IMG/VR virus record: IMGVR_UViG_3300037189_033761 | Location: 1 to 37,264 of that record | Origin: a virus | Reading direction: 5' to 3' (one strand) | Length of the DNA: 37,264 bases | Shown here: positions 1 to 37,264 of the stretch, one piece after another | Layout of the letters: each line of letters begins with the position of its first letter | Position numbering within the stretch: the stretch's first letter is position 1 | Program-made: the position numbers and the translations under genes | Notes under the pieces: generated by a model | Seen by the model: only the letters and a program-made list of their open reading frames with translations | Database searches by the model: none | Told to the model about the DNA's origin: nothing

Positions 1-24
1 TAATGAAAAAATTGAGCAGAAGAA

Positions 25-32
25 TATAAATA
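25..32 (+). promoter_or_regulatory. T4-type late promoter TATAAATA
   Basis: Perfect match to the T4 late consensus, ending 5 nt before the ATG at 38. If transcription starts where it does in T4, the message would begin at the start codon. No Shine-Dalgarno sequence is visible. Confidence 0.85.
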
Positions 33-37
33 ATTTT

Positions 38-628
38 ATGAGCAAATCAATTTTTGATAAACTATTTGAAGATGTAATGGGTGTTGACGGCGCTGATACA
101 GACGCCAAAGACGCCATGGACCTCGGCGTTGGTGCCGAAGCTGATAAAGCTGAAGGAGGTGATGTAACCTTTACATTGCCTCGTGATCTTGCTCAGAAAC
201 TTTGCGATGTACTTCATGAAGTACTAGAGACTGGTGCAGAAGAGACAATGGAGCATGAAGCTGAAGCCGAAGGTGAAGCTGAAGATGCAGAAGCTCCTGT
301 TGCTGGTAGCGAAGATGCAGAAGAAAAAGAAGAAGAGAAAAAAGAAGAAGTTGCTGGTGAAGCAACTGAAATGACAGAGCTCAAGCCTTCCGCTGGTCAA
401 ACTTTGCAGGGCAAGAGCAATAAGGTTGGTGGAACAGTAGATAGCCTTGTTGCCAAGGGTGGTGGAGATGGTAAAGTTAAGAGTGAAGTTGATGGCAAAG
501 GTAAGGATGAAGGACATGCCCTAGTTGGTAGCGGTGTTAAAGGTGGTGCTCCAACATCTCCTAAGGGAAAAGCCAATGTAGTAGCTGGTAAAGCTTCCAA
601 TGTTGGTCATTATCTTTTTCAAAAATAA
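38..628 (+). CDS. Acidic late head-type protein (possible prohead core/internal protein)
   Basis: 196 aa, not recognised by name. The middle (about residues 70-110) is extremely rich in Glu and Ala; the C-terminal half is rich in Gly and Lys with no obvious fold, so the protein looks like a low-complexity scaffold or internal head protein. The N-terminus has a LFE motif (residues 9-11) that resembles T4 prohead-protease sites (hydrophobic-x-Glu). A perfect late promoter box sits 5 nt before the ATG and a strong terminator follows the stop, so it is probably a single-gene, highly expressed late transcript. Its codons are richer in GC than its neighbours, which also fits high expression. Function is inferred only from composition, promoter type and the head/neck genes that follow. 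Confidence 0.6.
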   Translation: MSKSIFDKLFEDVMGVDGADTDAKDAMDLGVGAEADKAEGGDVTFTLPRDLAQKLCDVLHEVLETGAEETMEHEAEAEGEAEDAEAPVAGSEDAEEKEEEKKEEVAGEATEMTELKPSAGQTLQGKSNKVGGTVDSLVAKGGGDGKVKSEVDGKGKDEGHALVGSGVKGGAPTSPKGKANVVAGKASNVGHYLFQK

Positions 629-644
629 TTGATTAACTTAAAAA

Positions 645-679
645 TAAAAAAAGCCTAACGTAAGTTAGGCTTTTTTTTT
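645..679 (+). terminator. Intrinsic terminator
   Basis: GCCTAAC and GTTAGGC form a perfect 7-bp stem around a GTAA loop, flanked by a run of A before and nine T after, so the stem can extend by A-T pairs. It lies 17 nt after the stop of the acidic protein and 15 nt before the next gene. The A and T tracts would allow it to work in both directions. It is the only clear intrinsic terminator I see in the window. Confidence 0.9.
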
Positions 680-680
680 G

Positions 681-688
681 ATTAAATA
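681..688 (+). promoter_or_regulatory. Late-type promoter box (ATTAAATA)
   Basis: Variant of TATAAATA placed 5 nt before the ATG at 694, directly after the terminator. The following bases (ATATT) are the same spacer as at the late boxes before 32519 and 32825. Confidence 0.65.
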
Positions 689-693
689 ATATT

Positions 694-1008
694 ATGACCT
701 TTAGAGAATATTTTGATATTAATAAGATAGGTCCAAGACATCTTAAGAATGATGGTTTACTAAATACGTCAGTTCCTCATAAGCCCATAGCTGATATGCA
801 TAAAGTTAAGAAAGCAGATGGTACAGAAGAATTAAAAAACAATAATAAAAAGACTGTTATTTTAAACAATAGGGAAAAAATAAAAGAACTTTTACGTAAA
901 CATAATTATATTGCTACTCTTAAACCTGGTGAAACAAAGAAATTAATAGGTACTAGTATCTCAGTATCATTAAACCCTCAAGGAGGTTATATTCTAACTA
1001 ATGACTAA
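694..1008 (+). CDS. Hypothetical late protein, upstream of neck gene
   Basis: 104 aa, not recognised. It begins MTFREYF, the same kind of Phe/Tyr-rich N-terminus seen on many plus-strand proteins here (compare MNSFREYLLLE at 29990 and MISFREF at 32825), but a Glu cleavage site is not obvious. The rest is Lys/Asn-rich, with a C-terminal part (about residues 65-104) that looks like a small beta domain. It overlaps the neck-protein gene by 8 nt, so the two are probably co-transcribed from the late box before 694. It may be a small head or head-completion protein. Confidence 0.6.
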   Translation: MTFREYFDINKIGPRHLKNDGLLNTSVPHKPIADMHKVKKADGTEELKNNNKKTVILNNREKIKELLRKHNYIATLKPGETKKLIGTSISVSLNPQGGYILTND

Positions 1009-1738
1009 TGCTGATTGTACAAATTTTTTTACTGGCAGCATAGAGATTAAAACATATCCTAATGTTAATCAGAATGTAAATGAATGTTTTTCTCTAACTG
1101 ATAAAGACAATAATTCTGGGGACATTATGCTTCAGAATAATTACTGGCTAGAACAAATTAATTTATATGGTCAAAAAGTAGGATATATAGTCAATAATTT
1201 CAGTCTTCTTTCTGCAGATTACATATATGGAGAACAACCTACACAACAATATTCACCACCAGTACAAGTGAAAATGTTAATTGATTTGAATGAAAATGCA
1301 TTAATGCTTTCCAAATATGGTTTGCAATCAGATGATGAGGTAACGGCTTATATACACATTTCTTCGTTCTATGAATCATTTGGCGCAGGTGCCGAACCAA
1401 AGTCAGGTGATCTATTTCAACTCACTCAATATGGTAGTGATAGACCTGGTGGCAGAAATGGTAAGATTTTTGAAATAACAGAAAGATTGGATGAAGATGT
1501 TGCAAGAATTAATCCGCTTGGTGGTCATTATGTTTGGCTTCTCAAGGCTAAGCGGTTTGAATATTCATTTGAGCCTGGTGTTTCAGGTGAAGCAGTAAAC
1601 CAGCAAGTGTTTGATGATTTAAAAAACCCAGCAGTTTCAGGTGCTGATAAGCCTTATAATCAAAATGTTACTGATTCTAGTAAGAAAATCTTTGATTATA
1701 GTAAGACAGATTATGGTGGTGTGTATGGTGGTTATTAA
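1001..1738 (+). CDS. 14: Neck protein, gp14-like
   Basis: 245 aa. The middle section matches my recollection of gp14 neck proteins of T4-like marine phages: 'SKYGLQ..DEVT' near residue 105, then a 'GDLFQL' turn near residue 135, 'KIFEI' near 154, and 'FEYSFE' near 187. gp14 forms the neck with gp13 and closes the filled head before tail joining. The C-terminal 50 residues are Gly/Asn/Tyr-rich and look disordered. It overlaps the preceding small gene by 8 nt and ends tail-to-tail with the minus-strand operon, sharing the stop region. The call rests on motif pattern and late context, not on an alignment. Confidence 0.72.
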   Translation: MTNADCTNFFTGSIEIKTYPNVNQNVNECFSLTDKDNNSGDIMLQNNYWLEQINLYGQKVGYIVNNFSLLSADYIYGEQPTQQYSPPVQVKMLIDLNENALMLSKYGLQSDDEVTAYIHISSFYESFGAGAEPKSGDLFQLTQYGSDRPGGRNGKIFEITERLDEDVARINPLGGHYVWLLKAKRFEYSFEPGVSGEAVNQQVFDDLKNPAVSGADKPYNQNVTDSSKKIFDYSKTDYGGVYGGY

Positions 1739-2004
1739 AGAGAAATATCGTTGTCGTTATACACAGGTTCTTTAAACATTTCATTCCTACAAAAAGCTAT
1801 AATTTTATCAAACTCAAAACATGCATTACAACTGAGCGAAATGCGTTGTGTGTTATGAATAAACGTATAAACAGTTTTATCTGAATTTTTGCGTATGCTG
1901 GCTACTGTATAATAGCCATCATTAAATAAAAACTTGTAAGGTAATCTGGAACTACCTAGTTTTGTTTTATTTACTTGGAAGCTAGTTCCTGATGGGTATT
2001 GCAT
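1735..2004 (-). CDS. Hypothetical protein, last gene of minus-strand late operon
   Basis: 89 aa, not recognised. It has mixed beta-type sequence, two Cys near the centre (CNAC) and no membrane segment. It is the final gene of a tightly overlapping unit (3493 to 1735), beginning 34 nt inside the preceding gene. Its stop overlaps that of the neck gene on the other strand. An initiation at 2004 is assumed because it is the only Met that gives a full-length frame. Confidence 0.5.
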   Translation of the reverse strand: MQYPSGTSFQVNKTKLGSSRLPYKFLFNDGYYTVASIRKNSDKTVYTFIHNTQRISLSCNACFEFDKIIAFCRNEMFKEPVYNDNDISL

Positions 2005-2285
2005 AATTTTGCAGTAGGTTGAGCACTTAAATCTTCTTGTTTCTCGTACATCTCAATTTCATCTACCATAGATTCATGTCTCTCATCAATATATTTCTGA
2101 AAAGCTAAAGGCTTAATCCAATCAATATTGTTTGCTGTATCAATCTTCATTTGTTTTGCTTTATTGCATACCAATTCAATAGCCTCAATTAAGCACAACC
2201 AACGTGAATAGGTTTCAATTGGCAGTGTTTCGGACTTATCTTTTAGTTTAACTTCTATAGTTCTTTTTGAGGTTGTTGATTGCAT
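1971..2285 (-). CDS. Hypothetical protein of minus-strand late operon
   Basis: 104 aa, not recognised. It is mostly helical and charged with two Trp in the middle; the C-terminus is polar. It overlaps both neighbours (38 nt at its start, 34 nt at its end), consistent with coupled translation in one operon. No catalytic motif, signal peptide or TM helix is visible. Confidence 0.55.
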   Translation of the reverse strand: MQSTTSKRTIEVKLKDKSETLPIETYSRWLCLIEAIELVCNKAKQMKIDTANNIDWIKPLAFQKYIDERHESMVDEIEMYEKQEDLSAQPTAKLCNTHQELASK

Positions 2286-2697
2286 ATCCTGTAATTATCA
2301 TGAAAAGCTTATTTGAGTCAAATACATTTTTTGTAATTTTCAAAGTATTGATAGAATTTTCAAAAATTGTGAAGAGAATTTCAATATTTTTGAGAATAAG
2401 GTTTAAATTGTCAATAACTGCTTCTTGTTTTTCTATATCTAAATTACTCTCCCTAATAACTTGCTTAAAATAATCATTAAAAAGAAAAAAGAAACTTTTC
2501 AAGAAACTAAGACTGTCATTACCAGAGATTTTAAAATAATTGTGTCCTTGATCATAATATTTTTTGAGCTCTGTGGGTAGTGCTGACTCAATGCATTGGC
2601 TAAAATAATCTATATCTAGCTTCTTCTCTTTAATAGTGTCTAGAGAAGTTGCAGGTACTGATTTAGCTAGTTTGTCTATAGAATCAAAATTATCCAT
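2248..2697 (-). CDS. Hypothetical helical protein of minus-strand late operon
   Basis: 149 aa, not recognised. Predicted to be largely alpha-helical, with long amphipathic stretches rich in Leu, Ile, Phe and Asn between residues 60 and 135. No Cys cluster and no clear TM helix. Its start overlaps the end of the membrane zinc-ribbon gene by 8 nt. A structural or assembly role is possible from the operon's late-type promoter, but this is only context. Confidence 0.55.
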   Translation of the reverse strand: MDNFDSIDKLAKSVPATSLDTIKEKKLDIDYFSQCIESALPTELKKYYDQGHNYFKISGNDSLSFLKSFFFLFNDYFKQVIRESNLDIEKQEAVIDNLNLILKNIEILFTIFENSINTLKITKNVFDSNKLFMIITGYAINNLKKNYRS

Positions 2698-3103
2698 TGG
2701 AGAGAATATTAGGGTTTCCGGTGTCTGTATCTAATATAGGCTCAGTTGAGAGCGCTGTAGACGGTGTTACATATACGCTTATTAGCTTCATGCATTCTTT
2801 ACATTTGTATTTGTTGGTAGTATTGAGTTTAATGGGCACAAAATCGCGAATTTTTCTACTGCAGGGACATTCAACTTCAAGACCTTGCATAGAAAATTCT
2901 TTAATGCGTTCATTCTCAAGCTTTTTGTTTTTCAATGCTATGAAAGCGTTAAAGATGGAGAGGTAGATATAATTAAAGACAAATTGAAATGTACCTCCAA
3001 CTATAAAACCTACAATAAAGCTTAAGTTGTTCTTACTGAAGATGTATCCGGTAGTATAACATATAGACAGGAATACTACTACCTGAACAAATAATCTGTA
3101 CAT
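2690..3103 (-). CDS. Membrane protein with C-terminal zinc ribbon
   Basis: 137 aa. Two hydrophobic helices (about residues 4-22 and 27-57) are followed by a charged linker and then a CPC...CKEC cysteine set (residues about 79-104) typical of a small zinc ribbon. The ribbon would lie on one side of the inner membrane. I do not recognise a named family; the two-TM arrangement is compatible with a holin-like or membrane-anchor role but nothing proves it. It lies 9 nt after the preceding gene and overlaps the next gene by 8 nt. A TATAAATA sequence lies 1 nt upstream of the ATG, which is too close for it to drive this gene from a T4-like start point. Confidence 0.6.
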   Translation of the reverse strand: MYRLFVQVVVFLSICYTTGYIFSKNNLSFIVGFIVGGTFQFVFNYIYLSIFNAFIALKNKKLENERIKEFSMQGLEVECPCSRKIRDFVPIKLNTTNKYKCKECMKLISVYVTPSTALSTEPILDTDTGNPNILSNG

Positions 3104-3104
3104 C

Positions 3105-3112
3105 TATTTATA
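3105..3112 (-). promoter_or_regulatory. TATAAATA box one base from a start codon (doubtful promoter for that gene)
   Basis: Perfect consensus on the minus strand but only 1 nt before the ATG at 3103. A T4-type start would lie inside the gene, past its start codon, so it could only serve the downstream genes of the operon or be a coincidence. Confidence 0.35.
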
Positions 3113-3493
3113 TTATATGGAACTTTCGATATTATCAACACTTTTAGCGGCTTTATATACTAATTCTGCAGCACTAGTGATATCTTTTATAGACTGTTCA
3201 ATATGAACAGAATTGCTTTCTTTTTTAACAAGAGGGTTGTTTTTTAAAGACCCCATGATATTGAGAGAATTCTGAAGATTAACAATAGCGTTGCCTAGGG
3301 TGGATACCAGATTAGATAACGGAAACGGCAGAACATTGTTGTGTTGTTTGGCATTAGGGTTTTGATCTTGGTTTTTATTGTTAAAAAGATCATTTACCAT
3401 CATTTTCTGTGCATTAAACTCTCTATTTGCTATGCCTTTAACCCATTTATTATAATTCATTACACTACCATCTTCAGACACGATGTTTTTCAC
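3113..3493 (-). CDS. Hypothetical protein, first gene of minus-strand late operon
   Basis: 126 aa with a GTG start, not recognised. The central part is rich in Asn, Gln and Leu; the C-terminal half is helical. The start is supported by an ATTAAATA late-type box exactly 5 nt upstream, the same spacing as at ATG genes. It heads a five-gene run (3493 to 1735) of small unknown proteins and is divergent from the plus-strand gene at 3526. Confidence 0.55.
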   Translation of the reverse strand: MKNIVSEDGSVMNYNKWVKGIANREFNAQKMMVNDLFNNKNQDQNPNAKQHNNVLPFPLSNLVSTLGNAIVNLQNSLNIMGSLKNNPLVKKESNSVHIEQSIKDITSAAELVYKAAKSVDNIESSI

Positions 3494-3498
3494 AAAAT

Positions 3499-3506
3499 TA
3501 TTTAAT
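3499..3506 (-). promoter_or_regulatory. Late-type promoter box (ATTAAATA)
   Basis: Lies 5 nt before the GTG start at 3493. Back-to-back with the plus-strand box at 3513-3520, giving a 32-bp divergent promoter region. Confidence 0.6.
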
Positions 3507-3512
3507 CTATTT

Positions 3513-3520
3513 GATAAATA
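3513..3520 (+). promoter_or_regulatory. Late-type promoter box (GATAAATA)
   Basis: One mismatch to TATAAATA, 5 nt before the ATG at 3526. It decides the start: a TTG upstream at 3511 would lie in front of the box. Confidence 0.75.
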
Positions 3521-3525
3521 ATTGT

Positions 3526-3930
3526 ATGGAACTATTCAAAAAAGCTTTTACTTCTATACTAGAACAAGATGAAGAGAAAGGTGTAGCACAAGCACCAGCC
3601 ACTGATAGAGATGCAATGAAAGCTAAGCTGGATTCTGCAAAACCTGAAGATTTTGATGTTCAAGCACCAGTTATAACAGACACTGAAAAGATGAAGCAAG
3701 AACAACTTCAAACATTAAAAGAATGGATAGGGAAGATCGATCAATTTATTGAATTTTTAAATGGTACCACAGGTGAATCAGTACAATCCAAATTACATGC
3801 TGCAGCATGTGAGACAGTGTTTCAAGATATAGCCAGAAGTGAAAAGAAAAAGATTGCAAGATTAGCAGCTGAATTAAGCTCTCTATCTGAAAGCTTTAAA
3901 GGCTATCTCATCTCTTCCGGTACCGATTAA
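3526..3930 (+). CDS. Hypothetical late protein with capsid-targeting-like N-terminus
   Basis: 134 aa, not recognised. It starts MELFKKAFTSILEQDEEKG: a short hydrophobic/basic helix with Phe at positions 4 and 8, ending in ILE followed by Gln, the pattern of a T4 capsid-targeting sequence cut after Glu. The rest is an acidic, helical, Gln/Ala/Lys-rich protein without enzyme motifs. A late box 5 nt upstream fixes the start at 3526. Its 3' end overlaps the primase gene on the opposite strand by 23 nt. I infer an internal head protein. Confidence 0.6.
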   Translation: MELFKKAFTSILEQDEEKGVAQAPATDRDAMKAKLDSAKPEDFDVQAPVITDTEKMKQEQLQTLKEWIGKIDQFIEFLNGTTGESVQSKLHAAACETVFQDIARSEKKKIARLAAELSSLSESFKGYLISSGTD

Positions 3931-4957
3931 TTTCAATCATTAGCATTTCTGCTTTTAAGCCTGCATAAGAATTGTTTATAAAATAATTATAATCTATCTC
4001 ATTCTTATTATGTGTTGTGCAAATTTCATTTATATCTTTAAATGTAGTTCCTAGTTTTTCAGGCCATATAAAAACACGCTCTCCTTGTTTGATGAGCTTA
4101 TCAGTTTTACTTCTACTAGCCATGTCCAACCACTGACTGTCTAATACCCATATTTTCTCTTGAAGCCTGACTCCGAGTAGTTGTGTTTGCTGAAGATTGG
4201 TAAACATGTTATTGCTATTCTCTTGTATACCTGCAACTGCAACCCCATTTTTAACAAAAAATGCATCAATGGGTCCTTCAAAGATAAAAATAAAATCTAT
4301 GGCTGATGATATCTTATTCATACCATATAGAGACTTTTCGCTATTTACTTTTGACAGGTATTTAGGATAGAGTCTTGAATCTTTATCGAGTATTGTTCTT
4401 GATTGATAAAATATAATTTCATTTTGATCATTATAGAAGGGAATAATAAGCCTATTTTTATGAACCCTGTCTGTAAGGGATATCCAAAGACTGTCAGGTC
4501 TATTGACTGCAGTATCTAGACGTCGCTTTTTTATCAGAGATAGAGCATTTTGAACCATTGAGTTGTTTTGATAATATTCAACTTGATTGCTATCAAATAA
4601 ATTAATAGAGTCTTTAGGCAACTTAGAAGCAATAACGGGTTTATATACTGGCTTGTCATCATCTTTAAGAAGATCTAATGGTAATATATCATAGTTTTTT
4701 GATTCTTTTATTATTTCATCGTAAGACATGTTACCAGCAGTTTCAATCCATTTAAAAGGCGCGCTATACCAGCCACAATTGTGACAACAAATAACATTTT
4801 CATCTAAAATAAAATAACAGCGTTTTTTTCTACCCCAGGATTTACCTTCTCTACATATAGGGCAACAGCCCTGATGTGTGCGTGTAAGTCTGTTGTACTT
4901 TGGTAAACCAGCGTACTGATAGAACTTCTGTATGGAGTAGTCTAATGGTATAACCAT
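3908..4957 (-). CDS. 61: DNA primase, gp61-like
   Basis: 349 aa (T4 gp61 is about 340). It makes short RNA primers for the lagging strand and works with helicase gp41. The N-terminus has a zinc-binding pair, CPIC at residues 32-35 and CHNC at 58-61. A TOPRIM-type core with the acidic 'FEGPIDAFF' lies near residue 225. I chose the ATG at 4957 because a TATAAT box lies 7 nt upstream; the ATG at 4966 overlaps that box. It ends convergently with the plus-strand gene at 3526. The helicase is 7 kb away in the same strand block. Confidence 0.9.
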   Translation of the reverse strand: MVIPLDYSIQKFYQYAGLPKYNRLTRTHQGCCPICREGKSWGRKKRCYFILDENVICCHNCGWYSAPFKWIETAGNMSYDEIIKESKNYDILPLDLLKDDDKPVYKPVIASKLPKDSINLFDSNQVEYYQNNSMVQNALSLIKKRRLDTAVNRPDSLWISLTDRVHKNRLIIPFYNDQNEIIFYQSRTILDKDSRLYPKYLSKVNSEKSLYGMNKISSAIDFIFIFEGPIDAFFVKNGVAVAGIQENSNNMFTNLQQTQLLGVRLQEKIWVLDSQWLDMASRSKTDKLIKQGERVFIWPEKLGTTFKDINEICTTHNKNEIDYNYFINNSYAGLKAEMLMIEINRYRKR

Positions 4958-4964
4958 TAGTATC

Positions 4965-4970
4965 ATTATA
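4965..4970 (-). promoter_or_regulatory. TATAAT -10 box before primase gene
   Basis: Perfect sigma70 -10 hexamer 7 nt before the ATG at 4957, implying a leaderless or near-leaderless message. No convincing -35 was sought beyond this. Confidence 0.5.
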
Positions 4971-4993
4971 ATGTATTTTCTAAAGAAATAAAC

Positions 4994-5191
4994 TTACTTG
5001 TTATCTTTATTGGGTGCTGGTGGGATGTCTTTGACTGAAACAACACCTTTGCGGATAAATGTACCGCTAGCTGGGTCAACATAGTGCGCTTCAACAATTT
5101 CTTTATCACCACGGATATATGTATGCAGGCGTGGTTTTACCGGTTGTCCGCTTATTGGTGATGTAATGATTCTTGGTGTAATAAAGTCCAT
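4994..5191 (-). CDS. Small hypothetical late protein
   Basis: 65 aa, not recognised. Beta-type sequence, basic and Pro-rich, with no Cys and no TM helix. The start at 5191 (MDFITPR) is chosen over a TTG at 5206 because a GATAAATA late box ends 5 nt before it. The late promoter suggests a structural or assembly role. It sits between primase and a conserved-looking 90-aa gene. Confidence 0.6.
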   Translation of the reverse strand: MDFITPRIITSPISGQPVKPRLHTYIRGDKEIVEAHYVDPASGTFIRKGVVSVKDIPPAPNKDNK

Positions 5192-5195
5192 ATAG

Positions 5196-5468
5196 TTATT
5201 TATCAAGTGTTAAATTTTTTCTATACTGTTTAATGCATGTTGTGTAGATGTTTTTAGGTAGTCTTTCTACTATATCGATTATCTTATTTTTTAAGCCAAA
5301 ATCAAACTTATCAGTTGGAACAGCTTTGACAGACATCTCTGGAAGAGCAAGAAAATTGTATTCATTTTGCTTAGTCTTCTCCATAAAAACAAAAAGTTGA
5401 CCAGCGTAGATACCAGTTGTAACAGCATATACAAAGCCTTTTTGAGGGTGTTTTTTGTTAAAGAACAT
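5196..5468 (-). CDS. Hypothetical protein
   Basis: 90 aa, no function known to me. The sequence has a compact beta-rich look: 'GFVYAVTTGIYAGQLFVFME' at residues 11-30 and 'YNFLALPEM' at about 37-45, followed by a helical C-terminus with one Cys. It overlaps the end of the sugar-reductase gene by 11 nt, suggesting translational coupling. No membrane or secretion signal. Confidence 0.6.
   Translation of the reverse strand: MFFNKKHPQKGFVYAVTTGIYAGQLFVFMEKTKQNEYNFLALPEMSVKAVPTDKFDFGLKNKIIDIVERLPKNIYTTCIKQYRKNLTLDK
5197..5204 (-). promoter_or_regulatory. Late-type promoter box (GATAAATA)
   Basis: One mismatch to TATAAATA; ends 5 nt before the ATG at 5191. It lies inside the 3' end of the upstream gene. 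Confidence 0.7.
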
Positions 5469-6327
5469 TTTTATAATTTTCTACAAATCTTGCAACAGCA
5501 TCTTTTAATGATTTAGAGAGACTGGGTAGCTGTAGTCCTAGTTTTTTTATTTTTTTATCTGAAAGAACACAGTTTGACCGCTGTGCAACAATATCAAGCT
5601 CTGAAATATTTACTACTTTCCAATCATGATTTACTAGCTCATGAAATGATAAGTAGTCTGCAATTAATTTTCCTGTTATTACTCCTGGGTTTACTACATT
5701 CAAAGGACCAGATATATCTAAAAAGTTTTTATGCTTCAATAGCTTTTCTATGAAAATATTAAAATCATCTGTATTAGTGCCGCTATTTTTTAATTCTATG
5801 ATATTATTATATTTTAAAATTTTATAAATTAAGTTTTTTGGTACAACCTTTGCATTAAATGGCATTCTTACTCTTAAAGTAATCGCGTTAGATTTTCTTA
5901 ATATTACTTCACACATATGTTTTGTTAATGAGTAATAACTGCTATTAGTATTATGTAGTCCAAAATTAGGTTCATCTTTTTCAGTAAATTCTTTTTCATA
6001 TCCAGTGTATATGCATCCTGAAGAAACATTAATAAATTTTATCTTTAATTGATTACATATATTGTTTATCTGTGCTGGGACTGATACATTATAAAAGAGG
6101 CATTTTTCGCGTTCAATTTCACATTGATCGACATTAGGTGATCCAGTAAAGCCTGAGCAATTTATAATTGTATTGTAAATATTGCTTGTCAAATACTCAG
6201 AAAGCTTTTTTCTATCTGTATAATCAATGTCTTTTTTATCTATCAATGTAACATTGGTTTTAACTGACTGCAGATGACTAAAAAGGCTGGTACCGATAAA
6301 GCCTTTACCAAGAATAAGAACTTTCAC
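5458..6327 (-). CDS. NAD(P)-dependent sugar epimerase/dehydratase, RmlD-like SDR
   Basis: 289 aa with a GTG start. The Rossmann motif GKGFIG lies at residues 7-12, and an SDR catalytic Tyr-x-x-x-Lys ('YSLTK') near residue 131 with an 'NVSSGCIY' Ser motif about 30 residues before it. The overall layout resembles dTDP-4-dehydrorhamnose reductase and related extended SDRs acting on nucleotide sugars. Together with the UDP-galactopyranose mutase, the two-part glycosyltransferase and the gene at 12426 it suggests a glycan-modifying capacity. It overlaps the downstream 90-aa gene. Substrate unknown. Confidence 0.8.
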   Translation of the reverse strand: MKVLILGKGFIGTSLFSHLQSVKTNVTLIDKKDIDYTDRKKLSEYLTSNIYNTIINCSGFTGSPNVDQCEIEREKCLFYNVSVPAQINNICNQLKIKFINVSSGCIYTGYEKEFTEKDEPNFGLHNTNSSYYSLTKHMCEVILRKSNAITLRVRMPFNAKVVPKNLIYKILKYNNIIELKNSGTNTDDFNIFIEKLLKHKNFLDISGPLNVVNPGVITGKLIADYLSFHELVNHDWKVVNISELDIVAQRSNCVLSDKKIKKLGLQLPSLSKSLKDAVARFVENYKNVL

Positions 6328-6359
6328 TAATTAAAAATATAAATTAATTATTCAGAAGA

Positions 6360-6692
6360 TCAACTATTATCTCTATTAGAGTTTTGGTTGACAAAAAGTT
6401 TATTTACTAGAGTAGCTAAAGAATCTGCTTCTTGTTGACTATGGGCAGAAATAAAGTTAACTGGTTCACCATCAAAATTATAGCCCAAAACTATAAAACA
6501 TGTTAAAAATTCTTGAATAGTATTTACAAGCGCATCAATATCACGCTTCTTACTAATTTTATCGTTAAGTTTATTAACAAGAAATTCTTGAACAGCTTTA
6601 TTGGTTAAAGAAGCTTCAGTTTTAAATTTTGATGGGTCAAAATTTGTAATACCCTGATCTTTGCCATTATGCTTGTTCGAGTTTCTTTTCAT
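6360..6692 (-). CDS. Hypothetical protein
   Basis: 110 aa, not recognised. A polar Asn/Lys-rich N-terminus is followed by a helical domain with one Cys. It starts inside the end of the preceding gene (26-nt overlap). A CTAAATA-type late box lies 9 nt before the ATG, inside the upstream gene, so this gene may be separately transcribed late. Confidence 0.55.
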   Translation of the reverse strand: MKRNSNKHNGKDQGITNFDPSKFKTEASLTNKAVQEFLVNKLNDKISKKRDIDALVNTIQEFLTCFIVLGYNFDGEPVNFISAHSQQEADSLATLVNKLFVNQNSNRDNS

Positions 6693-7053
6693 CTACATTA
6701 TTATTTAGTCTCTTGACAAAATATCTCGACTTTCCAGGGTAATCAGTGTTTGTAATACCGTTCTTAATTAAGAAGTCAATAACTACTTCAATGCTTTCTG
6801 TCTTTAAGTAGAAGTTCTTAGGTATTTTTGCACCACCATCATCTAATTCAAATAATACTTCACCCATTTCATTTTTATTAATGTAGCATGTACAGAAAAC
6901 TGAATTACCTGTTGGATTAATAATTGCCATCCATCTCCTAGGGTCATGCTTTCCAAACACAGAAAAAACTCTGAGAACAACAAACCCATTATCTCTGAGT
7001 CTTTTGATAAAATAACTAGGTGTACGTAATTTATTTTTTGAGGATTTATTCAT
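6667..7053 (-). CDS. Hypothetical protein next to the clamp gene
   Basis: 128 aa, not recognised. A basic N-terminus is followed by an alpha/beta domain ('SYFIKRLRDNGFVVLRVFS' near residue 13, 'WMAIINP' near 41, 'EVLFELDDGG' near 64). It starts 1 nt after the clamp stop codon and so is probably co-translated with it. In T4 the clamp is followed by the clamp-loader genes 44 and 62, but neither length nor motifs fit those, and it does not resemble RegA. Both clamp-loader genes must lie elsewhere. Confidence 0.55.
   Translation of the reverse strand: MNKSSKNKLRTPSYFIKRLRDNGFVVLRVFSVFGKHDPRRWMAIINPTGNSVFCTCYINKNEMGEVLFELDDGGAKIPKNFYLKTESIEVVIDFLIKNGITNTDYPGKSRYFVKRLNNNVDEKKLEQA
6702..6709 (-). 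promoter_or_regulatory. Weak late-type promoter box (ACTAAATA)
   Basis: Two mismatches to TATAAATA; 9 nt before the ATG at 6692. The same box sequence occurs 5 nt before the GTG at 33547. Confidence 0.4.
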
Positions 7054-7054
7054 A

Positions 7055-7786
7055 TTAATTTGCTAATGCTGAGACAATAAACTTCATTGTAATATTGCCT
7101 ACGGTTGCATCAAAAACATAGACTCCAGTTTTACTAGAAAAGGAGCAATCGAGCTCTTTGAACTTCATAGAAGAAATTATTCTAAAGACTTCAAAATTCA
7201 ACGGTATAGCTGAACTTAACTGTATTCCTTCATAATCTTCAGAAATAATAAGCCCGTAAGAATCTACATTTGGTCTGGCTTTATCAGTGAGCTCACCTAG
7301 AACTGTATTATCTTTATATGATAAATAGATTTTATTGGAATCGGTTGCTATGCTACTGCCTTTAATAAGATTCTGTAGATTGTTGTGTGTGAAGGTAAAC
7401 TTACCATCAAAAACAAGTGATGTGAGTTTCTCTACATTTAATTTAGGGGAAATAATTATACCGTCTTCGAATAAATGATATTTAAATCTAATGCTATTTG
7501 AAGAATAAGAAATATTATTTTTATTAACATTTAAATCAATAGAAGATGAGTCAATAACTGTAAGAATTCTAATGAGCTTGTTTAAGTCTGGTATGTTGAG
7601 ACATTGGTCTTCAGCTTTAGTGTGATTTTTAAATGTCGCATTTAAAATTATGGTATTATCGTTAGTAGCAATAAGTGAACTAAACGTATCACCCTCTGCT
7701 TTAATAACAGCACTATTCGTTACCTTGCTTATAGGGGTAAGAAAACTATTAACAAAAGCATTCTTATCTTGAATGGAGAGGTTCAT
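7055..7786 (-). CDS. 45: Sliding clamp, gp45-like
   Basis: 243 aa (T4 gp45 is 228). It is the processivity ring for the polymerase and, in T4, the mobile activator of late transcription. Recognition is by overall clamp-like beta pattern and features such as 'KIYLSYKDNTVLGELTDK' around residue 152 and a hydrophobic C-terminal strand. It lies downstream of gp32 and of a Pro/Gln-rich small gene. A perfect 8-bp inverted repeat with a 3-nt loop lies in its 5' leader, 4 nt before the start codon, which could control its translation or transcription. Confidence 0.85.
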   Translation of the reverse strand: MNLSIQDKNAFVNSFLTPISKVTNSAVIKAEGDTFSSLIATNDNTIILNATFKNHTKAEDQCLNIPDLNKLIRILTVIDSSSIDLNVNKNNISYSSNSIRFKYHLFEDGIIISPKLNVEKLTSLVFDGKFTFTHNNLQNLIKGSSIATDSNKIYLSYKDNTVLGELTDKARPNVDSYGLIISEDYEGIQLSSAIPLNFEVFRIISSMKFKELDCSFSSKTGVYVFDATVGNITMKFIVSALAN

Positions 7787-7790
7787 TCTA

Positions 7791-7809
7791 TATCTCTATT
7801 GTAGAGATA
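7791..7809 (-). promoter_or_regulatory. Perfect hairpin/operator in the 5' leader of the clamp gene
   Basis: TATCTCTA and TAGAGATA are exact inverted repeats around a 3-nt loop. They occupy most of the 28-nt gap between the upstream stop and the ATG at 7786. No T tract follows in the direction of transcription, so it is not an intrinsic terminator. Confidence 0.6.
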
Positions 7810-7814
7810 GATTC

Positions 7815-8162
7815 TTATTTATCAAGCAATTTTATAATTGTATTAAGCTGAGAAGATATTTTATCTAGAGCTTCTTGTACTACATTGGTAGTAATGGGTG
7901 GTGCAGCAGAGAATTGTGGAGCAGCTACAGGTGCATTAATTTGAGGTTGCTGTGGTCTGGGAGCTGGTTGTTGCTGCGCAGGAGCTTGTTGTACCGGTAT
8001 AGAGTTTAAAATATTTTGTACATTGAGAATATTACCTTTGAGAGTATTAGTCTTACCTATAATATTTTTATCTAGTTCTTTTATTTCTCCTAGATTCTGT
8101 CCCATAAACTGAAGAGCCAGCATTTTAGCTTCTTCAGGTGTAGGTTCTCTAAATGTATTCAT
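7815..8162 (-). CDS. Hypothetical protein with Pro/Gln-rich linker, after gp32
   Basis: 115 aa, not recognised. An N-terminal helical part (residues 1-55) and a short C-terminal helix (about 92-115) are joined by a linker of Gln, Pro and Ala. This is the architecture of a small oligomerising or tethering protein. It starts 3 nt after the gp32 stop and so is probably co-transcribed with gp32. The N-terminus (MNTFRE) resembles the late head-targeting tails, but context is early/replicative and I do not count it as one. Confidence 0.6.
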   Translation of the reverse strand: MNTFREPTPEEAKMLALQFMGQNLGEIKELDKNIIGKTNTLKGNILNVQNILNSIPVQQAPAQQQPAPRPQQPQINAPVAAPQFSAAPPITTNVVQEALDKISSQLNTIIKLLDK

Positions 8163-8165
8163 TAA

Positions 8166-9011
8166 TTATAGATCTTCTAGAAGTTTTTCCAAGCTCTCGT
8201 CAGTTGCTGTCTTAACAGGCTTGGCTGTAGTTTCAACTTTAGCCACTACAGGCAGTTCAGTCTTTGGTTTGACTTCAACAACTGCATCTTCTTCTACATC
8301 TGACTTGCAATGATAATGTTTGTCCAGCATATCCTTTAGCTCATCATAGGACTTAACAGTAATATACGATTCGAGATCAAAAGCACTCTTTAGAATCTTA
8401 TCGTAATTATCTTCATCAAGACCTTCAACTTCTTTGGGAGTTGTAAACTTTGAAGATACATATGTCGGATAATCTCCTTGCTTTTCTACCTTAATCTTTA
8501 AATTAACTCCTTTGGGAGAAAGATCGAAAATACGAGGGCCAAGCTCTTCTGCATCTTCGCCTTGAATACCATCCATAATAATCTTGTTTAACTGGCGACC
8601 AAAGCGAAGAATCTTCACCTTGTTATTGTTGTCACTATTAACTGGGTCATTAATAACATAACAGTTAACAAGCCAACGCTCTGTTCTCACAATACTCTTA
8701 GCTTTTTCTTTATCCTGCTCAGTCCCATTTCTAAGAACACGGTAACGCTCTTCAGCAATAGGATCACGCTCATTCCATGTAGTTGGGCTTGTGAGTGTAA
8801 TTAATTGGCCAGTAGAAAAGCTGTTCCAGCCATGAGAATAATAATGCAAAAATGTCTTAGCGGGGTCCTTAATATTAGGCAGAAGTCGTACTGTATATGT
8901 ATTGCCAGGTTCAGTACGCAAAAAATCTTTTTGCTTATTTGCTCCGCTAGAAGTCTCTTTAGTTAATGCGCTCTTGATACTTTCAAACATTGAAGAAGTT
9001 AGTGAATTCAT
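8166..9011 (-). CDS. 32: Single-stranded DNA-binding protein, gp32-like
   Basis: 281 aa (T4 gp32 is 301). It coats ssDNA and coordinates replication and recombination with UvsX/UvsY, gp41 and gp43. It has the basic N-terminus, the 'YTVRLLPN' strand near residue 40, the aromatic-rich core ('FLHYYSHGWNSFSTGQ' near 54, 'ERWLVNCYVI' near 112) and an acidic C-terminal tail. The protein has only two Cys, far apart, so the zinc-binding site of T4 gp32 is missing. It lies next to the gene in the gp59 position and the bS21 gene. Confidence 0.88.
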   Translation of the reverse strand: MNSLTSSMFESIKSALTKETSSGANKQKDFLRTEPGNTYTVRLLPNIKDPAKTFLHYYSHGWNSFSTGQLITLTSPTTWNERDPIAEERYRVLRNGTEQDKEKAKSIVRTERWLVNCYVINDPVNSDNNNKVKILRFGRQLNKIIMDGIQGEDAEELGPRIFDLSPKGVNLKIKVEKQGDYPTYVSSKFTTPKEVEGLDEDNYDKILKSAFDLESYITVKSYDELKDMLDKHYHCKSDVEEDAVVEVKPKTELPVVAKVETTAKPVKTATDESLEKLLEDL

Positions 9012-9017
9012 ATAAAA

Positions 9018-9695
9018 CTATGATATATGAGATTTAGAGATGTTCAACTCTTTTTTTAAATTATTTTTAAGTTTATCTAAACCATTAATAACAAGATGCT
9101 TACATTTAGAAGAATTTAGAAATTTTATTTTTTTAAGATTTAATTTTTCTAAAAAATCAGATTCAAACATAAAGCGCAAAACTTCTGTATCAGATTTTGA
9201 TAAAACATTATTTAAATTGTCAAAACTTAAGATTGAGTATAGGTTAATGTCTCTATTTTTTAAGTGTAAAAGGAAGGAAAACATATTGTTTGTCTTGTGT
9301 GACAAATATTCTGTTAAATGTAAGTTGTTGTCTTTGCAAAAGTTGTAAATATATATGAGTGATTTTTTAGTAAAAGCTAATTGTTCTTCAGAATCGGGAT
9401 CTAGATTACTTAAATTTTTGCAATGTATGGTATATGCTTTTACTGCTTTGAGTGAATTAAAATAGCATAGATCAAAAAATTGCTCATCATTATATAGTTT
9501 ATAGGAAGCAGTAAAAAACGCTAGCGGGTCAATATCCTTATGCTTGTTAAAAAAGAAGCTTAATTTCTTGAGACAAGCACCTGCCTTTTCATCCAAGTCA
9601 TTAAAGTTTTTTCTTACTGTATATGGCTTGTTTTGCGTTGTTCTTGAGGCTTTGAGATGTAGGTTGTAAAGGTATTTTTCGTAATCAGAAATCAT
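9018..9695 (-). CDS. Conserved-looking phage protein in gp59 position
   Basis: 225 aa, all-helical, function not established from sequence. Notable segments are 'KPYTVRKNFNDLDEKAG' near residue 23, 'IDPLAFFTASYKLY' near 55 and 'KAVKAYTIH' near 83. In T4 the gene directly upstream of 32 encodes the helicase loader gp59 (217 aa); length and position match, but I cannot see a clear residue-level match. The start ATG overlaps the bS21 stop (ATGA), so it is translationally coupled. It ends 6 nt before gp32. Confidence 0.55.
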   Translation of the reverse strand: MISDYEKYLYNLHLKASRTTQNKPYTVRKNFNDLDEKAGACLKKLSFFFNKHKDIDPLAFFTASYKLYNDEQFFDLCYFNSLKAVKAYTIHCKNLSNLDPDSEEQLAFTKKSLIYIYNFCKDNNLHLTEYLSHKTNNMFSFLLHLKNRDINLYSILSFDNLNNVLSKSDTEVLRFMFESDFLEKLNLKKIKFLNSSKCKHLVINGLDKLKNNLKKELNISKSHIS

Positions 9696-9898
9696 TTATA
9701 ATTACGCCATTTTAATCTAGCAAACTCTTTTTTCAACTTTTTACGTTTGCTTGGCTTATTAAAATATCTTCTGTATCTAAGCTCTTCTATAATTAAAGAT
9801 TTTTGTACTTCTCTGCTAAATTTATTATACATCTTGTCGAAATACGGCTTTTCAACACTCTTGCTTTTGTTTAATATTACTTCAGATTTAATAATCAT
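9692..9898 (-). CDS. rpsU: Phage-encoded ribosomal protein bS21 homologue
   Basis: 68 aa, about the usual bS21 length. From residue 24 it follows the bS21 pattern: a helix with 'KFSREVQKSLIIEELRYRR', then 'YFNKPSKRKKLKK' matching the family's RR..Y.KPS..RK..K core, and a basic C-terminus. bS21 sits on the 30S platform next to the 3' end of 16S rRNA and affects mRNA selection. It is embedded in the replication operon with ATGA overlaps on both sides. To my knowledge bS21 is among the ribosomal proteins reported in phages, including marine ones. A role favouring phage leaderless messages is my inference. Confidence 0.8.
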   Translation of the reverse strand: MIIKSEVILNKSKSVEKPYFDKMYNKFSREVQKSLIIEELRYRRYFNKPSKRKKLKKEFARLKWRNYK

Positions 9899-10176
9899 AG
9901 TCTGTTAAAGTTCTTAGAATTTAAAAATTTCATTATATATTTACTCTTATAAAGCGTAGAATCAAAAAATAAAAAATATTTTAACGCGTCGTAGTTATTT
10001 TTAAAATCACAATAGTCTACTAATAAATCTCTAAACCGCTGTTCTTTTAATACTATTAAAAATACATTAGCTAAATTTATTTTTTTAGGCTCAAGCAGAG
10101 CGCAAAATGTACAAAATGATAAAAATAAATGGTTTATTTCTATTTCTGATATTTTTTCAGCAGGATTTATGCTCAT
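9895..10176 (-). CDS. Hypothetical protein in gp33-like position
   Basis: 93 aa, not recognised. It is helical and Phe/Leu/Lys-rich with three Cys near residues 22-25 and 55. ATGA overlaps join it to both the DHH gene before it and the bS21 gene after it. In T4 the late co-activator gp33 lies two genes upstream of 32; this protein is similar in length but shows no clear gp33 signature, so that identity is speculative. Confidence 0.5.
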   Translation of the reverse strand: MSINPAEKISEIEINHLFLSFCTFCALLEPKKINLANVFLIVLKEQRFRDLLVDYCDFKNNYDALKYFLFFDSTLYKSKYIMKFLNSKNFNRL

Positions 10177-11063
10177 GTTATTGGGTATAGAAGCTTGCTA
10201 AGCTCTAAGAATATTTTTGTTATTTTTCCACCAGCAACAGATGCATCGCCGCCGCCATCAAAAACTTTCTTAGCAAGAACTCCAAGATCTACAGGACACT
10301 CTCTTTTTTTTCTAATGCTTACGCTCGATGATGCTAAGTTGACACTAATAGCAATATCACAGTCATATGTTTTTATAATCTTATCACAAATTTCAGATGG
10401 ATATATGTTATTGAACGTACTACACACTACAGTATTATTACTACTAATCTTCAAATTGCCCTTAAAGATTTTAAGGGATTTAAAAGTTAATTCTATTTTA
10501 TCGGTAATATTGGTTATTAAATTTTCTTGCTGCTCAGTAAACCCTGCAAACCCATCTTTAAATGTATTAAAAAATGTTGTAAGCTTGTCGTTATTAAATG
10601 AGCTAAAAAGATAATGCAATTTTAAAGATTCGGAAAATTTAAGCTGATAACTATCGTAATCATCTATTAGCGAAATTAAAATTTTTTCTTCTCTAGTAAA
10701 AGGCGTCTTTAGTTTTTCTTTAAGTTTTTTATAAAGCAATAAAGTACAGCTTGATGCTTCTTGCGATTCTTGTCTTAAATTTTTGAATAATGTCTGTGTT
10801 ACATTACGGTGATTAATATACACAACGTTAGGTAGATCAACGATATCACGAATTGCGTCAGTGATAGCTATGTCGCATATATAAATCTTTTTGTACTGTT
10901 CTTTGTTTTTTAAATTTAGAAAGTCGTCCTTAATTGTTTTCTCAGAAGTGCGTGTGTGGCCAAAATCTAATCCAATATATTTTCTTAATAAGTAATAACA
11001 ACCAGCGCCGTCAATATCACAATCAGTAAATAAATATAGGTCTTCCCTGATGTTAGAGCTCAC
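10173..11063 (-). CDS. DHH-family phosphoesterase-like protein with degenerate DHH motif
   Basis: 296 aa, GTG start. The N-terminal DHH-type domain has 'TDCDIDGAG' at residues 13-21 (motif I), 'ICDIAI' at 61-66 (motif II) and a late Asp pair 'LIDDYDSY' near 132. The signature Asp-His-His is replaced by Asn-His-Arg (residues 83-85). The C-terminal DHHA1-like part has 'GGGDASVAGG' where GGGH is usual. Relatives are RecJ and nano-RNase enzymes that hydrolyse DNA or RNA ends. The altered residues suggest changed metal binding or loss of activity. It lies just downstream of helicase gp41 and overlaps the next gene by ATGA. Confidence 0.75.
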   Translation of the reverse strand: MSSNIREDLYLFTDCDIDGAGCYYLLRKYIGLDFGHTRTSEKTIKDDFLNLKNKEQYKKIYICDIAITDAIRDIVDLPNVVYINHRNVTQTLFKNLRQESQEASSCTLLLYKKLKEKLKTPFTREEKILISLIDDYDSYQLKFSESLKLHYLFSSFNNDKLTTFFNTFKDGFAGFTEQQENLITNITDKIELTFKSLKIFKGNLKISSNNTVVCSTFNNIYPSEICDKIIKTYDCDIAISVNLASSSVSIRKKRECPVDLGVLAKKVFDGGGDASVAGGKITKIFLELSKLLYPIT

Positions 11064-11092
11064 ATTCTATTTTACTAAAAAAAGTTGCTAAA

Positions 11093-12418
11093 TCAACTTA
11101 ATGTAAGGCTATTCAGAGTAGCAATAGAAGAAGTAGAGGCTTCCGTATCGTTGTTGATCTCGTCTTCTGTGAGAGTTAGTGTAGAGTAATCAATCTTCAT
11201 ATTACAAACACCATAGTTTTCACCAAATCTATTCTTCATTAGACCCATCTTAATAACGCCTAATTCTTTATCTGTGTCTTCTTGCCAAATACTCAATATT
11301 ACATCTGCAGTGTGTCCAAGTCCCATAGATTCCGATAAAGTATTGAGTCCAGGGTCACTTATGTCATAACCAGATCTATTTAGCTGTGTTGCAGAAATGA
11401 TTGGGAAATCAAAAGAATAACTTATAGCTCTCAATTGTTCAGTTACATTCTTAACTCTTTCATATGTGTTTGTTCCAATAGTTGAATGAAGTAAGTTAAT
11501 ATAATCAACTACTAGTGCATCAATCTTAACACCTTGATCTGTAATTTTCTTAATAAACGCTTTAAGATGATTACATGTAATTGTAGATGGTGGAAATTCT
11601 TTAATAATTAGCTTTGCTTTAGAATTTTCATTTTTGTATTCTTGTAGCTGCTGAAATAGCGTAGATGATTCAGATTTTAATTGATGAAAAGGTATTTTAG
11701 TTATATTTGCACAGATACGCTTTGCATATATAAGCTCAGGCATTTCTAAGGAAACCAACAAAACAGTTTTGCCTTGAGAAGCAATATTAGCAGCTACGTT
11801 ACCAAGAAAGATACTCTTTCCAATATTAGTTTCACCAGCAAAAACATATAATGCTCTTCCTTTCTCTAGAAACCCTCCACCCATCTTTTTATCAAGCCAC
11901 TTCCATTTAGAAGGAATATATCTCTCTTCTGTATTTAAATCATCGACAATAACAGAAACATCTTCCAATAAGTCTAACCCTATATTAGTTGCAAGGCAAA
12001 TATTACATGCCTTTTCAAATTTTTGCAATACAGCTGCTGTGTCAACCTTACCTTTCGTAATATCATCAACAGTTTCTAGCATTGTAGTATATACTGCTTT
12101 CTCTTTTAAGAAAGATTCTGTATTAGCAGTGAGCTCATCAATGTTATAGCTTTTGTCAAAATCCTTGATTACGCCAACAGCTGCTTTGAAGCTAGCTTTG
12201 AGTTCATCGGTAACAAGATGTGCTTTGATTTCTGTTACATTGGGCCGTGTACCGCGTGTAGAATAAAAGTCTTTAATAACATCAAAAATATTTTTAATAT
12301 CTTTACTTTTAAAGTATTCTGGCTTGAGATGATCAATAATAGAAGCAAGATATGAGTCGTCGGTTAGCGATTTATAGAGTATAATATTCTCAAAAAAATC
12401 TAAATCTAGCTTCTCCAT
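11093..12418 (-). CDS. 41: Replicative DNA helicase, gp41-like (DnaB family)
   Basis: 441 aa from the chosen start (T4 gp41 is 475). It is the 5'-3' hexameric helicase that unwinds the fork and recruits primase. The RecA-like core has Walker A 'GETNIGKS' near residue 195, Walker B 'ALVVDYINLL' near 305 and the 'SATQLNRSG' motif near 345. The N-terminal third is the helical collar domain. I prefer the ATG at 12418 over a GTG at 12433 because a TATAAT box ends 6 nt before it. It follows the glycosyltransferase gene by 7 nt. Confidence 0.92.
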   Translation of the reverse strand: MEKLDLDFFENIILYKSLTDDSYLASIIDHLKPEYFKSKDIKNIFDVIKDFYSTRGTRPNVTEIKAHLVTDELKASFKAAVGVIKDFDKSYNIDELTANTESFLKEKAVYTTMLETVDDITKGKVDTAAVLQKFEKACNICLATNIGLDLLEDVSVIVDDLNTEERYIPSKWKWLDKKMGGGFLEKGRALYVFAGETNIGKSIFLGNVAANIASQGKTVLLVSLEMPELIYAKRICANITKIPFHQLKSESSTLFQQLQEYKNENSKAKLIIKEFPPSTITCNHLKAFIKKITDQGVKIDALVVDYINLLHSTIGTNTYERVKNVTEQLRAISYSFDFPIISATQLNRSGYDISDPGLNTLSESMGLGHTADVILSIWQEDTDKELGVIKMGLMKNRFGENYGVCNMKIDYSTLTLTEDEINNDTEASTSSIATLNSLTLS

Positions 12419-12424
12419 AATTCT

Positions 12425-12430
12425 ATTATA
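12425..12430 (-). promoter_or_regulatory. TATAAT -10 box before helicase gene
   Basis: Perfect -10 hexamer 6 nt before the ATG at 12418, overlapping the stop codon of the upstream gene. It implies an additional, nearly leaderless helicase transcript. Confidence 0.5.
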
Positions 12431-13100
12431 CACCTACTTTTGAATATTCCCTAATAAATCTTTCTTCACTATCAACAAACAATTTATTATTAATATCAAG
12501 AAGCCCAGGAGAACTATGAATTACCCATATAGGCGCAACACCAAGCTTTAGCTTCATATCATTAGCATCAAGTGAGCTTGCAATGTCGTAGTGATGAAAA
12601 GTATAGTTTTCATTAAACTTCCAGTTTGTATTTTTTATGCTTGAAGTTTTAATGCTAAGAAAGAGCCCATCAAGAACAGCTACTCTGCAGGGAGTTACAC
12701 CAAAGCTCGTCATAGCAATTTCCTTGGGACCTGCAGGGTGTGCGACAGCACCTCTCAGATTGTCGCTATGAAATCCTCCACACATCAAATGCCACAAAGC
12801 AGGTTTTTGAATCTTAGGATTAATGCCACCTGCAAGCCCAACAATATCAAATTTCTCATGAGCTTCTTCAAGCTTCTCACAAACCGCAAGATCATCAATA
12901 TAAACATCATCATGAACAAATACAATATATTCATACTTATCTTTACACTTCTCTAGAAAGTCATTATAGCGTTTGCTCAGCCCTTCAGTATTGTGCTCGT
13001 TAAAGGCCATATATACTTTACTTCCAAGCTTTGCTACTGATTTATAGTATGGTGTGTGTTTAATGTCGTCTCTTGTAACACTATAGAATGCTGTTTTCAT
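12426..13100 (-). CDS. Glycosyltransferase-like protein (GT-A fold)
   Basis: 224 aa. It resembles the small GT2-related group with a StrF-like domain: a 'YIVFVHDDVYIDD' strand with the metal-binding Asp-Asp near residue 64, 'DIVGLAGG' near 85, and a C-terminal 'FHHYDIASSLDA' near 168 typical of GT-A active sites. It presumably transfers a sugar to a phage or host acceptor; donor and acceptor are unknown. It follows the amidotransferase gene directly, so the two may share a pathway. The helicase gene follows. Confidence 0.7.
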   Translation of the reverse strand: MKTAFYSVTRDDIKHTPYYKSVAKLGSKVYMAFNEHNTEGLSKRYNDFLEKCKDKYEYIVFVHDDVYIDDLAVCEKLEEAHEKFDIVGLAGGINPKIQKPALWHLMCGGFHSDNLRGAVAHPAGPKEIAMTSFGVTPCRVAVLDGLFLSIKTSSIKNTNWKFNENYTFHHYDIASSLDANDMKLKLGVAPIWVIHSSPGLLDINNKLFVDSEERFIREYSKVGV

Positions 13101-13783
13101 TATGTAAAAAATGGTGAATTGGATTTGAATGTACCTACAGATGTCAGACCTTCTACAGTTTGTAAGTAGAGTACACCCTCTTCTAGAGGTTTATAATCGC
13201 TATATTTAATAGATGAAAAATTATTGGTAAGGAAGTCAGCATAGAGTGTACTGCCTGAACGAGCAAGATATACGTGATTGTTCTTAGAATTTAAAATCCA
13301 AAGACCGAAGTTACCGCGAAGCATCGAGAGCGCGTTGCAGATAATATTAGTTTCATTTTTTTCACTTTTACTATAGTGATCTATTAGAGCGGGTATCAAT
13401 GATGAATCAACATCATTAATTGTTTTATATTTTTTAAGTAGTGCTCTAAGTTCTTTCTCATTGCTCAAAACACCATTGTGCGCAATATACCATTTGCCTG
13501 TATTAAAAGGGTGCGATGTTGCATGTGAGTATGCTCTGGCTGCAGATGTTGGAGCTTGTGAGTGTCCGAGATAGTTTTTAAAGTCGTTGAAACTCTTTCT
13601 TTTATTGTGTTTCAATTCAAGATATAGTTTATCTGTTAGCTTAAAGACGCCTGCAGATTTAATAGATGCATGTAAAGATTCATCAATCATTATGGATCCA
13701 TATGCAAAATCACCGCGAGCCCTGTTTTTAGCATAGAGCTTTACATACGTCTTATATTCACTAGATCCAAATATTCCGCACAT
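13100..13783 (-). CDS. Class II glutamine amidotransferase
   Basis: 227 aa. The chain starts Met-Cys-Gly-Ile-Phe-Gly, so Cys2 becomes the N-terminal nucleophile after Met removal. Other family residues visible are 'RGDFAYG' near 22, 'GHSQAPTS' near 72, 'HNG' near 98 and 'DVDSS' near 123. Stand-alone GATase II domains release ammonia from glutamine for a partner enzyme, which is not obvious here. Candidates are the adjacent glycosyltransferase pathway (amino sugar) or the QueC pathway, since Gat-QueC fusions make amidated 7-deazaguanine in some phages. A TATAAT box lies 8 nt upstream. Confidence 0.85.
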   Translation of the reverse strand: MCGIFGSSEYKTYVKLYAKNRARGDFAYGSIMIDESLHASIKSAGVFKLTDKLYLELKHNKRKSFNDFKNYLGHSQAPTSAARAYSHATSHPFNTGKWYIAHNGVLSNEKELRALLKKYKTINDVDSSLIPALIDHYSKSEKNETNIICNALSMLRGNFGLWILNSKNNHVYLARSGSTLYADFLTNNFSSIKYSDYKPLEEGVLYLQTVEGLTSVGTFKSNSPFFT

Positions 13784-13791
13784 TACGTAAT

Positions 13792-13797
13792 ATTATA
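13792..13797 (-). promoter_or_regulatory. TATAAT -10 box before amidotransferase gene
   Basis: Perfect -10 hexamer 8 nt before the ATG at 13783. It shares a 38-bp divergent region with the plus-strand late box at 13807-13814, pairing an early-type and a late-type promoter. Confidence 0.5.
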
Positions 13798-13806
13798 GTA
13801 TAAAAT

Positions 13807-13814
13807 AATAAATA
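13807..13814 (+). promoter_or_regulatory. Late-type promoter box (AATAAATA)
   Basis: One mismatch to TATAAATA; ends 7 nt before the ATG at 13822. Confidence 0.6.
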
Positions 13815-13821
13815 TTTCAAC

Positions 13822-14769
13822 ATGAATAACGATTCAAAGCTCATATTTGAGGCTTATTTTAATAAACAGTCACTTTTAAATGAATTAGACTATGGTGCTT
13901 CTGATTTTGGTGGTGCTTTTGGTGGTGTCATTAAAAAAGCCAAATCCAATGAACTGCCTGGTAGAGGTTATTTGATAGGAAATATTGCAGACAGTCTTGG
14001 AATATCTCAAGAAGAAGCTGCTAATAAATTGACTAGTGCAGTCTTTTCTAATCTTTTTAAACAAAATAAATCTACAATAGCTGGACAAGAGGTGGAGTAT
14101 GTAAATCCTGCCAAAAATAAAGATCAATTTATGGTTGAGGTTAAAAAAGCTATTACAAAAGCTATTGACAGTCTCAAGAAAGAAAACCCTCAATTAAAAA
14201 TACCTGGAAGCGATGCAATAAAAGGCTACACGGCTAGAGTTTTAGTTAATTTAGGTACATTTATAAGCGATGTAGTACCTACAAAAGTAGGAATAAAAGC
14301 TCCAGTTGCTGCTGTAAAAGATTTAAGATCTGCAATAATTAAAACAGATGCAAAATCAGTAGCATCTGTTGAGTCAACGGAAGACAGATACATAAGAAGT
14401 AATGCTAAATTTATTCGCGATTTTCAAAGAGTATATGCTGAGATGCCTGATGAAATAGCAATTAAAAAAGGTGATGATTTTTATAAATCTGAAGCTTTGA
14501 TGGATGCAGTAAAAGATGCTATAGTGCAAGCTTATGATGTAAAAACTTCTAATGATAAAGAATTTTTAGCAGATTTTGTTAGCTCATTAGAAGCAAAAAG
14601 CGGCTATACTTTATCTACAGAAAAAAAACAAGCTGAAGGTGAAGGTACAGGTGAAATTTCAACTATAGAAGATAGCGGTGGGTTAACTCCAGTAGAAATT
14701 TTACAAGATCTTGGAACTTGGAGTAGAGATGCAGGCTTTGATCAATTCGATAAATACAGCTCTTATTAA
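13822..14769 (+). CDS. Hypothetical late protein with capsid-targeting-like N-terminus
   Basis: 315 aa, not recognised. The N-terminus has two hydrophobic-x-Glu sites, 'LIFE' ending at residue 10 and 'LLNE' ending at 22, followed by a Gly-rich stretch (residues 24-45), as in head-targeted T4 internal proteins. The rest is largely helical, Lys/Ala-rich and lacks enzyme motifs; the C-terminus is acidic with Gly. It is transcribed from a late-type box against a minus-strand replication block and followed 45 nt later by the mutase gene. A head-internal structural protein is my inference. Confidence 0.6.
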   Translation: MNNDSKLIFEAYFNKQSLLNELDYGASDFGGAFGGVIKKAKSNELPGRGYLIGNIADSLGISQEEAANKLTSAVFSNLFKQNKSTIAGQEVEYVNPAKNKDQFMVEVKKAITKAIDSLKKENPQLKIPGSDAIKGYTARVLVNLGTFISDVVPTKVGIKAPVAAVKDLRSAIIKTDAKSVASVESTEDRYIRSNAKFIRDFQRVYAEMPDEIAIKKGDDFYKSEALMDAVKDAIVQAYDVKTSNDKEFLADFVSSLEAKSGYTLSTEKKQAEGEGTGEISTIEDSGGLTPVEILQDLGTWSRDAGFDQFDKYSSY

Positions 14770-14814
14770 TTTGCTGGCTCTGGTTTATTTTGTTTAATAT
14801 CATAAGTTAACTAG

Positions 14815-15801
14815 ATGAGAGTAAAGATAGTTGGTTGCGGTCTTTCAGGGGTTACAGCAGCGATCCTTTTGCAAGACAAAGGACATGAAGTAGAAATATT
14901 CGAATCGAGAACACATATAGGTGGTAACTGTTATGATAGTAATGTAGCAGGTACTTTAATGCATAGCTACGGTCCACACTGTTTTCATACAGATGATGAA
15001 GATGTAATGAATTTTTTGAGTCGTTATACTGGTTGGTTAGATTTTCACTTAAGACCAAAAGGCAACACAGAATTAGGCTTGATATCATTGCCTTATAGTA
15101 AAACAACTATCGAAGAGTTGAAAAGAGAATTAACACAAGAAGAAATTATCAAATATATTTTTAAAGGATACTCTGAAAAACAGTGGGGTGTATCGTTTGA
15201 TCAAATCCCTAAGAGTATTATTAGCAGAATTCCAAAAACAGCAGATAAGGTAAATCCAACTTGGTTTGAGGGGCAAAAATATCAATGCGTACCTCTCAAG
15301 GGATATACTGAAATGTTTAAGAGCATGCTTGAAGACATACCTGTACACCTGGGTGTAAAGCAGAATGAATGGAAAAAGGTAGAAGCAGATTTAACCATAT
15401 TTACAGGTAAAATAGATGAGTATTATGATTATATAAATGGCTGGCTGCCCTACAGGTCTTTATATTTTGAGCATACTCTAAGCTATAAAAAACAAGAACA
15501 TTTTATTATAAATCAAAATAAAAAAGAAGTGCCATATACAAGAAGTTATGACCATAGTTACACACATTTTAATCATAAGGGTCCAACAATTATAACAAAA
15601 GAATTTTCTATAGCTCATGATAAGAATAATATACCATTTTATCCGATGCCTTTTGGTGAAGGAGCAGAAATTTATAATAAATATGGTGCGCTAGCTAAAA
15701 AAGAGAAGAATGTAATTTTTCTTGGGCGTCTTGCTACTTACAAGTATCTAGATATGTGGATGGCAGTAAGGCAGGCTATGCAAAAAATAGAGCTAGTTTA
15801 A
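14815..15801 (+). CDS. glf: UDP-galactopyranose mutase
   Basis: 328 aa, slightly short of bacterial Glf (about 370-390). It interconverts UDP-galactopyranose and UDP-galactofuranose using reduced FAD. Visible features are the N-terminal FAD motif 'GCGLSGVTAA' (7-16) with 'IFESRTHIGGNCYD' (29-42), 'YGPHCFHT' near 52, 'YSEKQWG' near 118 and the C-terminal 'GRLATYKYLDM' near 305 that contacts the flavin. It presumably serves phage-directed glycan synthesis or surface modification. It ends convergently with queC, overlapping by 9 nt. No clear promoter box precedes it; the 45-nt gap from the upstream gene suggests read-through. Confidence 0.9.
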   Translation: MRVKIVGCGLSGVTAAILLQDKGHEVEIFESRTHIGGNCYDSNVAGTLMHSYGPHCFHTDDEDVMNFLSRYTGWLDFHLRPKGNTELGLISLPYSKTTIEELKRELTQEEIIKYIFKGYSEKQWGVSFDQIPKSIISRIPKTADKVNPTWFEGQKYQCVPLKGYTEMFKSMLEDIPVHLGVKQNEWKKVEADLTIFTGKIDEYYDYINGWLPYRSLYFEHTLSYKKQEHFIINQNKKEVPYTRSYDHSYTHFNHKGPTIITKEFSIAHDKNNIPFYPMPFGEGAEIYNKYGALAKKEKNVIFLGRLATYKYLDMWMAVRQAMQKIELV

Positions 15802-16533
15802 TTTTTTACAATTATATTTCTTCCAAGGTATCTCAATCTTATAAGAAATAGGGTCTATAAACCCTGCATCTAAAAAGCCTTTGATGCGTAAAGAACAGGC
15901 TGTACATTCACCGCAAGCTTGTTCTTCTCCCTCATAGCAAGTCCAAGTCTGACTAAATTCAACACCAAGCTTAACACCGAGTTTAATGATTTCTTCTTTA
16001 GATTTATCAATTAAAGGAGCTATAACTTTAATCCTGTTTCTTCGATTTAAATCACTAACTTTATTAATTTGATTGAGAAATTCAACACTGCCATCCCAAA
16101 ATCCAGCAATACTATCAGCTTGTGCTGCTCCGTGGAAAACAGCAGAAGCTCCAGTGCTTTCTGCTATACCAAGTGAAATGCTTAAAAGCATTAAATTCCT
16201 AAATGGTACGTAATTGACGGTCTGCGGGTCGCCCATTACATCCTTGGCTTTCGCAATAGCAATATTACTATTAGTTAGTGCAGATGTTTGACAAATATCT
16301 TTAAAAAAAGGAATTTTTATGAATCTGTAGTCAACTGGTTGATCAAGGCTTTCTACCTGAAACGAGGCACAGTTAAGTTCTTTCTCACGATGCTTTTGAC
16401 CATAATCAAAACTTACAGCTACAATACTATCGTATTTACGAGCTGCATAATGTAGCAGGACAGTACTATCCATGCCACCTGAGATAGGTACAACAGCCTT
16501 ACTCGACTGGCTCTTCTTCTGTTTGCGCTTCAT
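15793..16533 (-). CDS. queC: 7-cyano-7-deazaguanine (preQ0) synthase QueC
   Basis: 246 aa, normal length for QueC. It converts 7-carboxy-7-deazaguanine to preQ0 using ATP and ammonia. The PP-loop 'SGGMDS' is at residues 18-23, and the C-terminal zinc site carries four Cys ('CYEGEEQACGECTAC', about 214-228). It overlaps the end of uvsX by 35 nt, so translation is coupled. FolE (33579) and QueD (35549) supply the upstream steps; QueE is not in the window. The end product may be a modified base in phage DNA or queuosine in tRNA. Confidence 0.93.
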   Translation of the reverse strand: MKRKQKKSQSSKAVVPISGGMDSTVLLHYAARKYDSIVAVSFDYGQKHREKELNCASFQVESLDQPVDYRFIKIPFFKDICQTSALTNSNIAIAKAKDVMGDPQTVNYVPFRNLMLLSISLGIAESTGASAVFHGAAQADSIAGFWDGSVEFLNQINKVSDLNRRNRIKVIAPLIDKSKEEIIKLGVKLGVEFSQTWTCYEGEEQACGECTACSLRIKGFLDAGFIDPISYKIEIPWKKYNCKKLN

Positions 16534-17617
16534 TTGTATTGTATTTGTATTCTTGTTCTAAGCGCTTGTCGAGTTCTGGAATGATAAATTCCTCGTAGAA
16601 AGCGGGGTCTTTAGCAAATGTCTTTGCATAACCTAGTTTATCACCTTTTTTGTATTTTCCACTAGTGATACCTACTGTATATGTTGCACCATTTTGTTCA
16701 ATGATGCCTCTTGCAACTGCCATACCTAGTAAACCACTATATTTGTTGAGCCCTGTTTTAAAGGAAAGATACATTTCTGTCTCTAAGAACGGTGGAAGAA
16801 AGCGATTCTTCACAGTTAATGCTCTCAAGGTTGTACCAGAGTATTTGTTAGCTTCTGCAAGCTTCTTGTCTTCTGCATCCATGGAATCACCTTCACCCTC
16901 CTTCTCGTGACGTTTAGCTAGCTGTACAAGAATACTAGCCATATATACTGGTCCGGAACCACCTGCTTGATTCTTAACAAGACTAGGGAACATTGAAGCT
17001 GGGTCATCGTATGTATGATTAGTAAATAGAATTGTAACACCAGCTTTGGCAGCTTTGAATGTTAGGGTACGGAACATGCTCTTAAGAGACTTAGCACGCA
17101 GACCCATATCTGATGCAGATTTATCTTTTGCAACGTCGTCAAGTTCTTTCTGTGAAGCTAGGTTGCCCAAGCTATCAATGCTAATAATAAATTTACCTCT
17201 AGCGTTGTTTTCAATTACACTATCAAGAAATGCACTAATTTGATTGCGGCACTGATCAATTGTATCAACTGGTACATACTTGGTATTTTCAGGATCCAAT
17301 CCTACACCCTTGGTACTATTTTCATCGATAGCAATTTCTGTATCAAAGATAACAGGGGTAAGACCTCTTTTTTGCGCTGTAGCAAGAATCTTATTTACGA
17401 TAAATGTCTTACCTGTCTGACTGGGTCCAGAGAATCCAGTTATTCTTCCCTTAGGTACACCACCACCGCGGCAACTGCCACCGAGAATAGCGTTAAGAGC
17501 ATAGCATCCTGTATCAAACCACTCATCAACTTTACTAAGTGCATTTTCATTTAACATCGATGCTTCGCTGTTTAGTTTATCAAGCGAAGCAAAAATCTTG
17601 TTCATATCTTTGTTCAT
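16499..17617 (-). CDS. uvsX: Recombinase UvsX (RecA family)
   Basis: 372 aa (T4 UvsX is 391). It forms filaments on ssDNA and drives strand exchange for recombination-dependent replication, loaded by UvsY. Walker A 'GPSQTGKT' is at residues 64-71, Walker B 'FIISIDSLGN' near 150, and a loop with 'NQAGGSGPVYMAS' near 220. The C-terminus is acidic as in RecA proteins. The final codons overlap queC by 35 nt. Confidence 0.93.
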   Translation of the reverse strand: MNKDMNKIFASLDKLNSEASMLNENALSKVDEWFDTGCYALNAILGGSCRGGGVPKGRITGFSGPSQTGKTFIVNKILATAQKRGLTPVIFDTEIAIDENSTKGVGLDPENTKYVPVDTIDQCRNQISAFLDSVIENNARGKFIISIDSLGNLASQKELDDVAKDKSASDMGLRAKSLKSMFRTLTFKAAKAGVTILFTNHTYDDPASMFPSLVKNQAGGSGPVYMASILVQLAKRHEKEGEGDSMDAEDKKLAEANKYSGTTLRALTVKNRFLPPFLETEMYLSFKTGLNKYSGLLGMAVARGIIEQNGATYTVGITSGKYKKGDKLGYAKTFAKDPAFYEEFIIPELDKRLEQEYKYNTNEAQTEEEPVE

Positions 17618-17654
17618 AGGTCTAGTATGAATGATTGAATGGAGATATCAACTA

Positions 17655-17999
17655 TTATTCGTCAAAAAGTTTAATAACTTTTTGGTCATCAGCAACTGGT
17701 GCTGCACCGGAGAACAATCTGTTATACTGCTCTAACAATCTAGTATCGTTCTCAATATCAACACCTACAACAATACTATTCTTGTTAAATCTCCAAGAGG
17801 TACCACTGTTCTTATTCTTGTCTGAAACAAACTCTCTAAAATAAAGAGGAATTGTTTGTACATTAAGCTGGCCCTGTTGAGTAGGCTGCACGTGAATAAT
17901 AGCTGGGTTCTTGACAGTGAGAGATGTCTCTGTACTTTCAACTTCTTCAGCTAGGATGGTTCTACCAATGTGATCAATAAAGGTTGTAATTTTGCTCAT
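17655..17999 (-). CDS. Hypothetical protein upstream of uvsX
   Basis: 114 aa, not recognised. It looks like a small beta-barrel-type protein: 'TSLTVKNPAIIHVQ' near residue 25 and 'VQTIPLYFREFV' near 47 alternate strands, then 'SIVVGVDIEND' near 74 and a short acidic C-terminus ending KLFDE. It lies between polymerase and uvsX in the same direction with short gaps (37 and 30 nt). A role with the replication machinery is suggested only by location. Confidence 0.6.
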   Translation of the reverse strand: MSKITTFIDHIGRTILAEEVESTETSLTVKNPAIIHVQPTQQGQLNVQTIPLYFREFVSDKNKNSGTSWRFNKNSIVVGVDIENDTRLLEQYNRLFSGAAPVADDQKVIKLFDE

Positions 18000-18029
18000 G
18001 TAAATATATTACTGTATTAATTTAAGAAA

Positions 18030-20615
18030 TCAAGTACTTAAAAGTTCAAAAAGATCAGTCTGTACTTGCGCACCTGGTGATATTAGCTTCCAGTTAACAG
18101 CTTCGTAGAATCTATCCATAACAGAAAAGACAATCTTTTCAAACATCTTTTCTCTATCAGGTTCAAATATATCAATAAATTCCTTAGGGAAATAATACTT
18201 ATAGCCTAAAACAGATACACCATATTTGTTTGGTTGACGCACATAAAAGAATTTAACTTTATCACCTGAGCCAATTTTCTCATATTTTTTATCTAATTTA
18301 AATTTCTCAAGCAATAGATTATGATAATATGCAGCTTTGACGTGTATAGGCATGTGCTTAGCTGTTGAGAAGTTATCACATTGAGCGGCGTACTTTTCAT
18401 ACCCTTTGCACCCCATAACAAATGCAATTTCATCTACAGAAAGACTTTTAAATAAATCATACGTCTCAGAAAATACCTTGTTTGTTTCAGTATGACTTTT
18501 TGTCATTAGCATAGTTTCAATAATTTTTTTTACATGAGGTTTAATAGCCTTAGGCATCGTTGTCCTTACAACTTCAACGCCAGTGTATTTAAATTTATTA
18601 CAAGGGATACCCTCTTCATCGAGAATATGTAGAACATAGCGTTTTTTCTGTAAGAAGAGACCAACATCAGCAATAGCTTCACGCTTGAAAAGCAGTCTGC
18701 AGTCCTTAGAATTGAGTGCAGAAGCTCCCCATTTTTTTATCTGCACATTGAGATAGTCTTCTATCTCCTGTACAATTTTATAATATTCATCAGTAACGGC
18801 ACCATTTTTGTTGAGCATTTTAATATCAAGGCTTTTTATAAGTTGCTTGATAGAGATGTAGCTAGAATCTGTATCATTATAAATGATAGGATTGTCGTTG
18901 TTAATATCTGCATCTGTAAGGTTTGCTTTGTTTTTAATAAAATCTATTAGAAGTTTATTGGACTGCTTAATTACAGCTTGTCCAGTTAATGTAATTGATT
19001 CTGCTAATTCATCATCACCCAATGGACTGTGCTTGTTGCCAAAGTAACCATAAATTGTATTAATAAGAATCTTAATAGTATGTTGCTGGATATTGAGATT
19101 ATCAGAAAGATTTTTTGTCTTTGTAAGCTCAGCGTCATCCTCTTTTAACATGGCGAGCTTTCTCTTGACAGCTTTAAGCTGCTTTTTTAAAGCAACACGC
19201 TTCTCATAATAATGATCAACAGTTTCAGGAATAATACCCTTCTCTTTTTGAGAAAAAAGAACCTTAGCCTTGGATATAGCTATTTGTTCTTTCTGAACAA
19301 ATTTAATAAAAGCATCTGTTGTGAGATTAAACGTTTGACCATTAACATGTTTGATAGTAACTTGTTTATCAGTTTTCTCAGTAATGACGCCTACCTTTGT
19401 TTCAGGTGATAAATTAAGAGTAATCATTACGTTGGGGTATAGGCTGTTAGCATCAAAAGAAACAACATTCTCTTGAAATCCTTTCTTAGGTTCACCTACA
19501 TAAGCACCAGCATTTTGTTCTTCACTTTCTCTGCCTTTGTTGAAAGTTGGTATTCTTAAATTGCGGTGGCGTGCTCTAATTGCACAAAGACCAGTGATGA
19601 CAGACAATGATCCAAGAGCGCCTTCAAGTGTAGTCAATCCTGCGTATGCTATCATTCTTAAGAGTTGTAAGTATTGAAGTTTTTCCTCAAGTCTAATCAG
19701 AAGATTAACGTCTTGTATGTTATAATCTACGAACAATTCCCAGTTCTCATCTGCTAGGCTAGCAAGATTTGTATCACCATAGTCAATCTTGTTTTCACCG
19801 AGCTCAGTCTCACCAATGGAGTCCAGCTTATATGATTCGCGTAATACAGGGCAAAAACGCTTATAAATGTCTAGATAGTCAACGCAAGATACACCCTCAA
19901 TATGCCAGTGTACTTGCTCTCTACCAAATTTACCAGTAAATGTAATAGGCCTAATAATACCCACAGGGGAGAGTCTCTTTGAGGCATCTTCACCTAAAAT
20001 TCTAGCTATGCGATTAACAATATAAGGAATATCAAAAAATTCAGAATTCCATCCTGAAAGAATATCAGGGTAATCAGATTGAAAGTACTTTAAGAACTTT
20101 TCTAATAGCTCTTTTTCAGTGCTGCATTTAAAATAAATCCCGTTATCATTCTTCTTGCTGTATGATTTTAATCCCCAAGTAATAAACTGCTTTTTAAGCG
20201 AGTCATAGACTGTAATAATATTGATAGGATGCTGTGGATCACTAGGGACAGGAAATTCATCAGGGCTATATGTTTCAATATCAATAAAAAGCACTCTGAT
20301 AGGGAATTTGCTAAACTCTTCTTTTTCATTATCTTGCCAGTATGTATCAATAAGGAATTGCTGTTGTACGTTAAGATTCTCAAATACTCTCTCAATTTTA
20401 TTATCTTTTAAAAATCTATATCGTTCAGCTTGATTTTTAAATCTTTTCTTTTTGAGTTTGGTATTAAAAATACTAAAGACATCTTCTTTATTGTTTGTTT
20501 CTAGATAAATGTATGGTTCAAAAGTTGTATCATAAGATATGCGGTTCCCGCTATCATCCCAAGTAAAGACACGTATTACTTGGTCTCTCGGAATATAGGC
20601 TACATTTCTAAACAC
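18030..20615 (-). CDS. 43: DNA polymerase gp43 (family B)
   Basis: 861 aa (T4/RB69 about 900). All motifs for an active enzyme with proofreading are present: ExoI 'DIE' at 112-114, ExoII 'SGWNSEFFDIPY' near 190, ExoIII 'YNIQDVNLL' near 295; polymerase motif A 'DANSLYP' near 390, motif B 'KILINTIYGYFGN' near 517 and motif C 'YNDTDSS' near 580. The C-terminus 'QTDLFELL' resembles a clamp-binding peptide. The GTG start is supported by a TATAAT box 6 nt upstream. No intron or intein is seen. Confidence 0.96.
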   Translation of the reverse strand: MFRNVAYIPRDQVIRVFTWDDSGNRISYDTTFEPYIYLETNNKEDVFSIFNTKLKKKRFKNQAERYRFLKDNKIERVFENLNVQQQFLIDTYWQDNEKEEFSKFPIRVLFIDIETYSPDEFPVPSDPQHPINIITVYDSLKKQFITWGLKSYSKKNDNGIYFKCSTEKELLEKFLKYFQSDYPDILSGWNSEFFDIPYIVNRIARILGEDASKRLSPVGIIRPITFTGKFGREQVHWHIEGVSCVDYLDIYKRFCPVLRESYKLDSIGETELGENKIDYGDTNLASLADENWELFVDYNIQDVNLLIRLEEKLQYLQLLRMIAYAGLTTLEGALGSLSVITGLCAIRARHRNLRIPTFNKGRESEEQNAGAYVGEPKKGFQENVVSFDANSLYPNVMITLNLSPETKVGVITEKTDKQVTIKHVNGQTFNLTTDAFIKFVQKEQIAISKAKVLFSQKEKGIIPETVDHYYEKRVALKKQLKAVKRKLAMLKEDDAELTKTKNLSDNLNIQQHTIKILINTIYGYFGNKHSPLGDDELAESITLTGQAVIKQSNKLLIDFIKNKANLTDADINNDNPIIYNDTDSSYISIKQLIKSLDIKMLNKNGAVTDEYYKIVQEIEDYLNVQIKKWGASALNSKDCRLLFKREAIADVGLFLQKKRYVLHILDEEGIPCNKFKYTGVEVVRTTMPKAIKPHVKKIIETMLMTKSHTETNKVFSETYDLFKSLSVDEIAFVMGCKGYEKYAAQCDNFSTAKHMPIHVKAAYYHNLLLEKFKLDKKYEKIGSGDKVKFFYVRQPNKYGVSVLGYKYYFPKEFIDIFEPDREKMFEKIVFSVMDRFYEAVNWKLISPGAQVQTDLFELLST

Positions 20616-20621
20616 AATAAA

Positions 20622-20627
20622 ATTATA
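20622..20627 (-). promoter_or_regulatory. TATAAT -10 box before polymerase gene
   Basis: Perfect -10 hexamer, 6 nt before the GTG at 20615, implying a leaderless polymerase message. Confidence 0.5.
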
Positions 20628-20645
20628 AAAGAACTAAAAAAATTA

Positions 20646-21281
20646 TCAAGGATTAACTGTATTGAGATTGACACGTTCTTTAGATTTGTACGGAAAGTTA
20701 TATAGCTCGTAGTATTTATTGATGTTTTCTTCGTTTTCTAAAAATCTAGATTCAGCAACTTTTCTTGCTTTAGCACATGTATTCATGTATTTGCCTTTCT
20801 TGGAAAGCGTTGTAACAACTTGATCAACCATCTCATCACCCGTCTTGAATTTTATAGGTGCATCTTCATACGTACATAAATCCTGACATGCAATTGGAAT
20901 GCCATAACATGACGCCTCAATATACTTTAAGTCGCTCTTCGCTTTGTTGAAAGTGCTATCCTGTAGAGGAGCTACCATCATGTTGCATTTTAAATTGTAA
21001 ATTTTTTCGGGGTAGTTATATAGCTGCGACCATGGGTGGAATTCTATCTTACCTTCGCGTACAAAAGGAGTTAATCTAAGAGGAAATGCACCGAGAAATA
21101 CCCATTGAAACTTATCTACTGTCTTAGCAATTACATCAAATACATGTGCGAAGTCATCATTTTGATTTACTCTATTATCTACGTCAAAATGTGCGCCTGA
21201 CCCGGCATACAAAATACGAGGACGCTTTTCATATGCATCATAATTATCAGAGATCTTCTTTTCATTATAAAAATTACCCAT
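20646..21281 (-). CDS. Glycosyltransferase, C-terminal half (split gene)
   Basis: 211 aa if read from the ATG at 21281 (213 from 21287). It carries the GT-B C-terminal features 'RPRILYAGSGAHFD' near residue 20, 'KFQWVFLGAFP' near 57 and the donor-site region 'DLKYIEASCYGIPIAC' near 115. The start overlaps the stop of the upstream half as TGATG, in the -1 frame. The joined sequence would read ...PPKW-MGNFYNE..., which is continuous and plausible for a single enzyme. Either a true two-subunit arrangement with coupled restart or a frameshift of one ancestral gene. Confidence 0.7.
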   Translation of the reverse strand: MGNFYNEKKISDNYDAYEKRPRILYAGSGAHFDVDNRVNQNDDFAHVFDVIAKTVDKFQWVFLGAFPLRLTPFVREGKIEFHPWSQLYNYPEKIYNLKCNMMVAPLQDSTFNKAKSDLKYIEASCYGIPIACQDLCTYEDAPIKFKTGDEMVDQVVTTLSKKGKYMNTCAKARKVAESRFLENEENINKYYELYNFPYKSKERVNLNTVNP

Positions 21282-21856
21282 CACCATTTGGGTGGGTAAT
21301 TAGGAATCACTGTTACATTCTGATTTTTAGTCTTGGATTTATAATAATCGCGCATAAAATTACATGTAACTGTAACTTCATCGCACATTTCCATAATTTC
21401 TTGACAATTTTTTCTGATTGACGGATCAGTAAAAGCTGGTTTAAATTTGTTATAGTCAGGAATATCCTCACTAAAAACTAAGTCATCTATTTCGTAGATG
21501 ATCTTAAAGCCCATTTGTTGAGAAATGCGCTTCAAGTGTCTGACAAACTCAAGCTGATGACTAGTAGCTTGCCTCTGAATACGTACAGTCTTAACGCCGC
21601 GATAATAATTAGGATCAAGCACCATAACAGTGCTGCCATGTACTATCATTTTTTGATGCGCATTTAGTAAGTGCTCTGGCCAAATCATACGCCAAAAGCC
21701 ACAGCCACTATAATCAGCATAATAATTAAGAGAGCGTGTAAGGTTTAATTCAGGTGGCACTGGTAGATCTTGTTTTGGTGCTACGGGTGCTTGTGGAGCG
21801 GCATATGCTGGAGCAAAAGGTGAAGCAAAGGGAGAGACAAATGGGCTTGAAAACAT
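21281..21856 (-). CDS. Glycosyltransferase, N-terminal half (split gene)
   Basis: 191 aa. A Pro/Ala-rich repetitive N-terminus (SPFVSPFASPFAP) precedes a GT-B-like N-terminal domain with 'IIYEIDDLVF' near residue 133 and 'EVTVTCNFMRDYY' near 168. It ends at a TGA immediately after 'IPNYPPKW', exactly where the next frame continues. Alone it lacks the nucleotide-sugar half. It follows gp46 by 10 nt. Confidence 0.7.
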   Translation of the reverse strand: MFSSPFVSPFASPFAPAYAAPQAPVAPKQDLPVPPELNLTRSLNYYADYSGCGFWRMIWPEHLLNAHQKMIVHGSTVMVLDPNYYRGVKTVRIQRQATSHQLEFVRHLKRISQQMGFKIIYEIDDLVFSEDIPDYNKFKPAFTDPSIRKNCQEIMEMCDEVTVTCNFMRDYYKSKTKNQNVTVIPNYPPKW

Positions 21857-21866
21857 GACGTATATA

Positions 21867-23678
21867 TTAACTACTATATTCTATATAATCAACTTTGCGT
21901 GTAATACCGTTGCTCTTCTCTAAGAAGATAATATCACCAGTAGCAGCTTTAATGCTTTCTTTTCTATGACTTATAACCATTGCACATTCATCAAACTTCT
22001 CTACTCTCTCCTTAAGAATATTAATTACTAGCTCAACACCCTTCTCATCAAGGGATGAATCAAACAACTCATCATATATAGAGAAATTAAAAGATACATT
22101 ACCTTGAAGCCTGCGAATATCCATGAAAGCAAAAAGACATGCTAAATCAACATTCTTTCTTTCTGCTCCACTAAAATTGAAATACGAGCAATCTTTACCT
22201 TTATCATCAACAATAGTTTCTTCAAAATACTCATTAAAAGTGCATAAACAATTAGCATCCATTTTTTTCAGGTAATATGCTAGCTTGGTGTTGAATAATT
22301 GTAAGATTTTTTTAACAATAAAAGATTTAACACCTTCTTCAGACATAATAAATTTAACAGTATCTAGTTTATTAAGATTTTGCTTTATTTCATCAATTTG
22401 TAATTTAGATTTTTCTTGTTTTTCTTTATTTTCTTTAATAATGTCATCAAAATTTGTAACGTTAGATTGTATTTCTTTTAGATCAACATCTAGTTCTTTT
22501 TGCCATTGATTGAGCTGGTTTAATCGCGACACTAGAGAATCTTTCTCTTGATTCTGCATTTTTATTTCATGAATCTTTTGTCTTGTTACTTCTGTTTTTT
22601 CTGTTAAAAGTGTCTTTGCTTGCTTATATTTCTGTTCTTCGGTTTTTAGCGTCTTGTTATCACTAGTAAAATTATCAATTTGTTCTTGTATTTTTTTCTT
22701 TTCTTCTTTTATATGTTTCTTATCTTTATCCTCAATTGAGCGTAAACAGATGGGACAAAGATCAGCATCAGTCCCTACATTTTTAATTTTCTTTTCAAGC
22801 TCAGAAATTAAAGTAATATTAGTAGTGAGATCTTCTCTTAATTCATTTATTTTTTTATCTGCTTTTTCAATTTTTTGCTCCGTTTCCTCTATAGTTTTTT
22901 CAAGATCATCTATACTTTTAGTGGAGAACGTATCCAATCTTTTTTGTATTGTTTGTATTTCTTTCTGATTATTTTCTTTACGTAAAGCATACTTTTCATG
23001 CTTTTTATTTCTCTCTTCAAGAAATTTGTCTTTTTGCTTTTCAAGAGAAATTAAATTTGTACTCATTTCATCATATTTTGCTGAAAGAATATTGAAGCTG
23101 TTCTTTTTCTCATTAAGTTCGTTCTTAGCCTCAGCTAACATAGAGCCAAAAATAGAAAGATTAAAGATGTCTTCAATAAACTTGCGCTTTTCTTGTTTCT
23201 TCTTAGCCATGAAAGGTATGTGATTATTCAATGTCATAATCACACAATTCTGAAATATCTCAGGTGTACAGTCAAATTTTTCCATAATAAACGTGCTTGT
23301 GTTGCTTATGCTGTCTCTTGTCTTGTCTTCACCATTAACAAAAATAAAACACTTGGATGGATCTAGAGTTCTTATAATTTGAATCTCATCTTTAGCAGTA
23401 GGCGTAATGACATCAACATCTAATACAATCTCACATGTCTTCTTATTGATATTATTGATAATAAATTCTTTCTTAAGGTCTCTAAGTGTTTCACCAAATA
23501 CAGCGAAATAAATTGCATCTGCTACAGTGGATTTACCTACACCGTTTCTTCTGTCCTCTTTATCTTTATTGATACCTGTAATAATATGAAGGCCGGATTT
23601 AAAATCTATAACTACAGGTGTATTGCCTACAGACAGAAAGTTTTTAATAGTTATTTTCTTAAAAAATATTTTTTTCAT
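21867..23678 (-). CDS. 46: Recombination endonuclease subunit gp46 (SbcC/Rad50-like)
   Basis: 603 aa (T4 gp46 is 560). With gp47 it resects DNA ends for recombination-dependent replication and host DNA breakdown. Walker A 'NGVGKST' is at 45-51; a long coiled coil (about 180-470) is interrupted by the zinc hook 'CPIC' near 306; then the ABC signature 'FSGAERKNVDLAC' near 500 and Walker B 'FSIYDELFD' near 530. Its ATG overlaps the gp47 stop (ATGA), matching their complex. Confidence 0.95.
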   Translation of the reverse strand: MKKIFFKKITIKNFLSVGNTPVVIDFKSGLHIITGINKDKEDRRNGVGKSTVADAIYFAVFGETLRDLKKEFIINNINKKTCEIVLDVDVITPTAKDEIQIIRTLDPSKCFIFVNGEDKTRDSISNTSTFIMEKFDCTPEIFQNCVIMTLNNHIPFMAKKKQEKRKFIEDIFNLSIFGSMLAEAKNELNEKKNSFNILSAKYDEMSTNLISLEKQKDKFLEERNKKHEKYALRKENNQKEIQTIQKRLDTFSTKSIDDLEKTIEETEQKIEKADKKINELREDLTTNITLISELEKKIKNVGTDADLCPICLRSIEDKDKKHIKEEKKKIQEQIDNFTSDNKTLKTEEQKYKQAKTLLTEKTEVTRQKIHEIKMQNQEKDSLVSRLNQLNQWQKELDVDLKEIQSNVTNFDDIIKENKEKQEKSKLQIDEIKQNLNKLDTVKFIMSEEGVKSFIVKKILQLFNTKLAYYLKKMDANCLCTFNEYFEETIVDDKGKDCSYFNFSGAERKNVDLACLFAFMDIRRLQGNVSFNFSIYDELFDSSLDEKGVELVINILKERVEKFDECAMVISHRKESIKAATGDIIFLEKSNGITRKVDYIEYSS

Positions 23679-24745
23679 TTACATTTTTTATATAGTTCTT
23701 GACAATAGGTTATTATACTTTGTTTGTCTTGAATATCTAGCATATTGACAAATTCTTCAATAGCTTTCTCAATATCAATGCCAGACATATCAACACCTGT
23801 ATCATCTACAACAGCAATATTAGTGTTAACCTTGTAATCAATTGATGCAGAGAATGGTTTATAATTAGATATCTTTTTAATTAAAGCATCTATGTTGTCA
23901 GATGTTACCTGCTTATCAACTATGAGTTTTACTATATTATTTTCAACAATATCTTTAAGATTTATTTTTTCTTTGGATGTTTGATCCATGAGTTCAGATA
24001 GTGATAACTTCTTGTGTTTAGGTGATGATGTATTCTCAAAGAATGTTAAGCTCGAATCGCTTAAGTCAAGAATATAGTAACCTTTTGTTGACCCTGTATC
24101 TCCAAAGTCCATCTCAAATGGGTTGCCTACATAAACAATTCTCTTACCATTGTAATCGCGCTCTTCTCTGAGATGAAAGTGTCCTGTGAGAACAAGATCT
24201 GCTTTATCAAGCAATTCAGATGTTTTCGTTCCTTTATCGCAAAGTTTATAGCTATTCATTTTAAAACTCTCAATTTCAAAATGGCCAAATATTATATCTT
24301 GCTTAGGCTTGTCTTGTATAGATTCTCCCCATGGTACAAAAAGAATTTTCTTACCAAATAAAGTTGCAGATGTTGTAGATGAAATTACTGTAACGTTCTT
24401 TCTTTCATTGAAGATAGATATAGAATTAACATCAGATCTATCTTTGTAATATGCGTCATGATTGCCAACTAATAGGACTATATTAAACTTCTTCCAGAGC
24501 TTAAAGATTTCATTTACTGTGTGTAATGTGTTTACAGCAATTTCATCTCTATAGTGAAATATGTCACCAAGAATAAAGATGTCTGTAATTTTTTTACTTG
24601 TTAATTCTTGTGCGAGCCATTTAGCCCAACTTAGTGCAGTGTCATGCCAATAGATGCTGTTCTGATGTACACCTATATGTAAATCAGCAATACAGCATAC
24701 TTTATTACTTTGAGTAATTATTTCTATTTTATGATCCTGTGGCAT
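23675..24745 (-). CDS. 47: Recombination endonuclease subunit gp47 (SbcD/Mre11-like)
   Basis: 356 aa from the chosen ATG (363 from 24766; T4 gp47 is 339). Metallophosphoesterase motifs appear in order: 'ADLHIG' near 20, 'GDIFHYRD' near 57, 'GNHD' near 91, 'GHFEIES' near 150 and 'TGHFHLREE' near 183. The C-terminal part is the DNA-binding/gp46-contact region. The alternative upstream ATG lies inside the gp55 gene; either start overlaps gp55, so coupling is likely. Confidence 0.93.
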   Translation of the reverse strand: MPQDHKIEIITQSNKVCCIADLHIGVHQNSIYWHDTALSWAKWLAQELTSKKITDIFILGDIFHYRDEIAVNTLHTVNEIFKLWKKFNIVLLVGNHDAYYKDRSDVNSISIFNERKNVTVISSTTSATLFGKKILFVPWGESIQDKPKQDIIFGHFEIESFKMNSYKLCDKGTKTSELLDKADLVLTGHFHLREERDYNGKRIVYVGNPFEMDFGDTGSTKGYYILDLSDSSLTFFENTSSPKHKKLSLSELMDQTSKEKINLKDIVENNIVKLIVDKQVTSDNIDALIKKISNYKPFSASIDYKVNTNIAVVDDTGVDMSGIDIEKAIEEFVNMLDIQDKQSIITYCQELYKKCK

Positions 24746-25316
24746 TATAATTATCGTTTTCTTCATTGCTAGATGGGTCTACATATATGTTATAAGGATT
24801 ATAACCAGCTTCCCCATCGCATGAAGTTAACAGATCAGTGTAAATTTTATCGCGATAGTTTGTAACAGTCTCGTGATGCTTCTTTTCTTTCTTAATGCGA
24901 TTAATAAATGCATGAAAAGCAATTGTTGTAAAATATGAGAAAGGGCTAAACCCACTATTAAGTTTAAATTTTTTATTCTTAAGAGCAGATACCATTTTTA
25001 CAATTGCATCCCCTATCATATCGTCCTTATAGGAGTAGTTTATAAAATTTGGAGCATAAGAAAGACCATGTGCTATTTTATTAATTGAATCACCAAGTTT
25101 AATAGAAATCTTATCACTTAAATAAAATTTTTGAATCTCATCCTCAAACTCTCTGCTATTGACATAGTGTACTTTTTCTTTACCTCTTGGTTTTTTGGGT
25201 TCAACTAACGATGCAGGAATTGCTAATGCACCTACATCCTGATCAAGAACTGGAGCTGTCTCTTTTTGCTTATTCTTGGATTTCTTTGATTTGGTATGTG
25301 ATATTTTCTTTTTCAT
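24729..25316 (-). CDS. 55: Late-transcription sigma factor gp55
   Basis: 195 aa (T4 185). It directs host RNA polymerase to TATAAATA late promoters, of which this window has many. The match is in the region from 'HYVNSREFEDEI' near 50 through 'SYKDDMIGDAI' near 90 to 'SYFTTIAFHAFINRIKKEKK' near 122-141. Unlike T4 gp55 the N-terminus has about 45 extra basic residues, and the C-terminus ends in an Asn/Asp-rich tail instead of the hydrophobic clamp-binding epitope. It overlaps uvsW by 47 nt and gp47 by 17-38 nt. Confidence 0.88.
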   Translation of the reverse strand: MKKKISHTKSKKSKNKQKETAPVLDQDVGALAIPASLVEPKKPRGKEKVHYVNSREFEDEIQKFYLSDKISIKLGDSINKIAHGLSYAPNFINYSYKDDMIGDAIVKMVSALKNKKFKLNSGFSPFSYFTTIAFHAFINRIKKEKKHHETVTNYRDKIYTDLLTSCDGEAGYNPYNIYVDPSSNEENDNYNATGS

Positions 25317-26724
25317 AAAGTGTTTTGCGTTTTAAAAAATGTTGTTCTCCATAGATCAGATTATCAGCAATATCGACTATTATAAGCTTATCCTTGTCCT
25401 TATGCAACCGCAAACCTCTTCCGATTGATTGTAATATCTTTATTTTTGACTTTCCGCCACCAGCAAAAACTATATAATGCAGATTTTTAATGTTAATACC
25501 TGTGGAAAATATCTTAGATATGGCAATAACAACAACATTGTCTGCTTCTTCCATAGCTTTCTTAATCTTCTCTCTTTCCTCTACTTCAACTTCTCCACGG
25601 ATAAAATAAACGCGCTTATTAGTTAATACGCTGTTAAAAAGCGCTTCTAAGATTAATCCATGCTCTATATAATCAATTAATATTAAAGTGTTTTTCTGAA
25701 TCTTATTAGACAGTTTAGCAAGAAAATTATTTCTAAAAGAATTTTTAATTAAAAATTCGGTTTCTGTACGATATTTATCAGTAGCATTATAATTGTATTC
25801 GGGATAAACTGGTTTGATTTTATAATTTAGTAGAAATGCTACAACAGTTGCTGGTGTCACAAAACTTTCCAATCTTAATTGGTAGCTTGATTTTTCATAA
25901 ATTACAGGGCCAATTTTTCCTATAATATTCCATTGATCGAGATTATCTTCAGGCAGTGTTCCTGTAAATCCAAACCTGAAAGGTGTTTTAATTTTTTTAA
26001 TGAGCTTATTGATTTCATTACCTCTTCTAAGCTTATGCACCTCGTCAATAACTAAAACATCAATGTCTTCTATCCAAGTTAAATCACTATTTTTACTCTG
26101 AAGTATACCGAGATTAGCAACAACAGTATTTGTTGATGGATTTAATTCACTACTTCCTGTCCATTTGCTGGTAGTAAAAGGTACTTTATAAGATAAAAAA
26201 TCACTTGATGTTTGTTCTGCAAGGCTCAAATCAGGAACAATAATTAGACATTTAAAATTTTTATTCATAGTCCAGATATTTGATAATAGGGAAGCCATAG
26301 TTAATGTCTTACCGCCTGCAGTTGCTAGCATTACAGTGCCTCTACCAAGTGTTAAAGCTTTTGTTACAATTTCATTCTGATAGTCTCTAAGCTCAAGCGC
26401 TAGGGGATAAGGCTTGAGCGAGAAAGTGGGGTTCTTGTGCCATGTGTTGTTTGCTGGTGCAATTTCATGAAGAAATTCAGGAGTTATTTCAATTGTTTGA
26501 GGATATTGATTATTTGTTAAAAATTTTTTAATTTCAAAATATATACAAGGCTCAAATCTACCAGTTGGTGTAATAGCATAGGTACGCTGCGGTATAAAGC
26601 GAGAAAACCGTCTCGCAAATCTTGCAGCTTCATTTTTAACTGAAAAGTGTTCTCTTATCTCATTAAACAGATCACCAGAAAGAATACCCAATCTTTTTTT
26701 ATCGTCGAAACTTATACTAATCAT
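25270..26724 (-). CDS. uvsW: Helicase UvsW (SF2 recombination/branch-migration helicase)
   Basis: 484 aa, close to T4 UvsW. It unwinds R-loops and branched DNA and shifts replication from origin- to recombination-dependent mode. SF2 motifs in order: 'ATAGGKT' (motif I, near 133), 'VIDEVHKL' (II, near 225), 'GFTGTLPE' (III, near 253), 'IDYIEHG' near 350, and 'QSIGRGLRLHKD' (VI, near 437). An N-terminal wing domain precedes motif I. The start overlaps the uvsY stop by 4 nt. Confidence 0.92.
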   Translation of the reverse strand: MISISFDDKKRLGILSGDLFNEIREHFSVKNEAARFARRFSRFIPQRTYAITPTGRFEPCIYFEIKKFLTNNQYPQTIEITPEFLHEIAPANNTWHKNPTFSLKPYPLALELRDYQNEIVTKALTLGRGTVMLATAGGKTLTMASLLSNIWTMNKNFKCLIIVPDLSLAEQTSSDFLSYKVPFTTSKWTGSSELNPSTNTVVANLGILQSKNSDLTWIEDIDVLVIDEVHKLRRGNEINKLIKKIKTPFRFGFTGTLPEDNLDQWNIIGKIGPVIYEKSSYQLRLESFVTPATVVAFLLNYKIKPVYPEYNYNATDKYRTETEFLIKNSFRNNFLAKLSNKIQKNTLILIDYIEHGLILEALFNSVLTNKRVYFIRGEVEVEEREKIKKAMEEADNVVVIAISKIFSTGINIKNLHYIVFAGGGKSKIKILQSIGRGLRLHKDKDKLIIVDIADNLIYGEQHFLKRKTLYEKENITYQIKEIQE

Positions 26725-27110
26725 GTTGTTTCAAGTTTTATAATATCAATTAGATTTTTTAAATCATAAGAAGCGCTAGATAATGTTTTTTCTGCTTTCT
26801 CTAGCAATTCTACAATTAACTGCAGCTCATTAATTTTTTTATCATACTCTTTCAATTCATCTGCATTTTCAACTAATTTATCTAAAACTGGGAGAGATGG
26901 TTTAACAGCAGAATTTTCTAATATTTTTTCTTTTATATTTCTCTTGAGACTGTCTTTTTTGTTCTTTAAATCAAACATCTCAGACTTATGCCTAATACAT
27001 CTACCAGCCCATTTATGTTTAATTCCAGGTAATCTAAGTGTATAATCCTTAAGATACAGCTCATCTATCTTTAAATCGTTCTCTAATTCTTTTATATAGT
27101 CGTTAAGCAC
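26721..27110 (-). CDS. uvsY: Recombination mediator UvsY
   Basis: 129 aa (T4 UvsY is 137). It loads UvsX on gp32-coated ssDNA. Recognised by the N-terminal 'LPGIKHKWAGR..RHKSE' pattern (residues 28-45), the helical coiled-coil layout, and the uvsY-uvsW order found in T4. GTG start at 27110, close to the divergent plus-strand late gene. Confidence 0.88.
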   Translation of the reverse strand: MLNDYIKELENDLKIDELYLKDYTLRLPGIKHKWAGRCIRHKSEMFDLKNKKDSLKRNIKEKILENSAVKPSLPVLDKLVENADELKEYDKKINELQLIVELLEKAEKTLSSASYDLKNLIDIIKLETT

Positions 27111-27111
27111 A

Positions 27112-27119
27112 TATAAATA
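27112..27119 (+). promoter_or_regulatory. T4-type late promoter TATAAATA
   Basis: Perfect consensus. Unlike most boxes here it leaves a 24-nt leader before the ATG at 27144, with a possible weak AAAGG ribosome-binding sequence. It lies in the divergent gap from uvsY. Confidence 0.75.
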
Positions 27120-27143
27120 ATAGTATAAAGGTATTAATTATCA

Positions 27144-27398
27144 ATGATATCATTCAAGCAATATTATAATGAACAAAATACGGCTGGAGCTGGAGGCGCA
27201 TTAGGCTCTTGGACTAGTACAGGTGGTCAATTTCCGGCATCTGGTGATGCAGGTTATGCACCAGGAGATGCAAGACAATTGAGTCCTTATGGTCCTGCGG
27301 GCGCTGTACTTGGTGCAAAAATAAAAGGCAAGGGTAAGAAAAAGAAAGTAAAGCTTAATATACAGCGCAGACCGTTGCCAGGTTTGACATTGAAGTAA
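27144..27398 (+). CDS. Small Gly-rich late protein with capsid-targeting-like N-terminus
   Basis: 84 aa, not recognised. It begins MISFKQYYNEQNTAGAGG: Phe4, Tyr7-Tyr8, then Asn-Glu followed by Gln, fitting the head-targeting/cleavage pattern. After this the chain is Gly/Ala/Pro-rich, with a basic patch (KGKGKKKKVK, near residue 60) that could bind DNA. This resembles small basic internal head proteins. First gene of the plus-strand accessory block. Confidence 0.6.
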   Translation: MISFKQYYNEQNTAGAGGALGSWTSTGGQFPASGDAGYAPGDARQLSPYGPAGAVLGAKIKGKGKKKKVKLNIQRRPLPGLTLK

Positions 27399-27401
27399 AT
27401 A
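27394..27401 (+). promoter_or_regulatory. Weak late-type box (AGTAAATA)
   Basis: Two mismatches to TATAAATA, 4 nt before the ATG at 27406, overlapping the stop of the upstream gene. Confidence 0.3.
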
Positions 27402-27405
27402 TATA

Positions 27406-27822
27406 ATGGATTTAGGTCATTGGCTTGTTAATGAAGGTGTTATTTTTAATGAAGAAACATTTGGCTTTATTTACGAAATAATTAATACTGCAACTGGTAA
27501 GAAATATATTGGCAAAAAACAGTGTAAAACAAAATTAAAAAGAAAACCATTAAAAGGTAAAAAAAATAAACGAATTGAAATAAAGGATTCAGATTGGAGA
27601 GAGTATACTAGTTCATCAACTGAGCTAAATGAAGATATAAAAAAGTATGGTAAAAATAAATTTATTTTTAAAATTATAAAAATTTGTGGCAGCAAGTGGG
27701 AGCTTGCTTATTTTGAAATTAAAGAACAAATAGACAAAAATGTACTATTCCGGGAAGATTATTATAACGGTATTATAAATGTCAGAATAGGGCGGCCTCC
27801 AAAAAAATTGCTTGAAGACTGA
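27406..27822 (+). CDS. GIY-YIG nuclease-domain protein (SegE-like)
   Basis: 138 aa. The GIY-YIG fold is visible: 'GFIYEI' at 21-26, 'KKYIGKKQ' at 34-41, a 'SDWREYTSSS' segment near 63, 'DIKKYGKNKFIFKII' near 77, a catalytic-type Glu in 'LAYFEIKEQI' near 100 and 'YYNGIINVRI' near 118. It resembles SegE-type phage nucleases but lacks a DNA-targeting domain. The N-terminus MDLGHWLVNEG has a hydrophobic-x-x-Glu site before the domain, so it might be head-delivered rather than a homing enzyme. Confidence 0.75.
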   Translation: MDLGHWLVNEGVIFNEETFGFIYEIINTATGKKYIGKKQCKTKLKRKPLKGKKNKRIEIKDSDWREYTSSSTELNEDIKKYGKNKFIFKIIKICGSKWELAYFEIKEQIDKNVLFREDYYNGIINVRIGRPPKKLLED

Positions 27823-27844
27823 TAATTTATAGGCATACTATATT

Positions 27845-28408
27845 GTGCTTAGGGAACTAGTAAAAGACCAATATAATCTTCAGATTTTTAATTATGAGTA
27901 TATATTTAAAAATTATATTGAGAGGCAATTTATAGATGATCTCTATAGCTATAAACTCTTAGAAAAAAAGAAAGACTCAACTGTACGGCGCTTGTTTATT
28001 CATCACAATATTCATGCAATATGTGATTATATTCTAAAAGAGAAAAAGAAAGGTAAACAAGTACTGTTTTTTGACTATCATAATTTATTGGAAGGTGAGA
28101 TATTAGAATATATAGAAGAAAGCAGAATTAAAAGCTATCTTAATTACACCTATCATAAGATAAAATCTACACTGCCAATGCGCATATATTTCTCTACTTT
28201 TTCTTTTGAATACTTTATACATAAGTATGAGAAGAATGCAGGCATAGGTATAGAAACTATGCTTAAAATTAGAAACTTAGCAGAAAATAACGGTTTTGAG
28301 AAGTTTACCTTTGAAAAAGTAAAGAAATTTGTTAAAAGAGAAGAACTAACCTTTTTAGATAAAACCTATTTTAATAGCTTAAAATCTAAACAATTACTCA
28401 TTAATTGA
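27845..28408 (+). CDS. Hypothetical protein
   Basis: 187 aa, not recognised, with a GTG start and no upstream in-frame ATG. It is helical and unusually rich in Tyr, Lys, Ile and Phe; no Cys cluster or TM helix. A 'GKQVLFFDYHNLLEGE' segment near 74-89 has a nucleoside-triphosphatase or PIN-like look (strand ending in Asp) but is not sufficient to assign a family. It lies between the GIY-YIG gene and a head-type gene on the same strand. Confidence 0.55.
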   Translation: MLRELVKDQYNLQIFNYEYIFKNYIERQFIDDLYSYKLLEKKKDSTVRRLFIHHNIHAICDYILKEKKKGKQVLFFDYHNLLEGEILEYIEESRIKSYLNYTYHKIKSTLPMRIYFSTFSFEYFIHKYEKNAGIGIETMLKIRNLAENNGFEKFTFEKVKKFVKREELTFLDKTYFNSLKSKQLLIN

Positions 28409-28414
28409 TAAATA
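28407..28414 (+). promoter_or_regulatory. Late-type promoter box (GATAAATA)
   Basis: One mismatch to TATAAATA, 6 nt before the ATG at 28421. It would drive the four-gene run 28421-31776. Confidence 0.7.
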
Positions 28415-28420
28415 TTAATA

Positions 28421-28852
28421 ATGAGATTTCTTCAAAAGCTTAATGAATATGTTGTTTCTTTAGAGCAAGATGAGCAGTCAATTAACACGCAAGCAGCTCC
28501 TGCAGAGCCAGCTCCTAAAACTAAGAAAGAAATACAGAAAGTTGATGTTGCTCCAGAGGGTTATACTGAGATGGTTAGGCTAATGGCAAAAGCATTAGTA
28601 ATGAATGTTCCTCCGGAGGCTATTGATGATCTATTTACTACAAAAGTAACAGGTGAGAACGTTGAAGCTATAAGAGAAGGGTTAGAAGATTTAATTAACA
28701 CATCATCCAATTATCAAGACAATCCCGAAAGATTAGAAAATCCTCATTTTAAAGCATTCTATAATTCGGTTAATGAGAAAAATTTTTATAAAAAATTTAA
28801 AGAAGTTGTTAGCATGATGAAGAAATATAGTAACGATATAGATTTTTCTTGA
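28421..28852 (+). CDS. Hypothetical late protein with capsid-targeting-like N-terminus
   Basis: 143 aa, not recognised. N-terminus MRFLQKLNEYVVSLEQDEQ: Phe3, then Tyr10, then SLE before Gln, the same pattern as the gene at 3526. A Pro/Ala-rich linker (about 25-45) leads to a helical, acidic C-terminal domain. First gene of an operon with nuclease-like, ligase-like and nucleotidylyltransferase genes. Likely an internal head protein. Confidence 0.6.
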   Translation: MRFLQKLNEYVVSLEQDEQSINTQAAPAEPAPKTKKEIQKVDVAPEGYTEMVRLMAKALVMNVPPEAIDDLFTTKVTGENVEAIREGLEDLINTSSNYQDNPERLENPHFKAFYNSVNEKNFYKKFKEVVSMMKKYSNDIDFS

Positions 28853-28853
28853 T

Positions 28854-29993
28854 ATGAAAAGGTATAGGCCGTTAGATGAGATTTATGTAAAAGAATCGTG
28901 TGGTAAAGTTCTGCCGCCGCTTCCTAGGCAAATACTTGAGCGTGTAAAAATATCTGTTCAAACTGACACAGGAGAAACAGAAAACTATACAGTTTCAGAT
29001 TCTTGGTATAATAAAGCTATTAAAGATAAACTTTCTGTTGGAAGTCAAAATCTTGATACTTACTATGAATTAATACATTTAAGATGTGTTGATGCTGGTA
29101 TTCTTCCAGCTGGTCATGAAGATATAAATGCAAATGAAGTAAAAGTTTTATACAATTATATTCTTTCCATAACGGGTCAAGATAAAATTAATGCATTTTT
29201 TGAGAAATTTGTAGATGAAGGTCAGAAAGCAGCTGCAATATTTGTAAGTGAAATAGATAAGAATGAAAAATTTAATGTATTTGATTTGCTGAGTTCCTTT
29301 TATGGTGTAAAATTTGTTTATAGTGAAGATGTTTTTAAACTAAGGCCATTAGCTGCAGCTCAAAAAACTAGAGGCGCGCCAGGACCAGGAGAGGCTTTTA
29401 TAGCATTTTTCTTCTTTAGTAAAAAGCCTGAGGTTGGTGATTTAAGTATACCTGCAGGTAACAAATTTGTTGAAATAGAAATAAAGAAACAAGGTGGTAG
29501 AATAGGCAAAGGTCTTAATATAGAGAGTGGTAAATTAGGAAGACGTCTATATCCAAATCTTAAAACTTTAGACACAAATGTATTAAAGGAATTTGTTGAA
29601 TTTTATAATTTACAAACAGTGGGCGACATTCTCCTGGGTAATAAAACATTTCCTGGTATTACAGGAGTTAGAGCTATTCCAAATCAAAACTTAGATCAGA
29701 ATTTTTTTGAGCAATCATTAGATTATTTTGTTAAAGCTTTTAGTAGTTTAGAGGTTTTGCAACAATTTATAGGTGTAATACAAATGAAGAACTATTTTTC
29801 AAAAATAAAAGAATTTGATAGTATATTAATTTTTACTGAAACCGGTTTAGCTATAGGATTTAAGAGAGAATATGTGCTGAACAATTCTACTTCTGATGTG
29901 GCTAATAACCTGCTTGCTAAGAAAGTTTATTTAAAAAGAAAGACTGAAGCTGGTATATTATTTGATTCAGATGGCTTCAGAATTGTTATATGA
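28854..29993 (+). CDS. Putative PD-(D/E)XK nuclease-like protein
   Basis: 379 aa, no named family known to me. The central part fits a restriction-type nuclease core: Glu180 in 'GPGEAFIAFFF', 'GDL' with Asp196, then 'FVEIEIKK' with Glu209 and Lys211, followed by 'GGRIG' (214-218). This E...D...ExK arrangement with a Gly-Arg-Ile-Gly tail is common in such enzymes. The N-terminus 'DEIYVKES' has a hydrophobic-x-x-Glu site. It starts 1 nt after the upstream stop and overlaps the ligase-like gene by 4 nt. The catalytic assignment is a motif-level inference. Confidence 0.6.
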   Translation: MKRYRPLDEIYVKESCGKVLPPLPRQILERVKISVQTDTGETENYTVSDSWYNKAIKDKLSVGSQNLDTYYELIHLRCVDAGILPAGHEDINANEVKVLYNYILSITGQDKINAFFEKFVDEGQKAAAIFVSEIDKNEKFNVFDLLSSFYGVKFVYSEDVFKLRPLAAAQKTRGAPGPGEAFIAFFFFSKKPEVGDLSIPAGNKFVEIEIKKQGGRIGKGLNIESGKLGRRLYPNLKTLDTNVLKEFVEFYNLQTVGDILLGNKTFPGITGVRAIPNQNLDQNFFEQSLDYFVKAFSSLEVLQQFIGVIQMKNYFSKIKEFDSILIFTETGLAIGFKREYVLNNSTSDVANNLLAKKVYLKRKTEAGILFDSDGFRIVI

Positions 29994-31225
29994 ACTCATT
30001 CAGAGAATATCTCTTATTAGAAGGTGGAGCTGCTGGGCATATGGCTCATCCTTTTGATCTTCAGAGCATAAAAAGAGGTACTGACTTGATTCAATTTTTT
30101 AAAGCAGCTGTAAAGAGTGTTGAGAGTCAGAAAACTGCAGTTAAGTTTGATGGTCTTAATGCTAGTGTTAAGATCATAAAGAATGAAGATGGCAGGTATG
30201 AATATGCTCTTGATAGAGGCAGTGCAAAAGAAATAGATATAAAAGGTATTACGCAGGCTAATCTTGAGCAAAGATTTGAGAAAGGACATGGTATGATAGA
30301 TGTTGTTAATTTTATACTGCCTATTTTAAATAGTACTATTGATGTTACAAGTGAAGAAATAAAAAAATTAAACTTACTTAAGCCAGGTGTTTTTCTTAAT
30401 ATTGAGTATATTACCAAGCAAACTAACGTTACACAGTATGATAGAAATATGGTTGTTATACATGGTATAAATCAATTTATTCCGCGTATTGGTAAGAATA
30501 ACAGAATATTAAGCAGATCTGCTGTTGAAATACCTTATAATAAAAATGTTTTAAACGAGTTTGTTAAAAAAATTAAGCCAGTATTTGCGCAACATGATTT
30601 TGAAGTGTTTGGTCCTACAGGTACAAAATTTGATAAAAAACCAAATTTTGAATCAATTTTAAACAAACCTTTCGGTATTGCGTTTACTGAAACTGATACA
30701 GAAACAAGAACTCTCGGTAATTGGCTCAAGACAGCAAGAAATCCAAAAAATATTTTAATAAAAAATATTCAAGGTAAAAAAGTACCTGCTATGTCAAAGA
30801 ATTATTATCAATATGTACTAGGTGGGTCACCTATCAGTAAGCTTGTGGGTGAAGATAAAGCAGCACAAAAATCTGTTGCTGATGGAGCAATCTTTTACCA
30901 AGCTACAAGATTGCTTGGTAATGAGTTGTTGAACTCTCTCTCCTCAGAAGCAGGTGAACTCAAGCAACATGAGGGTATAGTTATAAGAGATAATAGACTT
31001 TCTACTGTACCTGTAAAAATAACGGGAGAATTTATCTTGAAAGGATTAGCTAGTCCTTTCAAGAAATCAGAGGATGATGAAGATTTGGAAAATACTACAG
31101 GTGTATCAGGTTTAATTGGGTCATTAAATTACGCTAACACGACAGGTGATTATATGAATAATAAGAGCAAGTATAGATTGCCTCCTTATGATGCACCGCC
31201 AAATCCAGGAGCTTATACAGGATGA
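29990..31225 (+). CDS. Ligase-like covalent nucleotidyltransferase with capsid-targeting-like N-terminus
   Basis: 411 aa. It shows the ligase/capping superfamily motifs: motif I 'KFDG' at 52-55 with Lys52 as the nucleotidylated residue, a motif III-like 'FLNIEY' with Glu139, motif IV 'EGIVIR' at 328-333 and motif V-type Lys343 in 'VPVKITG'. The order and spacing fit an enzyme that adenylates itself and seals or modifies nucleic acid ends. I believe it belongs with a DUF6267-type phage family. The N-terminus MNSFREYLLLEGG is the clearest head-targeting match here (LLE then Gly). It overlaps both neighbours by 4 nt. Confidence 0.78.
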   Translation: MNSFREYLLLEGGAAGHMAHPFDLQSIKRGTDLIQFFKAAVKSVESQKTAVKFDGLNASVKIIKNEDGRYEYALDRGSAKEIDIKGITQANLEQRFEKGHGMIDVVNFILPILNSTIDVTSEEIKKLNLLKPGVFLNIEYITKQTNVTQYDRNMVVIHGINQFIPRIGKNNRILSRSAVEIPYNKNVLNEFVKKIKPVFAQHDFEVFGPTGTKFDKKPNFESILNKPFGIAFTETDTETRTLGNWLKTARNPKNILIKNIQGKKVPAMSKNYYQYVLGGSPISKLVGEDKAAQKSVADGAIFYQATRLLGNELLNSLSSEAGELKQHEGIVIRDNRLSTVPVKITGEFILKGLASPFKKSEDDEDLENTTGVSGLIGSLNYANTTGDYMNNKSKYRLPPYDAPPNPGAYTG

Positions 31226-31776
31226 AATTTAGTGAGTATTATCTTTATCTAGAGCAGGCCGCAAAATCACTTGTTATACTTCCTGGTGGATTTAAGCCGC
31301 CACATAAAGGTCATTTTGAAGCATTAAAGTATTTGTTGAAAAATTCTAATGCAAATAATGCTATAGTATTTATAGGTAAAAAAGATAGAGATGGTATTAC
31401 TCAGGAACAGTCTCTAAAGATATGGGATATATATAAAAAGTATATACCAGCAAATATAGAGATTATTGCTGTAACAGGAGCAGATAAAGCAGGTAGAGAG
31501 GCAACACCATTGAGCATGACTTATGATTTTATTGAGGACAATAAGAATAATTATGCTGGGTTTTTTGTTGGCGCAGGACAAGAGGATATGAATAGGTTTA
31601 AAGGATTAGAGAAAGATCAACAAAAATATCCTAATACAAAGATCATAGCTATACCGCCTCAATTTAATAGAATTTCTGGTACAGAAACAAGAAACAAATT
31701 GAAAGGAGGTATTTTAGATTTTATACCTCAAGAAGTAAAAGAAAAAGAAGAAATTAAATCTATTCTAAAAGCTTAA
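31222..31776 (+). CDS. HxGH nucleotidylyltransferase (cytidylyltransferase-like) with capsid-targeting-like N-terminus
   Basis: 184 aa. The alpha-phosphate-binding motif 'PPHKGH' gives HxGH at 28-31, and 'ISGTETR' at 151-157 corresponds to the ISSTxxR motif of NMN, pantetheine-phosphate and related adenylyl/cytidylyltransferases. The substrate is unknown. The first residues MKFSEYYLYLEQ fit the cleavage pattern (YLE before Gln) and lie just before the catalytic domain. The ATG overlaps the ligase-like stop, so the two enzymes are made together. Its 3' end overlaps the minus-strand gene by 17 nt. Confidence 0.82.
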   Translation: MKFSEYYLYLEQAAKSLVILPGGFKPPHKGHFEALKYLLKNSNANNAIVFIGKKDRDGITQEQSLKIWDIYKKYIPANIEIIAVTGADKAGREATPLSMTYDFIEDNKNNYAGFFVGAGQEDMNRFKGLEKDQQKYPNTKIIAIPPQFNRISGTETRNKLKGGILDFIPQEVKEKEEIKSILKA

Positions 31777-32485
31777 TAACTTCAGCAAAAATCTGTTGTT
31801 TTGTTTCTTTAGATTCTTTGCTAAGAACACCTTTTAAAGCTTCAATCAAGTCACTACCGCCTCTGTTGAGAGCATTGTATAGATCAATTTCAGTTTCTTC
31901 ATATAGGCCGCCCATGCTCTGAACACTCTTCTTGAAGTCCTCAAAATCTTTATACCCAAATACAGAATTAAGATTGTCGTGAGCTTTGCTTATTTTATCA
32001 AGAACCCAAGCTTCAACTTTTGCATCACAACCTGCTTTTACCATGAGACTATAAATCATTGTTGAAAGCTTGAAAATGCGATAGACCAGCTGTTTTGCCA
32101 TATATGTATCGCTATCTGTATCCTCAGCCTCCATACCACATACACCGCCACACTCTTCACAATCCTCATCGTTCTTTCGATTTGCTACACAAGCCTGACA
32201 TTTATTACATTTGCAGTTGCCGCCTTTTGCAGCACAAACTGTATTAATTTCTTCGTCTTCAACAGGCGTGATGGTAGGTCCTTTAGGATTAGGTGTACCA
32301 GGCTTGTTGATTGGTGTTGTGACTAGAACTTTTTGACCCTTTTGAGGTAATTTAACGTTCTGAAGTTTGTCTGGACTTAAGCCTGCGCCAGATGCGTTAT
32401 CACCCTGAATGCCCATGGAACCAGTAAATTCATTTATTTTATGTTTATATGCTTCATTAAGCTGCTCAAAGTCTCTTCTAAACAT
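31760..32485 (-). CDS. Cys-rich late protein with capsid-targeting-like N-terminus
   Basis: 241 aa. N-terminus MFRRDFEQLNEAYKHKINEF has 'QLNE' before Ala. A Gly/Pro-rich region (20-75) is followed by a dense cysteine segment of eight Cys (about 85-118, C..C.C..C..C pattern) that should bind metal, then an acidic helical domain (about 120-190) and a helical C-terminus. I do not recognise a named family; the helical part looks like phage structural proteins. A late box 5 nt upstream supports the start. The only CTS-type gene of this block on the minus strand. Confidence 0.65.
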   Translation of the reverse strand: MFRRDFEQLNEAYKHKINEFTGSMGIQGDNASGAGLSPDKLQNVKLPQKGQKVLVTTPINKPGTPNPKGPTITPVEDEEINTVCAAKGGNCKCNKCQACVANRKNDEDCEECGGVCGMEAEDTDSDTYMAKQLVYRIFKLSTMIYSLMVKAGCDAKVEAWVLDKISKAHDNLNSVFGYKDFEDFKKSVQSMGGLYEETEIDLYNALNRGGSDLIEALKGVLSKESKETKQQIFAEVIKLLE

Positions 32486-32490
32486 ATAAT

Positions 32491-32498
32491 TATTTATT
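32491..32498 (-). promoter_or_regulatory. Late-type promoter box (AATAAATA)
   Basis: One mismatch; ends 5 nt before the ATG at 32485. Forms a 33-bp divergent late pair with the plus-strand box at 32506-32513. Confidence 0.7.
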
Positions 32499-32505
32499 AA
32501 TAATA

Positions 32506-32513
32506 CCTAAATA
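32506..32513 (+). promoter_or_regulatory. Late-type promoter box (CCTAAATA)
   Basis: Two mismatches; ends 5 nt before the ATG at 32519. Confidence 0.6.
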
Positions 32514-32518
32514 ATATT

Positions 32519-32809
32519 ATGACATTATTTGAGAAAGCTTTTTTAAATTTGCTGAATAATGATATTATTAATGAAAATAAGGGTCATAGGTGTACAAAGG
32601 TCACAGGGCAGATGTCATCTACAAGATCTGATAAAAAGTATATGAGATGTGCTAGAGTTAACGGTAAGCTGAAGAGAGTACATTACGGTGATCCAAATTT
32701 AAGAATAAAGAAATCCAATTCCAAGCGCAGAAAAAGTTTCAGAGCTCGTCACAAATGTTCTTCCGCAAAGCCAGGTACACCAAAATACTATAGCTGTAAA
32801 AATTGGTAG
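32519..32809 (+). CDS. Small basic Cys-containing late protein with capsid-targeting-like N-terminus
   Basis: 96 aa, strongly basic. N-terminus MTLFEKAFLNLLNNDIINEN has Phe4, Phe8 and 'IINE' before Asn. The rest resembles a conserved phage small protein with 'RVHYGDPNLRIKKSNSKRRK' near 56-75, 'SFRARHKC' near 76 and a C-terminal 'YYSCKNW'; four Cys may bind zinc. Basic character fits DNA contact inside the head. Function unknown. Confidence 0.65.
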   Translation: MTLFEKAFLNLLNNDIINENKGHRCTKVTGQMSSTRSDKKYMRCARVNGKLKRVHYGDPNLRIKKSNSKRRKSFRARHKCSSAKPGTPKYYSCKNW

Positions 32810-32811
32810 AA

Positions 32812-32819
32812 TATAAGTA
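32812..32819 (+). promoter_or_regulatory. Late-type promoter box (TATAAGTA)
   Basis: One mismatch to TATAAATA; ends 5 nt before the ATG at 32825. Confidence 0.65.
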
Positions 32820-32824
32820 ATATT

Positions 32825-33232
32825 ATGATTAGTTTTCGAGAATTTCATAATAAAAATGTGCTCGGTGTGAGGGAGCAAATACATTTATTGGATCATCCTG
32901 AATTAGGAGAAATACCTGTTAAGGTTGATACAGGCAATGAAGCATACAACGTATTGCATGGTGTAAATATAAAAGATAAAGGCGATCATGTCACCTTTAA
33001 ATCTGTAAATAACAAAGAATTAACTTTACCAAAAATTGATACAGTCACTATTCACATAGGTAGCGGTGTTAAAGAGGAAAGACCGGTAGTAAAGCTAAGC
33101 TTTAATATGAATGGTATAGAGTATAAAGATGTTCCATTTAGCATAGCCGATAGGTCAGAAAATGAAGAAGCAGTATTGCTGGGAGAACCTTTTCTTAAAC
33201 AAACAAATTCAGTTGTTGATGTTAAAAAGTAA
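32825..33232 (+). CDS. Retropepsin-like aspartic protease-fold protein
   Basis: 135 aa. 'GEIPVKVDTGNEAYNVLHG' (28-46) carries the Asp-Thr-Gly of retropepsin-like proteases, in the form seen in the RimK-associated 'ATP-dependent zinc protease' family (PF05618, DTGA..SALH). The C-terminal 'DVPFSIADRSENEEAVLLGEPFL' also fits that family (DR..m..P.LLGR..L). Such domains dimerise to form the active site. The N-terminus MISFREFHNKNVLGVREQ resembles the head-targeting tails. Its 3' end overlaps the minus-strand gene by 24 nt. Confidence 0.72.
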   Translation: MISFREFHNKNVLGVREQIHLLDHPELGEIPVKVDTGNEAYNVLHGVNIKDKGDHVTFKSVNNKELTLPKIDTVTIHIGSGVKEERPVVKLSFNMNGIEYKDVPFSIADRSENEEAVLLGEPFLKQTNSVVDVKK

Positions 33233-33547
33233 GTTATTAAAACCTATAGCATTCAATACATTTTTAAGATTAAAATGATCAATCTTATTAGTAATAAAAA
33301 TAGTAGGTGCATAGTGTAATTCACTGTCTATTCTTAGCCCCTTCTCTTCGCCAATGTTTAAAATATCGTCTATAAAGTCCATTGCACCAAAAGTTTTCAG
33401 ATATTTCCAATAAAAGTCTTTTTGTTCACATTCTATAAAAACTTCAAGATGAATTGCTTTTTTTGCAATTAGAGTTAGCTCTCTGAAGCAAGTTATGGAG
33501 GTAGGTGGGTTTATAATATCGCCGTTAATAATCAGCGAATGACTCAC
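33209..33547 (-). CDS. Hypothetical protein
   Basis: 112 aa, GTG start, not recognised. Alpha/beta pattern: N-terminal 'SLIINGDIINPP', a strand 'IHLEVFIECE' near 33, 'GAMDFIDDIL' near 54 and 'APTIFITNK' near 80, which gives a small Rossmann-like or HAD-like impression without a clear catalytic set. The GTG start is backed by a late-type box 5 nt upstream. Lies between folE and the protease-like gene. Confidence 0.6.
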   Translation of the reverse strand: MSHSLIINGDIINPPTSITCFRELTLIAKKAIHLEVFIECEQKDFYWKYLKTFGAMDFIDDILNIGEEKGLRIDSELHYAPTIFITNKIDHFNLKNVLNAIGFNNLLFNINN

Positions 33548-33552
33548 ATAAT

Positions 33553-33560
33553 TATTTAGT
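33553..33560 (-). promoter_or_regulatory. Late-type promoter box (ACTAAATA)
   Basis: Two mismatches; ends 5 nt before the GTG at 33547, confirming a GTG rather than the out-of-frame ATG next to it. Confidence 0.55.
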
Positions 33561-33578
33561 CAGATTCTATATGAGTTT

Positions 33579-34220
33579 TTAGTTTTGCGCAAATTCAACA
33601 AACTTATAAAATTCAGCTCTAGAGTTGTCATTATTATCTAAAAATGCACCAGACATTCTAGCAGTACGCATTGTAGAATCATGGCGTATACCACGGTTAG
33701 AGCAGCAGGTGTGATTTGCTTCAATCATTACTGCAACACCATTATTTTTCTCGCAAACTTTATCTACATGTGCATGAATTTGCATTGTAAGGTTCTCTTG
33801 CACCTGAGGTCGACGAGCAAACCAATCCACAATACGATTGAGCTTACTTAGACCAATAACTTTACCTTCTTTAGAAGGTATATATGCAACATGTGCAACG
33901 CCTGTAAAGGGTGCATGATGATGAGAGCAAAGTGATGTTAATTTAATATTATTTTGACACACCATGCCGTCGTATTGATCAATATTATCAAAAGCTGTTA
34001 TCTTCGGTGGCTTGCTATAGCAACCCCATGCAAAATCTTCTACAAAAGCCTTAGCAACACGGTGTGGTGTATTGTCACTATTTGGATCGTTTCTCCAGTC
34101 ATATCCTAGTGCATCCATATAAGCCTCATAAGCTTTTGAGGCTCTTTCAATTATTTGCTCTCTTTCTTCTTGAGAATGGGGGTGATTATGATTAGCGAAA
34201 GCGAGTTTTACTTTAGACAT
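33579..34220 (-). CDS. folE: GTP cyclohydrolase I (FolE)
   Basis: 213 aa. It converts GTP to 7,8-dihydroneopterin triphosphate, the first step towards folate and towards preQ0/queuosine. Zinc ligands are in 'LCSHHHAPF' (Cys98 and a following His) and 'NHTCCSNRG' (Cys172); the C-terminal '[10 protein letters not shown]' is the usual active-site end. I chose the Met at 34220 because a TATAAT box lies 7 nt upstream; a longer frame to 34280 would run through that box and the divergent promoter. It works with QueD and QueC. Confidence 0.93.
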
Positions 34221-34227
34221 ATGTGTT

Positions 34228-34233
34228 ATTATA
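34228..34233 (-). promoter_or_regulatory. TATAAT -10 box before folE
   Basis: Perfect -10 hexamer 7 nt before the ATG at 34220. It is divergent from the late box at 34256-34263, again pairing an early-type with a late-type promoter. Confidence 0.5.
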
Positions 34234-34255
34234 TGATAAGAGTTAGCAGTTTCAA

Positions 34256-34263
34256 CATAAATA
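34256..34263 (+). promoter_or_regulatory. Late-type promoter box (CATAAATA)
   Basis: One mismatch; ends 5 nt before the ATG at 34269 and decides that start against upstream in-frame Met codons. Confidence 0.7.
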
Positions 34264-34268
34264 TTAAT

Positions 34269-34703
34269 ATGGGATTTCATACCAGAATAGACGAATCTCT
34301 AAGAACAACAAATCTTAGAAGAATAAGAATAAAGACTGATCCTTCAAAAGTAGCAAACAACGAAGACTTTAAAAATGTTGAAGGCTATGAAGGCTATATT
34401 CTAGGTGAGTGCAGGGGCATGTTGAAGGTATTGGTTTTAGCACCAGATATGCCTATTATGGATATACCTCCAGAAGTGCTTGAACATATATATGATGATC
34501 AAGTGGGTGATGTTCTAAGTGAATTTAAAAACTATGCTAAAGAATATCTCATTAAAAATAAAAATAAGAAACAAAATGATCCGGTTTTTGTTAATATAGA
34601 TAATTCTTCTGAATATAATGAAATTGAATCATTTTTAAAACAGGGTGGTGTTAGTGATGAAGAATTAAGTAAAATATATAGGGAGTTTATAGAACGTGAG
34701 TAA
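34269..34703 (+). CDS. Hypothetical late protein
   Basis: 144 aa, not recognised. A basic N-terminus is followed by a beta-rich segment '[20 protein letters not shown]' (40-59) and '[15 protein letters not shown]' (61-75), then a helical, acidic C-terminal half. It looks like a small structural protein. Promoter and start are clear; the N-terminus does not match the head-targeting pattern. Overlaps the next gene by 8 nt. Confidence 0.6.
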
Positions 34704-35214
34704 ATTTGATAATTTATATAATGCATTAGTTTCTGAGGCACCTCTAAGAGACTATATCAAAGCAGCAAAAATAAGAACTGGTGCAGATAAAGCAGGGTTT
34801 AAAACTGGTCTGCTTGGAAAAGCTGTAGCAGGGTTGGGTGGTGTTGCTAGCAAAGCAGTAGGAGCAGTGGGGCATAGCTTGGGAGTTCAGGGCAAGAGTT
34901 TTCCAGGAACAAACGCACTGCAGGCAGGTATATCCAAGACAGCGGGTGCTATTGGCGGCGGTTTACAAGCTGCAGCAGATGTGAGAAGAACTGCACAAGA
35001 TTTAAATAAACAAAGAATGCAGGGCTATACAGCAGCACCACAATCTTATCTAACAGTTTCACGCGATCAAATACCTGCAGGTAATTATAGACAAAATGAT
35101 ATAGTTTTCTTTAATGATCAGAATGGTAAGAAAATGAGAGGCAAATTCGGTGGTGCAGCCCAAGATGCACAACATAAAGATGTAGCAATAATACTTGATC
35201 CAGAATATGCTTAA
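34696..35214 (+). CDS. Gly/Ala-rich late protein with capsid-targeting-like N-terminus
   Basis: 172 aa, GTG start, not recognised. '[16 protein letters not shown]' has 'LVSE' before Ala at the 14/15 bond. Residues 30-100 are Gly/Ala-rich with small hydrophobics and could form amphipathic or membrane-active segments. The C-terminal 50 residues look like a small beta domain ('YRQNDIVFFND', 'KDVAIILDPEYA'). Such a protein could be injected and act at the host membrane, but this is inference. Confidence 0.6.
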   Translation: MSKFDNLYNALVSEAPLRDYIKAAKIRTGADKAGFKTGLLGKAVAGLGGVASKAVGAVGHSLGVQGKSFPGTNALQAGISKTAGAIGGGLQAAADVRRTAQDLNKQRMQGYTAAPQSYLTVSRDQIPAGNYRQNDIVFFNDQNGKKMRGKFGGAAQDAQHKDVAIILDPEYA

Positions 35215-35215
35215 A

Positions 35216-35223
35216 TATAAATA
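35216..35223 (+). promoter_or_regulatory. T4-type late promoter TATAAATA
   Basis: Perfect match; ends 5 nt before the ATG at 35229, overlapping the 3' end region of the upstream gene. Confidence 0.8.
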
Positions 35224-35228
35224 TTAAT

Positions 35229-35447
35229 ATGCCTTTAAAATCTGGAAAATCTAATATTGGTAAGAATGTTGGTGAGCTAATGCGTGCTTATAAGCAAAAG
35301 GGTAAAATAGGTGCATCTCACCCAAAGACCAAGAAAGCAGCGCAGAAACAAGCTGTAGCAATTGCTTTATCTAAAGCAAAAGAAAGTTTTGAAGACAAAG
35401 TCAATAGAATTCTGGCAGAAATTAATAATCTAAAAAATAACAGTTGA
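35229..35447 (+). CDS. Small basic protein, DUF6496-like
   Basis: 72 aa. The sequence 'GKNVGELMRAYKQKGKIGAS' (11-30) followed by 'KKAAQKQAVAIALSKA' (36-51) matches my recollection of DUF6496, a small Lys-rich protein common in phages with a DNA-binding look. The C-terminus 'SFEDKVNRILAEI' resembles a head-targeting peptide with LAE, but sits at the wrong end of the protein. Perfect late promoter 5 nt upstream. Confidence 0.65.
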   Translation: MPLKSGKSNIGKNVGELMRAYKQKGKIGASHPKTKKAAQKQAVAIALSKAKESFEDKVNRILAEINNLKNNS

Positions 35448-35548
35448 TTTTTCAATTTTTCTTATTATAATATAAATAGGTATAGAAAAGAATCTCTTTG
35501 CAAATTAAGCTTAGTTGATTTTTTATTAAACCAGGTTATTATAAGAAT
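35448..35548. other. 101-bp intergenic leader of queD
   Basis: This is the longest gene-free stretch in the window. It holds a TATAAATA box at 35471-35478 and an 11-nt direct repeat, AGTTGATTTTT, at about 35442 and 35513. The remaining sequence is AT-rich. I see no convincing riboswitch fold, tRNA or terminator. Confidence 0.5.
35471..35478 (+). promoter_or_regulatory. T4-type late promoter TATAAATA with a 70-nt leader
   Basis: Perfect consensus but, unlike the other boxes, about 70 nt before the nearest start (35549), giving a true 5' leader for queD. Confidence 0.6.
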
Positions 35549-36262
35549 ATGAAATTTGAGAGTACAAAAGTAATAGAGTTAGGCTCATGCGCATTTAGAC
35601 AGTGGAGAGCAGATAGTCATTGCAAGTTTATACATGGATACAGATTGGTTGGTAAATTTTGGTTTGAATGCAGTACACTGGATGACAGAAATTGGGTTGT
35701 TGATTTTGGTGGATTAAAGGAGCTTAAACAGGTACTAGAAAAACAGTTTGATCACACATTATGTATTGCTAGTGATGACCCGCTTTTGAATAATTTTAAA
35801 CAATTACATGAATTAGGAGCAGTAGATCTAAGAGTTATGCCTAGAGGAGTTGGTATCGAGAGAACAGCAGAATGGTGTTTTGATGTTGCTGATGCTCATG
35901 TGAGAGGCATTACAAAAAATAGATGTTGGGTTAGCAGGGTTGAAGTATGGGAGCATGATAAAAATTCAGCAATTGCTAGCCTAGATTATGTACCAATTCC
36001 TAGCGATTTTAATCCTTATGCATCTGATAAACATGTAAAGACCAATTCAACCATTACACCTGCACTCGAGCCAGTCAATGCAACAAATGCAGGTATTAAT
36101 GTAGCTACAGTAGTTGCAGCAGCTGCACCTGAAACAATTACCTCTACTGGTGGTCAAATTGAAAATATTCCTTTAAAGAAAGAGATCAAGGGTGCTCCAG
36201 TAGGTAATAAGGTAACTAAGGGTTGGTCAAACCCGTTTGAAGGCACTAGCTGGGGTAGATGA
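35549..36262 (+). CDS. queD: QueD-like 6-carboxytetrahydropterin synthase with C-terminal extension
   Basis: 237 aa, about 80 longer than usual QueD. It turns the FolE product into 6-carboxytetrahydropterin, the substrate of QueE. The core has 'CAFRQWRADSHCKFIHGY' (14-31), 'WVVDFGGLKELK' (49-60) and 'FDHT' (67-70), with 'VEVWEH' near 145. The usual zinc pair His-Gly-His is His29-Gly-Tyr31, so the metal site is unusual. Residues 150-237 form a low-complexity Ala/Thr/Val linker ending in 'GWSNPFEGTSWGR'. ATGA-coupled to the next small gene. Confidence 0.82.
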   Translation: MKFESTKVIELGSCAFRQWRADSHCKFIHGYRLVGKFWFECSTLDDRNWVVDFGGLKELKQVLEKQFDHTLCIASDDPLLNNFKQLHELGAVDLRVMPRGVGIERTAEWCFDVADAHVRGITKNRCWVSRVEVWEHDKNSAIASLDYVPIPSDFNPYASDKHVKTNSTITPALEPVNATNAGINVATVVAAAAPETITSTGGQIENIPLKKEIKGAPVGNKVTKGWSNPFEGTSWGR

Positions 36263-36447
36263 ATCCAGAGATAAGACAACAACTCTATGGCGGCGAGATA
36301 GCCGATTATTATCCCTGTAAAGACAAAAATATTTCACCTGAAAAAGACAATAGAAACATTGGCAATATATATCAGCAGATTCTTAATAAAAATAATCCCT
36401 TGAATCTGCCTAGTGTTCTCAAGAACAAAATTACAATTGTTAAGTAA
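36259..36447 (+). CDS. Small hypothetical protein, coupled to queD
   Basis: 62 aa, not recognised; Asn/Ile/Pro-rich with one Cys. Its ATG overlaps the queD stop (ATGA). It ends 3 nt before the phoH stop on the other strand. Confidence 0.5.
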   Translation: MNPEIRQQLYGGEIADYYPCKDKNISPEKDNRNIGNIYQQILNKNNPLNLPSVLKNKITIVK

Positions 36448-36450
36448 ATA

Positions 36451-37188
36451 TTATTTCTTAATACTCGCTATAACTTTAACTATAAACTTTAACAATTTAC
36501 TGCGTGTAATATCTTCTTCTGTAAAATGAAAAGCATTAATTCCTTGATTATGGCTCTGTTCGGTATCAAAAGCTTTCATTATTTTTTCAAAACCTGATTT
36601 TTGAATATCTGATTGCAAGGAATCACCTATTATAAATAGCTTACAATTTTTACCAAATCTTGTTAAAATTGTTACAAGCTCACTATGTTCAAGGTTTTGT
36701 GCTTCATCTACTATAACAACGTTGTTCGTAAATGTTGCTCCGCGTAAAAAATTAACTGGTATGCTCTTCAAGTAATCACTTTCAAAAAGCATTTCTGTTA
36801 TTTGTTTTCCTACCAATTCATCACATTTCTCTATTAAAGGTATACTCCAAGGTTTAAACTTTTCATCCACCTCACCCGGAAGACTGCCTAATTTTCTTGT
36901 TGCCGATTCAACAATACTACGTATATAGACAATTTCATCTATCTTCTTATCTCTTAGCATTGTAAGAGCTACATATACAGCAAGATATGTCTTTGATGAA
37001 CCTGCAGGACCATCGCAGAAAAGAATTTGCGATGCATCATCCATTGCTTTCTCTACAAAAGCTTTATGATGATCATTTAAATGAAACTTCTGATCAATTT
37101 TAAAATTGAGAAAAATATCATTCCGTATGATACCATTCTCATCTTTAGCTTTGGCAGCTTTTTTAAGCTGTCTGTCTTTCTTAGACAT
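36451..37188 (-). CDS. phoH: PhoH-like ATPase
   Basis: 245 aa. Walker A 'GPAGSSKT' at 60-67 and Walker B 'VVIVDEAQN' ending near 165, with the 'YIRSIVESATRKLGSLPGEVDEKF' region (88-111) typical of PhoH. It is a predicted RNA-related P-loop ATPase, common in marine phages; its exact job in phages is unclear. Basic N-terminal tail. A late-type box lies 7 nt upstream. Confidence 0.92.
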   Translation of the reverse strand: MSKKDRQLKKAAKAKDENGIIRNDIFLNFKIDQKFHLNDHHKAFVEKAMDDASQILFCDGPAGSSKTYLAVYVALTMLRDKKIDEIVYIRSIVESATRKLGSLPGEVDEKFKPWSIPLIEKCDELVGKQITEMLFESDYLKSIPVNFLRGATFTNNVVIVDEAQNLEHSELVTILTRFGKNCKLFIIGDSLQSDIQKSGFEKIMKAFDTEQSHNQGINAFHFTEEDITRSKLLKFIVKVIASIKK

Positions 37189-37195
37189 CTAATAA

Positions 37196-37203
37196 TATTT
37201 ATT
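37196..37203 (-). promoter_or_regulatory. Late-type promoter box (AATAAATA)
   Basis: One mismatch; 7 nt before the phoH ATG. Shares the short gap with the divergent plus-strand gene. Confidence 0.5.
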
Positions 37204-37223
37204 GGATTTCTATCTTTTTTACG

Positions 37224-37229
37224 TATAAT
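37224..37229 (+). promoter_or_regulatory. TATAAT -10 box at the window end
   Basis: Perfect -10 hexamer 6 nt before an ATG at 37236. Confidence 0.4.
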
Positions 37230-37235
37230 AATGAT

Positions 37236-37264
37236 ATGGATAAGAACGTATTTCTTTCAGACGA
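37236..37264 (+). CDS. Start of a gene cut by the window end
   Basis: Only nine full codons (MDKNVFLSD) are visible, so no function can be read. The call rests on the ATG being 6 nt after a TATAAT box and on the divergent gap to phoH. An out-of-frame ATG lies 5 nt earlier. Confidence 0.35.

What the first reader, a model, noticed from the sequence alone, without database searches (positions are those of the whole stretch)
28407..31776. Coupled nuclease-like / ligase-like / nucleotidylyltransferase operon, all with head-targeting-like tails
Four genes follow one late box and overlap or nearly touch (28852/28854, 29990/29993, 31222/31225): a head-type protein, a protein with an E...D...ExK nuclease-like core, a ligase-superfamily protein with motifs I, III, IV and V intact, and an HxGH nucleotidylyltransferase. 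Each begins with a hydrophobic-x-Glu tail. This looks like a cut-and-seal or nucleotide-modifying system delivered with the genome, perhaps for end repair, cofactor supply or counter-defence on entry. I know of no described system of this make-up.
Basis: partly seen in the sequence, partly recalled or inferred. Interest (0 to 1): 0.85.

Follow-up and report, generated by a model that had tools for sequence, protein, structure and literature searches.

The report
Phage ligase–NMNAT module, probably virion-packaged
A T4-like phage carries a linked set of genes for a nuclease-like protein, a ligase-like protein and an NAD-making-type enzyme, some with tags that look like 'pack me into the head' signals; the ligase–NAD enzyme pair recurs, often fused, in hundreds of T4-like phages and may be their unrecognised DNA or RNA sealing machine.

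Summary
The four ORFs are real and the domain calls largely hold. The ligase-like protein (29990-31225) keeps motifs I, III, IV and V invariant in 38 aligned sequences, and its AlphaFold model retrieves mainly ligase/capping nucleotidyltransferases, though weakly. The next protein is an HxGH NMNAT-type enzyme; the one before has an invariant PD-(D/E)XK core. In 75 of 80 relatives the ligase-like domain is adjacent or fused (in either order) to the NMNAT domain; three of the five exceptions are cut by contig ends. A hydrophobic-x-E|GG site precedes the ligase domain even inside unrelated fusion linkers, and relatives encode a T4-type prohead protease. The nuclease's tail is not conserved, and the 'late box' is weak. 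The ligase-like protein is a distant relative of Pfam DUF6267, unnamed in the papers searched, which neighbours or is fused to the 'cytidyltransferase' in many cyanophages; that enzyme has been found in cyanophage virions. T4-like cyanophages lack a recognised DNA ligase. Most likely an NAD+-coupled end-sealing module, packaged in this clade; donor and substrate are unknown. No activity was tested. The combination appears undescribed; the parts belong to known superfamilies.

The parts
27112..27119 (+). TATAAATA, candidate T4-type late promoter for the block 27144-31776
   Evidence: 24 nt before the ATG at 27144; exact matches are at chance frequency in the window, position is the only support; phage encodes a gp55-type late sigma
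28408..28415 (+).
   Evidence: probably not functional for this gene
28421..28852 (+). hd143: small protein with CTS-like N-terminal tail (MRFLQKLNEYVVSLE), function unknown
   Evidence: tail in 21/29 distinct relatives; found in 34 loci, conserved position
28854..29993 (+). nuc379: PD-(D/E)XK nuclease-like protein (E180, D196, E209-x-K211)
   Evidence: invariant residues; weak fold hits include HincII and Hjc (E 0.4-4, not significant)
29990..31225 (+). lig411: covalent-nucleotidyltransferase (ligase) superfamily protein
29990..30022 (+). N-terminal tail MNSFREYLLLE of lig411; predicted prohead-protease cut after Glu11, before Gly12
   Evidence: cleavage itself not tested
30038..30058 (+). 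HxxHPFD motif (residues 17-23), near-invariant; HxxHPxD-like in DUF6267
30143..30145 (+). Lys52, motif I (KFDGLN), predicted adenylylated lysine
   Evidence: 45/45
30404..30406 (+). Glu139, motif III
30971..30973 (+). Glu328, motif IV (HEGIVI)
31016..31018 (+). Lys343, motif V (PVKITG)
31222..31776 (+). NMNAT-type HxGH nucleotidylyltransferase with CTS-like tail MKFSEYYLYLE
31303..31314 (+). HKGH (residues 28-31), HxGH active-site motif
27144..28408 (+). three upstream genes of the same + strand block (84 aa protein with CTS-like tail, SegE-like GIY-YIG protein, 187 aa unknown) conserved with it

Best explanation
The ligase-like protein and the NMNAT-like enzyme form one functional unit: an NAD+-coupled end-sealing module. 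Proposed steps: (1) the HxGH enzyme makes NAD+ from NMN and ATP; (2) the ligase-like protein takes AMP onto Lys52, from NAD+ (releasing NMN, which the first enzyme recycles) or from ATP; (3) it seals 5'-phosphate/3'-OH ends of DNA or RNA; (4) the PD-(D/E)XK protein trims or opens ends for it. In the window's clade the ligase-like and NMNAT-like proteins carry N-terminal scaffold-targeting tails, are packed into the prohead, cut by the gp21-type protease at hydrophobic-x-E|G, and enter the host with the genome. Supported by sequence comparison: domain identities, linkage and fusions, conserved tail and cut-site motifs. Inferred: catalysis, NAD+ as donor, substrate, packaging of the ligase, role of the nuclease. 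My separate estimates: one functional unit about 0.85; packaged in this clade about 0.7; NAD+-coupled sealing chemistry about 0.45.
For: Motifs I/III/IV/V invariant, also in 45 sequences including distant huge-phage members. AF2 pLDDT 83; the top ~20 PDB matches are mostly nucleotidyltransferases: Trl1, capping enzyme, AsfvLIG, T4 DNA ligase, REL1 (each E > 0.02). NMNAT domain fused or adjacent in 75/80 loci: 36 NMNAT-LIG, 17 LIG-NMNAT, 22 adjacent; the three states need at least 8 changes on the tree, though a few truncated loci are labelled from incomplete data. The pair recurs in cyanophages as DUF6267 + cytidyltransferase, split or fused; profile comparison with DUF6267 gives P=1.8e-6 over 298 columns with motifs in register. 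phi-x-E|GG conserved before the ligase domain in unrelated contexts. CTS-like N-termini cluster in one island of a relative's genome, 9/14 vs 11/177, p=3e-7. Prohead protease PF03420 in 7/8 relatives. Virion mass spectrometry of NMNAT-like homologues: S-SM1, S-SZBM1, S-SCSM1, S-CBWM1, S-CREM2. PD-(D/E)XK-like signatures, read by eye, upstream of DUF6267 in several other phages.
Against: No biochemical data. PDB fold matches are individually weak with low TM-scores. Proteins end soon after motif V, so there is no OB-fold/motif VI as in DNA ligases and capping enzymes. Donor (NAD+ or ATP) and substrate cannot be read from sequence. Cyanophage DUF6267 mostly lacks the tail and is not in the S-SZBM1 virion table; one ligase clade starts directly at M-GG, so packaging of the ligase is not general. 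In some cyanophages DUF6267 is not next to the cytidyltransferase (S-SM2, MC09, ACG-2014f, S-SCSM1). The NMNAT branch of the window is divergent (about 20% identical to the other branch) and its substrate is unproven. The authors of PMC10665884 note that virion detection may be carry-over. The nuclease has no significant fold match, and its relation to the cyanophage neighbours was judged by eye. The CTS pattern was written after seeing the tails.
Confidence: 0.45

Rival explanations
1. It is the missing replicative/recombination DNA ligase of T4-like phages that lack gp30: it seals Okazaki fragments during replication, the NMNAT keeps NAD+ up, and packaging is secondary or absent in most clades.
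For: No PF01068, PF01653 or PF09414 match in the seven IMG/VR relatives' contigs and no PF01068/PF01653 in 10 of 11 DUF6267 phages tested, while T4 and KVP40 have gp30 and no DUF6267. PMC2984593 states that g30 homologues are not found in cyanomyoviruses and mentions unidentified distant homologues as one possibility. In several cyanophages the gene lies just downstream of gp43-uvsX-gp41-mazG.
Against: Stenotrophomonas phage DLP6 has both a gp30-type ligase and DUF6267, there with a CTS-like tail. The window genes sit among genes with CTS-like tails. No OB domain. The same distribution is expected if the phages simply use the host ligase, which the review thinks more probable. Contigs may be incomplete.
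Confidence: 0.22
2. Virion-delivered RNA repair: the protein is an RNA ligase that repairs tRNAs or rRNA cut by host anticodon nucleases, with NAD+ supply against NAD-depleting defences.
For: Motif I K-x-D-G-x-N resembles Rnl2-type RNA ligases (family knowledge); weak PF09414 RNA_ligase matches in 3 of 38 members (best E 0.16); best fold matches are tRNA ligase Trl1 and other RNA-end enzymes; RNA repair and NAD+ restoration are known phage counter-defences (PMC7824862, PMC9503650).
Against: No kinase/phosphatase or 2',3'-cyclic-phosphate enzyme recognised among the linked genes; no significant RNA-ligase family match; the usual RNA repair partners (Pnkp, RlaP) were not seen in the operon.
Confidence: 0.18
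3. The ligase-like domain is not a nucleic-acid ligase but transfers AMP (or another nucleotide) to a protein or small molecule; the pair makes or uses an adenylated cofactor to reprogramme or protect the host early in infection.
For: No OB domain or motif VI; unusual invariant HxxHPFD motif before motif I; a large insert between motifs III and IV (about 190 residues); pairing with a small-molecule adenylyltransferase; in Flavobacterium phage immuto the NMNAT domain is instead in one protein with a GS...DLD (pol-beta-type) nucleotidyltransferase motif.
Against: Known K-x-D-G enzymes with this motif order act on nucleic-acid ends; nuclease-like neighbour.
Confidence: 0.15

Closest known systems
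Pfam PF19782 DUF6267 (T4-GC71) with phage cytidyltransferase (T4-GC190, phrog_3041) of Kyanoviridae
   Same: Same motif order (HxxHPxD, KxDG, EGxV, KxVxR), same partner enzyme adjacent or fused in many genomes, in some a PD-(D/E)XK-like gene before it; NMNAT half carries a CTS-like tail and has been found in virions
   Different: 15% identity in profile alignment; cyanophage DUF6267 mostly has no tail; Pfam gives DUF6267 no function and the window protein does not score with it
Covalent nucleotidyltransferase superfamily (RNA/DNA ligases, capping enzymes: Trl1, REL1, Rnl2, T4 DNA ligase)
   Same: Motifs I, III, IV, V; AF2 model retrieves them first in PDB
   Different: No OB-fold/motif VI after motif V; about 190-residue III-IV spacing; extra HxxHPFD motif; no significant sequence match to any named family
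T4 internal proteins IPI-III and Alt (capsid targeting sequence, cut by gp21)
   Same: Short N-terminal hydrophobic tail ending in phi-x-E, often before a small residue; gene island with such tails; gp21-type protease encoded by relatives
   Different: Cargo here looks like a nucleic-acid/NAD enzyme pair; cleavage and packaging not shown
Phage NAD+ salvage (NadV with NadM or NadR)
   Same: HIGH/HxGH NMN-adenylyltransferase-type domain
   Different: Known NadM is fused to Nudix and NadR to a kinase (PMC9503650); here the partner is a ligase-like domain

Membership tests
Covalent nucleotidyltransferase (ligase) superfamily | Motif I KxDG with nucleophilic lysine | tested here: met
   K52, D54, G55 in 45/45 sequences
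Covalent nucleotidyltransferase (ligase) superfamily | Motifs III, IV, V in order | tested here: met
   E139, E328-G329, K343 in 45/45
Covalent nucleotidyltransferase (ligase) superfamily | Nucleotidyltransferase fold | tested here: inconclusive
   AF2 pLDDT 83; top PDB hits mostly superfamily members but none at E <= 0.001, low TM-scores
Covalent nucleotidyltransferase (ligase) superfamily | Self-nucleotidylation at the motif I lysine | not testable with these tools
   needs assay
DNA ligase / mRNA capping enzyme | OB-fold domain with motif VI after motif V | tested here: not met
   350-aa members leave no room for one after motif V; in the window 68 residues follow K343, mostly low confidence in the model
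NAD+-dependent DNA ligase LigA | Match to PF01653 (adenylation domain) | tested here: not met
   no PF01653 match in relatives' contigs, which include these genes; HxxHPFD is only a positional analogue of the NMN-binding domain Ia (inference)
DUF6267 (PF19782) | Match to the Pfam model | tested here: not met
   no match for the window protein; not among the families matched by the 38 members
DUF6267 (PF19782) | Distant homology by profile and fold | tested here: met
   hhalign P=1.8e-6, Prob 90 with distant bridging members, weaker without them; BFVD hit to S-PM2 protein E 7.6e-5
NMNAT / HIGH nucleotidylyltransferase | HxGH and SxTxxR motifs, profile match | tested here: met
NMNAT / HIGH nucleotidylyltransferase | NMN or NaMN as substrate | not testable with these tools
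   profile also matches PPAT
PD-(D/E)XK nuclease | Conserved E...D...ExK core | tested here: met
   E180, D196, E209, K211 invariant in 24 aligned sequences
PD-(D/E)XK nuclease | Restriction-endonuclease-like fold | tested here: inconclusive
   AF2 pLDDT 72; HincII and Hjc among weak hits
T4-type internal head protein | N-terminal CTS ending at phi-x-E cleavage site | tested here: met
   met for ligase, NMNAT, hd143; not conserved for the nuclease
T4-type internal head protein | Presence in virions | not testable with these tools
   only for NMNAT-like cyanophage homologues, from papers

The most novel reading that the evidence does not exclude
DUF6267 and its relatives are a new, OB-less class of NAD+-recycling polynucleotide ligase, the unrecognised ligase of gp30-less T4-like phages, which in some clades is also packed in the head as a protease-processed enzyme pair and injected to seal incoming nucleic acid.
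Probability: 0.15. Interest if true: 0.9.

Novelty: new variant of a known kind. Interest (0 to 1): 0.7.

Why it matters
T4-like cyanophages are abundant marine viruses and have been reported to lack a recognised DNA ligase; a widespread gene pair of theirs (DUF6267 plus a virion-found 'cytidyltransferase') has no assigned role. Finding ligase motifs in DUF6267 and in its relatives here, and repeated fusions to an NMNAT-type enzyme, turns this into a directly testable question: is it a ligase, does it use NAD+, and is it injected?

Tried and rejected
Single-sequence Pfam, PHROG and NCBIfam searches of ligase and nuclease gave nothing usable; a GrpE hit (E 9e-5) and leucine-rich PDB hits are short matches I regard as chance. 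tblastn of ligase and nuclease in annotated phages: none. A profile scan for the nuclease failed for lack of conserved stretches. hhalign of the ligase family to DUF6267 found nothing in the first run; it needed a low -mact setting (E 4e-4) and distant bridging sequences (P 1.8e-6), so that link is good but parameter-sensitive. Cellular origin thought unlikely: only 6 hits in a scan of 84,980 genomes, all in MAG or uncultured assemblies and plausibly phage contigs. The late box at 28407 rejected as this gene's promoter. No defence-system match in PADLOC. One regex run returned nothing because of a pattern error and was repeated. A scripted search for the PD-(D/E)XK signature upstream of DUF6267 in IMG/VR cyanophage loci found it in Syn9 only.
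Full report
WHAT IS THERE. The window is a 37,264-base fragment of a T4-like phage (virus record) with UvsW, UvsY, gp55-type late sigma, gp46/47-type SbcCD, UvsX, DNA polymerase and DnaB-type helicase genes. The four reported ORFs are present at 28421-28852, 28854-29993, 29990-31225 and 31222-31776 on the + strand. They belong to a longer + strand block from 27144.

LIGASE-LIKE PROTEIN. Single-sequence searches find no family. An alignment of 38 sequences (relatives 38-76% identical to it) keeps K52, D54, G55, N57, R76, G77, E139, E328, G329 and K343 invariant; adding seven distant members from huge phages, Microcystis phage Mel-JY01 and MAG contigs leaves K52, D54, G55, E139, E328, G329, K343 in 45 of 45. 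AlphaFold2 gives pLDDT 83. The best PDB matches are mostly ligases and capping enzymes, but none has E below 0.02 and TM-scores are low. In BFVD it matches viral proteins, several annotated 'cytidyltransferase-like', down to one of Synechococcus phage S-PM2. The S-PM2 protein d138 is DUF6267 plus CTP_transf_like; Syn9 has them as neighbouring genes gp183 and gp184. A profile alignment joins the window family and DUF6267 at P=1.8e-6 over 298 columns, with HxxHPxD, motif I, IV and V in register; without the bridging sequences it is 4e-4. No paper in the library names DUF6267.

NMNAT-TYPE ENZYME. Its family profile finds archaeal NMNAT MJ0541 (1f9a) at 3e-10 and also PPAT; the substrate is therefore open. 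The domain lies next to or in one protein with the ligase-like domain in 75 of 80 loci: 36 NMNAT-LIG, 17 LIG-NMNAT, 22 adjacent; three of the five exceptions are cut by contig ends. The three states need at least eight changes on the ligase tree, with the caveat that a few truncated loci are labelled from incomplete data. In cyanophages the pair is adjacent or fused in S-PM2, Syn9, P-SSM4, ACG-2014d, S-CAM3 and S-SZBM1, but not in S-SM2, MC09, ACG-2014f and S-SCSM1.

NUCLEASE-LIKE PROTEIN. 24 aligned sequences, most 15-25% identical to the window protein, keep G177, E180, G195, D196, E209, K211, a PD-(D/E)XK core. Fold matches include HincII and Hjc but are not significant. In Syn9, ACG-2014d, P-SSM4, S-SZBM1, S-CAM3, Melnitz-3 and DLP6 the gene before DUF6267 shows PD-(D/E)XK-like signatures; I judged these by eye and they are not one obvious family. 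In the IMG/VR cyanophage loci a scripted signature was not found in the upstream neighbours examined.

TAILS AND PROCESSING. A CTS-like N-terminus occurs in 19/21 distinct ligase, 14/17 NMNAT and 21/29 hd143 sequences against few or none at internal methionines; for the nuclease 6/23. The ligase domain is preceded by phi-x-E|GG in nearly all forms, whether the upstream sequence is a short tail (MITFKQFLLE) or the unrelated linker of a fusion (EYLVYNLLTE, FKKLLME, NEHLLVE); a clade without a tail starts exactly at M-GG. A few members depart from it, such as L217 (LLLMGG) and L034 (LLLCGG). Seven of eight relatives' contigs encode a PF03420 prohead protease. In one relative the CTS-like genes form an island, 9 of 14 against 11 of 177, p=3e-7; the pattern was written after seeing the tails. 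T4 uses such tails to load internal proteins (PMC3012670). NMNAT-like homologues have been detected in virions of S-SM1 (PMC3037559), S-SZBM1 (PMC9146016), S-SCSM1 and S-CBWM1 (PMC9602691) and S-CREM2 (PMC10665884), with carry-over not excluded by the last authors. In S-SZBM1 the cytidyltransferase (tail MRFRQFIIE|A) and the gene after it are detected; the tailless DUF6267 protein _141 and gene _142 are not in the table.

MISSING LIGASE. Seven IMG/VR relatives and ten DUF6267 phages have no recognised ATP- or NAD+-dependent DNA ligase; T4 and KVP40 have gp30 and no DUF6267; DLP6 has both. A review says g30 homologues are not found in cyanomyoviruses; it names unidentified distant homologues as a possibility but thinks use of the host ligase more probable (PMC2984593). 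The replicative-ligase reading is a serious rival, weakened by DLP6.

MECHANISM AND NOVELTY. I think ligase and NMNAT work as one unit and that end sealing coupled to NAD+ is the most economical chemistry, because a NAD+-dependent ligase releases the NMN that the partner would turn back into NAD+. That step, the substrate and the packaging of the ligase are inference. Components belong to known superfamilies; the combination, and ligase motifs in DUF6267, appear undescribed in the papers searched.

Noticed in passing
window 32825-33232: Retropepsin-like aspartic protease relative (NF052264 E 1.4e-5, below cut-off) with a CTS-like N-terminus in 17 of 19 relatives (background 2/14); a possible second head-associated protease.
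   Followed up: no
window 27406-27822: SegE-like GIY-YIG protein (PF19835 E 1e-28), found in 38 loci and fixed in the operon in about 30; PHROG labels its best family 'NAD synthetase', a name also used in the immuto annotation, probably a misannotation.
   Followed up: no
window 33579-34280, 35549-36262, 15793-16533: FolE-like, QueD-like and QueC-like genes (the first and last by sequence look only): a possible 7-deazaguanine DNA modification pathway.
   Followed up: no
window 20646-21856: Two overlapping ORFs match the two halves of one glycosyltransferase family (phrog_7162); a relative (L078) has one ORF matching both, so this copy may be frameshifted.
   Followed up: no
window 32519-32809: Small basic protein (phrog_7595, function unknown) found in 40 loci; CTS-like tail in 15 of 33 distinct relatives.
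   Followed up: no
L082 14140-16863 (Flavobacterium phage immuto): NMNAT domain in one 907-aa protein with an N-terminal GS...DLD (pol-beta-type) motif and an HExxH-like stretch; no ligase domain found.
   Followed up: partly
L015 7875-9086: Ligase gene lies on the opposite strand to its nearest usual neighbours.
   Followed up: no
L198 (Methylophilales phage Melnitz-3) genes 15-18: Four consecutive genes (PD-(D/E)XK-like, DUF6267, unknown, NMNAT-like) all begin with CTS-like tails.
   Followed up: partly
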